DNA from: a virus
Length of the DNA: 41,642 nucleotides
Strand: one strand, 5' to 3'
IMG/VR virus record: IMGVR_UViG_3300033997_000031
Coordinates: 1 to 41,642 of that record
The notes under the pieces are model-generated. The model ran no database searches. It was not told the origin of the DNA and worked only from the letters and a program-made list of their open reading frames with translations. This document shows positions 1 through 41,642 of this stretch, in pieces (positions within the stretch are counted from its first letter, which is position 1; each line of letters starts with the position of its first letter). The position numbers and the translations under genes are program-made.

Positions 1-2
1 AG

Positions 3-86
3 CTGGCAAAACGTTTCCCTGCTTTTGACGGTTATGCTGTAGGCGCTTACGTGGTAGAGCATACTACTAAGGTGGTTTGCTTATGA
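3..86 (+). CDS. C-terminal fragment of an early protein cut by the window edge
   Basis: An open frame enters from the left edge and ends at TGA 84-86, giving 27 residues that include FPAFDGYAVGAYVVEH. It overlaps the next start codon (ATG at 83), the stop-start arrangement seen throughout this early cluster, which supports its being a real gene end. No start codon is visible inside the window. The short gene start at 41564 lies in the same frame if the two ends of the window are joined, so this may be the other half of that gene. Function is unknown. Confidence 0.45.
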   Translation: MAKRFPAFDGYAVGAYVVEHTTKVVCL

Positions 87-211
87 TTATCAAGTGTACT
101 TTTGAACAAGTTCCTGCGCTATGTGCCGGGTTAGTTAAGCAAGGCGTTGAGTTTACATGCGCTGAAACTTCAGGTGATTTCTGGTTAATAACCCTGACGG
201 GAGGTTACTGA
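83..211 (+). CDS. Small early protein, 42 aa
   Basis: ATG at 83 overlaps the preceding stop and has a purine-rich ribosome site (AAGGTGG, 69-75) upstream. The 42-residue product starts MIIKCTFEQVPAL and ends DFWLITLTGGY. Short proteins with this FEQ...VPAL...WLITL pattern are, from memory, common in early regions of enterobacterial phages, but no function is known to me. It is followed two bases later by the next gene, so it is part of a tight early operon. Confidence 0.6.
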   Translation: MIIKCTFEQVPALCAGLVKQGVEFTCAETSGDFWLITLTGGY

Positions 212-212
212 T

Positions 213-476
213 ATGACATTCGCACCAACCACTGCTTACATAGTGGACGTAACTACAGCGGATAAACTGGACCTGATGGATGCGCTTATTGTGGTGGAGG
301 GTATCCTAACCGTGTGTGATGGTGGCGTTTACCGTGAGGACAACGCTTACAGCCAAGTACACATCGAGGCACTAAATGCTGTGTGGTCGCTGGCGCAACT
401 GGATGAGTTGCTGTACAGCTTAAACTATGACGTGGTGGGTATTGTTGTGCAGGAGGGTGTACATAATGAAGCGTAA
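213..476 (+). CDS. Hypothetical early protein, 87 aa
   Basis: The gene begins two bases after the previous stop, with GGGAGG just upstream, and overlaps the next start by 11 bases. The product is acidic and fairly hydrophobic and has no motif I recognise. It contains no cysteine cluster, signal peptide or clear membrane span. Position in the early block suggests host take-over or an accessory role, which is inference only. Confidence 0.65.
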   Translation: MTFAPTTAYIVDVTTADKLDLMDALIVVEGILTVCDGGVYREDNAYSQVHIEALNAVWSLAQLDELLYSLNYDVVGIVVQEGVHNEA

Positions 477-732
477 TTACAACGGCGTTACTAAAGGTAA
501 GGTAATCCCGCTCACAGAAGTAAAGCCGGGTATGGTGTTCCGTATTGTATCGGATAAATTGCTGCCTGTTGTAGGTTGGTTGTTCTGGTGCAATGGTGAC
601 GGTGTATTCTGTACAGGTTGTGAGCGCACCAAGCAAATACCTAAGCAGGGTTGGTCTGGGCACGACCACTGGAAAGACGGTACACACAATATGGCGATGG
701 TTGTTAATAGCTTTGATAAGCGTGCTATCTAA
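466..732 (+). CDS. Hypothetical early protein, 88 aa
   Basis: I chose ATG 466 over an upstream in-frame ATG at 427, because AGGAGG (451-456) is correctly spaced from 466 and the longer version would lie deep in the preceding gene. The product is basic. It has two aromatic and cysteine-containing stretches (VGWLFWCNGDGVFCTGC) with three cysteines, but no complete zinc motif. Function not recognised. Confidence 0.65.
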   Translation: MKRNYNGVTKGKVIPLTEVKPGMVFRIVSDKLLPVVGWLFWCNGDGVFCTGCERTKQIPKQGWSGHDHWKDGTHNMAMVVNSFDKRAI

Positions 733-742
733 TACCAGTAAT

Positions 743-782
743 TAACTAGATGGCTTTCAAGTAGAGCCATCCGTGATAGTTA
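743..782 (+). other. Two-part hairpin between early genes (possible RNase III site)
   Basis: TAACTA-GATGGCT (743-755) can pair with AGCCATC (765-771) and, past a five-base bulge, TAGTTA (777-782). The 9-base loop and lack of a following T run argue against an intrinsic terminator. Bulged stems between early genes are typical RNase III processing sites in T7, so that is the working guess. Confidence 0.45.
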
Positions 783-804
783 CCCTATAGCAAAGGAGCT
801 GAGT

Positions 805-1197
805 ATGTCTTATGTAGAATCAACTGTGGATTTAGGTGCTGATGTTATCGACGTGCGGGATATCATTAGCCGAGTACAAGAGCTGCGCGATGAGCGGGAT
901 TCCGAGGAGGAATTGCCTGATGATGACGCTGCTGAATTGGATATGCTCGAAGGTATCCTGTCTGAGCTTGCTGGTTGTGGTGGCGATGAGGAATTTGACG
1001 GGGACTGGTATCCTGTGACGTTGGTATGTGCTGAGTACTTCCAAGAGTACGCCCAGAACCTAGCTGAAGAGTGCGGGTTAGTAGATACCAGTACAAGCTG
1101 GCCTATGAACTGCATCGACTGGGAACAAGCGGCACGTGAACTACAGATGGATTACAGCCACATCCTAATCCATGGCTTTACGTACTGGTATCGTTGA
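805..1197 (+). CDS. Acidic early protein, 130 aa, possible antirestriction (ArdA-like) type
   Basis: AAGGAG at 792-797 sits correctly before ATG 805. The N-terminal half is extremely acidic (ESTVDLGADVIDVRDI, then repeated D/E runs). The C-terminal part carries DWYPVTLV, YFQEYAQNLAEECG, WPMNCIDWEQAARELQ and a final TYWYR. That C-terminal pattern is shared by a family of small phage and plasmid proteins often labelled antirestriction or ArdA-like. The acidic charge fits DNA mimicry, but ArdA activity is only an inference. It could equally be an unrelated acidic host-interaction protein. Confidence 0.6.
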   Translation: MSYVESTVDLGADVIDVRDIISRVQELRDERDSEEELPDDDAAELDMLEGILSELAGCGGDEEFDGDWYPVTLVCAEYFQEYAQNLAEECGLVDTSTSWPMNCIDWEQAARELQMDYSHILIHGFTYWYR

Positions 1198-1225
1198 GGC
1201 TGCACTCGCAGCTAAGGATTAATGT

Positions 1226-1630
1226 GTGTACCTGATGTATTACTCAGAAGATGGGCGGCTTATTACCGATGAGCCGCTACCTAGTACAGTTAAGGTTATG
1301 ACTCTACCGGAGTTCGTGCAACGTGCGAATTCCTTTGGGCGTTTGCGTGGTGCTAAGTACTGGGAACTGCACTGCGATGGACTGCGTATTATTAGTAAAC
1401 AGGAGATACCACTTATGCCCGCTCTATTGGATGCTGGTATGTACAACGTCGTAGCTCACGGTCGGTTCCGTGGTACAGGTCAACCACAGCAGATACCACG
1501 CCGTACATATATGCCCGCTGAGATGGCCGCACCTTACGGTATTGTAGAGTCAGACCTATATGAACTGGAACAGCGTGTAACTGCTATGTACCGCGACGAA
1601 ATCAAGGATGCACAAGATGAGAATCCATAA
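1226..1630 (+). CDS. Hypothetical early protein, 134 aa, GTG start
   Basis: The GTG at 1226 has AAGGA (1214-1218) at a normal distance. An in-frame ATG at 1235 would be too far from it, so GTG is preferred. The product starts with an aromatic stretch (YLMYYSEDG) and has a charged tail; no domain is recognised. Its 3' end overlaps the next small gene by 14 bases. Confidence 0.65.
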   Translation: MYLMYYSEDGRLITDEPLPSTVKVMTLPEFVQRANSFGRLRGAKYWELHCDGLRIISKQEIPLMPALLDAGMYNVVAHGRFRGTGQPQQIPRRTYMPAEMAAPYGIVESDLYELEQRVTAMYRDEIKDAQDENP

Positions 1631-1772
1631 AGAGGCAACGCAGCTTAGAATACAGCGCCGCAAGGAAGCTGAAGAGGCGTTAGAGCAACAGCGTCGAGAT
1701 GCAGCGCAGAAGCTCGGTATTAGTTACGAGTCCTATATGGCTCGTTTTATCCATCTGAAAGCAGGGTATTGA
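1617..1772 (+). CDS. Small basic helical protein, 51 aa
   Basis: ATG 1617 lies within the end of the previous gene and has AAGGA at 1604-1608. The product is mostly a charged helix rich in R, E, Q and A (QRRKEAEEALEQQRRDAAQK), probably a short coiled coil, ending FIHLKAGY. The start of the next gene is two bases past its stop. No function is recognised. Confidence 0.6.
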   Translation: MRIHKEATQLRIQRRKEAEEALEQQRRDAAQKLGISYESYMARFIHLKAGY

Positions 1773-1773
1773 T

Positions 1774-2364
1774 ATGACTGCACAAGTTAAATATAAACTC
1801 GGGGAACGTGAAGCTAACGGGCTGTGCCGTGTTATTGCTGTGGAGGCGTTCTCCAATGTATCGGTGGGGGATGTTGGTGGGTACATAGAGTCAGAGCAAA
1901 ATCTCGCACATACTGGTAATGCTTGGGTGTACGGGGATGCTCGGGTGTACGAGGATGCTCGGGTGTCCGGAAATGCTCAGGTGTACGGGGATGCTCGGGT
2001 GTCCGGAAATGCTCAGGTGTACGGGGATGCTCGGGTGTCCGGAAATGCTCAGGTGTCCGGAAATGCTCAGGTGTGCGGAAATGCTTGGGTGTACTGGGAT
2101 GCTCGGGTGTCCGGAAATGCTCGGGTGTACGGGGATGCTTGGGTGTCCTCTGTGTGTACTGTGACACCTAAAGTAATTACAGGGTTACTGTATACCCTCA
2201 CCATAACAGACAAACACCTACGGGCAGGGTGTCAAGTTCATACCTACCAAGAGTGGCGTACTAAAACAGAGCGCGAGGTACTAGCTATGGACGGTAAAGC
2301 TGCATTGGTGTTCTACAAGGAAACACTCATCCCACTAATGGATGTTCTTAAGTTGGGGGTTTAG
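1774..2364 (+). CDS. Hexapeptide-repeat beta-helix protein, 196 aa (YdcK-like)
   Basis: After an N-terminal lead (KYKLGEREANGLCRVIAVEAF, then GGYIESEQNLAHTGNAWVY), residues 48-125 are thirteen six-residue repeats of the type GNA-x-V-x / GDARV-x. Such repeats fold as a left-handed parallel beta-helix. The C-terminal part (GLLYTLTITDKHLRAGCQVH, then EW) is the conserved tail of this phage family, which resembles E. coli YdcK at the N-terminus. Function is unknown; proposals include binding or scaffold roles. The DNA repeats are nearly exact, so copy number may change in frame. Confidence 0.75.
   Translation: MTAQVKYKLGEREANGLCRVIAVEAFSNVSVGDVGGYIESEQNLAHTGNAWVYGDARVYEDARVSGNAQVYGDARVSGNAQVYGDARVSGNAQVSGNAQVCGNAWVYWDARVSGNARVYGDAWVSSVCTVTPKVITGLLYTLTITDKHLRAGCQVHTYQEWRTKTEREVLAMDGKAALVFYKETLIPLMDVLKLGV
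1915..2148 (+). repeat. Tandem 18-bp coding repeats (13 units)
   Basis: Thirteen imperfect copies of an 18-bp unit (of the type GGGTGTACGGGGATGCTC) encode the hexapeptides of the beta-helix protein. Several adjacent pairs form a near-exact 36-bp higher-order unit that alternates ACGGGG and CCGGAA variants. As 18 is a multiple of three and the unit has no stop in several frames, long false reading frames appear on both strands here. Confidence 0.9.
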
Positions 2365-2365
2365 T

Positions 2366-2686
2366 ATGTTCGATTTACTGGATTTATACATATGGATAAC
2401 TTGGGTTTGTGTAGGGTGTGTTATTGGTATCTACTTTGGGTACTGGCTGCGCAAACGGGACGAGGCTGACGGTGTGGTGTCAGCCTTAAAGACTGCATTA
2501 GATGAACGGCGTGTACCCGAAGCATTACGTCAGCAGGTGCTGGTTAGTTCCCCTATCACACAAATACTAACGTTGGCACATTGGAAACTGAAGCATAGTT
2601 CACGACATACACAAACAGTTAAACCAGAGGATTACAAACGCTGCCGTAGTATAGCCTCTAGGATAATGCTTATTAAGCCGTTGTAG
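2366..2686 (+). CDS. Small membrane protein, 106 aa
   Basis: ATG 2366 directly follows the previous TAG. An in-frame ATG at 2342 inside the previous gene is less likely. Residues about 2-27 form a clear hydrophobic span (FDLLDLYIWITWVCVGCVIG, then IYFGYW) followed by a positive RKR stop-transfer. The remaining 75 residues are polar and basic and should face the cytoplasm. No catalytic motif is visible. An early inner-membrane protein of unknown role. Confidence 0.65.
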   Translation: MFDLLDLYIWITWVCVGCVIGIYFGYWLRKRDEADGVVSALKTALDERRVPEALRQQVLVSSPITQILTLAHWKLKHSSRHTQTVKPEDYKRCRSIASRIMLIKPL

Positions 2687-2751
2687 TAACATGTGGTAAC
2701 TTCGTTTAGTGAGCCCCGTAATATGCCCAGATATAACAACAGGACTGGACT

Positions 2752-3177
2752 ATGACAGACCGAATTAATCCTAAGAGTACGAGAGTTTGGCCCGGACTAG
2801 AGAACGCTGTCCGAGCTATCCTTTGGGGCAGCGTTGCAGGGGATGCTTATCCTGTGCAGTTCTGGAATCCGCAGGATAAAGAGAAGAATGTACCTTTAGT
2901 AGTAGCGAACGGTATCAACCGCCTAGTGCATGTAGGGTACTACAACCACGGTACAGGGCAGCTAGAACCGCTTGGGCCGAAGCAAGTTACACGGTCTGCA
3001 CTTGCAGGCTGTAAATACTCGGACTTCAGTCAAGCGCTTTTGAATACATCGTTCTCTGAAGTAGGAACAAAGCATGGTGTACTGGTTTGGTATGATGACG
3101 ATTACCTGACCAAGGCTTACGCACCATTAGATGCAGTGTACTACGCTGTATCTCATGTGTTACTGAATAAGAAGTAA
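2752..3177 (+). CDS. Hypothetical protein, 141 aa
   Basis: AGGA (2741-2744) precedes ATG 2752. The soluble product is rich in aromatic residues (VQFWNPQD, VGYYNHGTGQ, VLVWYDDDY) and ends in lysines. I do not recognise the family. It stands alone between two short gaps, followed by the conserved leader of the next gene. Confidence 0.65.
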   Translation: MTDRINPKSTRVWPGLENAVRAILWGSVAGDAYPVQFWNPQDKEKNVPLVVANGINRLVHVGYYNHGTGQLEPLGPKQVTRSALAGCKYSDFSQALLNTSFSEVGTKHGVLVWYDDDYLTKAYAPLDAVYYAVSHVLLNKK

Positions 3178-3189
3178 CTCTTAACTTAA

Positions 3190-3215
3190 AGTACAAACCA
3201 CAACCAAGTAAGGAA
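3190..3215 (+). promoter_or_regulatory. Conserved 26-nt leader, copy 1
   Basis: This segment matches 10464-10489 at 24 of 26 bases (hand alignment), including the identical core ACAACCAAGTAAGGAA. It ends with the ribosome site of the gene starting at 3221. Both downstream genes look strongly translated, judging by preferred codons, so the leader may be a translation enhancer or a processing site. Confidence 0.7.
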
Positions 3216-3220
3216 ATGTA

Positions 3221-3946
3221 ATGAAATCATCTGCTGCTGTTATTGCCTCTAAATCCAAAATGGAACAGCGTCTGGAATTCGTGAAAGCGGAACTGGCTGT
3301 AGCCCGTGAGCGTGAAGTATTCCATGACGGTCAGGTGTATACCCTCTCTCTCGGTAAGCCGGGGGAGAAGGAAGAAGTAGAGGGTGCTCTGCTGGGTCAG
3401 TTCACCAATGATAAGGGTATGCTGAAGCTGCGCTTCCAAGTAGGCTCAGGTATGGATATGCGCATCGTAGATGCCGCTCCGACCACTGTAGTGCGCACCG
3501 TTGAGCCTATCTACGATGAAGAAGGTAAGGAAATCAAGATTCGCTCTAGCGGTATCCTGATTAGCCTCATCAAGAAGATTGAAGACCGTCTGGCGAACTT
3601 CGAGCAGGACCTGCAAGATGCACTGGCCCGCGAGGCTCTGATTGTTGGTGACGTCTACACCATCAAGGTAGGTCGCGGTGAGACCCGCCGTGAAATCCAA
3701 GCCGTGTTGTATGCTCAAGAGCAGAACGAGAAGGGTACTCGTGTACGCTTCTTTGCTGGGGAAGGCTTCGGTGCTGAATTCTTCGATGGTACTCCGGCTA
3801 TGGTAGTTACTAAGGGTGTGGCTGAGGAAGACCCTGAGTTCGATGAAGCTACTGCTGATGCTGCTGAAGCAGAAAAGGAAGTTGCTGAGTTGGAGCAGGC
3901 TGCTGCTCTGGAAGCAGAAGCAGAGTCTAACGCTGCTGCTGAGTAA
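3221..3946 (+). CDS. Internally duplicated protein with acidic Ala/Glu tail, 241 aa
   Basis: Residues about 14-94 and 120-200 are two copies of one domain, shifted by about 105 residues. Matching pairs include QRL/DRL, GQVYTL/GDVYTI, NDKG-x-x-KLRF/NEKG-x-x-VRF and P-x-x-VV near each end. Each begins with a charged helix and continues into a predicted beta-rich part. The tail (residues 201-241) is almost all A and E. Codon choice (CTG, CGT, GGT) suggests high expression, and the 5' leader is shared with the gene at 10495. Family and function are unknown; a nucleic-acid or host-protein binding role would fit, but this is a guess. Confidence 0.75.
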   Translation: MKSSAAVIASKSKMEQRLEFVKAELAVAREREVFHDGQVYTLSLGKPGEKEEVEGALLGQFTNDKGMLKLRFQVGSGMDMRIVDAAPTTVVRTVEPIYDEEGKEIKIRSSGILISLIKKIEDRLANFEQDLQDALAREALIVGDVYTIKVGRGETRREIQAVLYAQEQNEKGTRVRFFAGEGFGAEFFDGTPAMVVTKGVAEEDPEFDEATADAAEAEKEVAELEQAAALEAEAESNAAAE

Positions 3947-3983
3947 TACTAAGGGAGCCTGACCCTGCAACAGGCAACCTTCA

Positions 3984-4007
3984 GTGTACTGGTTTCGGCC
4001 AGTACAC
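3984..4007 (+). other. Perfect 9-bp hairpin after the early gene block
   Basis: GTGTACTGG (3984-3992), loop TTTCGG, CCAGTACAC (3999-4007). There is no T run afterwards, so it is a weak candidate for an intrinsic terminator. An RNA-processing or transcript-stabilising structure is equally possible. Confidence 0.5.
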
Positions 4008-4008
4008 A

Positions 4009-4114
4009 ACTGTAGTAGCTAATTAATTAGACAAGGACGTATGTGACTACGGCCCTGCATACACCCAGGTAGTGGGTGCTTGTCGAATAGATTACCCATG
4101 TTAGCTACTACAGT
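4009..4114 (+). ncRNA. Candidate structured RNA with three-way junction and possible pseudoknot
   Basis: A perfect 14-bp helix closes the element: ACTGTAGTAGCTAA (4009-4022) with TTAGCTACTACAGT (4101-4114). Inside it, GACAAG (4030-4035) pairs with CTTGTC (4079-4084) and encloses two hairpins: GTATG/CATAC (4039-4043/4058-4062) and ACCCA/TGGGT (4063-4067/4073-4077). The loop of the last hairpin (GGTA, 4068-4071) can also pair with TACC at 4093-4096, forming a pseudoknot. No open frame covers the segment. It is not a tRNA. Structure is inferred from complementarity only. Confidence 0.5.
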
Positions 4115-4217
4115 TATGTCTGCTGAAGGACACAACAACCTAACCTTACTTAATTAACTTCACTAGGTACTGCTTAGGCTTGCTCTTTGAATAGCTTATA
4201 CACAAACACGTAATTGG

Positions 4218-4339
4218 TAGCCTTATGGATAAGGCTATCTAGTACATGGCTACGCAACCTAACATTAACAATCATCCCGAATCAAAACGGAACACAGTTA
4301 TACGTTATTTTGAGTTCAACGTAACCATGTACTAGATAG
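4218..4339 (+). promoter_or_regulatory. Structured 5' leader of the homing endonuclease gene
   Basis: A perfect hairpin TAGCCTTA-TGGA-TAAGGCTA (4218-4237) abuts a 15-bp inverted repeat, CTATCTAGTACATGG (4235-4249) with CCATGTACTAGATAG (4325-4339). An inner stem TACGTT/AACGTA lies between its arms. Hairpin and long stem share three bases (4235-4237), so they partly compete. The long stem ends just before the ribosome site (AGGAG, 4343-4347). Upstream, TTAGGC (about 4170) and TATACA, 17 bases apart, are a weak sigma70 candidate. Confidence 0.45.
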
Positions 4340-4352
4340 AACAGGAGAGTTT

Positions 4353-5069
4353 ATGTTGCAGAGTACAATACACAGTGTGGACTTGCAGATGTTATCTGCA
4401 TATGAGTTCAATAAGTTACCCGCCCGAGTGCGTACAGAGTTATTGGCGAGTGGTAAGTTGGGTGTTGCGGTACGGCGGCGTAGTCGGCTGGTGAGTGGTG
4501 TGGGTACAAACGATGCTGGGTATTCTGTATCAGCTTACTTACAAGGCATCTTGGTTATGTGTCCTGCATATACTGCATGGCAACATATGCTAACACGTTG
4601 CTACTCCGGTAAGTACCATAAGCAATATCCTACATATATTGGATGTTCCGTGTGCGTTGAGTGGTTGTCATTTACAACCTTTAGGCTCTGGTGGTTGGCA
4701 AACCACGTCGACGGGTGGGAACTGGATAAGGATTTGTTGGTAGTTGGTAACATGGTGTATAGTCCACAGACCTGTGTATTTGTACCTAAATGGCTGAATA
4801 GTTTTACAACTAATAGTAAATCCATTAGAGGTGCTCTGCCAATAGGAGTCCGTTTACATTCACGTAGTAAGGTTAATCCCTACCACGCTCAGTGTAGTAA
4901 TGGTTCTGGTTCCCAGATACATCTGGGTTGTTACCCAACACCAGAAGCAGCACATGCCGCTTGGCTAAAGTATAAACTTGGTATGGTGGATTCTATGCAG
5001 ACACAACTCGAAGGTATCCTTCCCGGACTCACTGAGAAGGTGCGCACAAAGATTATGTCTTTGAGGTAG
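4353..5069 (+). CDS. HNH-type homing endonuclease with AP2-like C-terminal domain, 238 aa
   Basis: The middle of the protein shows the usual phage pattern of this group: a W-x-x-M-x-x-RCY helix (YTAWQHMLTRCYSG), then P-x-Y-x-G followed by V-x-EWLSF, then WELDKDLLVVGN, YSPQTCVFVP and a helix ending LNSF. The C-terminal region (PYHAQCSNGSGSQIHLGCYP, TPEAAHAAWLKYK) resembles the AP2/ERF-like DNA-binding unit found in phage HNH enzymes. Such genes are selfish and cut related genomes lacking them. It stands free between early and replication genes. AGGAG lies before ATG 4353. An intron association was considered but no interrupted gene is visible. Confidence 0.75.
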   Translation: MLQSTIHSVDLQMLSAYEFNKLPARVRTELLASGKLGVAVRRRSRLVSGVGTNDAGYSVSAYLQGILVMCPAYTAWQHMLTRCYSGKYHKQYPTYIGCSVCVEWLSFTTFRLWWLANHVDGWELDKDLLVVGNMVYSPQTCVFVPKWLNSFTTNSKSIRGALPIGVRLHSRSKVNPYHAQCSNGSGSQIHLGCYPTPEAAHAAWLKYKLGMVDSMQTQLEGILPGLTEKVRTKIMSLR

Positions 5070-5074
5070 ATACC

Positions 5075-5875
5075 ATGCTGCATACTGATGAATGGTTAAA
5101 GGATGCCAAGCGGCTACCAATAGGCCGTTCGGCTCGTGTGTATCATGGGTCGGAGTGTCGTCCTAATCTAGTTGTAAAGAATCTCCCAGACCGCTATACG
5201 GCGTATTGTCATAGATGTCATGAAGGTGGGGTTGTTATTAAGGATTATGTGCGGACAGCTTCTACATACAGTGCCGTACAGGATAACTCAATAACACCAC
5301 CGCATGACGCTGTACCATTATTCCTACGCGGGGTGCCTAATCCTAAAATTCCGTGGCAGAAGTTAGTCGCGTTCTTGCATAGTAAGTCTATGTCCGTGGA
5401 TTACTTAAAGGGTTACAACCCCAAGTACTCCGCTAGTGCAGAGAGATTACTACTTGATATGCCTGACCAGACAGTAGGGCGTTCCTTGCGCTCGGCGTCT
5501 ACAGCTAAATGGTTAACGTACCGTTCAGCCGTGTCTTACGTTAGAGCGAGCGCCTTAGCCGTTGAGGGTCGTAGGTTATTCGTCACAGAGGATTGTTTCT
5601 CTGCTATTAAAGCAGCGCATTCATTACCTCAGACGTTTGTACCTACGGCCCTCATGGGCACGGTGGCTTATAATGATTTCCTGAGATTAGCTTTAAGTTC
5701 TGCTGGTGTTGTGCTTTGTCTTGATAATGACAATGCAGGATTATCAGCAGCGCCTAAGATACAACGCGCACTCCGGCTACTAGATGTACCGTGTAAGACT
5801 GTGTACCCTAGTGCCGGAGCTGACCCTAAGAACGAACCGCTAGAGTGGTTTCGTAATGTAGTGGAGAGCGACTAA
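5075..5875 (+). CDS. DNA primase, 266 aa (separate from helicase)
   Basis: The protein makes RNA primers for the lagging strand. The N-terminus has a zinc-type cluster (H24, C28, then C45-H-R-C48), followed by a linker. The TOPRIM catalytic core has E172 in LFVTEDCFSA and the D217-N-D219-N-A-G motif in VLCLDNDNAG, which bind metal. In T7 the primase is fused to the helicase. Here the frame stops with TAA at 5873-5875 and the helicase starts at the very next base. That split is the phiKMV-like arrangement. Length fits the split family. Confidence 0.88.
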   Translation: MLHTDEWLKDAKRLPIGRSARVYHGSECRPNLVVKNLPDRYTAYCHRCHEGGVVIKDYVRTASTYSAVQDNSITPPHDAVPLFLRGVPNPKIPWQKLVAFLHSKSMSVDYLKGYNPKYSASAERLLLDMPDQTVGRSLRSASTAKWLTYRSAVSYVRASALAVEGRRLFVTEDCFSAIKAAHSLPQTFVPTALMGTVAYNDFLRLALSSAGVVLCLDNDNAGLSAAPKIQRALRLLDVPCKTVYPSAGADPKNEPLEWFRNVVESD

Positions 5876-7165
5876 TTGGACTTAACACTTCTACAGGCTT
5901 TATCCCACCGGGATAGATATAAAGCCTTAAAGAATGCCGTACCGAATGACATGTTTGACAGTAGTACTGTTGGGCTGTTGAATTGGTATGGCATTTTTTT
6001 CGACTCCTATCCAGATAGGGAACAGGTAGACCCTGATGCTTTATTTACACTCATGAAGCTCAGGGCGAACTTAGATGCAGACCAAGCCGCTGTGACGGGT
6101 AAGGTTATTGACCAGCTCAAGAAGCCAGTAGCTAAAGACCTTATACAAGGTTTGGTGTCTCAGCTTGAAGAGGTGGCCTATGTGGGCAAGGTTGGTAGTC
6201 TCCTAGCGAAGTACAACAACGGAGAGGATGTAGACGTTACCTTTGAGCTTCAGCAACTCACTGCTGAGACTCGTAGGCGTATGCAGACTGTTGGTGCTGC
6301 GCAATGGGCCAGTGCTGACGTACTGGAGTACATCGAGAAGACTGAGGATGAATCAGGCTTTAAGCTATGGTTCCTGCCTGCACTTGCAAGCAGTCTCAGG
6401 GGCTTACGTCCGGGAGATAACATTGCATTAGCTGCACCTACCGATAAGGGTAAGACTTCCTTCCTGATGAACATGGCTGCGGATATAGCGCACCAAGCAA
6501 AGGATACCATCCTGTACAAGGATAGACCTTTGCTATTCTTGGTGAACGAGGGACAAGCTGAAGTACTTACCCCGCGGATGTACCAGACTGTTGCTCGGGT
6601 GAACCGTACAAAACTCAAGGAGCTGGCCGTTAGCGGTGAGTTATATGACTTGTACATTAAGCACGTTGGTAGGCGTGATGCTATACGTTTTGTGAACGTG
6701 CACGGTCAGAGTATAGCACAGATAGCTCGTATCATTGAGGCGCACAATCCGTACTGTGTAATCACTGATATGACGGGACGTATACGCGCTACTGGTAATA
6801 CTGCTGGTATGAACGATATATCCCAGTTGGAATCCGTGTGGAACAGTATGCGGGAAATGGCTGCTATATATGACTTTCTACATATAGGTACTGTACAGGT
6901 ATCTGCGGAAGGGTTCGATATGTTGTATCCTCCGCTGTCCGCTATGCAGAACAGTAAGACAGGTATACAGACTACTCTGGACTTGGCTTTGTTCATGGGG
7001 GCTATTAATTCTGAGAACATGGAATTTATCCGTGGTATATCCAGCCCCAAGAATAAATGTGCTAGTACCGGAGTGAAAGGTAAGAATCAATTTGAAGTCC
7101 TGTTTGACCCTGAGATTAACATGTGGTCCGAAATGAACCCAACGTCAGTACCACCAACTAGATGA
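5876..7165 (+). CDS. Replicative DNA helicase (DnaB-like), 429 aa, TTG start
   Basis: This is the hexameric 5'-3' helicase of the replication fork. Walker A is APTDKGKTS (residues 187-195), with VNEGQAE and NPYCVITDMTGRI following as the H1a and Walker B type regions. QVSAEG near the end is the sensor-type strand. The TTG at 5876 directly follows the primase TAA, with GGAGAG (5862-5867) upstream. The reading MDLTLLQALSHRDRY matches the usual N-terminus of split helicases, while the first in-frame ATG would cut into it. Translation is probably coupled to the primase. Confidence 0.88.
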   Translation: MDLTLLQALSHRDRYKALKNAVPNDMFDSSTVGLLNWYGIFFDSYPDREQVDPDALFTLMKLRANLDADQAAVTGKVIDQLKKPVAKDLIQGLVSQLEEVAYVGKVGSLLAKYNNGEDVDVTFELQQLTAETRRRMQTVGAAQWASADVLEYIEKTEDESGFKLWFLPALASSLRGLRPGDNIALAAPTDKGKTSFLMNMAADIAHQAKDTILYKDRPLLFLVNEGQAEVLTPRMYQTVARVNRTKLKELAVSGELYDLYIKHVGRRDAIRFVNVHGQSIAQIARIIEAHNPYCVITDMTGRIRATGNTAGMNDISQLESVWNSMREMAAIYDFLHIGTVQVSAEGFDMLYPPLSAMQNSKTGIQTTLDLALFMGAINSENMEFIRGISSPKNKCASTGVKGKNQFEVLFDPEINMWSEMNPTSVPPTR

Positions 7166-7172
7166 GGTACGT

Positions 7173-8120
7173 ATGTACACCCTCGCTGAAATCCTAAAGG
7201 CTATCAACAGCCGCCAACACCCTGTCCAACTCGTTAAGCACTACGATGAAATATCTGATAGTGCCCGTAAGAACATGCAATGGCCTGCTATTGCAGAGGT
7301 TAAATACGATGGTGTGTACGCACTTATTGTAATGACTTCTGATAAGGGTGTGCAGTTCATTAGTCGCAGTGGTAAGCCTTTGTACTTTGAGCAGAATTAT
7401 CTACCTGAGCTGTTTGAGTGCAGTGCTTTCATGCAGGCACTGCGGGATGGTATGTGTTTTGTATCTGAGCTTATCAATCCAGAGCTCAGTCTCGAAGAGT
7501 TGTCCGGTATGGTCAATCCTAACCGTGTGGCTGCTTGGGATAACGCCAGTATGCTTACTGCTGACTTTGTGGTGCATGATACCGTGAGTGTTACGGACTT
7601 AATGCGTGGTAGCAGCCCTACATCATTTGCTGGGCGTGTGCATTGGTTCCCCTCTGTAGTACCTCAGCAGAACACCCCAACTCGCAAGTTAGTATCATCT
7701 GAGTTCGAGTGGCAGGAGTTCTGTGACTCTGTAATCAATACAGGGTCTGAGGGTGCTGTACTGAAACAGCTACATGCCCCTTGGATTGCTGGTCATAAGG
7801 GCTGGCATGTAACCAAGGAAGTACGTGGTGTGCATCTGGACTTGCGCTGTGTAGGCTGGACGCTTGGTAAAGGTAAGCGCAGTAATCAGATTGGTGCGCT
7901 GTACTTCGAGTACAACGGTAAGCTCTTTAGCGCTGACCTCGGTAAAGGTTGGACTGATGAGAAGCGCGATGCCCTTACTGCACGTGCTCAGAGTACCAAC
8001 GATGATGTCACTGGTGCTTTGTTTCACATAAAGGGCCTACAGATTTCATCTAAGGGTGTAGTGCGGCTTCCGAAGGTACAGGAAGAACGTATTGATAAGC
8101 ATGTAGCTGACGGAGAGTAA
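7173..8120 (+). CDS. ATP-dependent DNA ligase, 315 aa
   Basis: The nick-sealing enzyme of phage replication. The adenylated lysine is K44 in motif I (AEVKYDGVYA). Later nucleotidyltransferase motifs are FVSELIN (III), GSEGAVLKQ (IV) and GWHVTKEVRG (V). The C-terminal part should be the OB-fold domain. Size is normal for small phage ligases. It sits between helicase and polymerase, 7 bases after the former and 2 before the latter. Confidence 0.9.
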   Translation: MYTLAEILKAINSRQHPVQLVKHYDEISDSARKNMQWPAIAEVKYDGVYALIVMTSDKGVQFISRSGKPLYFEQNYLPELFECSAFMQALRDGMCFVSELINPELSLEELSGMVNPNRVAAWDNASMLTADFVVHDTVSVTDLMRGSSPTSFAGRVHWFPSVVPQQNTPTRKLVSSEFEWQEFCDSVINTGSEGAVLKQLHAPWIAGHKGWHVTKEVRGVHLDLRCVGWTLGKGKRSNQIGALYFEYNGKLFSADLGKGWTDEKRDALTARAQSTNDDVTGALFHIKGLQISSKGVVRLPKVQEERIDKHVADGE

Positions 8121-8122
8121 TC

Positions 8123-10453
8123 ATGTCCTTCTTAACCTTGGATTTAGAAACGGAATCTAACGAATACTTTGGTAACGTGGCGTCTCCCTTCCACCCAGAC
8201 AACTATATAGTTGCGCCAGGCTGGGCGCTTAATGATGGACCTGTTCAGCATAGGTATTTCAATAACAGACAAGAAGCAGATACCTCTACGTGGTTTGATG
8301 AGGCTATCGCAGAGGCTACTATCCTTGTGGCCTTCAACGCAACCTTTGAAATCCAATGGCTGTTGCACAGGCACTATGATGCGTTCACAGGCTTCCTCAA
8401 GCGCGGTGGGCGTGTGTACTGTACCCAACTAGCTGAGTACTTGTTGCAGCATCAGACTGAGACGTACCCATCCCTTGAGGATACTGCACAGCGCTATGGT
8501 GGTACTAAGAAGGTTGATGAGGTCAAGCTCCTATGGGAGCAGGGTGCACTCACAAGTCAGATTGATAAAGACCTTCTGATTCGATACCTAGCTGGCCCAG
8601 AGGGTGACATTGAGAACACCCGTAAGGTTTGCTTTGGTCAGTGGCCTAAGCTCGAACAGCAAGGTATGCTTCAGATGTTCTGGGAGCGTATGGATGCTCT
8701 GGTGTTCAATGCGTTCTGTGTGTTCAACGGCCTGCACGTTGACCGTGCTATCGCGGATAAGAACCACAGGGAGCAGTTAGCCGAGGCTGATGGTATCCGC
8801 CAGAAGATTCAAGAGTTATTCCCTGCTGATATGCCTGCTGAGTTGCGAGAAGAGTTCAACTTCGGCTCAGATTACCATATGTCCGCGTTCTTGTTTGGTG
8901 GGCCTATTAAGTACCCTGTACGGGTATCTTATGACCCTATCAAGTACGAGAAGGATGACTTCTATCTGTTCGGTGAGAAGTACGTACCTGTATCTGAGTT
9001 CGATACAATATGCCCTGATGTAGAGTTCGAGTGGCATATACACCAGTACGGTAACTTGGACAGATACAAGGCTGGTAAGAACAAAGGTCAGCCGAAGGTA
9101 CACCGCATGGATACTACAGTTGAGAAGCTGAAGCGGGGTGAAGCTATCTATGAGTTCAAAGGGCTCTTGGATTTCAGTGCTCTACCTTCACACGTATCAG
9201 AGCAGTACCTTGGTAAGCGAGCTGAATTCCGTGGTAAGCGTACACTATGTGACGATGTTACTCCAGTGTACAGTACAGGTAAGGATTCACTAGACCTGCT
9301 GGCGACGTTCACTGATGTAGCTAAGCCTCTGCGTACCCTTGCACAGTTGGACAAGGATAACGGAACGTACTACCTGACCACCGAGTACAACAAGGATGGT
9401 AGCGTTAAGGAGCAGAAGGGTATGCTTCAGTTCGTAGACGACAGCTCCATCATCCACCATAGCCTCAATGGTGTGAGTACTGTAACTGGGCGTCTAAGTA
9501 GTACTCGCCCGAACCTTCAGAACTTGCCCCGAGACGGTACATCTAAAGTGAAGCAGATGTTCACGTCCCGCTTCGGTGCTGATGGCTGTATAGTTGAGGT
9601 GGATTATACGGCGCTAGAGGTTGTAACTCTCGCTGCTATTAGTAATGACCAGAACTTATTGCAGAAGCTGCTTGATGGCACTGACATGCACTGCTATCGC
9701 TTGGCTGGTAAGTCCGGTAAGTGGAAGGGCCTCACCTATGAGGAGCTGGTGGCAATCAACAATGATAAGACGCATCCGCGCCACCATGAAGTACACGAAG
9801 CACGGACGAACATCAAACCCCGTGCGTTTGCTGCACAGTACGGTGCTAGTGCTATGGGTATCTCGTTCAGTACTGGTTGCTCTTTGGAAGAAGCCGAAGA
9901 GTTCCTTGCTAACGAGGAAGCGCTGTTCCCCCAGAGCTTCTTGTATAGTAAGACAGTCGTGCGTGATGCTGTAGAAAGCTCCGGTGTGTTGCTGTATGAA
10001 CAATCTGACTCTGGTGCATGGGTAGGTTATAAGCGCGGTCATTTCCAAGCGGTAGGTGGTACTTGTTACTCCTTCCGGCAGTACCCTACTTGGCGTGAAG
10101 GTCAAGAGGTGTTGGACTACAAGGATACCCAGCTCGCTAACTATTGGGCACAGGGAGAAGGTTCATTCATCGTACAAGCTGCATGTGGTCGAGTAATTCG
10201 CTGGCTGTTGGAGAATAACTTCTTTGATGGTTGTGTGCTCCCAGTGAACACAGTGCATGATGCTATCTACCTTGATTGTGTTAATGCAGAGTGGGCTAAG
10301 TACGCTGGTAAGATGGTAGAGCAAATCATGGCTAGTACACCAAAGGACATGTGCCGTACTATGCCTGCTTATACTGAGTGGCGCTATGATAGCACACCGT
10401 TCCCGGCTGTAGCTGAATACGGCCCTAGCATGTACGACAAAGAGAAGTGCTGA
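8123..10453 (+). CDS. DNA polymerase, family A with 3'-5' exonuclease, 776 aa
   Basis: The replicative polymerase. Exonuclease motif I is TLDLETE (D7, E9), with NATFEIQW as motif II. The polymerase domain shows motif A VEVDYTALEVVTLA (D494), motif B RTNIKPRAFAAQYGASAMG and motif C VHDAIYLD (H712, D713). The residue equivalent to T7 Tyr526 appears to be Phe in motif B. That substitution is linked to stronger rejection of dideoxynucleotides in family A enzymes (the alignment is mine). The full length and both activities appear intact. A T7-like thioredoxin-binding loop is not obvious. Confidence 0.93.
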   Translation: MSFLTLDLETESNEYFGNVASPFHPDNYIVAPGWALNDGPVQHRYFNNRQEADTSTWFDEAIAEATILVAFNATFEIQWLLHRHYDAFTGFLKRGGRVYCTQLAEYLLQHQTETYPSLEDTAQRYGGTKKVDEVKLLWEQGALTSQIDKDLLIRYLAGPEGDIENTRKVCFGQWPKLEQQGMLQMFWERMDALVFNAFCVFNGLHVDRAIADKNHREQLAEADGIRQKIQELFPADMPAELREEFNFGSDYHMSAFLFGGPIKYPVRVSYDPIKYEKDDFYLFGEKYVPVSEFDTICPDVEFEWHIHQYGNLDRYKAGKNKGQPKVHRMDTTVEKLKRGEAIYEFKGLLDFSALPSHVSEQYLGKRAEFRGKRTLCDDVTPVYSTGKDSLDLLATFTDVAKPLRTLAQLDKDNGTYYLTTEYNKDGSVKEQKGMLQFVDDSSIIHHSLNGVSTVTGRLSSTRPNLQNLPRDGTSKVKQMFTSRFGADGCIVEVDYTALEVVTLAAISNDQNLLQKLLDGTDMHCYRLAGKSGKWKGLTYEELVAINNDKTHPRHHEVHEARTNIKPRAFAAQYGASAMGISFSTGCSLEEAEEFLANEEALFPQSFLYSKTVVRDAVESSGVLLYEQSDSGAWVGYKRGHFQAVGGTCYSFRQYPTWREGQEVLDYKDTQLANYWAQGEGSFIVQAACGRVIRWLLENNFFDGCVLPVNTVHDAIYLDCVNAEWAKYAGKMVEQIMASTPKDMCRTMPAYTEWRYDSTPFPAVAEYGPSMYDKEKC

Positions 10454-10463
10454 TTCTATTAGA

Positions 10464-10489
10464 AGTACAACCTACAACCAAGTAAGGAA
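10464..10489 (+). promoter_or_regulatory. Conserved 26-nt leader, copy 2
   Basis: Second copy of the leader at 3190-3215 (24 of 26 bases identical by hand alignment), again ending in the AAGGAA ribosome site of the downstream gene at 10495. The two genes show no clear protein similarity, so the shared element is likely regulatory. Confidence 0.7.
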
Positions 10490-10494
10490 TTAAT

Positions 10495-11478
10495 ATGTCT
10501 GTTCTGAATACACTGCAAACACTAGTAGCCGAGGCTGTTGAATCCGGCCTGATGAAGGATATGACTGAGGCTACCAAAGGTGGTGCTCGTCTACTCCCTG
10601 AGGGCTACGCCTTTGGCCGTTTGGTGGAGTACATCGAGCTTGGTGCTCAACCCCAAGAGTTCAACGGTGTAGCTAAAGCACCTGCCCCGGAAGCCCGCCT
10701 TGCCTTCGCCTTGTGGGGTGAGGGTTATCAAGAGGATGACGGCTCCCCATATGTTCTGCGTATGTGGGATATGGCTCTTGGTACTAATGAGAAGTCTAAA
10801 GCGTTCAAGCTCTTTAAGAAGCTGAATTATAAAGGCACTGCTAAGTCTTTCGCTCAACTATTGAATGAGGCTTTCCTCATCAAGATTATGCACACTAAGC
10901 CTAAGAAAGCTGGCGATGCACCTAAGAGCGTTATTGACCTTGAGGGATTCCTGCCACCATTTGACCCAGTAACTAAGCAGCCATATGCAATCCCTGCTGC
11001 GTCTGATGAGTTGTTCAAGCTGTTCCTGTGGGAGCGCCCTACTAAGGAATGCTGGGATAGTCTGTATATTGATGGCACTAATGAAGCTACTGGGAAGAGT
11101 AAGAACTTTATCCAGAACAAGTGCCTTAGTGCTAAGAACTTCCCTGGCTCCCCTCTGGAAGCTATGCTCATGGGTCTGGGTATGCCTACTCTGGCTGCGG
11201 ACTGTGACAACCCTGATGCTGATTCCCACGAGGAGCCCGCACAGGAAGCCACCTCAGCGGCTGTACCAGCGATTCCGGCAGCTACCCCTGCCGTACCTAC
11301 AGCCCCGGTTGACGATGCGCCTCCGTTCACCCCAGACGCTCCTGTAGCCCCTGTGGTGCCTGCTACCCAAGCCGTACCAGCGGCCCCTGTAGTTCCTGCT
11401 GCGCCCGCTGTACCGACAGTACCTGTAGTGCCAGTAGTACCGAACATCCCGGCAGTACCTACTCTGCCGAAGGTATAA
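10495..11478 (+). CDS. Conserved replication-block protein, probable ssDNA-binding type, with Pro/Val/Ala tail, 327 aa
   Basis: Residues 1 to about 235 form a compact domain (LPEGYAFGRLVEYIELG, ARLAFALWGEGYQ, LEGFLPPFDP) typical of a protein that follows the polymerase in phiKMV-like and other phages. It is often proposed as a single-stranded-DNA-binding or structural protein; activity here is not proven. Residues about 245-327 are a low-complexity tail of P, V and A with a few D and E. The tail may be a flexible linker or protein-interaction segment. Codon use is strong and a terminator follows, so it is probably made in quantity. Confidence 0.65.
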   Translation: MSVLNTLQTLVAEAVESGLMKDMTEATKGGARLLPEGYAFGRLVEYIELGAQPQEFNGVAKAPAPEARLAFALWGEGYQEDDGSPYVLRMWDMALGTNEKSKAFKLFKKLNYKGTAKSFAQLLNEAFLIKIMHTKPKKAGDAPKSVIDLEGFLPPFDPVTKQPYAIPAASDELFKLFLWERPTKECWDSLYIDGTNEATGKSKNFIQNKCLSAKNFPGSPLEAMLMGLGMPTLAADCDNPDADSHEEPAQEATSAAVPAIPAATPAVPTAPVDDAPPFTPDAPVAPVVPATQAVPAAPVVPAAPAVPTVPVVPVVPNIPAVPTLPKV

Positions 11479-11501
11479 CAGTAACTGGAAGTACTTTAAT
11501 C

Positions 11502-11526
11502 GAAGGCTCTGCGGAGTCTTCTATTT
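11502..11526 (+). terminator. Hairpin terminator after the Pro/Val/Ala-tail gene
   Basis: GAAGGCTC-TGCG-GAGTCTTC (11502-11521, 8 bp with one G-U pair) followed by TATTT. A second hairpin, AGAGCA-CTTA-TGCTCT (11527-11542), follows at once and sits just before the next gene's ribosome site. Confidence 0.6.
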
Positions 11527-11558
11527 AGAGCACTTATGCTCTAGTCATGGAGAATATT

Positions 11559-12086
11559 ATGGAACTTCAAAAAGTACTCAATTTGATTAGTTTGTCTGAT
11601 TTGGATTTTCCGCACTATTTAGCTGGTGGTTGTGTGCGGGATACTCTTATGGGTGTAGAGCCGAAGGATTATGATGTAGTTGTAGTGCTGCCCTCCTATA
11701 TGCAGGATTATAGGATGTCCTTTAGTGAGGTAGGGCGTTATGCGCAGGACTGGCGAGAACTGGGTGCTGCTGTAACTGTGTATGAGGCATACGGCTTATC
11801 TGATGGTATTAGTATCGAACCCGGTACATTTAGCGACCGCCTCTGGTGCTGCCTTAAAGTAGAGTTCATGGGTATTACTATGGATTTCCTGTATACGAAG
11901 TCACCTGATATCGAAACCCACATTAAGCGCCATGATTGTAACCTCAACCAAGTGTACTTCAAAGATGGTGTTATTGTGGGGTCTATACCGGACAGTTTAG
12001 AATGGAATCCGGACGCCGTACTAACACAAGAACGTAAAGACTACATCCAAGGGAAGTTCGATGAGTACATCAAGCGTACTAGATAA
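11559..12086 (+). CDS. Nucleotidyltransferase-fold protein, 175 aa
   Basis: The N-terminal part has the Pol-beta-type pattern LAGGCVRDTLMG followed by KDYDVVV, as in CCA-adding enzymes and small nucleotidyltransferases (GG-x-x-RD and D-x-D-like residues). The end has RHDCNLNQVYF, also typical of the family. The substrate cannot be predicted. ATG 11559 is preferred over 11547 because GGAG (11550-11553) is well placed for it. The 3' end overlaps the exonuclease start by 26 bases. Confidence 0.7.
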   Translation: MELQKVLNLISLSDLDFPHYLAGGCVRDTLMGVEPKDYDVVVVLPSYMQDYRMSFSEVGRYAQDWRELGAAVTVYEAYGLSDGISIEPGTFSDRLWCCLKVEFMGITMDFLYTKSPDIETHIKRHDCNLNQVYFKDGVIVGSIPDSLEWNPDAVLTQERKDYIQGKFDEYIKRTR

Positions 12087-13002
12087 ATTCGGTGTGCAAG
12101 ATGTACCTGATACATTCAAGAACTTCATCTTAGGTAGGACTGTTATTATAGATGGGGATGATGCTTGTTATAGCTGTAGTGCTGGTGCTGCGAAGCTCAG
12201 TACTGCGCAGAAGCGATTCAAGACTGCTATCTATGAAATCATGTTCCTTACTAAGTCGCAGTTCGCTAGGGTGCATCTTACACCGAAGGGTTGTTATAAG
12301 AACGGTCGGCATCTGCTGCTAGGTGCCAAGCCCTATCAAGGGAATCGGAAAGGAAAGCCTAAACCAGTACTACTGGAAATGCTCCGGGATACCGCTGTCG
12401 ATGTATTCAAAGACGATACTGATGTAGATGTGTTTCCTCAGATGTATTATGAGGCAGATGATGCCTGCGTAATGGATGCGTACACAGTACAGAATTGTAT
12501 CATGTGGTCTAAGGACAAGGACTTGAACCTAGCACCCTGTACGCGCTACCACATTGAGACTGGTAAGGAGCTTACTATAACCAACCGATTTGGTTGGATT
12601 GGCTCACGCTTTACAGAGTCTCTCAAAGAGAAAGCAGACGGGCATGGTACTAAGTTCTTCTGGTTGCAGATGCTCATGGGGGATACCGCTGATAACGTCA
12701 AGGGTATCTTGAAGTACAACGGTAAGCTCTGTGGGGAGATTACCGCCTTGGAGATTCTACGCAATGCCGAAACAGAAGATACAGCCGCTAACCTTGTCCT
12801 TGATGCGTACAGGGTTATCAATCAGAACCCTGTACCAGAGGCCGAAGCTCTTTGGTTGCTGCGGAGTCCTGATGACAGTGCTAGTGGGTACATTTGGTCT
12901 CTCGGGCTTTCAGACGAGAACAGAGCGTTCTTCTCGGACTGCTACAACCGTAAGTGGAAAATGACACAAGAGGAATACAATGACAGTACTACGAAAGATT
13001 AG
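12061..13002 (+). CDS. 5'-3' exonuclease, FEN/T7 gp6-like, 313 aa
   Basis: This metal-dependent nuclease removes RNA primers and degrades host DNA to feed phage synthesis. Acidic metal-binding motifs are VIIDGDDACYSC, YYEADDACVMDA, MWSKDKDLN and MLMGDTADNVKGI, in the order of the flap-endonuclease family. Length is close to phage 5' exonucleases. The gene overlaps both neighbours. Confidence 0.85.
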   Translation: MSTSSVLDKFGVQDVPDTFKNFILGRTVIIDGDDACYSCSAGAAKLSTAQKRFKTAIYEIMFLTKSQFARVHLTPKGCYKNGRHLLLGAKPYQGNRKGKPKPVLLEMLRDTAVDVFKDDTDVDVFPQMYYEADDACVMDAYTVQNCIMWSKDKDLNLAPCTRYHIETGKELTITNRFGWIGSRFTESLKEKADGHGTKFFWLQMLMGDTADNVKGILKYNGKLCGEITALEILRNAETEDTAANLVLDAYRVINQNPVPEAEALWLLRSPDDSASGYIWSLGLSDENRAFFSDCYNRKWKMTQEEYNDSTTKD

Positions 13003-13411
13003 CCGCTCTCAGCTTAAGGCTTGGGCTATCGGGCACTTGAAGACCCAACAAGGGGGTTTGTGTTGTATCTGTAAGCAACCTATTGACCTTACTGTAAAAG
13101 GGCATAAATCCGATTGGGTTGTAGACCATGACCACACAGACGGGCGCATTCGCGGTGTGCTGCATCGCGGGTGTAATGGTGCTGAAGGTAAGGTAGCTAA
13201 TGCTGTTGGTCGCTGGGCTGGTGTTGGTATGAACTACCAGAAGATTATCCCTTGGTTGGAGAATCTAGTTGCGTACTTAAAGCAAGAACCAACCCAGATT
13301 ATCTATCCTGACCACAAGACGGATGAGCAGAAAGCGGATGCTGCTAAACATAAGGCCCGTGTAGCTGCTGCTAGACGCAGAGCTATTGCTAAGATGAAGG
13401 AACAGCAATGA
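12980..13411 (+). CDS. Endonuclease VII-like Holliday-junction resolvase, 143 aa
   Basis: It should cut branched DNA before packaging. The treble-clef HNH core is visible: C-C-x-x-C (GLCCICKQPID), then DWVVDHDHTDGRIRGVLHRG, C and N. These are the zinc cysteines and the D-H-D-H active-site strand of T4 endonuclease VII relatives. The basic C-terminal helix (KHKARVAAARRRAIAKMKEQ) could bind DNA. It overlaps the exonuclease end, and its stop overlaps the next ATG. Confidence 0.85.
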   Translation: MTVLRKISRSQLKAWAIGHLKTQQGGLCCICKQPIDLTVKGHKSDWVVDHDHTDGRIRGVLHRGCNGAEGKVANAVGRWAGVGMNYQKIIPWLENLVAYLKQEPTQIIYPDHKTDEQKADAAKHKARVAAARRRAIAKMKEQQ

Positions 13412-13584
13412 CACCTGCTGAAGAACTACTGAACATTGATGCACAGATTGACCGCTTGACCCAAGAGATTGAGCGCCTACTGTGCGAGCGCCGCGAGATT
13501 ATCAACAGGGAGAACCTTAATAAAGGGTCTGCCTCTGCACTTGCACCTAGTAACCGTACTCCACGTACTTCACCACTTTGTTGA
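13408..13584 (+). CDS. Small coiled-coil protein, 58 aa
   Basis: ATG 13408 overlaps the preceding TGA (ATGA), with AAGGA at 13397-13401. Residues about 4-35 have heptad-like leucine/isoleucine spacing (EELLNIDAQIDRLTQEIERL), followed by a Ser/Pro/Thr-rich end. Function unknown; the position suggests the nucleotide-metabolism operon. Confidence 0.65.
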   Translation: MTPAEELLNIDAQIDRLTQEIERLLCERREIINRENLNKGSASALAPSNRTPRTSPLC

Positions 13585-13590
13585 GGATTT

Positions 13591-13941
13591 ATGAGCAGAT
13601 ACGCTGATATGGTTGAGGCTCTATGTAAGCCGGGCCACGATATTATTATGGAGCTTACGGCAGACAAGGCCCATGCCTTGCATATGGCTGTAGGTGTTAG
13701 TGGTGAGTCCGGTGAGCTACTGGACTGCATCAAGAAGCACACAATGTACAATAAACCTATTGACCGTGAGAACCTAGTAGAGGAACTTGGTGATATTGAG
13801 TTCTATCTAGAAGGGTTGCGTCAAGTGTTTGGTGTAACTCGGGAAGAGGTTCTAGCTATTAACCAAGCGAAGCTAGAGAAGCGATATAGCTCCGGTAAAT
13901 ACAGTAATCAACAAGCACAAGCACGGGCTGATAAGGAGTAA
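13591..13941 (+). CDS. MazG-like nucleotide pyrophosphohydrolase, 116 aa
   Basis: All-alpha NTP pyrophosphatase pattern: GVSGESGELLDCIKKH (ExxE-like metal site), then NLVEELGDIEFYLEGL (ExxD). These enzymes hydrolyse (d)NTPs such as dUTP-like or damaged nucleotides, or alter ppGpp levels. The neighbour ThyX makes dTMP, so a dUTP/dUMP role would fit, but this is inference. GAGGA lies just before ATG 13591. Confidence 0.8.
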   Translation: MSRYADMVEALCKPGHDIIMELTADKAHALHMAVGVSGESGELLDCIKKHTMYNKPIDRENLVEELGDIEFYLEGLRQVFGVTREEVLAINQAKLEKRYSSGKYSNQQAQARADKE

Positions 13942-13943
13942 CT

Positions 13944-15380
13944 ATGCGTACAGGTACTTATGGTATTGAAGAACAGGGGCGCATTGTCCCTATCTCTGTA
14001 GAGCTAGTAGATGTACTAGGCTCTGATGTGAACATCGTTAACGCTGCCCGTGTATCCTTCGCTAAGGAAGTGCAAGAGGTAGGTGAGGCCGACCAGAAGC
14101 TAATGCGCTACCTGTGGAAGCACAAGCACTGGACTCCGTTTGCGCATACTTGTATTACTGTGCGTTGTAAAGCACCCATCTTCCTTGCACGACAACTGGT
14201 TAAACATCAGGTAGGTCTGTGCCTATCAGCAGACACAGAGATTACATTTGTTAAACATGCTAATGGTGCGTCCAACGGGACGTACAAGCAAACATTAGCA
14301 GATATTGCCAACATGTGGTTTGGTAAAGTTAAGTACCAAGGCGGGGCCAAAGGGAAGCGTAATATCACAGTACGTAACGTGCGTGTATACGACGAGACTA
14401 CTCGGCGCTTTGCTATTGGGCATATAAGCGATGTTATAGACAGCGGGATTAAGGATGTTTATCGCATAACCGATGAGTACGGTCATAGTATTAAGACGAC
14501 AGCCAACCACCAATTACTAACACAACGTGGTTGGGTAGCGTGCGCAGATATATTTCCGGGGGATATGTTAATTCGCAGTGATGTAGGTGCTACATTTGGC
14601 CAAACTCCATTAGCGCGCTGTGATTCGGAAGATGTAATTACACGACGTAACTACAGGGCTAGCGTACAGGCTGTGTCAAACTGTGCTAACTGTGGTGCAC
14701 AACACACAAAGGATAACTTGGAGGTAGACCACATCAGACCAGTACGTGATGGTGGTTCCCATGCATCCGATAACCTGCAAATGTTGTGTGTACCGTGTCA
14801 CAAGGCCAAGACGGCACAGGAGCTGGCTGATAAACGTTCGACTACACTACTACCTAAGTATACATCGGTTGTCTCGGTGGAGTTTATTGGAAAGGAGCAA
14901 TGCTACGATATAAGCATTCCCAAGTACCATAACTTCATAGGTAATGGGTTTGTAGTCCATAACTGTTGGAACGAAGAGTCCCGGCGCTATATAGATACTA
15001 AACCTGAGTACTACATTCCGGACTCATTGCACATTGCACCTACTAATGCAAAGCAAGGTGCAGGTACAGCATTTACAGAGGCGGAGTACAAAGCTAAGAT
15101 TGACCGCCTTATTCAAAACACTGATGAGTGCGATGATATGTACTTGAATAGTATCCGTGGTGGTATGGCCCCTGAAGAGGCGCGTATGTTCCTCCCGCTG
15201 AATACACATACCAACTGGGTATGGTCTGGTTCCTTGGTAGCATTCATGCGTATCATTGAACAGCGCTCGGATTCACATGCCCAAGGTGCCGCTCAAGAGT
15301 TCGCTAAACTACTACGTGCTGCTATCTCGAGTACTTACCCTATGGCTATTGCTGCATATAATGAGGTACATAATGGTTAA
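13944..15380 (+). CDS. thyX: Thymidylate synthase ThyX interrupted by an intein, 478 aa precursor
   Basis: Flavin-dependent ThyX converts dUMP to dTMP. The N-extein (1-92) ends RQLVKHQVGL and the C-extein (341-478) starts CWNEESRRYID. Joined, they recreate the ThyX substrate-binding signature (H/R-rich strand, then NE-x-S-x-RY), giving about 230 residues, a normal length. Other conserved parts are NAARVSFAKE, WTPFAHTCITVRCKAP near the N-terminus and LPLNTHTNWVWSGSLVAFM at the C-terminus. The enzyme should be active only after protein splicing. Upstream MazG-like and downstream DUF3310 genes overlap or adjoin. Confidence 0.9.
   Translation: MRTGTYGIEEQGRIVPISVELVDVLGSDVNIVNAARVSFAKEVQEVGEADQKLMRYLWKHKHWTPFAHTCITVRCKAPIFLARQLVKHQVGLCLSADTEITFVKHANGASNGTYKQTLADIANMWFGKVKYQGGAKGKRNITVRNVRVYDETTRRFAIGHISDVIDSGIKDVYRITDEYGHSIKTTANHQLLTQRGWVACADIFPGDMLIRSDVGATFGQTPLARCDSEDVITRRNYRASVQAVSNCANCGAQHTKDNLEVDHIRPVRDGGSHASDNLQMLCVPCHKAKTAQELADKRSTTLLPKYTSVVSVEFIGKEQCYDISIPKYHNFIGNGFVVHNCWNEESRRYIDTKPEYYIPDSLHIAPTNAKQGAGTAFTEAEYKAKIDRLIQNTDECDDMYLNSIRGGMAPEEARMFLPLNTHTNWVWSGSLVAFMRIIEQRSDSHAQGAAQEFAKLLRAAISSTYPMAIAAYNEVHNG
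14220..14963 (+). mobile_element. HNH-containing intein in ThyX, 248 aa
   Basis: Residues 93-340 of the precursor. The N-terminal splice block starts with Cys1 (CLSADTEITFV); block B is KTTANHQLLT (T-x-x-H). An HNH nuclease follows with CANCG, LEVDHIRPVRDGG, SDNLQMLCVPCHK. The C-terminal block is YHNFIGNGFVVHN followed by Cys+1 of the C-extein. All catalytic splicing residues (C1, TxxH, penultimate H, terminal N, C+1) are present, so it should splice. The HNH makes it a potential homing element. Confidence 0.9.
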
Positions 15381-15765
15381 TATTACTACTGGTTCTTATT
15401 GGCAAACTAAACCACAGTATATTGCAGACTCCTGTGTAGTTACTGCTATGGTAGGGGAGGATGTACACTACAGTACGAGCAGTGCCGATTGTGTAGAGAA
15501 GATGCACAGGTTTATGGCTATATGGGAACCTACGGGTACTATCGATGCCGTAGACAAACCAAGACATTACCAAGTATTCCCAGACAAAGAAGCAATCGAA
15601 ATCATCGCTAGCTCTATGACTACCGAGCAGTTCTATGGGTACTGCCTTGGTAACTTCCTGAAGTACCGCCTACGTATCGGTGCTAAGGATGAAGTCCAAC
15701 AAGAGCTAGGGAAGTCCAATAAGTACAAAGAGCTTTACGAGAAGCACAAGCATCTGTGTAAGTAA
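15373..15765 (+). CDS. DUF3310 protein, 130 aa
   Basis: ATG 15373 overlaps the ThyX stop and has GAGGT at 15363-15367, so I rejected a longer in-frame version beginning inside thyX. The C-terminal half has the DUF3310 pattern: DAVDKPRHYQVFP, then QFYGYCLGNFLKYRLRIGAK and a final KYKELYEKHK helix. The family often lies near nucleotide-metabolism genes in phages. Its biochemical role is uncertain. The N-terminal 60 residues are unrecognised. Confidence 0.8.
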   Translation: MVNITTGSYWQTKPQYIADSCVVTAMVGEDVHYSTSSADCVEKMHRFMAIWEPTGTIDAVDKPRHYQVFPDKEAIEIIASSMTTEQFYGYCLGNFLKYRLRIGAKDEVQQELGKSNKYKELYEKHKHLCK

Positions 15766-15796
15766 CAGCCTGTAATAGTAATCTACCGGAGTACAT

Positions 15797-18292
15797 ATGC
15801 TGCCTTATAGCACACAAGCGGAATACGAAGCGCTACTAAAAGAACAGGTACGTATTGAGGAGCAGGCATCACATGATGCCTTACTCAAAGGTTTGCAGCA
15901 GGTACGTGAGGCTGTAGAGCAGGGTCGTGTATCGGATATCCCTATTGGTCGTAGACTGATTGCCTCTGCCTTTGAGGTACTTCTTCCTATCATGAAGGAA
16001 CTCTATGAATCACGCGCGCGTGGTACAGCAGGGAAATACCAATCCTTAATCCGCCGTGTAGATGTAGAGATTGTTACCGCTATTGTACTCCGGCAGATGC
16101 TGAATGCTGCTATCGCTGGCTACCATGACCCAGTGAAGGCTCGTATCTCCGATGTACTACGGGGTATCGGTTGGGCTGTGGAAATGGAAGCTCTGGTAGC
16201 AGACCTCAAGGACTTCGCTCCAGCGTACACAGAGAAGACCCTGAAGTACTTGGACGATGGCTTCACCTCTGCACCGCAGCATCGCCGTAGAACCCTTATG
16301 AGCGCATCAAAGAACACTGGTGTGGACTTCGAGCCGTGGACTTCCGACGAGAAGATTGCTGTCGGGCGCACCCTGTGCAGCACAGCCTTCGAAACGGGCC
16401 TATTTCGCTGGGTAGAGGTTCAGGTAGGTAAGGGTACACCTACGTATTACCTCAGTGTCTCTGAGGCCGTACAGGAGCACCTAGAGGCTCTGGCGAGCGA
16501 CCCCCAGATGCACAACGCTTGGGTGTACCCGCCCTGTGTTATCCCACCACAGCCATGGACTTCGTTCTGGGAAGGTGGCTACCACACACTGGGACTCACT
16601 AAGCGCTGTACCCTGATGCACATCCGGGGCCGTACCCGGCAACAGCGTCAGTGGATTCTAGGGCACCTCAAGGCAGACACGGCAGCCCCTGCTAGGGCCG
16701 CTGCGAACGCCGCACAGAGCGTTCCATACCGTGTGAATACTAGGGTACTGGAAGTGCTAGGAGATGCGTTAGCGGCAGGCATAGGGCTCTTGGGACTACC
16801 TCGTACCCTGTCGATGCCGAAGCCTCAGTTTCCTCACATGGAAGACTGGACTAAGGACAATGCCAGTACTGAAGAACTAGAAGCCTTTCAAGCATGGAAG
16901 GATAAGATGAGTACTTGGTATGAGTTCGAGAAAAAGCGTAAGGGGATGCACAGTGGAATTACTGGAAAGCTTCGTGAGCTACGTAAGTACTCTGAGTACA
17001 AGTGTCTTTATTTTCCTACTTTCTTTGATTGGCGTGGTCGTCTGTATTTCAGAAGTACTCTTAACCCACAGTCTGCGGATGCTATTAAAGGATGCCTTGA
17101 CCTTGCAGAGGGTAGAGCTCTTGGCGAAAGAGGTTTGTACTGGCTTCGTGTGCATATTGCTAATTGCTGTGGCTTTGATAAGCATGACAATGATATTAGA
17201 GAGCAGTGGACAAAAGACAATTGGAGAAGCATTGAGGAGTTCCTTGATGACCCGATGAACATTCAAGCGCCAGAACCTGATACAGCGTTCTCTCTATTGC
17301 AAGCTGGTTGGGCTTTGCAAGAAGCACTGGATTTACCTAATCCAGCAGATTACATCTGCCATGTACCTGTTGCACAGGATGCTACTTGCTCTGGACTACA
17401 GCACTTCAGCGCTATGTTCAAAGACCCTGTAGGTGCTCTGTACACTAACCTAGTAGATAACGGTACTGATAAGAAGTCCGATATTTACATGAAGGTAGCT
17501 GAGGAAGCTCAACGTACTTTCTGTAGCTTGGAAGAGGACGAAGTAATTCTGGATTACTGGAAGGATAAGCCCATCAGCCGTAGCATGGCAAAGCGCCCTG
17601 TTATGACCTACGTTTATGGGAGCACCTTGAAGAGTACTATGGATTACGTTGTAGTCGATATGCTTAGTTCCGGGTACGCACCAGTGTTAGATTCTGATGG
17701 TACTGTGTTGTATAGCGCACATAAGCTATCGGTAGGTATTGGTAAGGCTCTGCGCTTAGGTGTAGAGGAAACTGTACCTTCTGCTGCTGCTGGTATGCGG
17801 TACTTACAGCGCCTGTGCCGTTGGGCTGTGGATGCGGAAGGTAAAGGTAAGGAACTTTCTTGGATTAGTCCAGTAGGTATTCCTGTAGTGAACTGGGCTG
17901 AGGGCTACATCGAGAAGCGTGTGAATATCCGCTCTATGGGTATCTACCATGTAACAGTGAGTATGCGCTCTGGTGAGTACGATTGCCGGAAAGCTACCTC
18001 TGCTGTTGCCCCGAACTTCATCCATAGTCTGGATGGTGCACACCTGTGTAAGGTAATCAATGCTGCTGATTGTAGTATTGTGCCTATCCACGACTCCTTT
18101 GCTACACACCCTGATAAGGTGGACGAGCTTCGGGATGTACTGGTGCAGCAGTTCTACAGTATGTACAAAGATGATGTTCTAGCGCTTATTGATACCGGAG
18201 TACAGATTCGGGAAGATAGGGAACTAGAACGTCCTGTGTTTGGTAACTTGGATATCAGTGCTGTACTTACAGCTCGATTCCCATTCTGCTAA
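15797..18292 (+). CDS. Single-subunit DNA-directed RNA polymerase, T7-type, 831 aa
   Basis: It transcribes the phage virion genes. Motif A is VAQDATCSGLQHFSAMFKDP (D528), motif B is RSMAKRPVMTYVYGS (K599, Y607; the K-to-Y distance of 8 equals T7 K631/Y639), and motif C is PIHDSFATHP (H765, D766). The N-terminal third is a promoter and transcript-binding domain. Size is slightly below T7 (883). GGAG (15787-15790) precedes ATG 15797. Its place before the virion genes instead of in the early block is the phiKMV-like order. Confidence 0.95.
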   Translation: MLPYSTQAEYEALLKEQVRIEEQASHDALLKGLQQVREAVEQGRVSDIPIGRRLIASAFEVLLPIMKELYESRARGTAGKYQSLIRRVDVEIVTAIVLRQMLNAAIAGYHDPVKARISDVLRGIGWAVEMEALVADLKDFAPAYTEKTLKYLDDGFTSAPQHRRRTLMSASKNTGVDFEPWTSDEKIAVGRTLCSTAFETGLFRWVEVQVGKGTPTYYLSVSEAVQEHLEALASDPQMHNAWVYPPCVIPPQPWTSFWEGGYHTLGLTKRCTLMHIRGRTRQQRQWILGHLKADTAAPARAAANAAQSVPYRVNTRVLEVLGDALAAGIGLLGLPRTLSMPKPQFPHMEDWTKDNASTEELEAFQAWKDKMSTWYEFEKKRKGMHSGITGKLRELRKYSEYKCLYFPTFFDWRGRLYFRSTLNPQSADAIKGCLDLAEGRALGERGLYWLRVHIANCCGFDKHDNDIREQWTKDNWRSIEEFLDDPMNIQAPEPDTAFSLLQAGWALQEALDLPNPADYICHVPVAQDATCSGLQHFSAMFKDPVGALYTNLVDNGTDKKSDIYMKVAEEAQRTFCSLEEDEVILDYWKDKPISRSMAKRPVMTYVYGSTLKSTMDYVVVDMLSSGYAPVLDSDGTVLYSAHKLSVGIGKALRLGVEETVPSAAAGMRYLQRLCRWAVDAEGKGKELSWISPVGIPVVNWAEGYIEKRVNIRSMGIYHVTVSMRSGEYDCRKATSAVAPNFIHSLDGAHLCKVINAADCSIVPIHDSFATHPDKVDELRDVLVQQFYSMYKDDVLALIDTGVQIREDRELERPVFGNLDISAVLTARFPFC

Positions 18293-18302
18293 GGTAGCGC
18301 TT

Positions 18303-18377
18303 ATGTTAGAGCCTTGGTTTATCCTACTACTAGTGATTGTATGGTACACATATAAGTTCATATCGAGGTGGTTATGA
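18303..18377 (+). CDS. Tiny membrane peptide, 24 aa
   Basis: The ORF starts 11 bases after the RNA polymerase stop, with an AAGG purine run just behind that stop. Sequence: MLEPWFILLLVIVWYTYKFI then SRWL: a single hydrophobic span with a positive C-terminus. Its stop overlaps the next ATG. It is too short for family recognition. The paired arrangement with the next peptide supports translation. Confidence 0.5.
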   Translation: MLEPWFILLLVIVWYTYKFISRWL

Positions 18378-18442
18378 GTACACACTTAGAGTTCCTATTT
18401 ATCCTAGTAGTCTTATGGTTGTTGTCTGTAGTACTCCTATAA
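18374..18442 (+). CDS. Tiny membrane peptide, 22 aa
   Basis: ATG 18374 overlaps the TGA of the previous peptide (ATGA), with GAGG at 18365-18368. The product MSTHLEFLFILVVLWLLSVV then LL is nearly all membrane span and resembles its neighbour in layout. Its stop is directly before a terminator, so the pair ends the RNA polymerase operon. Could be a holin-like or host-membrane modulator; unproven. Confidence 0.5.
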   Translation: MSTHLEFLFILVVLWLLSVVLL

Positions 18443-18448
18443 CAATAG

Positions 18449-18477
18449 GCCCGGCGTAAGCTGGGCTTTATTCGTTT
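18449..18477 (+). terminator. Intrinsic terminator after the RNA polymerase operon
   Basis: GCCCGGC-GTAA-GCTGGGC (18449-18466, 7 bp with one G-U pair) followed by TTTATTCGTTT. It separates the replication transcript from the virion block. Confidence 0.8.
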
Positions 18478-18501
18478 GTACTAACTAGTATTAACTTTTT
18501 A

Positions 18502-18525
18502 TAACGACTCACGTACTATGCATGA
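18502..18525 (+). promoter_or_regulatory. Putative phage RNA polymerase promoter, copy 1
   Basis: This 24-base segment matches 18705-18728 at 22 positions, with the identical core CACGTACTATGCATGA. The 5' part (ACGACTCAC) equals the recognition part of the T7 promoter. Both copies lie right after the RNA polymerase gene and its terminator, in a non-coding stretch before the virion genes, which is where such promoters are expected. No other copy was found by eye. Confidence 0.65.
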
Positions 18526-18704
18526 AATGCGTAGCCGCGCAGCGGAGATACTAGAGATTACTAGAAGTTATAGAGTATAGTAATAGTATCTATATAGATT
18601 ACTAGTATATAACTATAGATATAATAGATAACTCTATATGTACATTAGTATTACTATTAGATGTACCTAAGATAATCTATGCACTATATAAGTATAACCT
18701 AGTT
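18526..18704 (+). other. AT-rich non-coding stretch between the two putative promoters
   Basis: About 180 bases of short TATA, CTAG and ATAG-rich runs without a supported gene. It contains the small hairpin CCGC-GCA-GCGG near 18531 and many short inverted A/T words. Similar sequence occurs at about 39,557-39,690. It may ease strand opening for transcription or replication, but no origin motif is identifiable. Confidence 0.5.
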
Positions 18705-18728
18705 TAACGATGCACGTACTATGCATGA
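18705..18728 (+). promoter_or_regulatory. Putative phage RNA polymerase promoter, copy 2
   Basis: Second copy (22 of 24 bases identical to 18502-18525; differences only at positions 7 and 8). It lies about 90 bases upstream of the first gene of the virion block. Confidence 0.65.
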
Positions 18729-18817
18729 CAGAACTGTACCTATAGGTAGTACTATGTAGTTACTTAAGGAACTATCTCTGTAGTGCTTCTAGTACATAGC
18801 TCTGTAAGGAACTTATT

Positions 18818-19003
18818 ATGAATAAACTGAAGATACCTAGTTATGTCCTAGAGGAATTAGAGGCTGTATTCCCTGAACAGGTAGGTACAACAGATACAGC
18901 AGAACTCCTAGTTAATTCTGGTAAGCGCATGGTAATCCATTACCTACGTGACCGTATCAAACGACAAGAGACTAGAGTACATGAAAGAGAACTTAGTATC
19001 TGA
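18818..19003 (+). CDS. Small protein at the head of the virion block, 61 aa
   Basis: ATG 18818 is preceded by AAGGA. The product (MNKLKIPSYVLEELEAVFPE and a basic C-terminal helix RDRIKRQETRVHEREL) has no recognised domain. It is the first gene after the two putative phage promoters and overlaps the next gene. Confidence 0.6.
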   Translation: MNKLKIPSYVLEELEAVFPEQVGTTDTAELLVNSGKRMVIHYLRDRIKRQETRVHERELSI

Positions 19004-19409
19004 GATTCTATGTACTGATGTAGATGCAGTACGTACAGTGCAGTTCCTACATCAAGCTGTACAGGATACTATTGATTCTGGATTAGTACCTGAAATGGTA
19101 CAGGAGAACTACCAATGGTACTCAAATGTATTGGTGCAGGAATTAACAGGAGTAAACATCCTTGTGTACAGAAGTGAAGTTGACAGCACTCGTTACGCTG
19201 CTTGTGCTTTTACCTCTAATGACATTGACCATCATGTTCTAGGGTACGGCCTTACAGCACAGGTTACATTTAGTACGTGCAGTGTATGTCTCAAGAGCCT
19301 GATGTTGAACCTTAAGAACCTAGCGCATGAGTTGGGTATGTCTTGGTTTAAGCTACAGCACCGAGTAGGCAAGAACACTTACCGTACTAAGATATACAAC
19401 GTGAGGTGA
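18981..19409 (+). CDS. Hypothetical protein, 142 aa
   Basis: I chose ATG 18981. A GTG at 18948 would extend it by 11 residues but has no ribosome site. The start overlaps the previous gene. The product begins MKENLVSEILCTDVDAVRTV, has five cysteines including CSVCLKS, and ends with a basic stretch. Family not recognised. Genes in this place in phiKMV-like phages are small and of unknown role. Confidence 0.55.
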   Translation: MKENLVSEILCTDVDAVRTVQFLHQAVQDTIDSGLVPEMVQENYQWYSNVLVQELTGVNILVYRSEVDSTRYAACAFTSNDIDHHVLGYGLTAQVTFSTCSVCLKSLMLNLKNLAHELGMSWFKLQHRVGKNTYRTKIYNVR

Positions 19410-19411
19410 TA

Positions 19412-19708
19412 ATGGGCGGAGTTAAGAAGTTCGTTAAGAAGGCGTTGAATGTAGCTACTCTGGGGCTGGTTGGGGATGACTCACAACTACGTGCCCAAAG
19501 AGAAGCTGCTGAGAGGGAACGTCAAATCTTCGAGCAGCAACAGCGCCAACTACAAGAGGCTAACACCTTGTCAGCTAGTAAAGTGACAGAGGGTATTGCT
19601 AAGGTAGAGACTGGTGCTGGTTCGGATGTAGGTACTGATATTGGTATTGATGGCAGTACACCGAAGAAGAAGAAAGCTACAGCTAGTGCAACGCTAGGGG
19701 TTATGTAA
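19412..19708 (+). CDS. Small virion-assembly-type protein, 98 aa
   Basis: GAGGT (19402-19406) favours ATG 19412 over a GTG at 19406. The N-terminus is an amphipathic, basic segment (MGGVKKFVKKALNVATLGLV), followed by a Q/E/R-rich coiled region, a flexible Gly/Asp part and a Lys-rich end. The layout resembles the small protein just before the portal in T7-like phages (T7 gp7.3-like by position), a virion or assembly factor. Confidence 0.6.
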   Translation: MGGVKKFVKKALNVATLGLVGDDSQLRAQREAAERERQIFEQQQRQLQEANTLSASKVTEGIAKVETGAGSDVGTDIGIDGSTPKKKKATASATLGVM

Positions 19709-19709
19709 T

Positions 19710-21209
19710 ATGCAGAGCACCTACGAATCTTTATTCAGTACCTACCAAGATACTCGCCTTCTGAAGAAGCTAGAGAACTACAGTCTATGGACTATCCCTA
19801 GTATCTTCCCAGAGAAGTTCGAGCACGGTAATACTGGGAACATGGAAATCCAACACGATTACCAATCAGTAGGTGCTACCCTTGTTAATAACCTAGCGCC
19901 TAAGTTGGCGAAGCTACTGTTCCCGTTTAAACAGCCGTTCTTCCATATTGAACCTACAGATAAGATTAAAGGTCTTATTGATACCGGTCAGAATGATGAG
20001 TGGCGTAATGAGTTAGTAAACCTAGAGAACTCTGCTAGTAAGCAACTGTTCTTGAACTCTGGTTATGCAGCTCTACTAGAAACGCTGAAGTACTTAATCA
20101 TCACAGGTAATGCCCTGATGATTCGAGAAGGTACTACTACAGTTGTGTACGGTCTGCGGAACTTCAGCATCCTTCGTGATAACTCCGGTAAGGTTCTTGA
20201 CCTTATCATTAAGGAGAGTAAAGCATGGGGTACAGTACCTGTAGAGTTGAAGGGTAAAGCTACAGGTAAACAGTACAAGGATGAAGATAGCTTAGACCTG
20301 TACACACGGGTACAACGCAAGGATATCAATGGTACTGTGAACTACGTTGTGACCCAACAATTAGCTGGTGTAGATGTAAACGTTACAGAGACATACCCAG
20401 AGAACCTTTGTCCTTACATCCCTGTAGTGTGGTCTCTCCGTGCGGGAGATAGCTATGGTCGTGGGCTCGTAGAGGAACTAGCAGGAGACTTCGCTAAGTT
20501 AAGTGACGTATCTCTAGCGCTTGCTAAGTACGAGCTTGAGACGCTACGCCTCATCCCATTGGTTAAGCCCGGCGCTACTACCGACATTGATGAGTTAGCT
20601 AAGGCTGATACCGGTGAACCTGTACAAGGCAACCCGGCAGATATCCAACCGTATGAAGGTGGACAGTTCGCTAAGATTCAGCAGATTTTAGCTGACTTGG
20701 ATGTTATCACTGAGCGATTGGCGAAAGCCTTTATGTACAGGGGTAATACCCGCCAAGGCGAGCGTGTAACTGCTACTGAAGTGGAGCTTAATGCTAACGA
20801 GGCAGATGAGGCTTTAGGTGGTGCTATTAGTACTATCTCTGCGCATACTCATATCCGCTTGGCTTACCTCACCCTCATGGAGGTAAGTCCTAAGTTCATT
20901 ACTGCTGTTATTGCTAATGAGTTCTCGTTGGATATTACAGCAGGTGTAGCCTCCCTTGGTAGGAACTCTGATGTACAGGCTCTGATTCAAGCTGCTCAAG
21001 TTATTGGTGGTGTAGTGCCTGTGCTTACTCAACTGTCTCAGCGTATAGACCCTGAGCGTATTATTGATATGGTGTTCCGTAGTTATAACTTGGATACATC
21101 GCTGGTAATGCGCACACCGGAAGAACTCAACCAGTTAAATGAAATGCAACAACAAGTAGTAAACCAAGCTGACCCGTTGGCGGCTGTACAAGCTACTGGA
21201 GAACTATAA
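19710..21209 (+). CDS. Portal (head-tail connector) protein, 499 aa
   Basis: Forms the dodecameric ring at the packaging vertex. The length and features match T7 gp8 and phiKMV homologues: a long helical body, SLRAGDSYGRGLVEEL in the centre, RQGERVTATEVELNANE and the helical crown near the end. The stop codon shares one base with the scaffold start, as is common for portal-scaffold pairs. Confidence 0.9.
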   Translation: MQSTYESLFSTYQDTRLLKKLENYSLWTIPSIFPEKFEHGNTGNMEIQHDYQSVGATLVNNLAPKLAKLLFPFKQPFFHIEPTDKIKGLIDTGQNDEWRNELVNLENSASKQLFLNSGYAALLETLKYLIITGNALMIREGTTTVVYGLRNFSILRDNSGKVLDLIIKESKAWGTVPVELKGKATGKQYKDEDSLDLYTRVQRKDINGTVNYVVTQQLAGVDVNVTETYPENLCPYIPVVWSLRAGDSYGRGLVEELAGDFAKLSDVSLALAKYELETLRLIPLVKPGATTDIDELAKADTGEPVQGNPADIQPYEGGQFAKIQQILADLDVITERLAKAFMYRGNTRQGERVTATEVELNANEADEALGGAISTISAHTHIRLAYLTLMEVSPKFITAVIANEFSLDITAGVASLGRNSDVQALIQAAQVIGGVVPVLTQLSQRIDPERIIDMVFRSYNLDTSLVMRTPEELNQLNEMQQQVVNQADPLAAVQATGEL

Positions 21210-22024
21210 TGTCAGATTTAAAACCACCGCGTATGCCTAATGCTCCGGCACCAACAGAGCATAGTGCAGATACTAATGTACCTACTGTTCCGGCTGTAGA
21301 ACCTAATAGCATTACCGTACCTGTACAGCAACCTATCGCTGAACAAGTACCCGTAGTAAGTCCTGTAGCGCCTGTAGCACAGCCTGAAGCGGAGGGGCTT
21401 AGTGCAGCAGTAGAGAGCACAGGTAATGCAGTGCTTGATGTTGCAGTTAATGCCTTTGTATCTATGACTGGTTGTACCGATGCTGATATTAGTCGGGCAC
21501 TAGATAAGGCTGCTCAGTATCAAGATGAGAATCTCATTGATGTAGCATTCCTAAAGGAGCGCTTCGGTAAGAACTCTGAGCAGGCTATTGCTCTGGCTAA
21601 GGCTGTACTGCAACAGAATATTGCTACAGCTAAGGCGGAGGCTAGTGCAGCACAAGCGGCTGTAGTAGAGGTAGCGGGCTCACGGGAGCAATGGGATAGT
21701 GCTGTAGGCGTATTCAATGCACATGCTGATGCTGATACTAAGCGTATGGTTAAGGTGCTGTTAGATAACGGTCTGTTTAAGCAGGGGGCTACCCAGCTTA
21801 TGCAGTTCGTTAGTGCCAGTGGTCTTGTACCAAATACGCAAGGTAATCTCATTAAGGGTTCGCCTGCTGGTTCTGGTAATGGTCTGTCGCTTGGTGAATT
21901 CAATTCAGAACTACAAGCACTGAAGAAAGAAGCAAACGGTCGCTCATTGGAAGCAGAACCTTATGCAAGTCGTTATAACAATCTAATGCAGCGCCGAGCT
22001 ATTGGCCGAGCTGCTGGTAAATAA
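21209..22024 (+). CDS. Capsid assembly scaffold, 271 aa
   Basis: Located between portal and capsid, as in T7 (gp9). The N-terminal 70 residues are Pro/Ala/Val-rich and disordered-like, the middle (DADISRALDKAAQYQDENLI) is helical and acidic, and the C-terminus is basic (RSLEAEPYASRYNNLMQRRA), which is the usual capsid-contacting pole of scaffolds. Assigned mainly by position and composition. Confidence 0.85.
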   Translation: MSDLKPPRMPNAPAPTEHSADTNVPTVPAVEPNSITVPVQQPIAEQVPVVSPVAPVAQPEAEGLSAAVESTGNAVLDVAVNAFVSMTGCTDADISRALDKAAQYQDENLIDVAFLKERFGKNSEQAIALAKAVLQQNIATAKAEASAAQAAVVEVAGSREQWDSAVGVFNAHADADTKRMVKVLLDNGLFKQGATQLMQFVSASGLVPNTQGNLIKGSPAGSGNGLSLGEFNSELQALKKEANGRSLEAEPYASRYNNLMQRRAIGRAAGK

Positions 22025-22033
22025 GGAAACTAA

Positions 22034-23038
22034 ATGGCTAATACCGCTTACGCTGGCAATAGCAGCCGCCCTCACTGGGGCGGTGCTGCATCTGATGTAG
22101 ACCAGCATCTTGAAGTTTATCAATCTGAAGTGGATACCCGCTTCCAGTACATGGCACTGTTCCGGGGCCTGTCCCAACAGCGCTCTGTAGCAGACCGCTC
22201 TAATACTTACCGTATTGACCGCCTGAACAGCTCTCAGGTAATGGGGCGTACTTCTGGTGTGAAGCTCGAACCTCAGAAGGTAACTAGCGATAAGCTGGTT
22301 ATCACTGTGGATACTGTGATGTACATCCGTAACCCCATTGACTACCAAGACGATTGGACTGCACCGGACTTCCTGACCGAAATGGGTATGAACAACGGTA
22401 CTGCCTTTGCAGAGGCTTACGACCAAGCGCACCTGATTCAAGTAATCAAGTCCCGTAACTGGGTAGCCCCTGCACACCTTAAGCCTGCATTCCAAGATGG
22501 TCTGGAAGTAGTTGCTGAGTTCAAGACTGGTGTACTCACCTATGCCGAGCTTGAGGCTAACGCTATCTCCCTGAACCGTGCTCATCGTGCAGCAGTGGAC
22601 GCGCTGATTAAGCGTAAGGTTCCGCTGACTGATATGGTCACTCTCATCTATACCGACCAGTACAGTACTCTGCTGGAACATCCGAAGCTCTTTAACAAGG
22701 ACTTCAATGAGCAAGGCAACGGCTCGTACTCCGACCGTCGCTTTATGCGTATGAACGGTATTCCGTGCGTAGAGTTCACTGAGTTCCCGTTGGCTGTTAA
22801 CAACGCCCATATCTTGGGTACTGCGTTCAACACTGATGCAGAGGACATCAAGGTTAAGATGGTAATCCTGTCTAAATCTAAGACTCTGGTTACTGTTGAA
22901 GCGAAGCCGTTCACTTCCCGTATCTGGGATGATGAAGAGAACTTCGCTAACGTTATGGACTGCTACACCATGTACACCGTGGGTCAGCGCCGTCCTGATA
23001 CCGCGGTATCTATCAAACTGGTTGAGCCTACCACGTAA
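22034..23038 (+). CDS. Major capsid protein, 334 aa
   Basis: The HK97-fold shell protein, similar in length to T7 gp10A. Typical segments are DQHLEVYQSEVDTRFQYMA, FRGLSQQRSVADRSNTYRID and RNPIDYQDDW, and a C-terminal domain with INSERT-like SGKTL-type equivalents (LSKSKTLVTVEAKP). Codons are the most optimised in the window. A strong terminator follows directly. I see no slippery site for a gp10B-like extension. Confidence 0.93.
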   Translation: MANTAYAGNSSRPHWGGAASDVDQHLEVYQSEVDTRFQYMALFRGLSQQRSVADRSNTYRIDRLNSSQVMGRTSGVKLEPQKVTSDKLVITVDTVMYIRNPIDYQDDWTAPDFLTEMGMNNGTAFAEAYDQAHLIQVIKSRNWVAPAHLKPAFQDGLEVVAEFKTGVLTYAELEANAISLNRAHRAAVDALIKRKVPLTDMVTLIYTDQYSTLLEHPKLFNKDFNEQGNGSYSDRRFMRMNGIPCVEFTEFPLAVNNAHILGTAFNTDAEDIKVKMVILSKSKTLVTVEAKPFTSRIWDDEENFANVMDCYTMYTVGQRRPDTAVSIKLVEPTT

Positions 23039-23056
23039 GGTAGGTGGTTGTACTTG

Positions 23057-23080
23057 GGTGGCTTCGGCCACCTTTCTTTT
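23057..23080 (+). terminator. Intrinsic terminator after the capsid gene
   Basis: GGTGGC-TTCG-GCCACC (23057-23072) with the very stable TTCG loop, then TTTCTTTT. This is the position of the T7 late terminator Tphi, just after the capsid gene, and should raise capsid RNA over downstream RNA. Confidence 0.88.
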
Positions 23081-23101
23081 CGACTTCTAGGATATTAGAA
23101 C

Positions 23102-23308
23102 ATGGCTACAATTGATTTGACTGGTGTATGGCACCAAGAAGTGCAGCGTATTACTAATCAGTACGCTCCGGGGCATGGTATGCAGCCTGACGCTGTAGTA
23201 CCGATTACCACCATTAAGCATGAGCCTATGGATGCAGGTACTGGCAGTAAGCTCTCCCCTCCGCCGGGTAATCTGAAGCTCCCGAAGGTTCCTACCCAGT
23301 CTGAGTGA
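23102..23308 (+). CDS. Small protein between capsid and tail genes, 68 aa
   Basis: The product (MATIDLTGVWHQEVQRITNQ at the start; PPPGNLKLPKVP near the end) is Pro-rich and lacks a known motif. It is enclosed by two hairpin regions, so it is expressed as its own small unit. A minor virion or head-completion role is possible from the position only. Confidence 0.6.
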   Translation: MATIDLTGVWHQEVQRITNQYAPGHGMQPDAVVPITTIKHEPMDAGTGSKLSPPPGNLKLPKVPTQSE

Positions 23309-23314
23309 TAACTC

Positions 23315-23359
23315 GAAGACCTCTAGTGTTTTCATAGTTAGGGGTCTTCAACAAGACCC
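23315..23359 (+). promoter_or_regulatory. Competing hairpins before the tail tubular gene
   Basis: GAAGACC (23315-23321) can pair with GGTCTTC (23343-23349), while the same bases (GGGTCTT, 23342-23348) can instead pair with AAGACCC (23353-23359) over a CAAC loop. The structures exclude each other. The second ends next to the ribosome site of the gene at 23376, as in an attenuator. The T run after it is weak (TTATAAT). Confidence 0.55.
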
Positions 23360-23375
23360 TTATAATGAGGATATT

Positions 23376-23933
23376 ATGAAGTTACTTGACGCAATTAATA
23401 CAGTCCTCCCTTATCTAGGGGAGGCTAACGTTACAAGTACTACTGCACGAAATACTACTGTGCAGGCTGTACTACAGCAGATAGATACAGCCAAGAGCAC
23501 ATTGCTTGGTACTGGCTGGTGGTTCAACCGAGTAAAGGTCACACTGTATCCTGGTGTAGATGGTAGGATTAAAGCCCCTATTAATGTATTCAGTTGGTTG
23601 CCTGACGAAGGTATCTCTGAGATTCGAGGTGAGTACTTGTACAACCTAGATACAGGGGATTACCAGTTCAGCTCTGCACTTACAGGCCTCATTATCCAAG
23701 ACATGGATTTTGAAGAATTACCGAACTACGCTGCACTGTCTGTTACGTACATGGCCGCTCTGGCTGTGTACAGTGCGGACTTAGGCGTAGATAGTACTTA
23801 TCAGGTAGAGTTAGGTAAGAACCTAGCTACCGCTAGTATGTACCTAGAGCGGGAGCACCTGCGTAAATCTAATTTGAATATCGGTGGTAATCGCGGCGGT
23901 AAAGGGCGGTTCCTATCTGCATTAAGGTCATAA
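23376..23933 (+). CDS. Tail tubular protein A, 185 aa (T7 gp11-like)
   Basis: Forms the gatekeeper ring under the portal. Typical pieces are LLDAINTVLPYLGEANVTS, TGWWFNRVKVTLYP and AALSVTYMAALAVYSADLGV. Length and position before the large nozzle protein match T7 gp11. Confidence 0.9.
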   Translation: MKLLDAINTVLPYLGEANVTSTTARNTTVQAVLQQIDTAKSTLLGTGWWFNRVKVTLYPGVDGRIKAPINVFSWLPDEGISEIRGEYLYNLDTGDYQFSSALTGLIIQDMDFEELPNYAALSVTYMAALAVYSADLGVDSTYQVELGKNLATASMYLEREHLRKSNLNIGGNRGGKGRFLSALRS

Positions 23934-23934
23934 T

Positions 23935-26307
23935 ATGGCGAATATTTTAGATGGTGTAGTACCGTCACTATTGCAGGGAGTATCCCAACAGATACCACGA
24001 GAGCGTCTACCGGGTCAGTTATCTGAGCAGGTTAATATGGTATCGGACTTGGTTACTGGTATCCGTAGACGCCCCGGTATTCAGTACATAGATAGTATTG
24101 GTAGTCTTGGTGCTATCAATCCGCTGTCTGTGCTATCACAGTACGTGGAGTTGGATACTACAGGTTGGCATGTATTCCTAGATGCAAAGCAAGGGAACAT
24201 CATTACCTTCAAAGAGGACTTCACAGTTAAGCAGGTAACACCTGTCCCGTATGTAATAACTTCTGATGGTAAGGCCGACAAACTACGTATGGTAGTAGAT
24301 GCTGGCTTTGTGTGGGTATTGAATACCGAGAAGAAACCTGTACTCATTAACCAAGACACTGGCAAACAAGACCCCGGTAGAACTGGTTTTGTATGGGTAA
24401 AGACTGGGGCATTCTCCAAACAATATGAAGTTACTATTAACGTAGTGCAGGCAGGTACACCTAGTACGTTCTCAAAGACGTACACTACACCTACTGGGCA
24501 GAATACAGGGGATGCTGCGCTCAGTACACCTGAGGGTGTTGCTACCGGGCTATTCGACCTACTCAATGGTGTAGATAAACCTGCATGGTTGACTGTGGTT
24601 AAGGAGGGGGCCTACCTCGCATTTACTATTGCAGCAGGGTACTCGGGGTGCACTGTCAGCACATCATCCGGGAACTCGTACTTGGGTACGTCCTCTGATA
24701 TGACTGTGCAGCTTATCACAGACTTACCACCAAACCTACCAGCAGGTACAGATGGCTTTGTGTGTGCAGTAGGTTCCAGCTCTAAAGCCTTGCAGTACTA
24801 TAAGTGGATTCTGTCCACCAAGACTTGGCAGGAGACTGGTGCCTACGGCTCGTACACAGCTATTGGTGACATGCCTCAGCGTTTTGATATATCTCCAACT
24901 GGTGTAGCTAACATAACAGCACCTGTCTTCGAGGGACGTGTATCTGGTGATGACGAGAATAATCCGTATCCGCAGTTTATAGGTAAGGTACTCACTGGTA
25001 TCAGTGCCTATCAAGGTAGACTTGTGCTCATGTCCGGGGCGTACTTGAACTTCTCTGCCAGTAATAAACCTACTCGCTTTATGCGTAGTACTGTTACGCA
25101 GGTTCTGAGTGAAGACCCTATTGAGCGCGGTAGTGGTAGTGCTACAGCGGCATCGTATACATATGCTGTACCGTACAACAGGGACTTGATTGCAATCAGT
25201 GCTACGCATCAGTCTGTAGTTCCTGCATCTAACTCCGGCATATCACCACAAAGCGCTGTTGTGCTGCTTAGTACAAAGCAGGCTATAGATACATTGGCCC
25301 AGCCTACTGTAGTAGGACGGTCTCTGATGTACTGCGCACCTATATCCTCTGATTACTTTGGTATAGGTGAACTGTTACCTAGTGACACTACATCATCACA
25401 GTACATTACTAATGAGCTGACTAACCACATCCCGCGTTATATGCGGGGTAGATGCCGTAGTATAGCTGCGTCCTCTGCTGCTAGTATTGCTTTGTTTACA
25501 TCCTCAGTTGATGTGCGGGAAGTACTGGTACATGAGTACCTATGGACTTCTACTGAGAAGTTACAGAGTGCTTGGCATAAGTGGGTGTCCCCATTGGATA
25601 TCCTGTCTGTACACTTCGCTAGGGATATTCTAGTACTAGCATTGCAGTCGGGTAACTCGTTGTTGCTGTGTACCCTAGATACGCGTGATAGCTCGTACTA
25701 CTCTAGTGGGGAATTAAAACCACTGTTGGATTTGTATAGCACAGCTAACGTTGTTGACGTTGGTGATTATAAAGCAGCAGCTCTACCTAATTGGTTAGTA
25801 GGCGTTGATGTTAATCTGATAGGTGCCAGCAGCACTGTGCAGGGCCTAGTAGGGGAACCTGTACAGATACTAGGTTTAGATGGTAGCACTTTGAAGCTAC
25901 ACCGCTCATATAGCGGTAGTACTGTGGTGTTGGGTTTCAAGTACAACTCAGTAATTGGTCTAACACCACCTGTGATGAAAGACCATAACGGTTATGCTAT
26001 ATCCTTGGATAAGACAACATTGCTGCGGTATGTCCCTACTGTACAGAATACAGGGGACTTCGATGTGACTATAAGCACACCTAAGACCGGGGAGCTTTTA
26101 GATGATGACGGGCATGTTCTTAAATGGGCGTCCCATGAATTAGGTCTGAAGCGTTCTCGTATAGCTGGACAGAGTACATTGATTATACCTTGTCGCACAT
26201 TGGCTAATGAGACGGAATGTACCTTCAGTACAGATAGTACAAGGGAGCTTAATGTTATAGGTGTGGAGTACACTATTAAGACTGTACGCAAGCGCCAGCG
26301 CATTTAA
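23935..26307 (+). CDS. Tail tubular protein B (nozzle), 790 aa (T7 gp12-like)
   Basis: The tail nozzle protein. The start (LDGVVPSLLQGVSQQIPRE, QLSEQVNMVSDLVTGIRRRP) is the conserved N-terminal signature of the T7 gp12 family. The rest is beta-rich. Length equals T7 gp12 closely (794). One base separates it from the previous gene. Confidence 0.93.
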   Translation: MANILDGVVPSLLQGVSQQIPRERLPGQLSEQVNMVSDLVTGIRRRPGIQYIDSIGSLGAINPLSVLSQYVELDTTGWHVFLDAKQGNIITFKEDFTVKQVTPVPYVITSDGKADKLRMVVDAGFVWVLNTEKKPVLINQDTGKQDPGRTGFVWVKTGAFSKQYEVTINVVQAGTPSTFSKTYTTPTGQNTGDAALSTPEGVATGLFDLLNGVDKPAWLTVVKEGAYLAFTIAAGYSGCTVSTSSGNSYLGTSSDMTVQLITDLPPNLPAGTDGFVCAVGSSSKALQYYKWILSTKTWQETGAYGSYTAIGDMPQRFDISPTGVANITAPVFEGRVSGDDENNPYPQFIGKVLTGISAYQGRLVLMSGAYLNFSASNKPTRFMRSTVTQVLSEDPIERGSGSATAASYTYAVPYNRDLIAISATHQSVVPASNSGISPQSAVVLLSTKQAIDTLAQPTVVGRSLMYCAPISSDYFGIGELLPSDTTSSQYITNELTNHIPRYMRGRCRSIAASSAASIALFTSSVDVREVLVHEYLWTSTEKLQSAWHKWVSPLDILSVHFARDILVLALQSGNSLLLCTLDTRDSSYYSSGELKPLLDLYSTANVVDVGDYKAAALPNWLVGVDVNLIGASSTVQGLVGEPVQILGLDGSTLKLHRSYSGSTVVLGFKYNSVIGLTPPVMKDHNGYAISLDKTTLLRYVPTVQNTGDFDVTISTPKTGELLDDDGHVLKWASHELGLKRSRIAGQSTLIIPCRTLANETECTFSTDSTRELNVIGVEYTIKTVRKRQRI

Positions 26308-26318
26308 TAGGAGTTAGT

Positions 26319-26930
26319 ATGAACCCTCTATTTATTATGGGTGGTATTCAGATGGGTGCTGACCTCTTAGGGGGTTTAGCTAAGAAGAAAGCAATGAAGC
26401 AGGCGGAACGTGAGTACAACCAGATGGCGCGTGAGCGTAATAAGGCTGTGCTTGCTGAGACTGCTAGGAACATAGGTGAACTCAACCGTCAACGTACTGT
26501 GCTGAATATGCAGACTAACCAAGCCCTGTTCCATACAGGGCAATCTGCTGACACAGCTAGGTCAGACCTCAGTGTACTACAAGGCGTTACTGATAGTATC
26601 GGTAGCACTAGCCAAGTACTACTATCTGACGTAGAGCGTCAAGAGGCTGAAGCTAAGGCTGTAGTGGTACAGAACTTAGAGACTGAGCAGTTCAACTTGA
26701 ATGCCAGTCTAGACACCTTGGTGAACTCTAGTATCAGTCAGTACTCTGGTATCAAGTACGGGGCCAGTTCCCAAGCTAACCGTGAGATTATGGGTAAGCT
26801 ACTTGGTACAAGTATTGACGTAGGTGCTACTGCGTATACACAAGGTTTATTCAGCTCTAAGCCCGAGACTAAACAGGTATCGTCCGTAGGTATGCAGGGT
26901 CTACAGTTAGCTATGGCTAGTAAGAGGTAA
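26319..26930 (+). CDS. Internal virion protein A, 203 aa (T7 gp14-like)
   Basis: An ejected core protein thought to enter the outer membrane at infection. It has an N-terminal hydrophobic Gly-rich segment (FIMGGIQMGADLLGGLAKKK) followed by long Gln/Ala/Glu-rich helices, the usual gp14 layout. Position right after the nozzle gene and length support the call. Confidence 0.85.
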   Translation: MNPLFIMGGIQMGADLLGGLAKKKAMKQAEREYNQMARERNKAVLAETARNIGELNRQRTVLNMQTNQALFHTGQSADTARSDLSVLQGVTDSIGSTSQVLLSDVERQEAEAKAVVVQNLETEQFNLNASLDTLVNSSISQYSGIKYGASSQANREIMGKLLGTSIDVGATAYTQGLFSSKPETKQVSSVGMQGLQLAMASKR

Positions 26931-26932
26931 CA

Positions 26933-29590
26933 ATGTCTGATATTCAAATTCCAACATTCAGTAATGTAGGTGGTGGTAGGTTTGCTGTAGCGAATGCACA
27001 GCAGAACCAAGACGCTACATCTGGTAAGACTGTACTTCCAGAGGTAATCCAAGGTGCAGCCAATGCTCTGAATAAAGTAGTGAAGTTCGAGAATGATAAT
27101 GCTTTCTTACAAGGGCAAGCAGACTACTACGCCAAGACTATCTCTGAGCAATCATGGTTGACTGCTGACTCATACCAGCAGGGCCGTAGCCTATCTGAGT
27201 TCAGTACTGGCATCTTAGATTACCAACAGCGAGCATCTGAGTTAGCTAGGGCCTCTGTGCAGGCTGGTGAAGACTTGAATACCTTTACCCAGAAACTAGC
27301 ACCTGTGCTGAAGGGTATGAATGATAAAGTAGCTGCTCTGGGGTTAACTGGGGAAGCTAAGGATACTGCCCTTAAGACTGTACTCACTTCCGTAGCATCT
27401 GCTCAGAAGCTGTACCAGAAGGAGTTAGAGAATGAGACTATCCGTAATCGAGAACTTGGTGCTAATCAGCTTGGTACTGCTGCTGTTGTAGCTGGTATGC
27501 AGCCCGGTGCGGATAGTGCTGTGATAGCAGGTAATCTGGATGCAGTGTTCCAAGGGACATATCAACTCTATGCCAGCGAAGACCCAAAGAATGCACTCTC
27601 TAAGGCGTCAAAGAAGAGTCTGGGTGCAGTTAAAGAAATTGTTACCCGTCTGCAAGCATCAAGTACCGATGACCTGAATAAGCTCAAAATGTTATCTGGT
27701 TACATGCAGAAAGCTACTAACTGGACTACTGATGAGCGTGATGCAGCCTTGAATGCTATAGACTCTAAATTCATGGAGTTCGAGAAGTTTCAGGATGTTT
27801 ATAATCAGGAGAGTGTACGTACTCTTGAGACTAGAGTGCAGCAAGGTGATGCTTCTATTGATGATATCCGTGACTTGCAGTCTGCGTATCATAGTCAAAT
27901 AGCCTCCGGTACATTAGACCCTACTAAGGGTAATGCGCTACTGGATAATCTGCACAGGTTATCACTTAAGGCTGATTCTGAGTACGGTAATAAGTTACTG
28001 GTTACACAGGGTACTTATGCTGATGTACTGAAGTCTGGCCAAGGTGTCGAGAAGGTACTTAACCAGAAAGTAGCTCAACTGGTGGATACCTTAGGTGATA
28101 CCTCGGCTGCTGGTGTGTACCTTATGCGGGACAGCACCCGTACTGACATTCCCGGGGAATACAAGAAAGGTGCTGAGCTGGTTGCTCAGGGATTCCAGAA
28201 CTTCCTGAATGCACCTGCTAGTTCCATTACAGAAGTACAGGATACACAAGCTAATGCTGTACTTACATATGCTACCGCTTGGAATCAGGCTGCTGATAAC
28301 CCCGGCCAACGGGATGCGCTTATTGCTGCATTGCCTAAAGAGTGGCAGGGCGCTATGCGCCAAGTACTACGTAGTCCAGAGGTAGACGTTACTGATATGC
28401 GTCAACTGAAGGGCGCCTTAGATAAAGCTCGTGACGGCATTGAGCAACAAGCTAAGGCTGGATTCTCTGCGCAATTCACACCGGATACATTCAAGAGTAC
28501 GTTCTTTGGTGACAATGGCTTGCAAGCTAAGTTGTTTAACCAGCCTACAGACGCATTGCTTATGCAGTACTCTAGAGAAGCTAACGCTAACGTACTCCGT
28601 AACAAAGAGCACCTAGCCTCTAAAGGGCACTTGATTGTAGATGAAGAGTCTGCTGCCCAAGCCCTACTTCAGGAAGGTCTGGCTGTGCGTACTGCTAGTG
28701 GCCCTGTGTTCTTGAATCCGGAGTTCAAACAAAGCACTGGTATTGAGAACACAGAAATGCTTGCTAAGGTATTTGAGCAGGTTAAGCAGGAAGTATCTAG
28801 TAAGTCCGGCGGTCGCTCTAAGCCTGAGAATGTACGTGTAGTAGTTACAGGTGGAACAGCTACCTTCATCGACTATGATGATAACAACGTACCACTTAGA
28901 CAGTACACACAGACACCTGATGATTTGAATCGTAGGTACAGTGCTTGGATTGAAGAACAGGCGGCTACTGCACCTGAGAACATCCTCGATAGTGTACGTG
29001 TAGGTGGGCCTTCCGGTGTCACTCTGAATGTAACTCGCCCTTGGGGTAGTGCTTTCATGAGTAACGACTTGGGTACTAAGGTAGCAAAGCACTTAGCTCG
29101 CTCAGAGGGTTGGACTCCGGACTGGCGTAATACCCGTAGTGCCGAAGGTCAGGCCGACCCTAATCTAAAACAAGTGGACGTTATTGGTATTGGTATCTCG
29201 AGACAAGACCACCCTGAATGGGTAGAACGTCTCGATGCTGCCAAGGGCAGTCCTGCTAAGATGTCCCAAGTAATTGGGGACTTCGCTGGGGAGTACTTCA
29301 AGACGTTCCCTGCTTATGTCAAGGAAGCGGGTATTCCTCAGACCTTCGAGTTCGGGCGTAGACCTGATGCTGTATACATCGGCCTAGCTGATGCTATGTG
29401 GCATGGTGGTACTACAGGTGCTAAACAGTACGCTGCTGCTATCAAGACTGCCAGTACCGACCTAGAGCAGGCTAAGAGGGATTTGATGAGTACTGCTGTG
29501 TACAAGCAATCTGGGCCAGAGAGACGTAAGTTCCTAGAGCGTGGATTGGTTGCTGCTTGGATGCCTAGAGGTTCTAATGCAAATCAATGA
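26933..29590 (+). CDS. Internal virion protein B with probable muralytic C-terminal domain, 885 aa
   Basis: Long helical ejected core protein, equivalent by size and position to T7 gp15 and phiKMV gp36. phiKMV gp36 is known to end in a peptidoglycan-degrading domain. Here the last 170 residues (LARSEGWTPDWRN, VDVIGIGISRQD, AMWHGGTTGAKQYAAAI) look like a lysozyme-type fold with E in RSEGW as a candidate catalytic acid. The lytic call for this domain is inference from family knowledge and pattern. It would let the ejected core open the cell wall. Confidence 0.78.
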   Translation: MSDIQIPTFSNVGGGRFAVANAQQNQDATSGKTVLPEVIQGAANALNKVVKFENDNAFLQGQADYYAKTISEQSWLTADSYQQGRSLSEFSTGILDYQQRASELARASVQAGEDLNTFTQKLAPVLKGMNDKVAALGLTGEAKDTALKTVLTSVASAQKLYQKELENETIRNRELGANQLGTAAVVAGMQPGADSAVIAGNLDAVFQGTYQLYASEDPKNALSKASKKSLGAVKEIVTRLQASSTDDLNKLKMLSGYMQKATNWTTDERDAALNAIDSKFMEFEKFQDVYNQESVRTLETRVQQGDASIDDIRDLQSAYHSQIASGTLDPTKGNALLDNLHRLSLKADSEYGNKLLVTQGTYADVLKSGQGVEKVLNQKVAQLVDTLGDTSAAGVYLMRDSTRTDIPGEYKKGAELVAQGFQNFLNAPASSITEVQDTQANAVLTYATAWNQAADNPGQRDALIAALPKEWQGAMRQVLRSPEVDVTDMRQLKGALDKARDGIEQQAKAGFSAQFTPDTFKSTFFGDNGLQAKLFNQPTDALLMQYSREANANVLRNKEHLASKGHLIVDEESAAQALLQEGLAVRTASGPVFLNPEFKQSTGIENTEMLAKVFEQVKQEVSSKSGGRSKPENVRVVVTGGTATFIDYDDNNVPLRQYTQTPDDLNRRYSAWIEEQAATAPENILDSVRVGGPSGVTLNVTRPWGSAFMSNDLGTKVAKHLARSEGWTPDWRNTRSAEGQADPNLKQVDVIGIGISRQDHPEWVERLDAAKGSPAKMSQVIGDFAGEYFKTFPAYVKEAGIPQTFEFGRRPDAVYIGLADAMWHGGTTGAKQYAAAIKTASTDLEQAKRDLMSTAVYKQSGPERRKFLERGLVAAWMPRGSNANQ

Positions 29591-29705
29591 GAAACTATCT
29601 GAGTGGTGTAAGCGTATGCAGAAGGAGTCTGAGGATAAATCAGATATGACTGCTGCATATAATTACTACCAGTTAGCGAAAATGTGGTCTAATCAAGGCC
29701 GTTAA
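29577..29705 (+). CDS. Small protein, 42 aa, overlapping the end of internal protein B
   Basis: ATG 29577 has AGAGG (29567-29571) upstream and overlaps the previous gene by 14 bases. The charged product (MQINEKLSEWCKRMQKESED, then AAYNYYQLAKMW) is helical with no known family. It ends directly before a terminator. Confidence 0.55.
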   Translation: MQINEKLSEWCKRMQKESEDKSDMTAAYNYYQLAKMWSNQGR

Positions 29706-29717
29706 TAACTACACATT

Positions 29718-29744
29718 GCCCGGCTAGTCCGGGCTTTGTTGTTT
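29718..29744 (+). terminator. Intrinsic terminator before the large internal virion gene
   Basis: GCCCGG-CTAGT-CCGGGC (29718-29734), then TTTGTTGTTT. The next gene follows with its own ribosome site (AGGAAG). Confidence 0.85.
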
Positions 29745-29760
29745 ATGTATAGGAAGAATT

Positions 29761-32706
29761 ATGATTAATACCGATTTAGTTACAGATGTAAGTACAAGTA
29801 GTACTATCCCCGGCAGTGATACCCAAGTCGGTATCGATATTAATCCGGCTGTAGCCGAGTTGGGTAGTAATCTTGGTTCTGGTAATAACAGCGTAGTGTC
29901 TGCACCTAGGCCTACTGTACCTACATTCCAACCTAGTAGTAGTCTCGAACCTATGCTTGAAGAGGCTGGATTCTTTGTTGGTGCTGGTGCATATCTCACA
30001 GAGGAATCTTTATTCCGTGCTATGTACGATGGTTTAGATGAGCCTGAGTTCCAGCGAGATAGTACCTTTGATGCCGCTAAGACTCTACAGCAGGATAAAG
30101 AAGCTATTAAGCTCAATCCTGACTTCCAGAAGGAGTTACTTGGTTCTGTATCCCAAGATGATTACCAATACCGTTGGGGACGTATCAAGGATAAGCAGAT
30201 TGCTCAGACAGCTATGTCCGAAGCTCCTGTGGGTGCTTTTGTAGGCGCTGCTGCTGATGCTGACCTTCTACTAGGTCTTGGTGTTACTAAAGGTGTGCGC
30301 ACTATCGGATTAACTACAAAGCTAGGTCGAGCAGAGTTAGCTACTGTAGGTGCTGGCTTAGGTGCTAGTACTGTAGGCGGTACTTCCTATGCGTTAGGTA
30401 GGTCTAATGAGCAAGTACTGTGGGATGCCGTGGGTGGTGCTGTGGGTGGACTCCTGGATGGCTTCACAGCGGTTCCTAAGGCTTCTAGTACCTTACCTAC
30501 TGTACCTAATGCTGGAATGCAGCCGCAGGCCGCTCAGGCCGCTATATCGAGCTATAACCCCGGCTTCGGTCAGTACGTGTCCTCTTGGGACAAGCTCAAC
30601 GGGTACAGCCCCGACCTAGCCAATCGGCTCCTAGCGAATCCTATGGATGATGTAGCCGAGAGTGCCGTAGCCTACGGTAGGAGCACCCTATTGGAGGCTG
30701 ACAGGGCCTTGGTGCCATTGGAGCAGGCTATCAAGGCGGAAGTACCGGGATGGCGTAGCATCTTCCCACAGACCCGCGCACGAGCCCGTGCAGAGACTGC
30801 TGAACTAGGTAGAGCTGCCCGCCAATGGCTGAATACCGCCCAACAGATTGAGGCCCGAGGTGGTACTCCTGTGCCACCTACAGACCCTCGTATCAAGCGT
30901 ATCGTGGATGCTTACACAGAAGGGAACTTCGGTACTGTAATGGGTACACGTGCTCAGGAAGCAGGTGTATTTGGTGCTGATGCTTTAACCCCATCCAAAT
31001 ACTATGTACCTGTGCGACATTCGTACCTAAAGATGCAAGGATTCGTAGAACAAGGTAAAGGTTCTTGGACTGACTTACATAAGATGTACGGGCAGCAGAT
31101 TGCACGTATCTACCCAAGACTTACTACGCCTGCTGCGAACGGGGGTTTAGGTCTTACCCCAGAAGCACTAGGTAAGAAGTTCGTGTACACTCAGAAGTTA
31201 CGTCAAGCAGACCCGAAGGCTCAGGCTTTCCGTGGTACTACTCAGGATGAACTCATTGAAGTACTACGGGCAGAAGGTGTAGAGGAAGGTAAGATTAAAG
31301 GTCTGCTTAGTACTCTGCAACCAAAGGCTGATGAAGCTGGTAAGCAGAAGAACTTGCGTACCCGTATGGATTGGGATTACGAGGGTACTTACCTTGGCTC
31401 TAAAGGTCAGGTTATGAGTATCAACGAGTTCATGGATGATGACCTTTTAGGTTCCCTTCAGACATATGCTAGGAACATGTCTGGGCGTATTGGTTTGGCG
31501 CGTGTTGGATTTACCAAAGAATCTGATTTGGATGATGCTATTGGTAAAGCGCTGGATAACCTCCCTGCCGCTGAACGTCAGAAAGCACAAGAGTTCTTCG
31601 GTAATGTAAAGGCACAACTACTCGGGCAACCTGTAGGGGAAGCTGCACCTGATTGGTTCCGTACTTTAACTAGCTATGGCGCGAGTACTCAGCTTGGTAA
31701 CTCCGGTGTGTACGCTATTGCGGACTACGCCCAGCTCATTAATGAGTTTGGTGTAAGTACCGTAGCGAAACACTTCCTGAAAAGTACTAAGGGTGTAATC
31801 AATGCCAAGAGTATTACCAAGGAACAAGCAGAGACTATCCAACAGGTTATCTCAGGGCAGTTGTTTGCCGAGGGCCGTGTACGTCCCTTCGTCACACACC
31901 TTGAGGATAACTGGGTAGGCCCAGCTGGTAGTATCCATGAAGTAGCACAGTACGGCGGGCAGTACATCAAGTACCTGAATGGTAGTGAGTTCGTGCGCCG
32001 TCACCAGATTAATGCTGTGGCTGGTATCATGGATGAGCTTGTAGGTAATCTAGCTGATGTACGTAAAGCGCAGGGTAGCACCAAGTACTTCCAGTCCCTT
32101 AATATGTCTGATACGGATATTGCTGCTGTTACTGTACAGGTACAGAAGCACGGTACTGTAATAGATAACTGGGATACTGCTGTGAAAGCTAAGATGATGA
32201 ACACTCTAATCTCGGCTACAGATAACATTGCTATTACTATTCGTGCCGGGGAGCAACCCGCGTTCATTGAGCACAGCGCTATAGGTCGTGTGCTATTTCC
32301 GTACATGCGTTATGTCTTCGGTGCAAACCAAAAGATACTACGCAGGAACTACAGTCGGAATGGTGTGGTGGGCGTGGCCTTGTATATGTCCGCTGCAATC
32401 CCGCTATCTGTAGTAGCTGGTATGCTGAGTAATATTATTCAGGGACGTGACCCCGAGGAAGACTTGGTGGCACGTACTATCCGTAGTTTACCGGGCCTAG
32501 GTATTGCTTCATTAGCATCCGATGGGTTCATTCAAGGGGATGTTGGTGGTACTGCCCCTGTGTTCTCTGGCCCCAATAACTTATTCCAGATGGTAGATAA
32601 ACTGAAGCGTGGGGAGCTAGAAGTACAAGATGTACTGAAAGCTGTGCCCGGCGCTAACGTATTCCTACCCACACGCTGGCTTATTAACAGTACTAGAGAG
32701 GATTGA
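29761..32706 (+). CDS. Internal virion protein C, 981 aa (T7 gp16 / phiKMV gp37-like)
   Basis: The largest ejected core protein, which forms the DNA channel through the inner membrane. It has a low-complexity N-terminus, a Gly/Ala-rich hydrophobic helical part (AELATVGAGLGASTVGGTSY and VGGAVGGLLDGF), and near the end another hydrophobic stretch (VVGVALYMSAAIPLSVVAG). It is shorter than T7 gp16 (about 1,300), and no slt-type transglycosylase signature is visible at the N-terminus; the muralytic role appears moved to the preceding protein. Confidence 0.85.
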   Translation: MINTDLVTDVSTSSTIPGSDTQVGIDINPAVAELGSNLGSGNNSVVSAPRPTVPTFQPSSSLEPMLEEAGFFVGAGAYLTEESLFRAMYDGLDEPEFQRDSTFDAAKTLQQDKEAIKLNPDFQKELLGSVSQDDYQYRWGRIKDKQIAQTAMSEAPVGAFVGAAADADLLLGLGVTKGVRTIGLTTKLGRAELATVGAGLGASTVGGTSYALGRSNEQVLWDAVGGAVGGLLDGFTAVPKASSTLPTVPNAGMQPQAAQAAISSYNPGFGQYVSSWDKLNGYSPDLANRLLANPMDDVAESAVAYGRSTLLEADRALVPLEQAIKAEVPGWRSIFPQTRARARAETAELGRAARQWLNTAQQIEARGGTPVPPTDPRIKRIVDAYTEGNFGTVMGTRAQEAGVFGADALTPSKYYVPVRHSYLKMQGFVEQGKGSWTDLHKMYGQQIARIYPRLTTPAANGGLGLTPEALGKKFVYTQKLRQADPKAQAFRGTTQDELIEVLRAEGVEEGKIKGLLSTLQPKADEAGKQKNLRTRMDWDYEGTYLGSKGQVMSINEFMDDDLLGSLQTYARNMSGRIGLARVGFTKESDLDDAIGKALDNLPAAERQKAQEFFGNVKAQLLGQPVGEAAPDWFRTLTSYGASTQLGNSGVYAIADYAQLINEFGVSTVAKHFLKSTKGVINAKSITKEQAETIQQVISGQLFAEGRVRPFVTHLEDNWVGPAGSIHEVAQYGGQYIKYLNGSEFVRRHQINAVAGIMDELVGNLADVRKAQGSTKYFQSLNMSDTDIAAVTVQVQKHGTVIDNWDTAVKAKMMNTLISATDNIAITIRAGEQPAFIEHSAIGRVLFPYMRYVFGANQKILRRNYSRNGVVGVALYMSAAIPLSVVAGMLSNIIQGRDPEEDLVARTIRSLPGLGIASLASDGFIQGDVGGTAPVFSGPNNLFQMVDKLKRGELEVQDVLKAVPGANVFLPTRWLINSTRED

Positions 32707-32707
32707 T

Positions 32708-34831
32708 ATGACTGTACAGTACAGCATTCAGGAAATGATATCTGATGGTACGTTGAGTACTATTGCGCTCGGCATACAGTACCTACAACGAAATGACATT
32801 TACATGCGTATCGCTGGGGAGGAGACTCCACAAAGTGGTGCACCTAATGGGTATACTTGGACATTTATTAATAACACTACACTGAAGATTACACCTATAG
32901 TGCCCAGTAGTGTAGAGGTGGTAATTTATCGGCGTACAGATATAAATGCGATGTATAACATATATAGCCAGAATGCCCAATTCGATGAGGCTACTATAGA
33001 TGAGAACAATGAACAACTACTATACATAGCACAAGAGTATTTAGAGCAAGGTATTCCAGGGGCTGGTGTTGAATCTCTGGAGTATATTAATACAGCAGCT
33101 GGTATAAACTACTACAGGTTTAAGTTGACAGATGGGTCTGTGACCCCGCCGTTCGGTGTGCCTGATGGTACTGATGTGTTGCGTACTGAATTAGTTAGTA
33201 CAGCAGGGGCTAGCCTTGTTGGTTCTGCATCATACACAGATGTGCGCTTGTATACAGGCTCCGCTACACGTATAAATGTGTATGGTAGGTCTAACATATT
33301 TGACGGTGGTTTTGGTAGTTTTGCCTTGGACGTGGCGGATACTGCGTCGCCAGATAATGACGGTACGATTCTGATAGATGCTCTTGGTCGCAGATGGAAG
33401 CGCATCGTCACTGATGGTAGATTTTCTGTTAAGTGGTTCGGAGCCAAAGGTGACACGGTGAATGATGACGCCCCGCCTACACAAAATGCCGTCGATTATG
33501 TAGGGTCGATTGGTGGCGGCGTTGTATACATGCCCAAAACTAACGGATGGTATAAATGGGGCTCTGGTGTTAAGTTGCCTAGCTACGTAACTCTGGAAGG
33601 GCCGAATGCAGACCGATTCCCGTTCAATAGTGGAGCTGCCGAGTCTTCGTGTGTAGAGGCTGCCTTCTCTGACCCGATGCAGTGGGTTATAGAGCCGGAC
33701 ACCAGAAAAGTTGGTGGCGAGCGCTTCGCCTACAATGAAATAATCACGCAATCCACACCTTTTAGCTTTACATATAACTGCCAAGTTAAAAACATTTTTA
33801 TCAAGAGTTCGGGCCAGATTCCATATGGCGGAGCCAGGATGCACGGCTGCCCCGGTTCTATCATCGATAACGTGTCTGTTCTGGGGACAGGGACTGGGGC
33901 GTTGATAAACTTCTCGTTCGGGGGAAATTATAAAATCCACACCCTCACCAACTATTATGGTGTGGTTTTGTGGTCGAATGCTAATGCCAATGACTGCGAA
34001 ATATATGCAACAAAACTGATTGAAACTGCACAACTTGTGCCTGTCGCATACCGCATGCCATTCATGGTTGCGCTAGAAGGCTCTACACTTGTTAATGATT
34101 ACAAGCTTCACACAAACGACCACGCAACTAGATCTTTTGGTTTGATAGTCGGTGCTCTTAGTGGCGAAACGTCTAGTGGTAATACTATCTCATATACAGG
34201 GGAGAAATTTAGCGGTGGTAGTTTCCAATTCTTCGGCTATGGAACAACTTTCACTAAATACTATGTGGAGGGGGCGGACGGTGAAATGACCTATGGGTTG
34301 GTCGGTTCCAACGCTAGATTGTCGGTCACGTCTTTGCACTGTTATTTAGAGGACACGGCTGGTGTGGTATTCGACCTCGGTATCGCTGTACAGTCAAACA
34401 TGAACCTAACCGGGCTTCTGAATGCCCCTGTTGGGTATGGGTACGGGCCTTATAACGACCAAACATCAATAGTGGTATTTGACCGTTTCTTTGGTGATGG
34501 ATGGCCTACGAATAGGCGTGTCACGTACACAAGCGGGTCTTCGGAAAAGTCGGCAACTCTTATTAATGGGTGGACAAACACTGGTGGTATGAAACGCCCA
34601 GCTGGGTTTATTTGGCGCGCGACAGACCACACGGTGTCCCTGTATGGTGAAATAACCGGAGGAAGCCCCGGTACTATCGCGCTCATTTTACCAGAGGGAT
34701 TTCGACCACTATATGCGTGTGACTTCGTAGTTGTCGGGGGCTCAGTGCGAGTGTTGGTTAGTGGGGAGGTGGTAGTAATAACTGGAAGCACCCTCGACAT
34801 CGGTCAAGTATCATTTGATGCGTATCTTTAA
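32708..34831 (+). CDS. Tailspike / tail fibre, T7-fibre anchor plus beta-helix receptor-binding part, 707 aa
   Basis: Residues 1 to about 125 are the T7 fibre N-terminal anchor (QYLQRNDIYMRIAGEE, NNTTLKITPIVPSSVEVVIY, RTDINAMYNIYS). A junction region (about 205-240: RRWKRIVTDGRFSVKWFGAK, GDTVNDD) is the standard entry into a pectate-lyase-like beta-helix. The remainder is beta-rich and looks like a capsular or LPS-binding spike, perhaps a depolymerase. Catalytic residues cannot be named. DNA from about 33.4 kb on differs strikingly in word use from the rest of the genome, so the tip appears imported. Confidence 0.88.
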   Translation: MTVQYSIQEMISDGTLSTIALGIQYLQRNDIYMRIAGEETPQSGAPNGYTWTFINNTTLKITPIVPSSVEVVIYRRTDINAMYNIYSQNAQFDEATIDENNEQLLYIAQEYLEQGIPGAGVESLEYINTAAGINYYRFKLTDGSVTPPFGVPDGTDVLRTELVSTAGASLVGSASYTDVRLYTGSATRINVYGRSNIFDGGFGSFALDVADTASPDNDGTILIDALGRRWKRIVTDGRFSVKWFGAKGDTVNDDAPPTQNAVDYVGSIGGGVVYMPKTNGWYKWGSGVKLPSYVTLEGPNADRFPFNSGAAESSCVEAAFSDPMQWVIEPDTRKVGGERFAYNEIITQSTPFSFTYNCQVKNIFIKSSGQIPYGGARMHGCPGSIIDNVSVLGTGTGALINFSFGGNYKIHTLTNYYGVVLWSNANANDCEIYATKLIETAQLVPVAYRMPFMVALEGSTLVNDYKLHTNDHATRSFGLIVGALSGETSSGNTISYTGEKFSGGSFQFFGYGTTFTKYYVEGADGEMTYGLVGSNARLSVTSLHCYLEDTAGVVFDLGIAVQSNMNLTGLLNAPVGYGYGPYNDQTSIVVFDRFFGDGWPTNRRVTYTSGSSEKSATLINGWTNTGGMKRPAGFIWRATDHTVSLYGEITGGSPGTIALILPEGFRPLYACDFVVVGGSVRVLVSGEVVVITGSTLDIGQVSFDAYL

Positions 34832-34867
34832 ACACCTATTAGTTATGGACTACAACTAAGGTATAGT

Positions 34868-35161
34868 ATGGCCGCTAAAAAAAGTTCCTTAGAAACCCTT
34901 CATGAAATGCTCACCGAGCTATTCATTGAGGATATTAAGATATGCCGTAGTGAGGGTATTCCTATGTCTGCATCGGATAAAGCTGTAATCGTTAAGTTCC
35001 TCAAGGACAATGACGTTACTGCTGAACCGGACGAGGCTAAGGTACAGGCCCTACGTGATGAGTTCCAAGACGAGCTTGCTGCAAAGCGTGAAGCTAGACG
35101 TCAGCATATTCTTATGAAAGCAGCAGGTTCTGAAGCAGACCCCCTGGAAGGTGTTCTGTGA
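34868..35161 (+). CDS. Terminase small subunit, 97 aa (T7 gp18-like)
   Basis: DNA-recognition subunit of the packaging motor. Charged, helical protein (LHEMLTELFIEDIKICRSEG, SASDKAVIVKFLKDNDVTA, AAKREARRQHILMKAAG), typical of the T7 gp18/phiKMV family, directly upstream of the large terminase. Confidence 0.85.
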   Translation: MAAKKSSLETLHEMLTELFIEDIKICRSEGIPMSASDKAVIVKFLKDNDVTAEPDEAKVQALRDEFQDELAAKREARRQHILMKAAGSEADPLEGVL

Positions 35162-35185
35162 TGTACTTGTTGAGGTAAATTATCA

Positions 35186-35208
35186 AGGGTTCTTAGGAGC
35201 CCTTTATT
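35186..35208 (+). terminator. Terminator-like hairpin between terminase subunits
   Basis: AGGGTTC-TTAG-GAGCCCT (35186-35203, one G-U pair) followed by TTATT. It may lower expression of the large terminase relative to the small one. Confidence 0.6.
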
Positions 35209-35235
35209 AAATTACTTCGGTACTTGGAGGTACTA

Positions 35236-37134
35236 ATGGATAATATAGATATTGGAGTACCTTACTTATCTGATGTGCAGGTAAGTAGTACTGTACTGAG
35301 AAGGTTGCAGTTGATAGCACCTAGGACTAGGGAATGGGATAATAACCCTGCTGCTATGTCTAAAGAGGAGCGTGAAGAATTGGCTATGATGGTAGCTAGT
35401 ACTTTCTCAAGATTTGAGGACTTTGCTATTATCGGTATGAAGTTCCTCGGGTTTGATACTACATGGATGCAGCTTGATATAGCTAAGTTCATGGCTGATA
35501 AGCGCTACCGTAAGAAGATGGTGGCTGCTCAACGCGGTGAGGCTAAGAGTACCCTAGCTGCTTTGTATGCGGTATGGAGTACAGTACAAGACCAATCATA
35601 TCGTGTACTTATTGTATCGGCAGGCGAAGACCAAGCATCTGATGTAGCTATCCTGTGTGTACGTCTAATCATGAACTGGCATATCCTGTGCTACTTACGA
35701 CCAGATGCTCAACTAGGCGATAGAACATCTAGTACTAAATTCGACGTACATCAGCATCTGAAGCCTACAGATAAATCAGCTAGTTTTACATGTGTTGGTA
35801 TCACTAGCAACCTTCCCGGCAAACGTGCAGATTTACTAATCAGTGATGACGTGGAATCAACCAAGAACTCGATGACTCAGGTAATGAGGGAACAACTCAT
35901 GCTCCTGACTAAAGAGTTCTCCGCCATCTGTACACACGGTGAAACTTTGTACTTAGGCACCCCGCAGTCCAAGGACAGCATCTACAAGACACTACCATCA
36001 CGTGGTTTCACTGTGCGTATCTGGCCGGGGCGGTTCCCTACATTAGAGGAACAATCTCGCTACAGTGCTGGAACACTAGCCCCTAGCATACTGCAAGCTA
36101 TAGAGCAAGACCCTTACCTTATGGTGGGGGGTGGTCTCAATGGTAAGATGGGGAAACCTGCTGACCCTAAGCGCTATGATGAAGAGGCTCTACAGGATAA
36201 GGAGCTCGACCACGGGCCTGAAGGCTTTGCCTTGCAGTACATGCTGGACACATCCCTATCGGATGAGCAGCGTACACGGCTGAAGCTCTCAGACCTCATA
36301 GTAGCCGCATACAACCACGAGGCTGTCCCAGAGGTAGTGTGGTACTCGGCAGAGCCTAGGTATCGCGTACAGGGCGGCACAGGGCTCCTGAGCCCAGCCT
36401 TTGACAACCAGACGGTGTATTGTCCTGCCAGCGCTGCCTCGGAGTTCATCCCGTACCAACACAAGGTTATGATAGTAGACCCAGCTGGAAACGGTGGGGA
36501 CGAGGTGGCGTATGCGGCAGGTGGGGGCACCCAAGGGTACGTGCATTTGTTCTCTACAGGTGGCCTCAGAGGCGGTATGAGCGAGGAGAACATAGACCTG
36601 CTACTGGACTACTGCCTTGAGTTCGGAATCGCTACAATGCGCGTAGAAGCGAATATGGGGCATGGTACGGTCTCGAAGCTCATCCTTCAGCAGATAGAGA
36701 AGCGCAGAGGGAAAGACCCTATGCACCCAGCTATCTCTGTAGAGGACTACTACGCCAAGGGGCAGAAAGAGCGCCGTATCATTGATACAGTAGGCCCTGT
36801 GATGCGCAGGCATAAGCTCGTTGTACATCACAGGGCTATAGAGGATGACTGGTACTGGTGCCAGAAACATCCTAGAGACAAACAGCTTATTATGAGTGCG
36901 TTCTATCAGTTGCAGAACATCACTTATGATAGAGGTTCCCTTACTAAGGATGACCGAGCTGATGCTATCCAGGGGCTTGTAATGCACTTGTCTGAACTAC
37001 TGGTAGTAGATGATGAGAAGCAGCAGCAGAAGCGCTTGGATGAAAAGGAGCGGAACTTTATAGCTAATCCTATGGAGTACCGCAAAGAGAGAAGTACAGC
37101 CCGTGGTGTCATGGCGCGTGTACGTAGACGTTAA
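35236..37134 (+). CDS. Terminase large subunit, 632 aa (T7 gp19-like)
   Basis: ATPase and nuclease that packages DNA. Walker A is AAQRGEAKST (K104), Walker B is ADLLISDDVE (D204, D205), the C-motif region is LYLGTPQSKDS, and the RNase H-like nuclease starts VMIVDPAGNGGDE (D415), with further acidic residues in MRVEANMG and DDRADAIQG. GGAGGT (35226-35231) supports ATG 35236 over an in-frame upstream ATG at 35224. Confidence 0.93.
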   Translation: MDNIDIGVPYLSDVQVSSTVLRRLQLIAPRTREWDNNPAAMSKEEREELAMMVASTFSRFEDFAIIGMKFLGFDTTWMQLDIAKFMADKRYRKKMVAAQRGEAKSTLAALYAVWSTVQDQSYRVLIVSAGEDQASDVAILCVRLIMNWHILCYLRPDAQLGDRTSSTKFDVHQHLKPTDKSASFTCVGITSNLPGKRADLLISDDVESTKNSMTQVMREQLMLLTKEFSAICTHGETLYLGTPQSKDSIYKTLPSRGFTVRIWPGRFPTLEEQSRYSAGTLAPSILQAIEQDPYLMVGGGLNGKMGKPADPKRYDEEALQDKELDHGPEGFALQYMLDTSLSDEQRTRLKLSDLIVAAYNHEAVPEVVWYSAEPRYRVQGGTGLLSPAFDNQTVYCPASAASEFIPYQHKVMIVDPAGNGGDEVAYAAGGGTQGYVHLFSTGGLRGGMSEENIDLLLDYCLEFGIATMRVEANMGHGTVSKLILQQIEKRRGKDPMHPAISVEDYYAKGQKERRIIDTVGPVMRRHKLVVHHRAIEDDWYWCQKHPRDKQLIMSAFYQLQNITYDRGSLTKDDRADAIQGLVMHLSELLVVDDEKQQQKRLDEKERNFIANPMEYRKERSTARGVMARVRRR

Positions 37135-37150
37135 CTACGAGGAATGAGAT

Positions 37151-37333
37151 ATGGCTTTTGCAAAGGCTACTAATGCCCAGCAAGTTGCATTGCGTGATGC
37201 GCTGGTGAAGACTGAGCTTGCTGTACAACGTGCAGCTATTGGCTCTGGTTCTGCTAAGGACCAAGGTGCGGCTATTGATGCGTTGATTACTGCTCTGGAA
37301 GCAGCTATTGCACCTGTGAAGGCTGCTGCCTAA
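37151..37333 (+). CDS. Small Ala-rich helical protein, 60 aa
   Basis: MAFAKATNAQQVALRDALVK and AIDALITALEAAIAPVKAAA form one long Ala-rich amphipathic helix. It is preceded by AGGAA and followed 12 bases later by the next gene. Function unknown; the helix could be a virion or membrane-active component. Confidence 0.65.
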   Translation: MAFAKATNAQQVALRDALVKTELAVQRAAIGSGSAKDQGAAIDALITALEAAIAPVKAAA

Positions 37334-37345
37334 TAAGGAGGCGCT

Positions 37346-37960
37346 ATGGAGAGTATCGTAGCGCCGTCTTGGGAAGACCCTAGGACGGTAGGTGCCCAGA
37401 GCACTGCGTTAACATCTGTGGATGAATCCCTACGTAATGGCACACAAGCTATTATCGTACAGAACTACACTGAGGCTAACGTTAAGAACGGCTTGCAGTA
37501 CTACATGCGTTTGCATGCGCCTACTGTAGCTGTGGCAGGCGTACTGAATCTGCGTTTCCAGACAGGTGCAAAGCCTGTCATTATTAAAGCGCGTGAAGTA
37601 TCCTTCAATGCTACCAACACAGTAGAGTACGTTGCTCAAGAGGGTGGTACCTACACAGGCGGTAGCGCTGTATCAGTAGAGAACGAGAACCGTATTAATC
37701 CTGTACCTAGTACTGTGCTACTTAGTACAGGCGGTACTATTGGTGGTACGCCTGTTGTGTTCCGCCGTAAGCGCATCTATAGCGCTGGTAGTACTACAGG
37801 CGGTAGTTCTAAGGTCGGTACAGATGTACTGGGTCGTGAGACTGTACTGAAACCTAATACACTGTACACGGTTACTTTGACGAACGTTGCAGGTGCAACT
37901 GCTGAGATTCAGCTTGAGCTGTCTTGGTTCGAAGGTGTACCGGACTTACCTATTACATAA
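37346..37960 (+). CDS. Probable virion-associated beta-rich protein, 204 aa
   Basis: Strong ribosome site (AAGGAGG) before ATG 37346. Regular beta-strand pattern with NVKNGLQYYMRLHAP, FQTGAKPVIIKAREVSFNA, VENENRINPVPS, LKPNTLYTVTLTNVAG and LELSWFEGVPDLPI. Proteins with this 'NxxxGxQYYxR ... LKPNTxYxxxLTN ... WFEG-x-PDLP' pattern occur in several podophages among structural or decoration genes. The exact position in the particle is unknown. Confidence 0.65.
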   Translation: MESIVAPSWEDPRTVGAQSTALTSVDESLRNGTQAIIVQNYTEANVKNGLQYYMRLHAPTVAVAGVLNLRFQTGAKPVIIKAREVSFNATNTVEYVAQEGGTYTGGSAVSVENENRINPVPSTVLLSTGGTIGGTPVVFRRKRIYSAGSTTGGSSKVGTDVLGRETVLKPNTLYTVTLTNVAGATAEIQLELSWFEGVPDLPIT

Positions 37961-37968
37961 GGAGAAGT

Positions 37969-38139
37969 ATGAGCCTTTGGCCAGTAATCAGAGACCTATT
38001 CATTCGGAAGGCTGCGGAAGTAGTTATCGAAGAGGTCGTAGAAACTGCACAAGAGGCTCTTTCTAATCGAGATAAGGATAAGAAAGAGTCTACTAAGCAG
38101 AACACTAAGCACCAGACTAATCAGAATAAGAACAAGTAA
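37969..38139 (+). CDS. Small amphipathic protein with Lys/Asn/Gln-rich tail, 56 aa
   Basis: AAGGAG (37959-37964) favours ATG 37969 over an in-frame ATG at 37924 inside the previous gene. The first 35 residues (MSLWPVIRDLFIRKAAEVVI) form an amphipathic helix; the tail is K, N, Q and T. It lies at the start of the lysis block. It lacks the lipobox and long span of Rz-type spanins. Confidence 0.6.
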   Translation: MSLWPVIRDLFIRKAAEVVIEEVVETAQEALSNRDKDKKESTKQNTKHQTNQNKNK

Positions 38140-38154
38140 TCCTAAGGAAACGTC

Positions 38155-38457
38155 ATGGTAGAAGAGAAACGCAAGGCTACACGCCAGAGCAGTACCAGAG
38201 CCGGGACTATTGGCGAGCGCGTAGCTGTACTGGAGAGTAAGATGGATAGTACAGAACAAGATATGCGGGAGCTTAAGGAGTTGGTTACTACGAACTTCAA
38301 AGAGCTCAAGGAAGCTATTGAACAGATTCGTGTACGCAAGAACCCTGTAATGGAGTTCGTAGAGGATAACTGGAAGGTACTAGTTGTAGCAGCTGCTGTT
38401 CTCTTAGGTAAGGATGTAACAGCGCTAGTACAATGGATGAAGGCTATTGGTGGGTAA
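38155..38457 (+). CDS. Putative holin-like protein, 100 aa
   Basis: Residues about 20-65 form a coiled coil (ERVAVLESKMDSTEQDMREL, KELKEAIEQIRVRK), then one membrane span (NWKVLVVAAAVLLG) and a short C-terminal amphipathic part (VTALVQWMKAIGG). This resembles XhlA-type lysis proteins: coiled coil followed by one span. Located 12 bases before the endolysin, it is the best holin candidate in the window. Confidence 0.65.
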   Translation: MVEEKRKATRQSSTRAGTIGERVAVLESKMDSTEQDMRELKELVTTNFKELKEAIEQIRVRKNPVMEFVEDNWKVLVVAAAVLLGKDVTALVQWMKAIGG

Positions 38458-38469
38458 ATAGGAGAGGGT

Positions 38470-38931
38470 ATGTCTAGTATTACAAGCCTCCTACAGTACG
38501 AAGAGGGCTTCAGAGAGAAGCCCTACCTCTGTTCAGAGGGATACCCGACTGTAGGTACTGGGATTAGAATTGGCCCAAAGGGTGCAGCGTTGAGTAATTA
38601 TCAGTTTACTGTACCTAAGGAAGTGGATGCTGTGTGGCTTCAAAGTATCTTGAATAGTACTATGCGGAGTATGCTCATGAACGAGCGTATTGCTAAGGCT
38701 ATGAACGTACTGGATGAAGCTAGAACTGCTGTGTTAGTATCAATGGCGTATCAGATGGGAGTAGCTGGTTTAGCTCAGTTCAAGAACACTTTGTCATTGA
38801 TTGAGCACAAGCACTTTGAAGATGCTGCTGTAGCTATGTTGCAATCTAAGTGGGTAAAGCAGACCCCTAATAGGGCTAAGAGACATGCGGAGCAGATGCG
38901 GAGTGGGTTGTGGTGTCCTGAGTACAAATAG
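38470..38931 (+). CDS. Endolysin, T4-lysozyme-like (GH24), 153 aa
   Basis: Muramidase that releases progeny. Catalytic pattern LLQYEEGFREKPYLCSEGYP with E12, C21 and T27 (TVGTGI) corresponds to T4 lysozyme E11, D20, T26; Cys in place of Asp is common in phage GH24 enzymes. The C-terminal helices include VLVSMAYQMGVAGLAQFKNT and WVKQTPNRAKRHAEQMRSGL. No signal anchor is visible, so release depends on a holin. No Rz/Rz1 spanin was recognised nearby. Confidence 0.9.
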   Translation: MSSITSLLQYEEGFREKPYLCSEGYPTVGTGIRIGPKGAALSNYQFTVPKEVDAVWLQSILNSTMRSMLMNERIAKAMNVLDEARTAVLVSMAYQMGVAGLAQFKNTLSLIEHKHFEDAAVAMLQSKWVKQTPNRAKRHAEQMRSGLWCPEYK

Positions 38932-38942
38932 ATACAAGTAGA

Positions 38943-38995
38943 GTGTTGGTATCTTGTGGGATTAGAATGTGAGATATACTAACACCTAAATTTTA
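38943..38995 (+). terminator. Hairpin terminator after the lysis genes
   Basis: GTGTTGGTAT (38943-38952) pairs with the end of the arm reading ATACTAACAC (38976-38985), and CT/AG continue it past a small bulge; TTTTATT follows at 38991. It ends the late transcript before a gene-poor region. Confidence 0.65.
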
Positions 38996-39556
38996 TTGTA
39001 CTCATGCGAGGGTGTTCCCTCCCTTGACCTCCTGAGACTTCCCCCATGACCACCCTCTCTGGGCTGCACCACGGCTCACAGGGTGGCCCTCTGTCTCTTG
39101 GGCTGCTCTCTGCCACCTCCGCCAGACCTCCTACAACGCCCTACAGCGCACCAGGGCTCTACAGCGCTATGGTAGCCTATGGATGGGCCTCTATTGCTCT
39201 CTGAGAGGGCTCTGGCTCGCTCTGGCTGCGTCCTATAGCGCTGGGTACTGATATCACTGTCTGGTCTGACCTAGGAGGGGAGAGGGCTGGCTCTGGTCTA
39301 TCCCACGATGTACCTAGAGATACCTAGTACTTATCTCAGTATCCCAGAGGTTCCCACGCCTTCCGGGCTACTATCATCACTGAGCGGGATTGGTATCAGT
39401 ACATAGAGTTCTCTGGGTAGCATAGGTATCTAGGGATGGCCCTGGTTGCTAGGGAGGCGTATGGGCGCTTACCTCTTTTCCTCTAACCACCTCGTTCCAT
39501 CACAGGGTTCCTAGTTACTTACCTCTTTTCCACTATGCTCTACAGTGGCTCGGGTA
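38996..39556 (+). other. Pyrimidine- and GC-rich region without genes
   Basis: About 560 bases with a strong excess of C and T on the + strand (runs such as CCTCCTGAGACTTCCCCC), richer in GC than the rest, and stop codons in all frames. AGCGC words recur (TACAGCGCA, TACAGCGCT, TATAGCGCT). A 14-base direct repeat CTTACCTCTTTTCC occurs at 39468-39481 and 39518-39531. Likely near the genome terminus, so packaging or terminal-repeat function is possible. Confidence 0.6.
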
Positions 39557-39866
39557 ATCCTCTGGTAGTTTCCTAGATATCTCTATGTGTATCTACAGTA
39601 CTCTATGATTACCTCTAGATAATCCTTATGCATCTCTATGTATTACTATATGTATCTATAGATATACCTAGAGCTATCTATAGAGTTCTCTAAGTACCTC
39701 TCTGTATCCCTCTTCCGCTCAACCTGCTTCGCAGTTCGCTTCAGAGACTAACTAAAGATTACGCAAGCTCCTTATGCTCACGCTTAGTGCTTACGCTTAC
39801 GCATAATACGTACATCAGTAAACAGAGGTCTTACTTGATTACTCTATGAAGATACTTAAGAACTAA
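39557..39866 (+). other. AT-rich then repeat-rich region without genes
   Basis: Bases 39557-39690 are AT-rich with CTAG, TATAG and CTCTATG words, similar to 18526-18704. Next come CTGC-TTC-GCAG (about 39730) and clustered short repeats (CTTAGTGCTTACGCTTACGC, about 39782). No supported gene. The short clustered repeats recall, without sequence similarity, the repeats beside T7 terminal redundancy. Confidence 0.45.
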
Positions 39867-39869
39867 GTG

Positions 39870-39899
39870 TTGACTCTGAGTAATAAACTATGTTCATAT
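39870..39899 (+). promoter_or_regulatory. Weak sigma70 promoter candidate
   Basis: TTGACT (39870-39875) is a good -35, but the best -10 at 17-18 bases (TTCATA or TCATAT) is poor. It would serve the small gene at 40049. Confidence 0.3.
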
Positions 39900-40048
39900 A
39901 GCTACATCGAGAGGCAAGCAACCTTATGGTTCTACCTCGAAGGCTCTAAGGTTCTAACGGTAAGAAGTAAACTGCTGGTCAAACTCTCTACCGGACTTAG
40001 ACAACTAGAAGTAATAAGATACAAGGTTCTATTAGCCGAGGTGATAGA

Positions 40049-40237
40049 ATGGTTAAGGTTATTTACTCTAGTGTGTACAATGAATACAAGGTCTTAGTAT
40101 CTGGTTCAACGTACTACACCGATGATAAGCAGGATGCCTTGAACACCTGCCGCCTTATGGCTAAAGAACAAGGCATTGATAGCGATGTGGTTGTATCTGT
40201 AAAGAAAGCAACTACTAAGCAAGAAGAAAACTGGTAG
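40049..40237 (+). CDS. Small early protein, 62 aa
   Basis: GAGGTGAT lies just before ATG 40049. The product (MVKVIYSSVYNEYKVLVSGS, then TYYTDDKQDALNTCR) matches a small protein pattern with a conserved YYTDDKQDA motif that I associate with early genes of T7-like phages. Function unknown. Its 3' end abuts the strong early promoter. Confidence 0.7.
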   Translation: MVKVIYSSVYNEYKVLVSGSTYYTDDKQDALNTCRLMAKEQGIDSDVVVSVKKATTKQEENW

Positions 40238-40267
40238 TTGACAAGCGTTAAGAGTTAGCACTAAGAT
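40238..40267 (+). promoter_or_regulatory. Early sigma70 promoter
   Basis: Perfect -35 TTGACA (40238-40243), 18-base spacer, -10 TAAGAT (40262-40267, four of six consensus bases). It points to the early genes and directly precedes a structured untranslated leader. This is the best host promoter in the window. Confidence 0.7.
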
Positions 40268-40375
40268 ACAGCCAAGCAATACAACGTAGTAAAGCGCCTC
40301 TGGTTCTGATTCCCTTATAGGGTTAAGACGACACCATACAAAGCGCTAACGAATACCAAAGGCAATATGCCGAAC

Positions 40376-40420
40376 GTTCTTTAACAATTTGGTAAGTCCT
40401 TGTCCCTTGTACTCTAAGGG
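40376..40420 (+). promoter_or_regulatory. rRNA-type boxA with downstream hairpin (nut-like antitermination site)
   Basis: GTTCTTTAACAATTTGG (40376-40392) nearly equals the boxA of enterobacterial rRNA operons (TGCTCTTTAACA). A hairpin CCCTT-GTACTCT-AAGGG follows at 40404-40420, like boxB of a lambda nut site. It lies in the early leader, so NusB/NusE-type factors may protect early RNA from Rho. The next leader bases include the 12-base palindrome TACAGCGCTGTA (40429-40440) and a GNRA hairpin ATGTC-GGGA-GACAT (40474-40487). Confidence 0.65.
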
Positions 40421-40581
40421 TTAAGCTCTACAGCGCTGTAAAGGCTGTAGCTCTGGAAGGTGTAGCGGTTCCGATGTCGGGAGACATTACAAGACCGTGT
40501 GACAGACAGACAGGCTTAAACGATAACAGTACAACACAAGGCGCAATCTCTGTACTCGCACGACAAAGCGGTACAGGGTTT

Positions 40582-40612
40582 GTTTAAAGGTTCTAATGTA
40601 GAGCCTTTAAAC
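40582..40612 (+). other. Long hairpin in early leader (possible RNase III site)
   Basis: GTTTAAAGGTTCTA (40582-40595), loop ATG, TAGAGCCTTTAAAC (40599-40612): 14 bp with a single G-U pair. It ends just before the first leader gene. No T run follows. T7 early RNA is processed at comparable hairpins. Confidence 0.55.
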
Positions 40613-40635
40613 AATCCACAATGATTGAGGTTCTT

Positions 40636-40959
40636 ATGATAACTTTCAATGGTAAACGGTTTGCTAAGACTGTATCAGAATTCAACTCTACACTATTTGA
40701 TACAAGTGGTACTGCTAGTGGGTTCTACCGTGTAACCACTAAAGGGGTTATGTTGCTGGATTTACAAAAGCAACCTATGGCTTTCATACTACGGGATGCC
40801 GGTACGGCTTTCATAGTGTCAGCGTCTAAGCATAATGGGCGGACGTGGTATAGCTTCAGTACTACCGCTCCTACAGAACGGTATCTCGGTATTCGTGACA
40901 TGACATGCTCGGAAGTGCGGCACCTATGTCATAACACACTTTGTCAAGTATCAATGTAA
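40636..40959 (+). CDS. Small early protein, 107 aa
   Basis: I chose ATG 40636, which has GAGG (40626-40629) upstream; an in-frame ATG at 40621 has none. Product: MITFNGKRFAKTVSEFNSTL, then SGFYRVTTKGVMLLDLQKQP and NGRTWYSFST. Similar short proteins (FNGK..F ... LF...G...GYY/FYRV) occur, from memory, as first early genes of T7-like phages, where such proteins often block host defences; role here not established. Confidence 0.65.
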   Translation: MITFNGKRFAKTVSEFNSTLFDTSGTASGFYRVTTKGVMLLDLQKQPMAFILRDAGTAFIVSASKHNGRTWYSFSTTAPTERYLGIRDMTCSEVRHLCHNTLCQVSM

Positions 40960-40969
40960 GGAATACATC

Positions 40970-41467
40970 ATGCTGAATCATACTGAAGTTAAGTTAGTCA
41001 AGGTCGGTTCTCTGAATACCGCCTTCCGTAAGAACATGAATCAAAAGCTCGCCCTTACTATCAGCGCACTCTATCACGCTGTTGTGCATGGTAATGTAGC
41101 GTTTGCGGATGACTGGCAGCGTACAGATGCTGTGATGCTTGATGCTGTATTGCGCCCGCTGTTCCCTATGACATTCAGCAACAAAGATAAGAAGTACTCC
41201 TTCAGCGGTGTAAAGGCTGAAGAGGTGCAAGCGCATCTGAATGTCGAATTCCAGAAGGAAGAGTTTACATCCTTTGCTGAGAAGGTGCTGAAGTTCTACA
41301 GCGCCAATGAAAAGCAGACTAAGAAGCAAGAGCTGTCTGCATCCGACGTGGCGGGTGATTTAGAGAAGGCCGCTAAGGCTCTGGTTAAGAAGTTCCTTAG
41401 TAACGGTGTATCTCTGGATGCGCTGAAGACGGCGATTGTATTGGCCGAGAAGGGTGAGCTGAAATAA
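40970..41467 (+). CDS. Hypothetical early protein, 165 aa
   Basis: AAGGA before ATG 40970. The N-terminal half resembles a helical core (FRKNMNQKLALTISALYHAV, then RPLFPMTFSNKDKKYSFSG) and the C-terminal half is charged and helical (SDVAGDLEKAAKALVKKFLS). No known motif. It follows the 107-residue gene by 10 bases and is probably co-transcribed. Confidence 0.65.
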   Translation: MLNHTEVKLVKVGSLNTAFRKNMNQKLALTISALYHAVVHGNVAFADDWQRTDAVMLDAVLRPLFPMTFSNKDKKYSFSGVKAEEVQAHLNVEFQKEEFTSFAEKVLKFYSANEKQTKKQELSASDVAGDLEKAAKALVKKFLSNGVSLDALKTAIVLAEKGELK

Positions 41468-41490
41468 CAGTATCAGGGTAGCAGTGTTTG

Positions 41491-41520
41491 ACTAGGTGGT
41501 ATTCTATGAGTACCACCAGT
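41491..41520 (+). other. Hairpin between early genes
   Basis: GGTGGTA (41495-41501) pairs with TACCACC (41511-41517), extended by ACT/AGT (41491-41493, 41518-41520) with one bulged A. No T run follows. It may be another RNase III site. The surrounding 41468-41563 has no other clear feature. Confidence 0.4.
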
Positions 41521-41563
41521 GACAACCATTGTCTAACTCATAATGTTGGTAATTGGAGGTAGT

Positions 41564-41626
41564 ATGTACTTTATTAAGGTTCGTCATGTTGATGGCTTTG
41601 CATTTGAGGTGGGTGCCAGACTTTAG
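41564..41626 (+). pseudogene. Gene start interrupted by TAG, near the window end
   Basis: Strong ribosome site GGAGGT (41555-41560) before ATG 41564, but the frame (MYFIKVRHVDGFAFEVGARL) stops at TAG 41624-41626. If base 41642 is joined to base 1, the same frame resumes after a second TAG as the fragment ending at 86. An indel-type sequence error or a small gap at the junction, or a truly broken gene, could explain this. Confidence 0.4.
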
Positions 41627-41642
41627 AACAGGCGCGTATGGT

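Follow-up and report, generated by a model that had tools for sequence, protein, structure and literature searches.

Evidence for a structured intercistronic region, shared by a virus genome and Aeromonas phage PS, that is likely to act as RNA

The virus record IMGVR_UViG_3300033997_000031 contains, between its early and its replication genes, a non-coding region of 406 nt (3947–4352, + strand), which raises the question of whether this DNA specifies a structure kept by selection and, if so, whether the structure acts as RNA or as DNA, and on which strand. An earlier note, made from the sequence alone, had suggested at 4009–4114 a possible new structured phage RNA with four nested helices and a pseudoknot. 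Below, the window means the whole stretch of DNA that was analysed (41,642 bases).

Setting and parts of the region

Ten + strand ORFs of the window were scanned for protein matches, and a primase, a DnaB-type helicase, a ligase, a polymerase and a T7-type RNA polymerase (15797–18292) were recognized among them. Judged from these matches and from the nearest relative, the window is a T7-like phage with a gene order of the phiKMV type, its own RNA polymerase gene being located after the replication genes. The nearest named relative is Aeromonas phage PS (MT259468; Autographiviridae in its record), which is also the only phage record matching region 3947–4352 and in which all 49 annotated CDS are on the + strand. 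A passage in PMC9145550 describes this phage as uncharacterised and as yet unclassified.

The 5' neighbour of the region is ORF 3221–3946, the last early gene, of unknown function, and the 3' neighbour is ORF 4353–5069, an HNH endonuclease gene, followed by the primase gene (5075–5875). With these two ORFs on the + strand, the earlier placement of segment 4009–4114 in non-coding DNA, between the early and replication blocks, was borne out; a mechanically called minus-strand ORF (3446–4009, 187 aa) touches the first base of the segment. The HNH gene stands between the structured region and the primase gene, whereas in PS the primase gene follows the region directly and an HNH-related stretch (64% over 332 aligned positions) is located at 4355–4679, after the helicase gene. 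Identity to PS continues into the first letters of the HNH ORF, ATGTTGCA. Because of this continuity and of the counterpart found elsewhere in PS, the HNH gene appears to be a mobile gene inserted at the junction of leader and start codon.

The region consists of the following parts:

3947–4352, + strand: whole structured non-coding region (ORF table, fold and PS alignment)
3957–3975, + strand: small hairpin GCCTG/CAGGC directly after the upstream stop codon (pair probability 0.98; pairs the same in PS)
3984–4007, + strand: hairpin C, a perfect 9-bp stem (pair probability 0.98–1.00; stem the same in PS)
4004–4022, + strand: 5' arm of helix B, its first 4 nt overlapping hairpin C
4023–4100, + strand: interior of helix B, to which the earlier note assigned an inner stem, two hairpins and a pseudoknot; unsupported as structure
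4101–4119, + strand: 3' arm of helix B (6 double compensatory changes relative to PS in 19 pairs)
4115–4243, + strand: conserved core (120/129 letters the same in PS)
4218–4237, + strand: hairpin D, 8 bp with a 4-nt loop, its 3' end overlapping the start of helix A (pair probabilities, PS comparison)
4235–4254, + strand: 5' arm of helix A
4255–4319, + strand: loop of helix A (identity to PS 32/33 in the left half, 25/32 in the right half)
4320–4339, + strand: 3' arm of helix A (5 double compensatory changes relative to PS in 20 pairs)

Hairpin C is the flanking perfect hairpin of the earlier note; its loop differs in PS, where a possible tenth (wobble) pair is absent, and hairpin D differs there by a single U-A to U-G change. 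The conserved core is about half unpaired in the predicted ensemble (mean unpaired probability 0.44–0.53), includes a G-poor stretch and holds one of two copies of CAACCTAAC (4136), the other being at 4255. Helix A stops 3 nt upstream of AGGAG, the ribosome-binding site at 4343–4347.

Several further observations were made elsewhere in the window. The early gene 1774–2364 encodes YdcK-type beta-solenoid repeats, and its comparison with PS gave many shifted matches in the alignment, as expected from internal repeats. The intergenic stretches 3178–3220 and 10454–10494 have AAGTACAAACCACAACCAAGTAAGGAA / AAGTACAACCTACAACCAAGTAAGGAA in common ahead of genes, a shared leader motif, and the short intergenic stretch 11489–11542 has the same letters in PS at 54 of 54 positions. 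Two long stretches, 39205–39866 (containing TCTATAGATA-like words) and 40280–40620 (closed by a palindrome at 40580–40614), are devoid of a large + strand ORF and are possibly the terminal region and the early promoter region.

Folding and matched changes

The fold of the region was more stable than those of shuffled sequences on both strands, in the window as well as in PS (z of about −4.4 to −4.5 on the + strand of 3947–4352 and −6.8 to −7.5 on its − strand). Raw stability alone does not single the region out, since lower-energy pieces of 120 nt are found in coding sequence: the one starting at 3901 was third lowest, behind those at 1921 and 5701. Two perfect inverted repeats of 15 bp (loop ≤150 nt) are present in the window and in none of 200 mononucleotide shuffles; the remaining perfect inverted repeats of the window (arms ≥10, loops 3–150) are at most 11 bp long. 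One of them, 4008–4022/4101–4115, lies where the earlier note had put its closing stem; it can be extended outward to 4004/4119 with 18 of 19 pairs formed (helix B), and its 15 pairs have probabilities of 0.80–1.00 in the context 3947–4352. The second repeat (4235–4249/4325–4339), about 120 nt downstream, belongs to helix A.

Segment 4009–4114 itself folds at −37.6 kcal/mol (z −3.7, none of 200 shuffles equally stable), so the comparison with shuffled controls upheld its stability, and no Rfam family matched it. Only the closing stem of the four nested helices stood, since 4023–4100 alone, holding the inner 6-bp stem and the two hairpins, is at the level of shuffled sequence on the + strand (z −0.5, 88/300 shuffles at least as stable; − strand, z −1.9, 15/300 as stable). 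Pair probabilities inside helix B were 0.45–0.56 for the inner stem, 0.22–0.24 for hairpin 1 and 0.76–0.79 for hairpin 2, and the nested structure, as interpreted from its wording, has −30.2 kcal/mol, i.e. 7.4 above the minimum of −37.6. The pseudoknot between a hairpin loop and the strand between the stems found no support: the longest such pairing is 4 bp, and 17.5% of shuffles do as well. For an alternative, a 5-bp pairing of one hairpin loop with the other, the proportion was 3.3%. A four-helix pseudoknotted RNA limited to 4009–4114 is therefore not supported, its interior having shuffled-level stability and a different sequence in PS. What had been noticed at 4009–4114 is one domain of a larger region of about 400 nt.

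Helices A and B were compared between the window and PS pair by pair, counted inward without gaps from the outermost pair. Of the 19 pairs of helix B, 10 are unchanged, 6 differ on both sides with Watson-Crick pairing kept, 1 has turned into a wobble and 2 lack pairing in one phage; the corresponding numbers for helix A (20 pairs) are 11, 5, 1 and 3. Compensation in the homologue, on which the earlier proposal depended, thus largely holds for the closing stem, while the interior has no convincing alignment. Taken together, the two helices carry 11 double changes, all of them preserving Watson-Crick pairs and none breaking a pair (by chance, a double change retains a standard pair in 4/9 cases), and 5 pairs unpaired in one phage; with two sequences only, these matched changes could come from few events. 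In the unedited MAFFT alignment, which has gaps at the inner end of helix B, the six helices (58 pairs in all) show 9 double changes and have 97.4% of cells paired, while partners slid by 1–3 columns gave 0–1 double changes and 23–39%; column shuffles of this alignment carry little meaning with two sequences. The four helices without double changes are uninformative for or against themselves. Since they differ from PS by matched letter pairs, the two long stems are probably real, and the double compensatory changes, together with folding beyond that of shuffles, support a selected structure between the early and replication blocks; compensatory changes in homologues, the mark of a selected base-paired structure, are here found on two sequences only.

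The alignment with PS shows near-identity to about 4011 (after 30 nt found only in PS), then a sharp drop across the element 4009–4114, after which near-identity resumes. Identity, gaps counted, is 291/406 (71.7%) for the whole region, 262/300 (87.3%) outside the element and 29/106 inside it; it amounts to 58/62 just 5' of the element and 120/129 just 3' of it, 5/11 and 4/10 in the distal parts of the helix A arms, and 18/23 at the region end. As the segment boundaries were chosen after the alignment was seen, the stretches of 93–97% overstate the contrast. Four-fold degenerate sites are identical to PS in 2239/3167 cases (70.7%; 47.8–86.3% by gene, given for 16 of 17 genes, one being without a match). 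Judged by this comparison of letters, the region minus the exchanged element is more conserved than silent coding sites, and the whole region is not; the case for constraint consequently depends on dropping the exchanged element and on post hoc stretches.

These numbers bear on the view that the palindromes are unselected by-products of intrastrand template switching or hairpin-guided repair, by which one arm is copied onto the other. In its favour, wobbles are rare in the almost perfect arms (Watson-Crick in 103 of 110 helix cells), helix B has had its tip replaced by a different sequence as though in a single event, and the comparison involves two phages whose whole-region identity is not above that of four-fold sites. 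Such copying would, however, have had to hit two stems at different places and yet leave identity outside the element at 262/300, and the isolated single mismatches in helix A of both phages do not resemble one fresh perfect copy; we consider this origin unlikely.

Strand and transcription signals

If the + strand RNA were under selection, G-U pairs should outnumber A-C oppositions on that strand; the 110 helix cells hold three of each, which is the main weakness of any RNA reading. Fold energies do not point to one strand either, with −145.7 kcal/mol for the − strand and −122.0 for the + strand in the window vs −129.7 and −142.3, respectively, in PS; within 4030–4084 the − strand has z −2.9 (3/300 shuffles) and the + strand z −1.0.

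Candidate transcription signals inside the region were rejected. There is no intrinsic terminator and no T-run on its + strand, the only terminator-like site in 3000–6000 being on the − strand, and none was found in PS 1000–3000. A sigma-70 promoter is likewise absent from the region; one sigma-70-like site was found in window positions 3000–6000, on the − strand within the HNH gene, and none on either strand of PS 1000–3000. Because shared sigma-70-like sites are absent around the region, sense read-through is the obvious transcript. In the left region the best sigma-70-like match is at 40238 (10/12), although such sites are no more frequent there than in shuffles.

A 25-nt motif occurs twice just after the RNA polymerase gene (18501–18525 and 18704–18728), and its copies are possibly promoters of the phage polymerase. 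The pattern was taken from the second copy (18704), so that the evidence is the first copy, with 2 mismatches where 0 matches are expected in shuffles; no other copy was found in the window at up to 3 mismatches. A candidate phage promoter inside the region was rejected, with no core match in 3947–4352.

The absence of strand asymmetry would suit inverted repeats that act as DNA, namely as a replication element (an origin or a single-strand priming signal) upstream of the genes for the DnaG-type primase and the DnaB-type helicase, with arms pairing in single-stranded or extruded DNA, or bound as palindromes, and with protein sites such as CAACCTAAC in the core. Folding of both strands, the two copies of CAACCTAAC, the conservation of non-element letters above four-fold sites and the primase and helicase genes that follow are in line with it. 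An origin of the T7 type would, however, need a phage-polymerase promoter beside an AT-rich stretch, and the candidate promoter motif, whose identity as a promoter is presumed, has its two copies at 18501 and 18704 only; moreover, GC skew keeps its sign around 4 kb (1-kb windows), and an adjoining replication gene proves nothing. A role as DNA is, in our estimate, unlikely.

The better fold of the window's − strand (z −7.5 vs −4.4, and again in 4030–4084) could point to an antisense RNA that ends over the last early gene and is itself the functional molecule. Against this, PS 1000–3000 has no − strand promoter-like site, the single such site in window positions 3000–6000 is within the HNH gene, which has its PS counterpart at another place, and in PS, with its CDS all on +, it is the + strand that is more stable over the whole region, which makes an antisense product improbable. 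The good folding of both strands and the 3:3 ratio of G-U to A-C weaken a reading as RNA; in its favour are the location of the region, where helix A stops 3 nt short of AGGAG, and the lack of a shared − strand promoter-like site. The structure is likely, though not certain, to act as RNA.

An exchangeable tip, relatives and a possible mRNA leader

Inside helix B, PS carries 35 nt in place of the 78 nt of the window, with unrelated sequence. The PS tip contains a motif resembling a tRNA T-arm, GTCGG-TTCGATT-CCGAC (1874–1890), first spotted by eye, post hoc; the strict motif has this single match on both strands of both genomes, with 0.04 expected per shuffled PS genome. Helix B might accordingly offer an exchangeable tip to a host factor, the PS tip perhaps mimicking a T-arm for a tRNA-handling enzyme or as a decoy. 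When the tip was compared with phages, PS itself and 303 further records with short matches were obtained; among the best 20 of the 304, matches other than PS have E of at least 0.6; annotated genes for tRNA-Ala, tRNA-Lys and tRNA-Gly are among them at E 2–7, which is not significant. In the fold of PS 1838–1910, however, the T-arm has a probability of 0.11 vs 0.74–0.84 for a competing hairpin, the motif is missing in the window, and a 24-mer around it had no exact match in the genome contig collection. ARAGORN called no tRNA gene in the window or in PS 1–5151 (under relaxed settings, calls were scattered over the two strands of each phage and were left unused). The four Rfam matches of PS are all well under cut-off, the best being mir-196 (23.3 bits, E 0.0083, cut-off 55.4) and tRNA-Sec (21.3 bits, E 0.097, cut-off 47). 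As the motif was found by eye, a competing hairpin is preferred and no tRNA was called, the likeness is a lead rather than a result, and a role in tRNA mimicry seems very improbable. PS also has a 13-pair outer stem (1753–1765/1959–1971, one wobble, pair probability 1.00); its 5' strand falls within the 30 nt absent from the window, so the global fold is not constant between the two phages.

Relatives beyond PS were sought in several ways. In Rfam release 15 no match was found in the window at the gathering cut-off, nor up to E 10 in 3900–4400. The upstream protein (ORF 3221–3946) gave no further relatives in viral or genome contigs and, among phages, PS only; the primase gave 26 loci in viral contigs (27–33% identity) with no further relative of the region, the polymerase 21 loci, one of them at 90% and too short to reach the region, and the helicase search again no further relatives of the region. 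DNA pattern searches found nothing, bar one that returned three contigs, which were dismissed as chance because PS alone was matched when the region, together with its three neighbours, was compared by blastn with 53 loci; two of these pattern searches were made with PS letters, so that contigs having the window's letters at those positions would escape them. The whole region had no match among plasmids at E 0.1. Against phages, the element alone (E 10) gave two records at E 4, PS not among them, and the conserved core alone gave PS plus two short matches at E 5. The search with covariance models that the earlier note had called for was made for the helix A part; covering 51 sources and 658,044 bases, with overlapping loci of one contig counted twice, it recovered the window and PS, each also on its reverse strand (E 0.006 and 0.1), besides a single hit of E 9.7. 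Within the collections searched, the region is known from two phages.

By protein, 704 phage records match the primase, of which PS, Lolek and Bolek were examined further. Upstream of the primase match, 28 loci (26 viral contigs and phages Lolek and Bolek) were surveyed with mechanically called ORFs of at least 50 aa, many of the loci being close relatives of each other. In 22 of the 27 scorable loci the gap from the last ORF is at most 14 nt; in the other 5 it is 106–230 nt, and perfect inverted repeats longer than 11 bp are absent from the 700 nt upstream of these, where available. Other autographiviruses thus offer a comparable position before the primase, differing in that the gap is mostly short and, where it is longer, free of long perfect repeats.

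The best explanation, held tentatively, is a structured intercistronic mRNA leader of about 400 nt in which duplexes of the RNase III type govern processing or stability. Host RNA polymerase would transcribe a sense RNA from the early region into the replication genes, in which helices B (19 pairs) and A (19–20 pairs), nearly all Watson-Crick and about two helical turns long, would be the RNase III-type elements. Cleavage in or near the duplexes would split the transcript into early and replication mRNA, with a structured 5' end remaining shortly before the ribosome-binding site at 4343; the half-unpaired conserved core between the duplexes would supply sequence-specific contacts, and the duplex tips would be free to change provided that pairing persists. 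The stems, their matched changes relative to one relative, the conserved stretches and the position are direct observations, from which we infer the + RNA as the functional strand and host RNA polymerase as its maker, as well as recognition of the duplexes by a double-strand nuclease or another RNA-binding factor and an effect on the mRNA.

A T7-type RNase III site has a duplex of about two helical turns, and it is one compact irregular hairpin. Helices A and B, with 19–20 pairs in an intercistronic place, have this length, and like the early-gene sites of T7, which belongs to the same broad group, they are stems near a downstream ribosome-binding site; unlike those sites, they are two duplexes with long loops (65 and 78 nt between arms), about 115 nt apart. 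The large structured RNAs GOLLD and ROOL also occur in phages. Such RNAs (PMC12286853) are likewise non-coding and structured with an unclear role; the present region differs in being smaller, in being found in only two phages of the collections searched and in having no Rfam match in 3900–4400 up to E 10. With tRNA-like elements the region has in common the T-arm-like motif in the PS tip, and it differs from them in the lack of a tRNA call, in the absence of the motif from the window and in a favoured fold other than the T-arm.

A bolder reading, to which we give little credence, is a new class of phage leader RNA. Its frame, conserved over about 300 nt, would bear a stem tip that close relatives exchange as a whole (78 nt in the window, 35 nt with a T-arm mimic in PS) and by which different host RNA factors would be engaged or evaded when expression passes from early to replication genes. 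To our knowledge, few structured RNAs of lytic T7-like phages have been described beyond terminators and RNase III sites. The present region, unannotated until now, adds stems kept by matched changes in a lineage with one named member, and should the leader be a switch for RNA processing, it would reveal how phages of this kind, whose own polymerase gene comes after the replication genes, part early from replication mRNA.

What the first reader, a model, noticed from the sequence alone, without database searches (positions are those of the whole stretch)
33366..34830. Receptor-binding part of the tailspike is foreign DNA by two independent word signals
From about 33.37 to 34.38 kb there is no GTAC (about 20 expected at the genome's own rate), and only four in 33481-34830. 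The only GATC in the window lies in the same segment (34131). The N-terminal anchor half before 33.37 kb keeps the normal GTAC rate. The boundary coincides with the protein junction (VKWFGAKGD, about residue 237-245) where beta-helix parts are usually swapped.
Basis: partly seen in the sequence, partly recalled or inferred. Interest (0 to 1): 0.75.

Follow-up and report, generated by a model that had tools for sequence, protein, structure and literature searches.

The report
Tailspike with a swapped receptor-binding domain
The outer, receptor-binding two thirds of this T7-like phage's tailspike came from elsewhere: its only full-length relative found sits on a different anchor in a P22-like phage. 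That is a clear new example of the well-known domain swapping by which phages change the bacterial surface they recognise.

Summary
The longest GTAC-free stretch is 33364-34387 (about 12-14 sites expected, not 20). The only GATC is at 34131, but GATC is not independent evidence: the segment is still GATC-depleted (1 seen, 5.6 expected from its own codons).

The interpretation, a foreign receptor-binding part, is well supported. Codon use conditioned on the protein falls from ordinary in the anchor (z -1.0) to the most deviant in the genome after residue 240 (z -9.8). The sister phage, Aeromonas phage PS, shows the same pattern in an unrelated spike tail. The spike has three pieces with three sets of relatives. 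The anchor (residues 1-151) is 73% identical to PS. The neck (152-245) has no match in PS but is 59% and 53% identical to phages P220 and KM02. The tail (240-688) is 38% identical over its whole length to the spike of a P22-like podovirus contig with an unrelated N-terminus. DNA homology to PS ends earlier, near residue 151, so there are two junctions.

This is a new member of a known kind. Function (surface polysaccharide binding or depolymerisation) is inferred, not tested.

The parts
32708..34831 (+). tailspike gene, 707 aa, between the internal virion protein gene and the small terminase (maturase A) gene
   Evidence: ORF list, translation, synteny with Aeromonas phage PS
32708..33160 (+). 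anchor, residues 1-151, T7 gp17-type N-terminal domain, inherited with the rest of the genome
   Evidence: PF03906 match residues 3-115, below the Pfam cut-off; PHROG tail fibre families, best 7e-21; solved tail fibre gp47 8vbx E 6.5e-15; 73% identical to PS over residues 1-149; ordinary GTAC rate and codon use
33161..33424 (+). neck, residues 152-239, not homologous to the neck of PS; composition like the native genes
   Evidence: 59% to Aer_P220 tailspike and 53% to KM02 over residues 152-245, no match in PS; fits own codon use
33425..34828 (+). receptor-binding part, residues 240-707: beta-helix cap (pectate-lyase-like start, residues 240-300), predicted beta-rich body, C-terminal domain
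   Evidence: PF12708 match residues 239-300, below the Pfam cut-off; full-length homologue L015 38% identity residues 240-688; deviant codon use z -9.8
33364..34387 (.). GTAC-free stretch
34131..34134 (.). only GATC of the window
34541..34828 (+). C-terminal domain, residues 612-707, possibly a separately travelling piece
   Evidence: weak matches to minor tail proteins and fibres of Gram-positive phages
33136..34897 (.). stretch with no DNA homology to the sister phage PS; homology on both sides

Best explanation
The spike is a mosaic. A vertically inherited T7-type anchor (residues 1-151) fixes the spike to the tail. A neck (152-239) shared with other T7-like phages joins it to a horizontally acquired receptor-binding part (240-707) of a family also carried by a P22-like podovirus. 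The import replaced the part that touches the host surface, presumably by recombination between phages in one cell, and left the virion-facing part unchanged. The acquired part most likely forms a trimeric right-handed beta-helix that binds, and probably cleaves, a surface polysaccharide. Shown: the three sets of relatives, both junctions, the compositional break, and the same pattern in the sister phage. Inferred: recombination as the route, the fold of the body, the trimer, polysaccharide as substrate, and an effect on host range.
For: Anchor 73% identical to PS; neck 59% to P220 and 53% to KM02 but not to PS; tail 38% identical over 443 aa to L015 and unmatched in PS beyond a 52-residue cap. 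L015 encodes a P22-type portal (PF16510, E 5e-180) and P22-type coat (PF11651, E 1e-31), and its spike N-terminus is unlike the window's. The tail homology starts at S240. DNA homology to PS stops near 33135 and resumes near 34898. The spike tail is the most atypical stretch of the genome even with GTAC and GATC left out (z about -4.4) and with the protein held fixed (z -9.8 against -1.0 for the anchor). PS shows the same in its own unrelated tail: longest GTAC gap 900 bases, z -8.9. In L015 the homologous tail fits its own genome's codon use, while the window's tail does not fit the window's. The tail profile's first 60 positions match the Sf6 tailspike and other beta-helix proteins of known structure.
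Against: No donor at the DNA level was found; 38% protein identity means the actual exchange was with some other, unsampled phage, or is old. The tail's codon use fits none of the nine T7-like genomes tested and does not significantly favour L015 (difference 0.042 +/- 0.039). The tail is GATC-depleted like its present genome, so it is not freshly arrived from a donor with ordinary GATC. The synonymous change point (codon 188, 95% interval 156-233) falls inside the neck, so composition does not place the junction exactly at 240. Both structure predictions were of low confidence (mean pLDDT 36 and 35), so the beta-helix beyond the cap is not shown.
Confidence: 0.92

Rival explanations
1. No import: the tail is native and evolved beyond recognition in place under pressure from host receptors, and its odd words reflect relaxed or different codon selection in fast-evolving spikes.
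For: Post-anchor spike codon use is below ordinary in all ten T7-like genomes measured, and the codon deviations of the window and PS tails correlate (r 0.55), as an intrinsic effect would give.
Against: The tail keeps 38% identity over its whole length to a spike of a P22-like phage with another N-terminus, which in-place divergence cannot give. Divergence stops abruptly at module edges while the 5' flank stays about 86% identical. Spike tails of Acibel007 and Bolek have ordinary GTAC rates, so spike architecture alone does not remove GTAC.
Confidence: 0.04
2. The GTAC gap is only amino-acid composition: a protein poor in Tyr/Val contexts has few chances to spell GTAC.
For: Given the protein and codon use, the expectation for residues 220-560 falls from about 12 to 5.3, so composition explains part of the deficit.
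Against: 0 of 1000 synonymous randomisations gave zero. With the protein held fixed, codon choice is still the most deviant of the genome: Tyr TAC drops from 0.66 to 0.32 and Val GTA from 0.48 to 0.26.
Confidence: 0.02
3. A variant of the import reading: the tail came straight from a bacterial chromosome or prophage and has not been altered since.
For: The related phage family (P22-like) includes many temperate phages (general knowledge), and the full-length homologue lies in such a phage.
Against: GATC is depleted in the tail (1 against 5.6, P 0.011), whereas L015 has 27 GATC in 10.8 kb. Two pattern scans of 84,980 prokaryotic genomes found no relative, though those scans see close relatives only.
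Confidence: 0.1

Closest known systems
T7 gp17 / K1F-type tail fibre and spike exchange (conserved N-terminal anchor of about 140 residues, exchanged C-terminal part), as described in PMC6872550
   Same: T7-type anchor of about 150 residues inherited with the genome; everything beyond it differs from the sister phage
   Different: Here there are two junctions, an anchor-neck one and a neck-tail one, and the tail's relative is in a P22-like phage
Aeromonas phages Bolek and Lolek (Beijerinckvirinae), which differ significantly only in the C-terminal part of their tail fibres (PMC9145550)
   Same: Related phages, same gene, same pattern of exchange, same genus of host as the sister phage PS
   Different: Different tail family; the window and PS also differ in the neck
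P22-like phage tailspikes (Lederberg-/Uetakevirus receptor-binding domains shared across genera, PMC10408124)
   Same: The tail family is found on a P22-like phage and the first 60 residues match the Sf6 tailspike of known structure
   Different: The body of the tail has no sequence match to any solved spike; substrate unknown
Aeromonas phage PS spike (QIW89971.1)
   Same: Anchor 73% identical; same gene order; its tail is likewise GTAC-poor and codon-deviant
   Different: Neck and tail unrelated; 856 aa against 707

Membership tests
Modular tailspike with horizontally exchanged receptor-binding domain | N-terminal anchor conserved with near relatives | tested here: met
   73% identity to PS residues 1-149; T7 gp17-type PHROG matches
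Modular tailspike with horizontally exchanged receptor-binding domain | Receptor-binding part not shared with the near relative but shared with an unrelated phage | tested here: met
   No match to PS beyond the 52-residue cap; 38% over 443 aa to P22-like L015
Modular tailspike with horizontally exchanged receptor-binding domain | Break in base or codon composition at the module edge | tested here: met
   z -1.0 to -9.8; change point codon 156-233
Right-handed beta-helix polysaccharide depolymerase spike | Pectate-lyase-like beta-helix | tested here: inconclusive
   Cap region matches PF12708 below the curated cut-off (22.9 against 27) and solved beta-helix proteins; structure models of low confidence
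Right-handed beta-helix polysaccharide depolymerase spike | Enzymatic cleavage of capsule or O-antigen | not testable with these tools
   Needs the purified protein and host polysaccharide
Beijerinckvirinae-like autographivirus (genome context) | RNA polymerase closest to that group; T7-like order of late genes | tested here: met
   RNA polymerase 98.6% to PS, then 45-46% to Petty, Acibel007 and Fri1-like phages; PS linked to Beijerinckvirinae in PMC9145550

The most novel reading that the evidence does not exclude
GTAC is itself a selected or mutationally favoured word in this phage lineage, with an unknown role. Imported spike tails gain it slowly while losing GATC quickly, so the two words together could date how long an acquired receptor-binding part has been resident.
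Probability: 0.15. Interest if true: 0.5.

Novelty: new member of a known kind. Interest (0 to 1): 0.3.

Why it matters
It documents, at residue resolution, a receptor-binding part shared between a T7-like Aeromonas-type phage and a P22-like phage. It also shows that word statistics alone can point to such a swap in a genome with one close relative. The sister phage and two of six further Beijerinckvirinae phages (VH-5, Aristophanes) show a GTAC deficit in the spike tail of similar strength, with Petty weaker, so the signal is a usable marker of imported receptor-binding parts in some, not all, of these phages.

Tried and rejected
Structure prediction of residues 153-707 alone and of 240-707 aligned with L015 gave low confidence, so no fold search was run. 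Pattern scans for close relatives of the whole spike in viral contigs and of the tail in prokaryotic genomes found none. Plasmid records gave no full-length relative, only anchor, neck, cap and partial beta-helix matches. Attempts to name the donor by codon use failed: the tail fits no tested genome. GATC as independent evidence was rejected because the segment is still GATC-depleted. A search for a DNA-level donor of the neck found nothing. A literature search found no report of GTAC enrichment in these phages; the library is incomplete.

Full report
What the window is. It is a 41,642-base virus record with the gene order of T7-like phages. Its RNA polymerase is 98.6% identical to that of Aeromonas phage PS (MT259468) and then 45-46% to Acinetobacter phages of the Beijerinckvirinae. 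PS is the only close relative found. The finding lies in the tailspike gene, 32708-34831, 707 aa, which sits between the internal virion protein and small terminase genes, as in PS.

The observation. GTAC occurs 499 times (12.0/kb), and it is the most over-represented tetranucleotide by base composition. The longest stretch without it is a gap of 1025 bases, 33364-34387; the next is 544. Random placement gives so long a gap with P = 0.0017. Codons 241-end hold 4 GTAC in 1404 bp against 19.5 expected at the rate of the structural genes (P = 2.5e-5), while the anchor has the ordinary 13.3/kb. Part of the deficit is the protein itself: holding the protein and codon use fixed, 5.3 are expected in residues 220-560 and none is seen (0 of 1000 randomisations). 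The lone GATC is real (34131), but it is weak evidence: the tail would have 5.6 GATC from its own codons and has one (P 0.011), so it shares the genome's GATC avoidance.

Independent compositional tests. With GTAC and GATC left out, a Markov profile still ranks 33251-35000 as the most atypical stretch of the window (z about -4.4). With the amino-acid sequence held fixed, synonymous codon choice is ordinary in the anchor (z -1.0) and the most deviant in the genome after residue 240 (z -9.8, -0.30 bits per codon; next lowest gene -0.16). A change-point model puts the start at codon 188 (95% interval 156-233). The neck, 152-239, on average fits the native codon use.

The sister phage repeats the pattern. 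PS has 483 GTAC. Its longest gap (900 bases) lies in its own spike tail, 3 of its 7 GATC lie in the spike, and its spike tail has z -8.9, although that tail is unrelated to the window's. Strong GTAC deficits in the spike tail also occur in VH-5 and Aristophanes, and a weaker one in Petty, but not significantly in Fri1, APK37, Acibel007, Bolek, MKPT02 or T7. Post-anchor codon use is below ordinary in all ten T7-like genomes measured. So this is a common condition of receptor-binding parts, but GTAC loss is not forced by spike architecture.

Relatives by module. The anchor is 73% identical to PS over residues 1-149. The neck (152-245) has no match in PS but is 59% identical to the Aer_P220 tailspike and 53% to KM02. 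The tail (246-707) is 38% identical over 443 aa to a spike in L015 and unmatched in PS apart from a 52-residue cap. L015 is a viral contig, IMGVR_UViG_3300042375_000007, with a P22-type portal and coat. Its portal's best relative is 79% identical, in phage DSL-LC05, deposited with host Gammaproteobacteria. L015's spike N-terminus is unlike the window's, and the homology starts exactly at S240, next to VKWFGAKGD. DNA homology to PS, however, already stops near 33135-33160 and resumes near 34898, so the spike has two junctions.

Direction and age. The L015 tail fits L015's own codon use, whereas the window tail fits the window poorly, which favours the window lineage as recipient of this tail family. 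The tail does not clearly fit any candidate donor. GATC depletion together with absent GTAC enrichment fits either a GATC-avoiding intermediate phage or fast purging of GATC with slow gain of GTAC; the data do not decide.

Mechanism. The anchor attaches the spike to the tail; the acquired part recognises the host surface. Its first 60 residues match the beta-helix cap of the Sf6 tailspike and of epimerases and lyases of known structure. Binding and probably cleavage of a surface polysaccharide is the likely function, by analogy with such spikes (PMC6872550, PMC10408124). Structure models were too weak to confirm the fold.

Place in knowledge. Exchange of C-terminal receptor-binding domains on conserved anchors is well documented: T7 and K1F and the Klebsiella phages (PMC6872550), between genera (PMC10408124), and in the related Aeromonas phages Bolek and Lolek (PMC9145550). 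The finding is real and the interpretation right in substance; it is a new member of a known kind.

Noticed in passing
whole window; also L001 (PS), L005 (Petty), L007 (VH-5): GTAC is the most over-represented tetranucleotide of these Beijerinckvirinae-like phages (2.8-3.2x base composition) and exceeds codon-based expectation in all three reading phases (window 360 seen, 232 +/- 8 expected), yet GGTACC is almost absent (1 copy). T7, P220 and KM02 lack the enrichment. No explanation.
   Followed up: partly
window 14218-14967 (gene 13944-15380): An intein with an HNH endonuclease interrupts the thymidylate synthase ThyX gene; PS has the uninterrupted gene. The intein has an ordinary GTAC rate (8 in 749), so mobile DNA here is not always GTAC-poor.
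   Followed up: partly
window 1774-2364 (array 1918-2146): 18-base tandem repeats encode a YdcK-type beta-solenoid repeat protein near the left end; PS has the same repeats at an end of its circular record.
   Followed up: no
window 4353-5069; L001 4240-4929: A gene of unknown family (no Pfam match) has a 64% identical DNA relative at a different place in PS, on the other side of the primase and helicase genes.
   Followed up: no
whole window: GATC is nearly absent (1 against about 133 expected by the trinucleotide model), as in VH-5 (0), Bolek (2) and T7 (6), while Petty and Fri1 have ordinary numbers.
   Followed up: no
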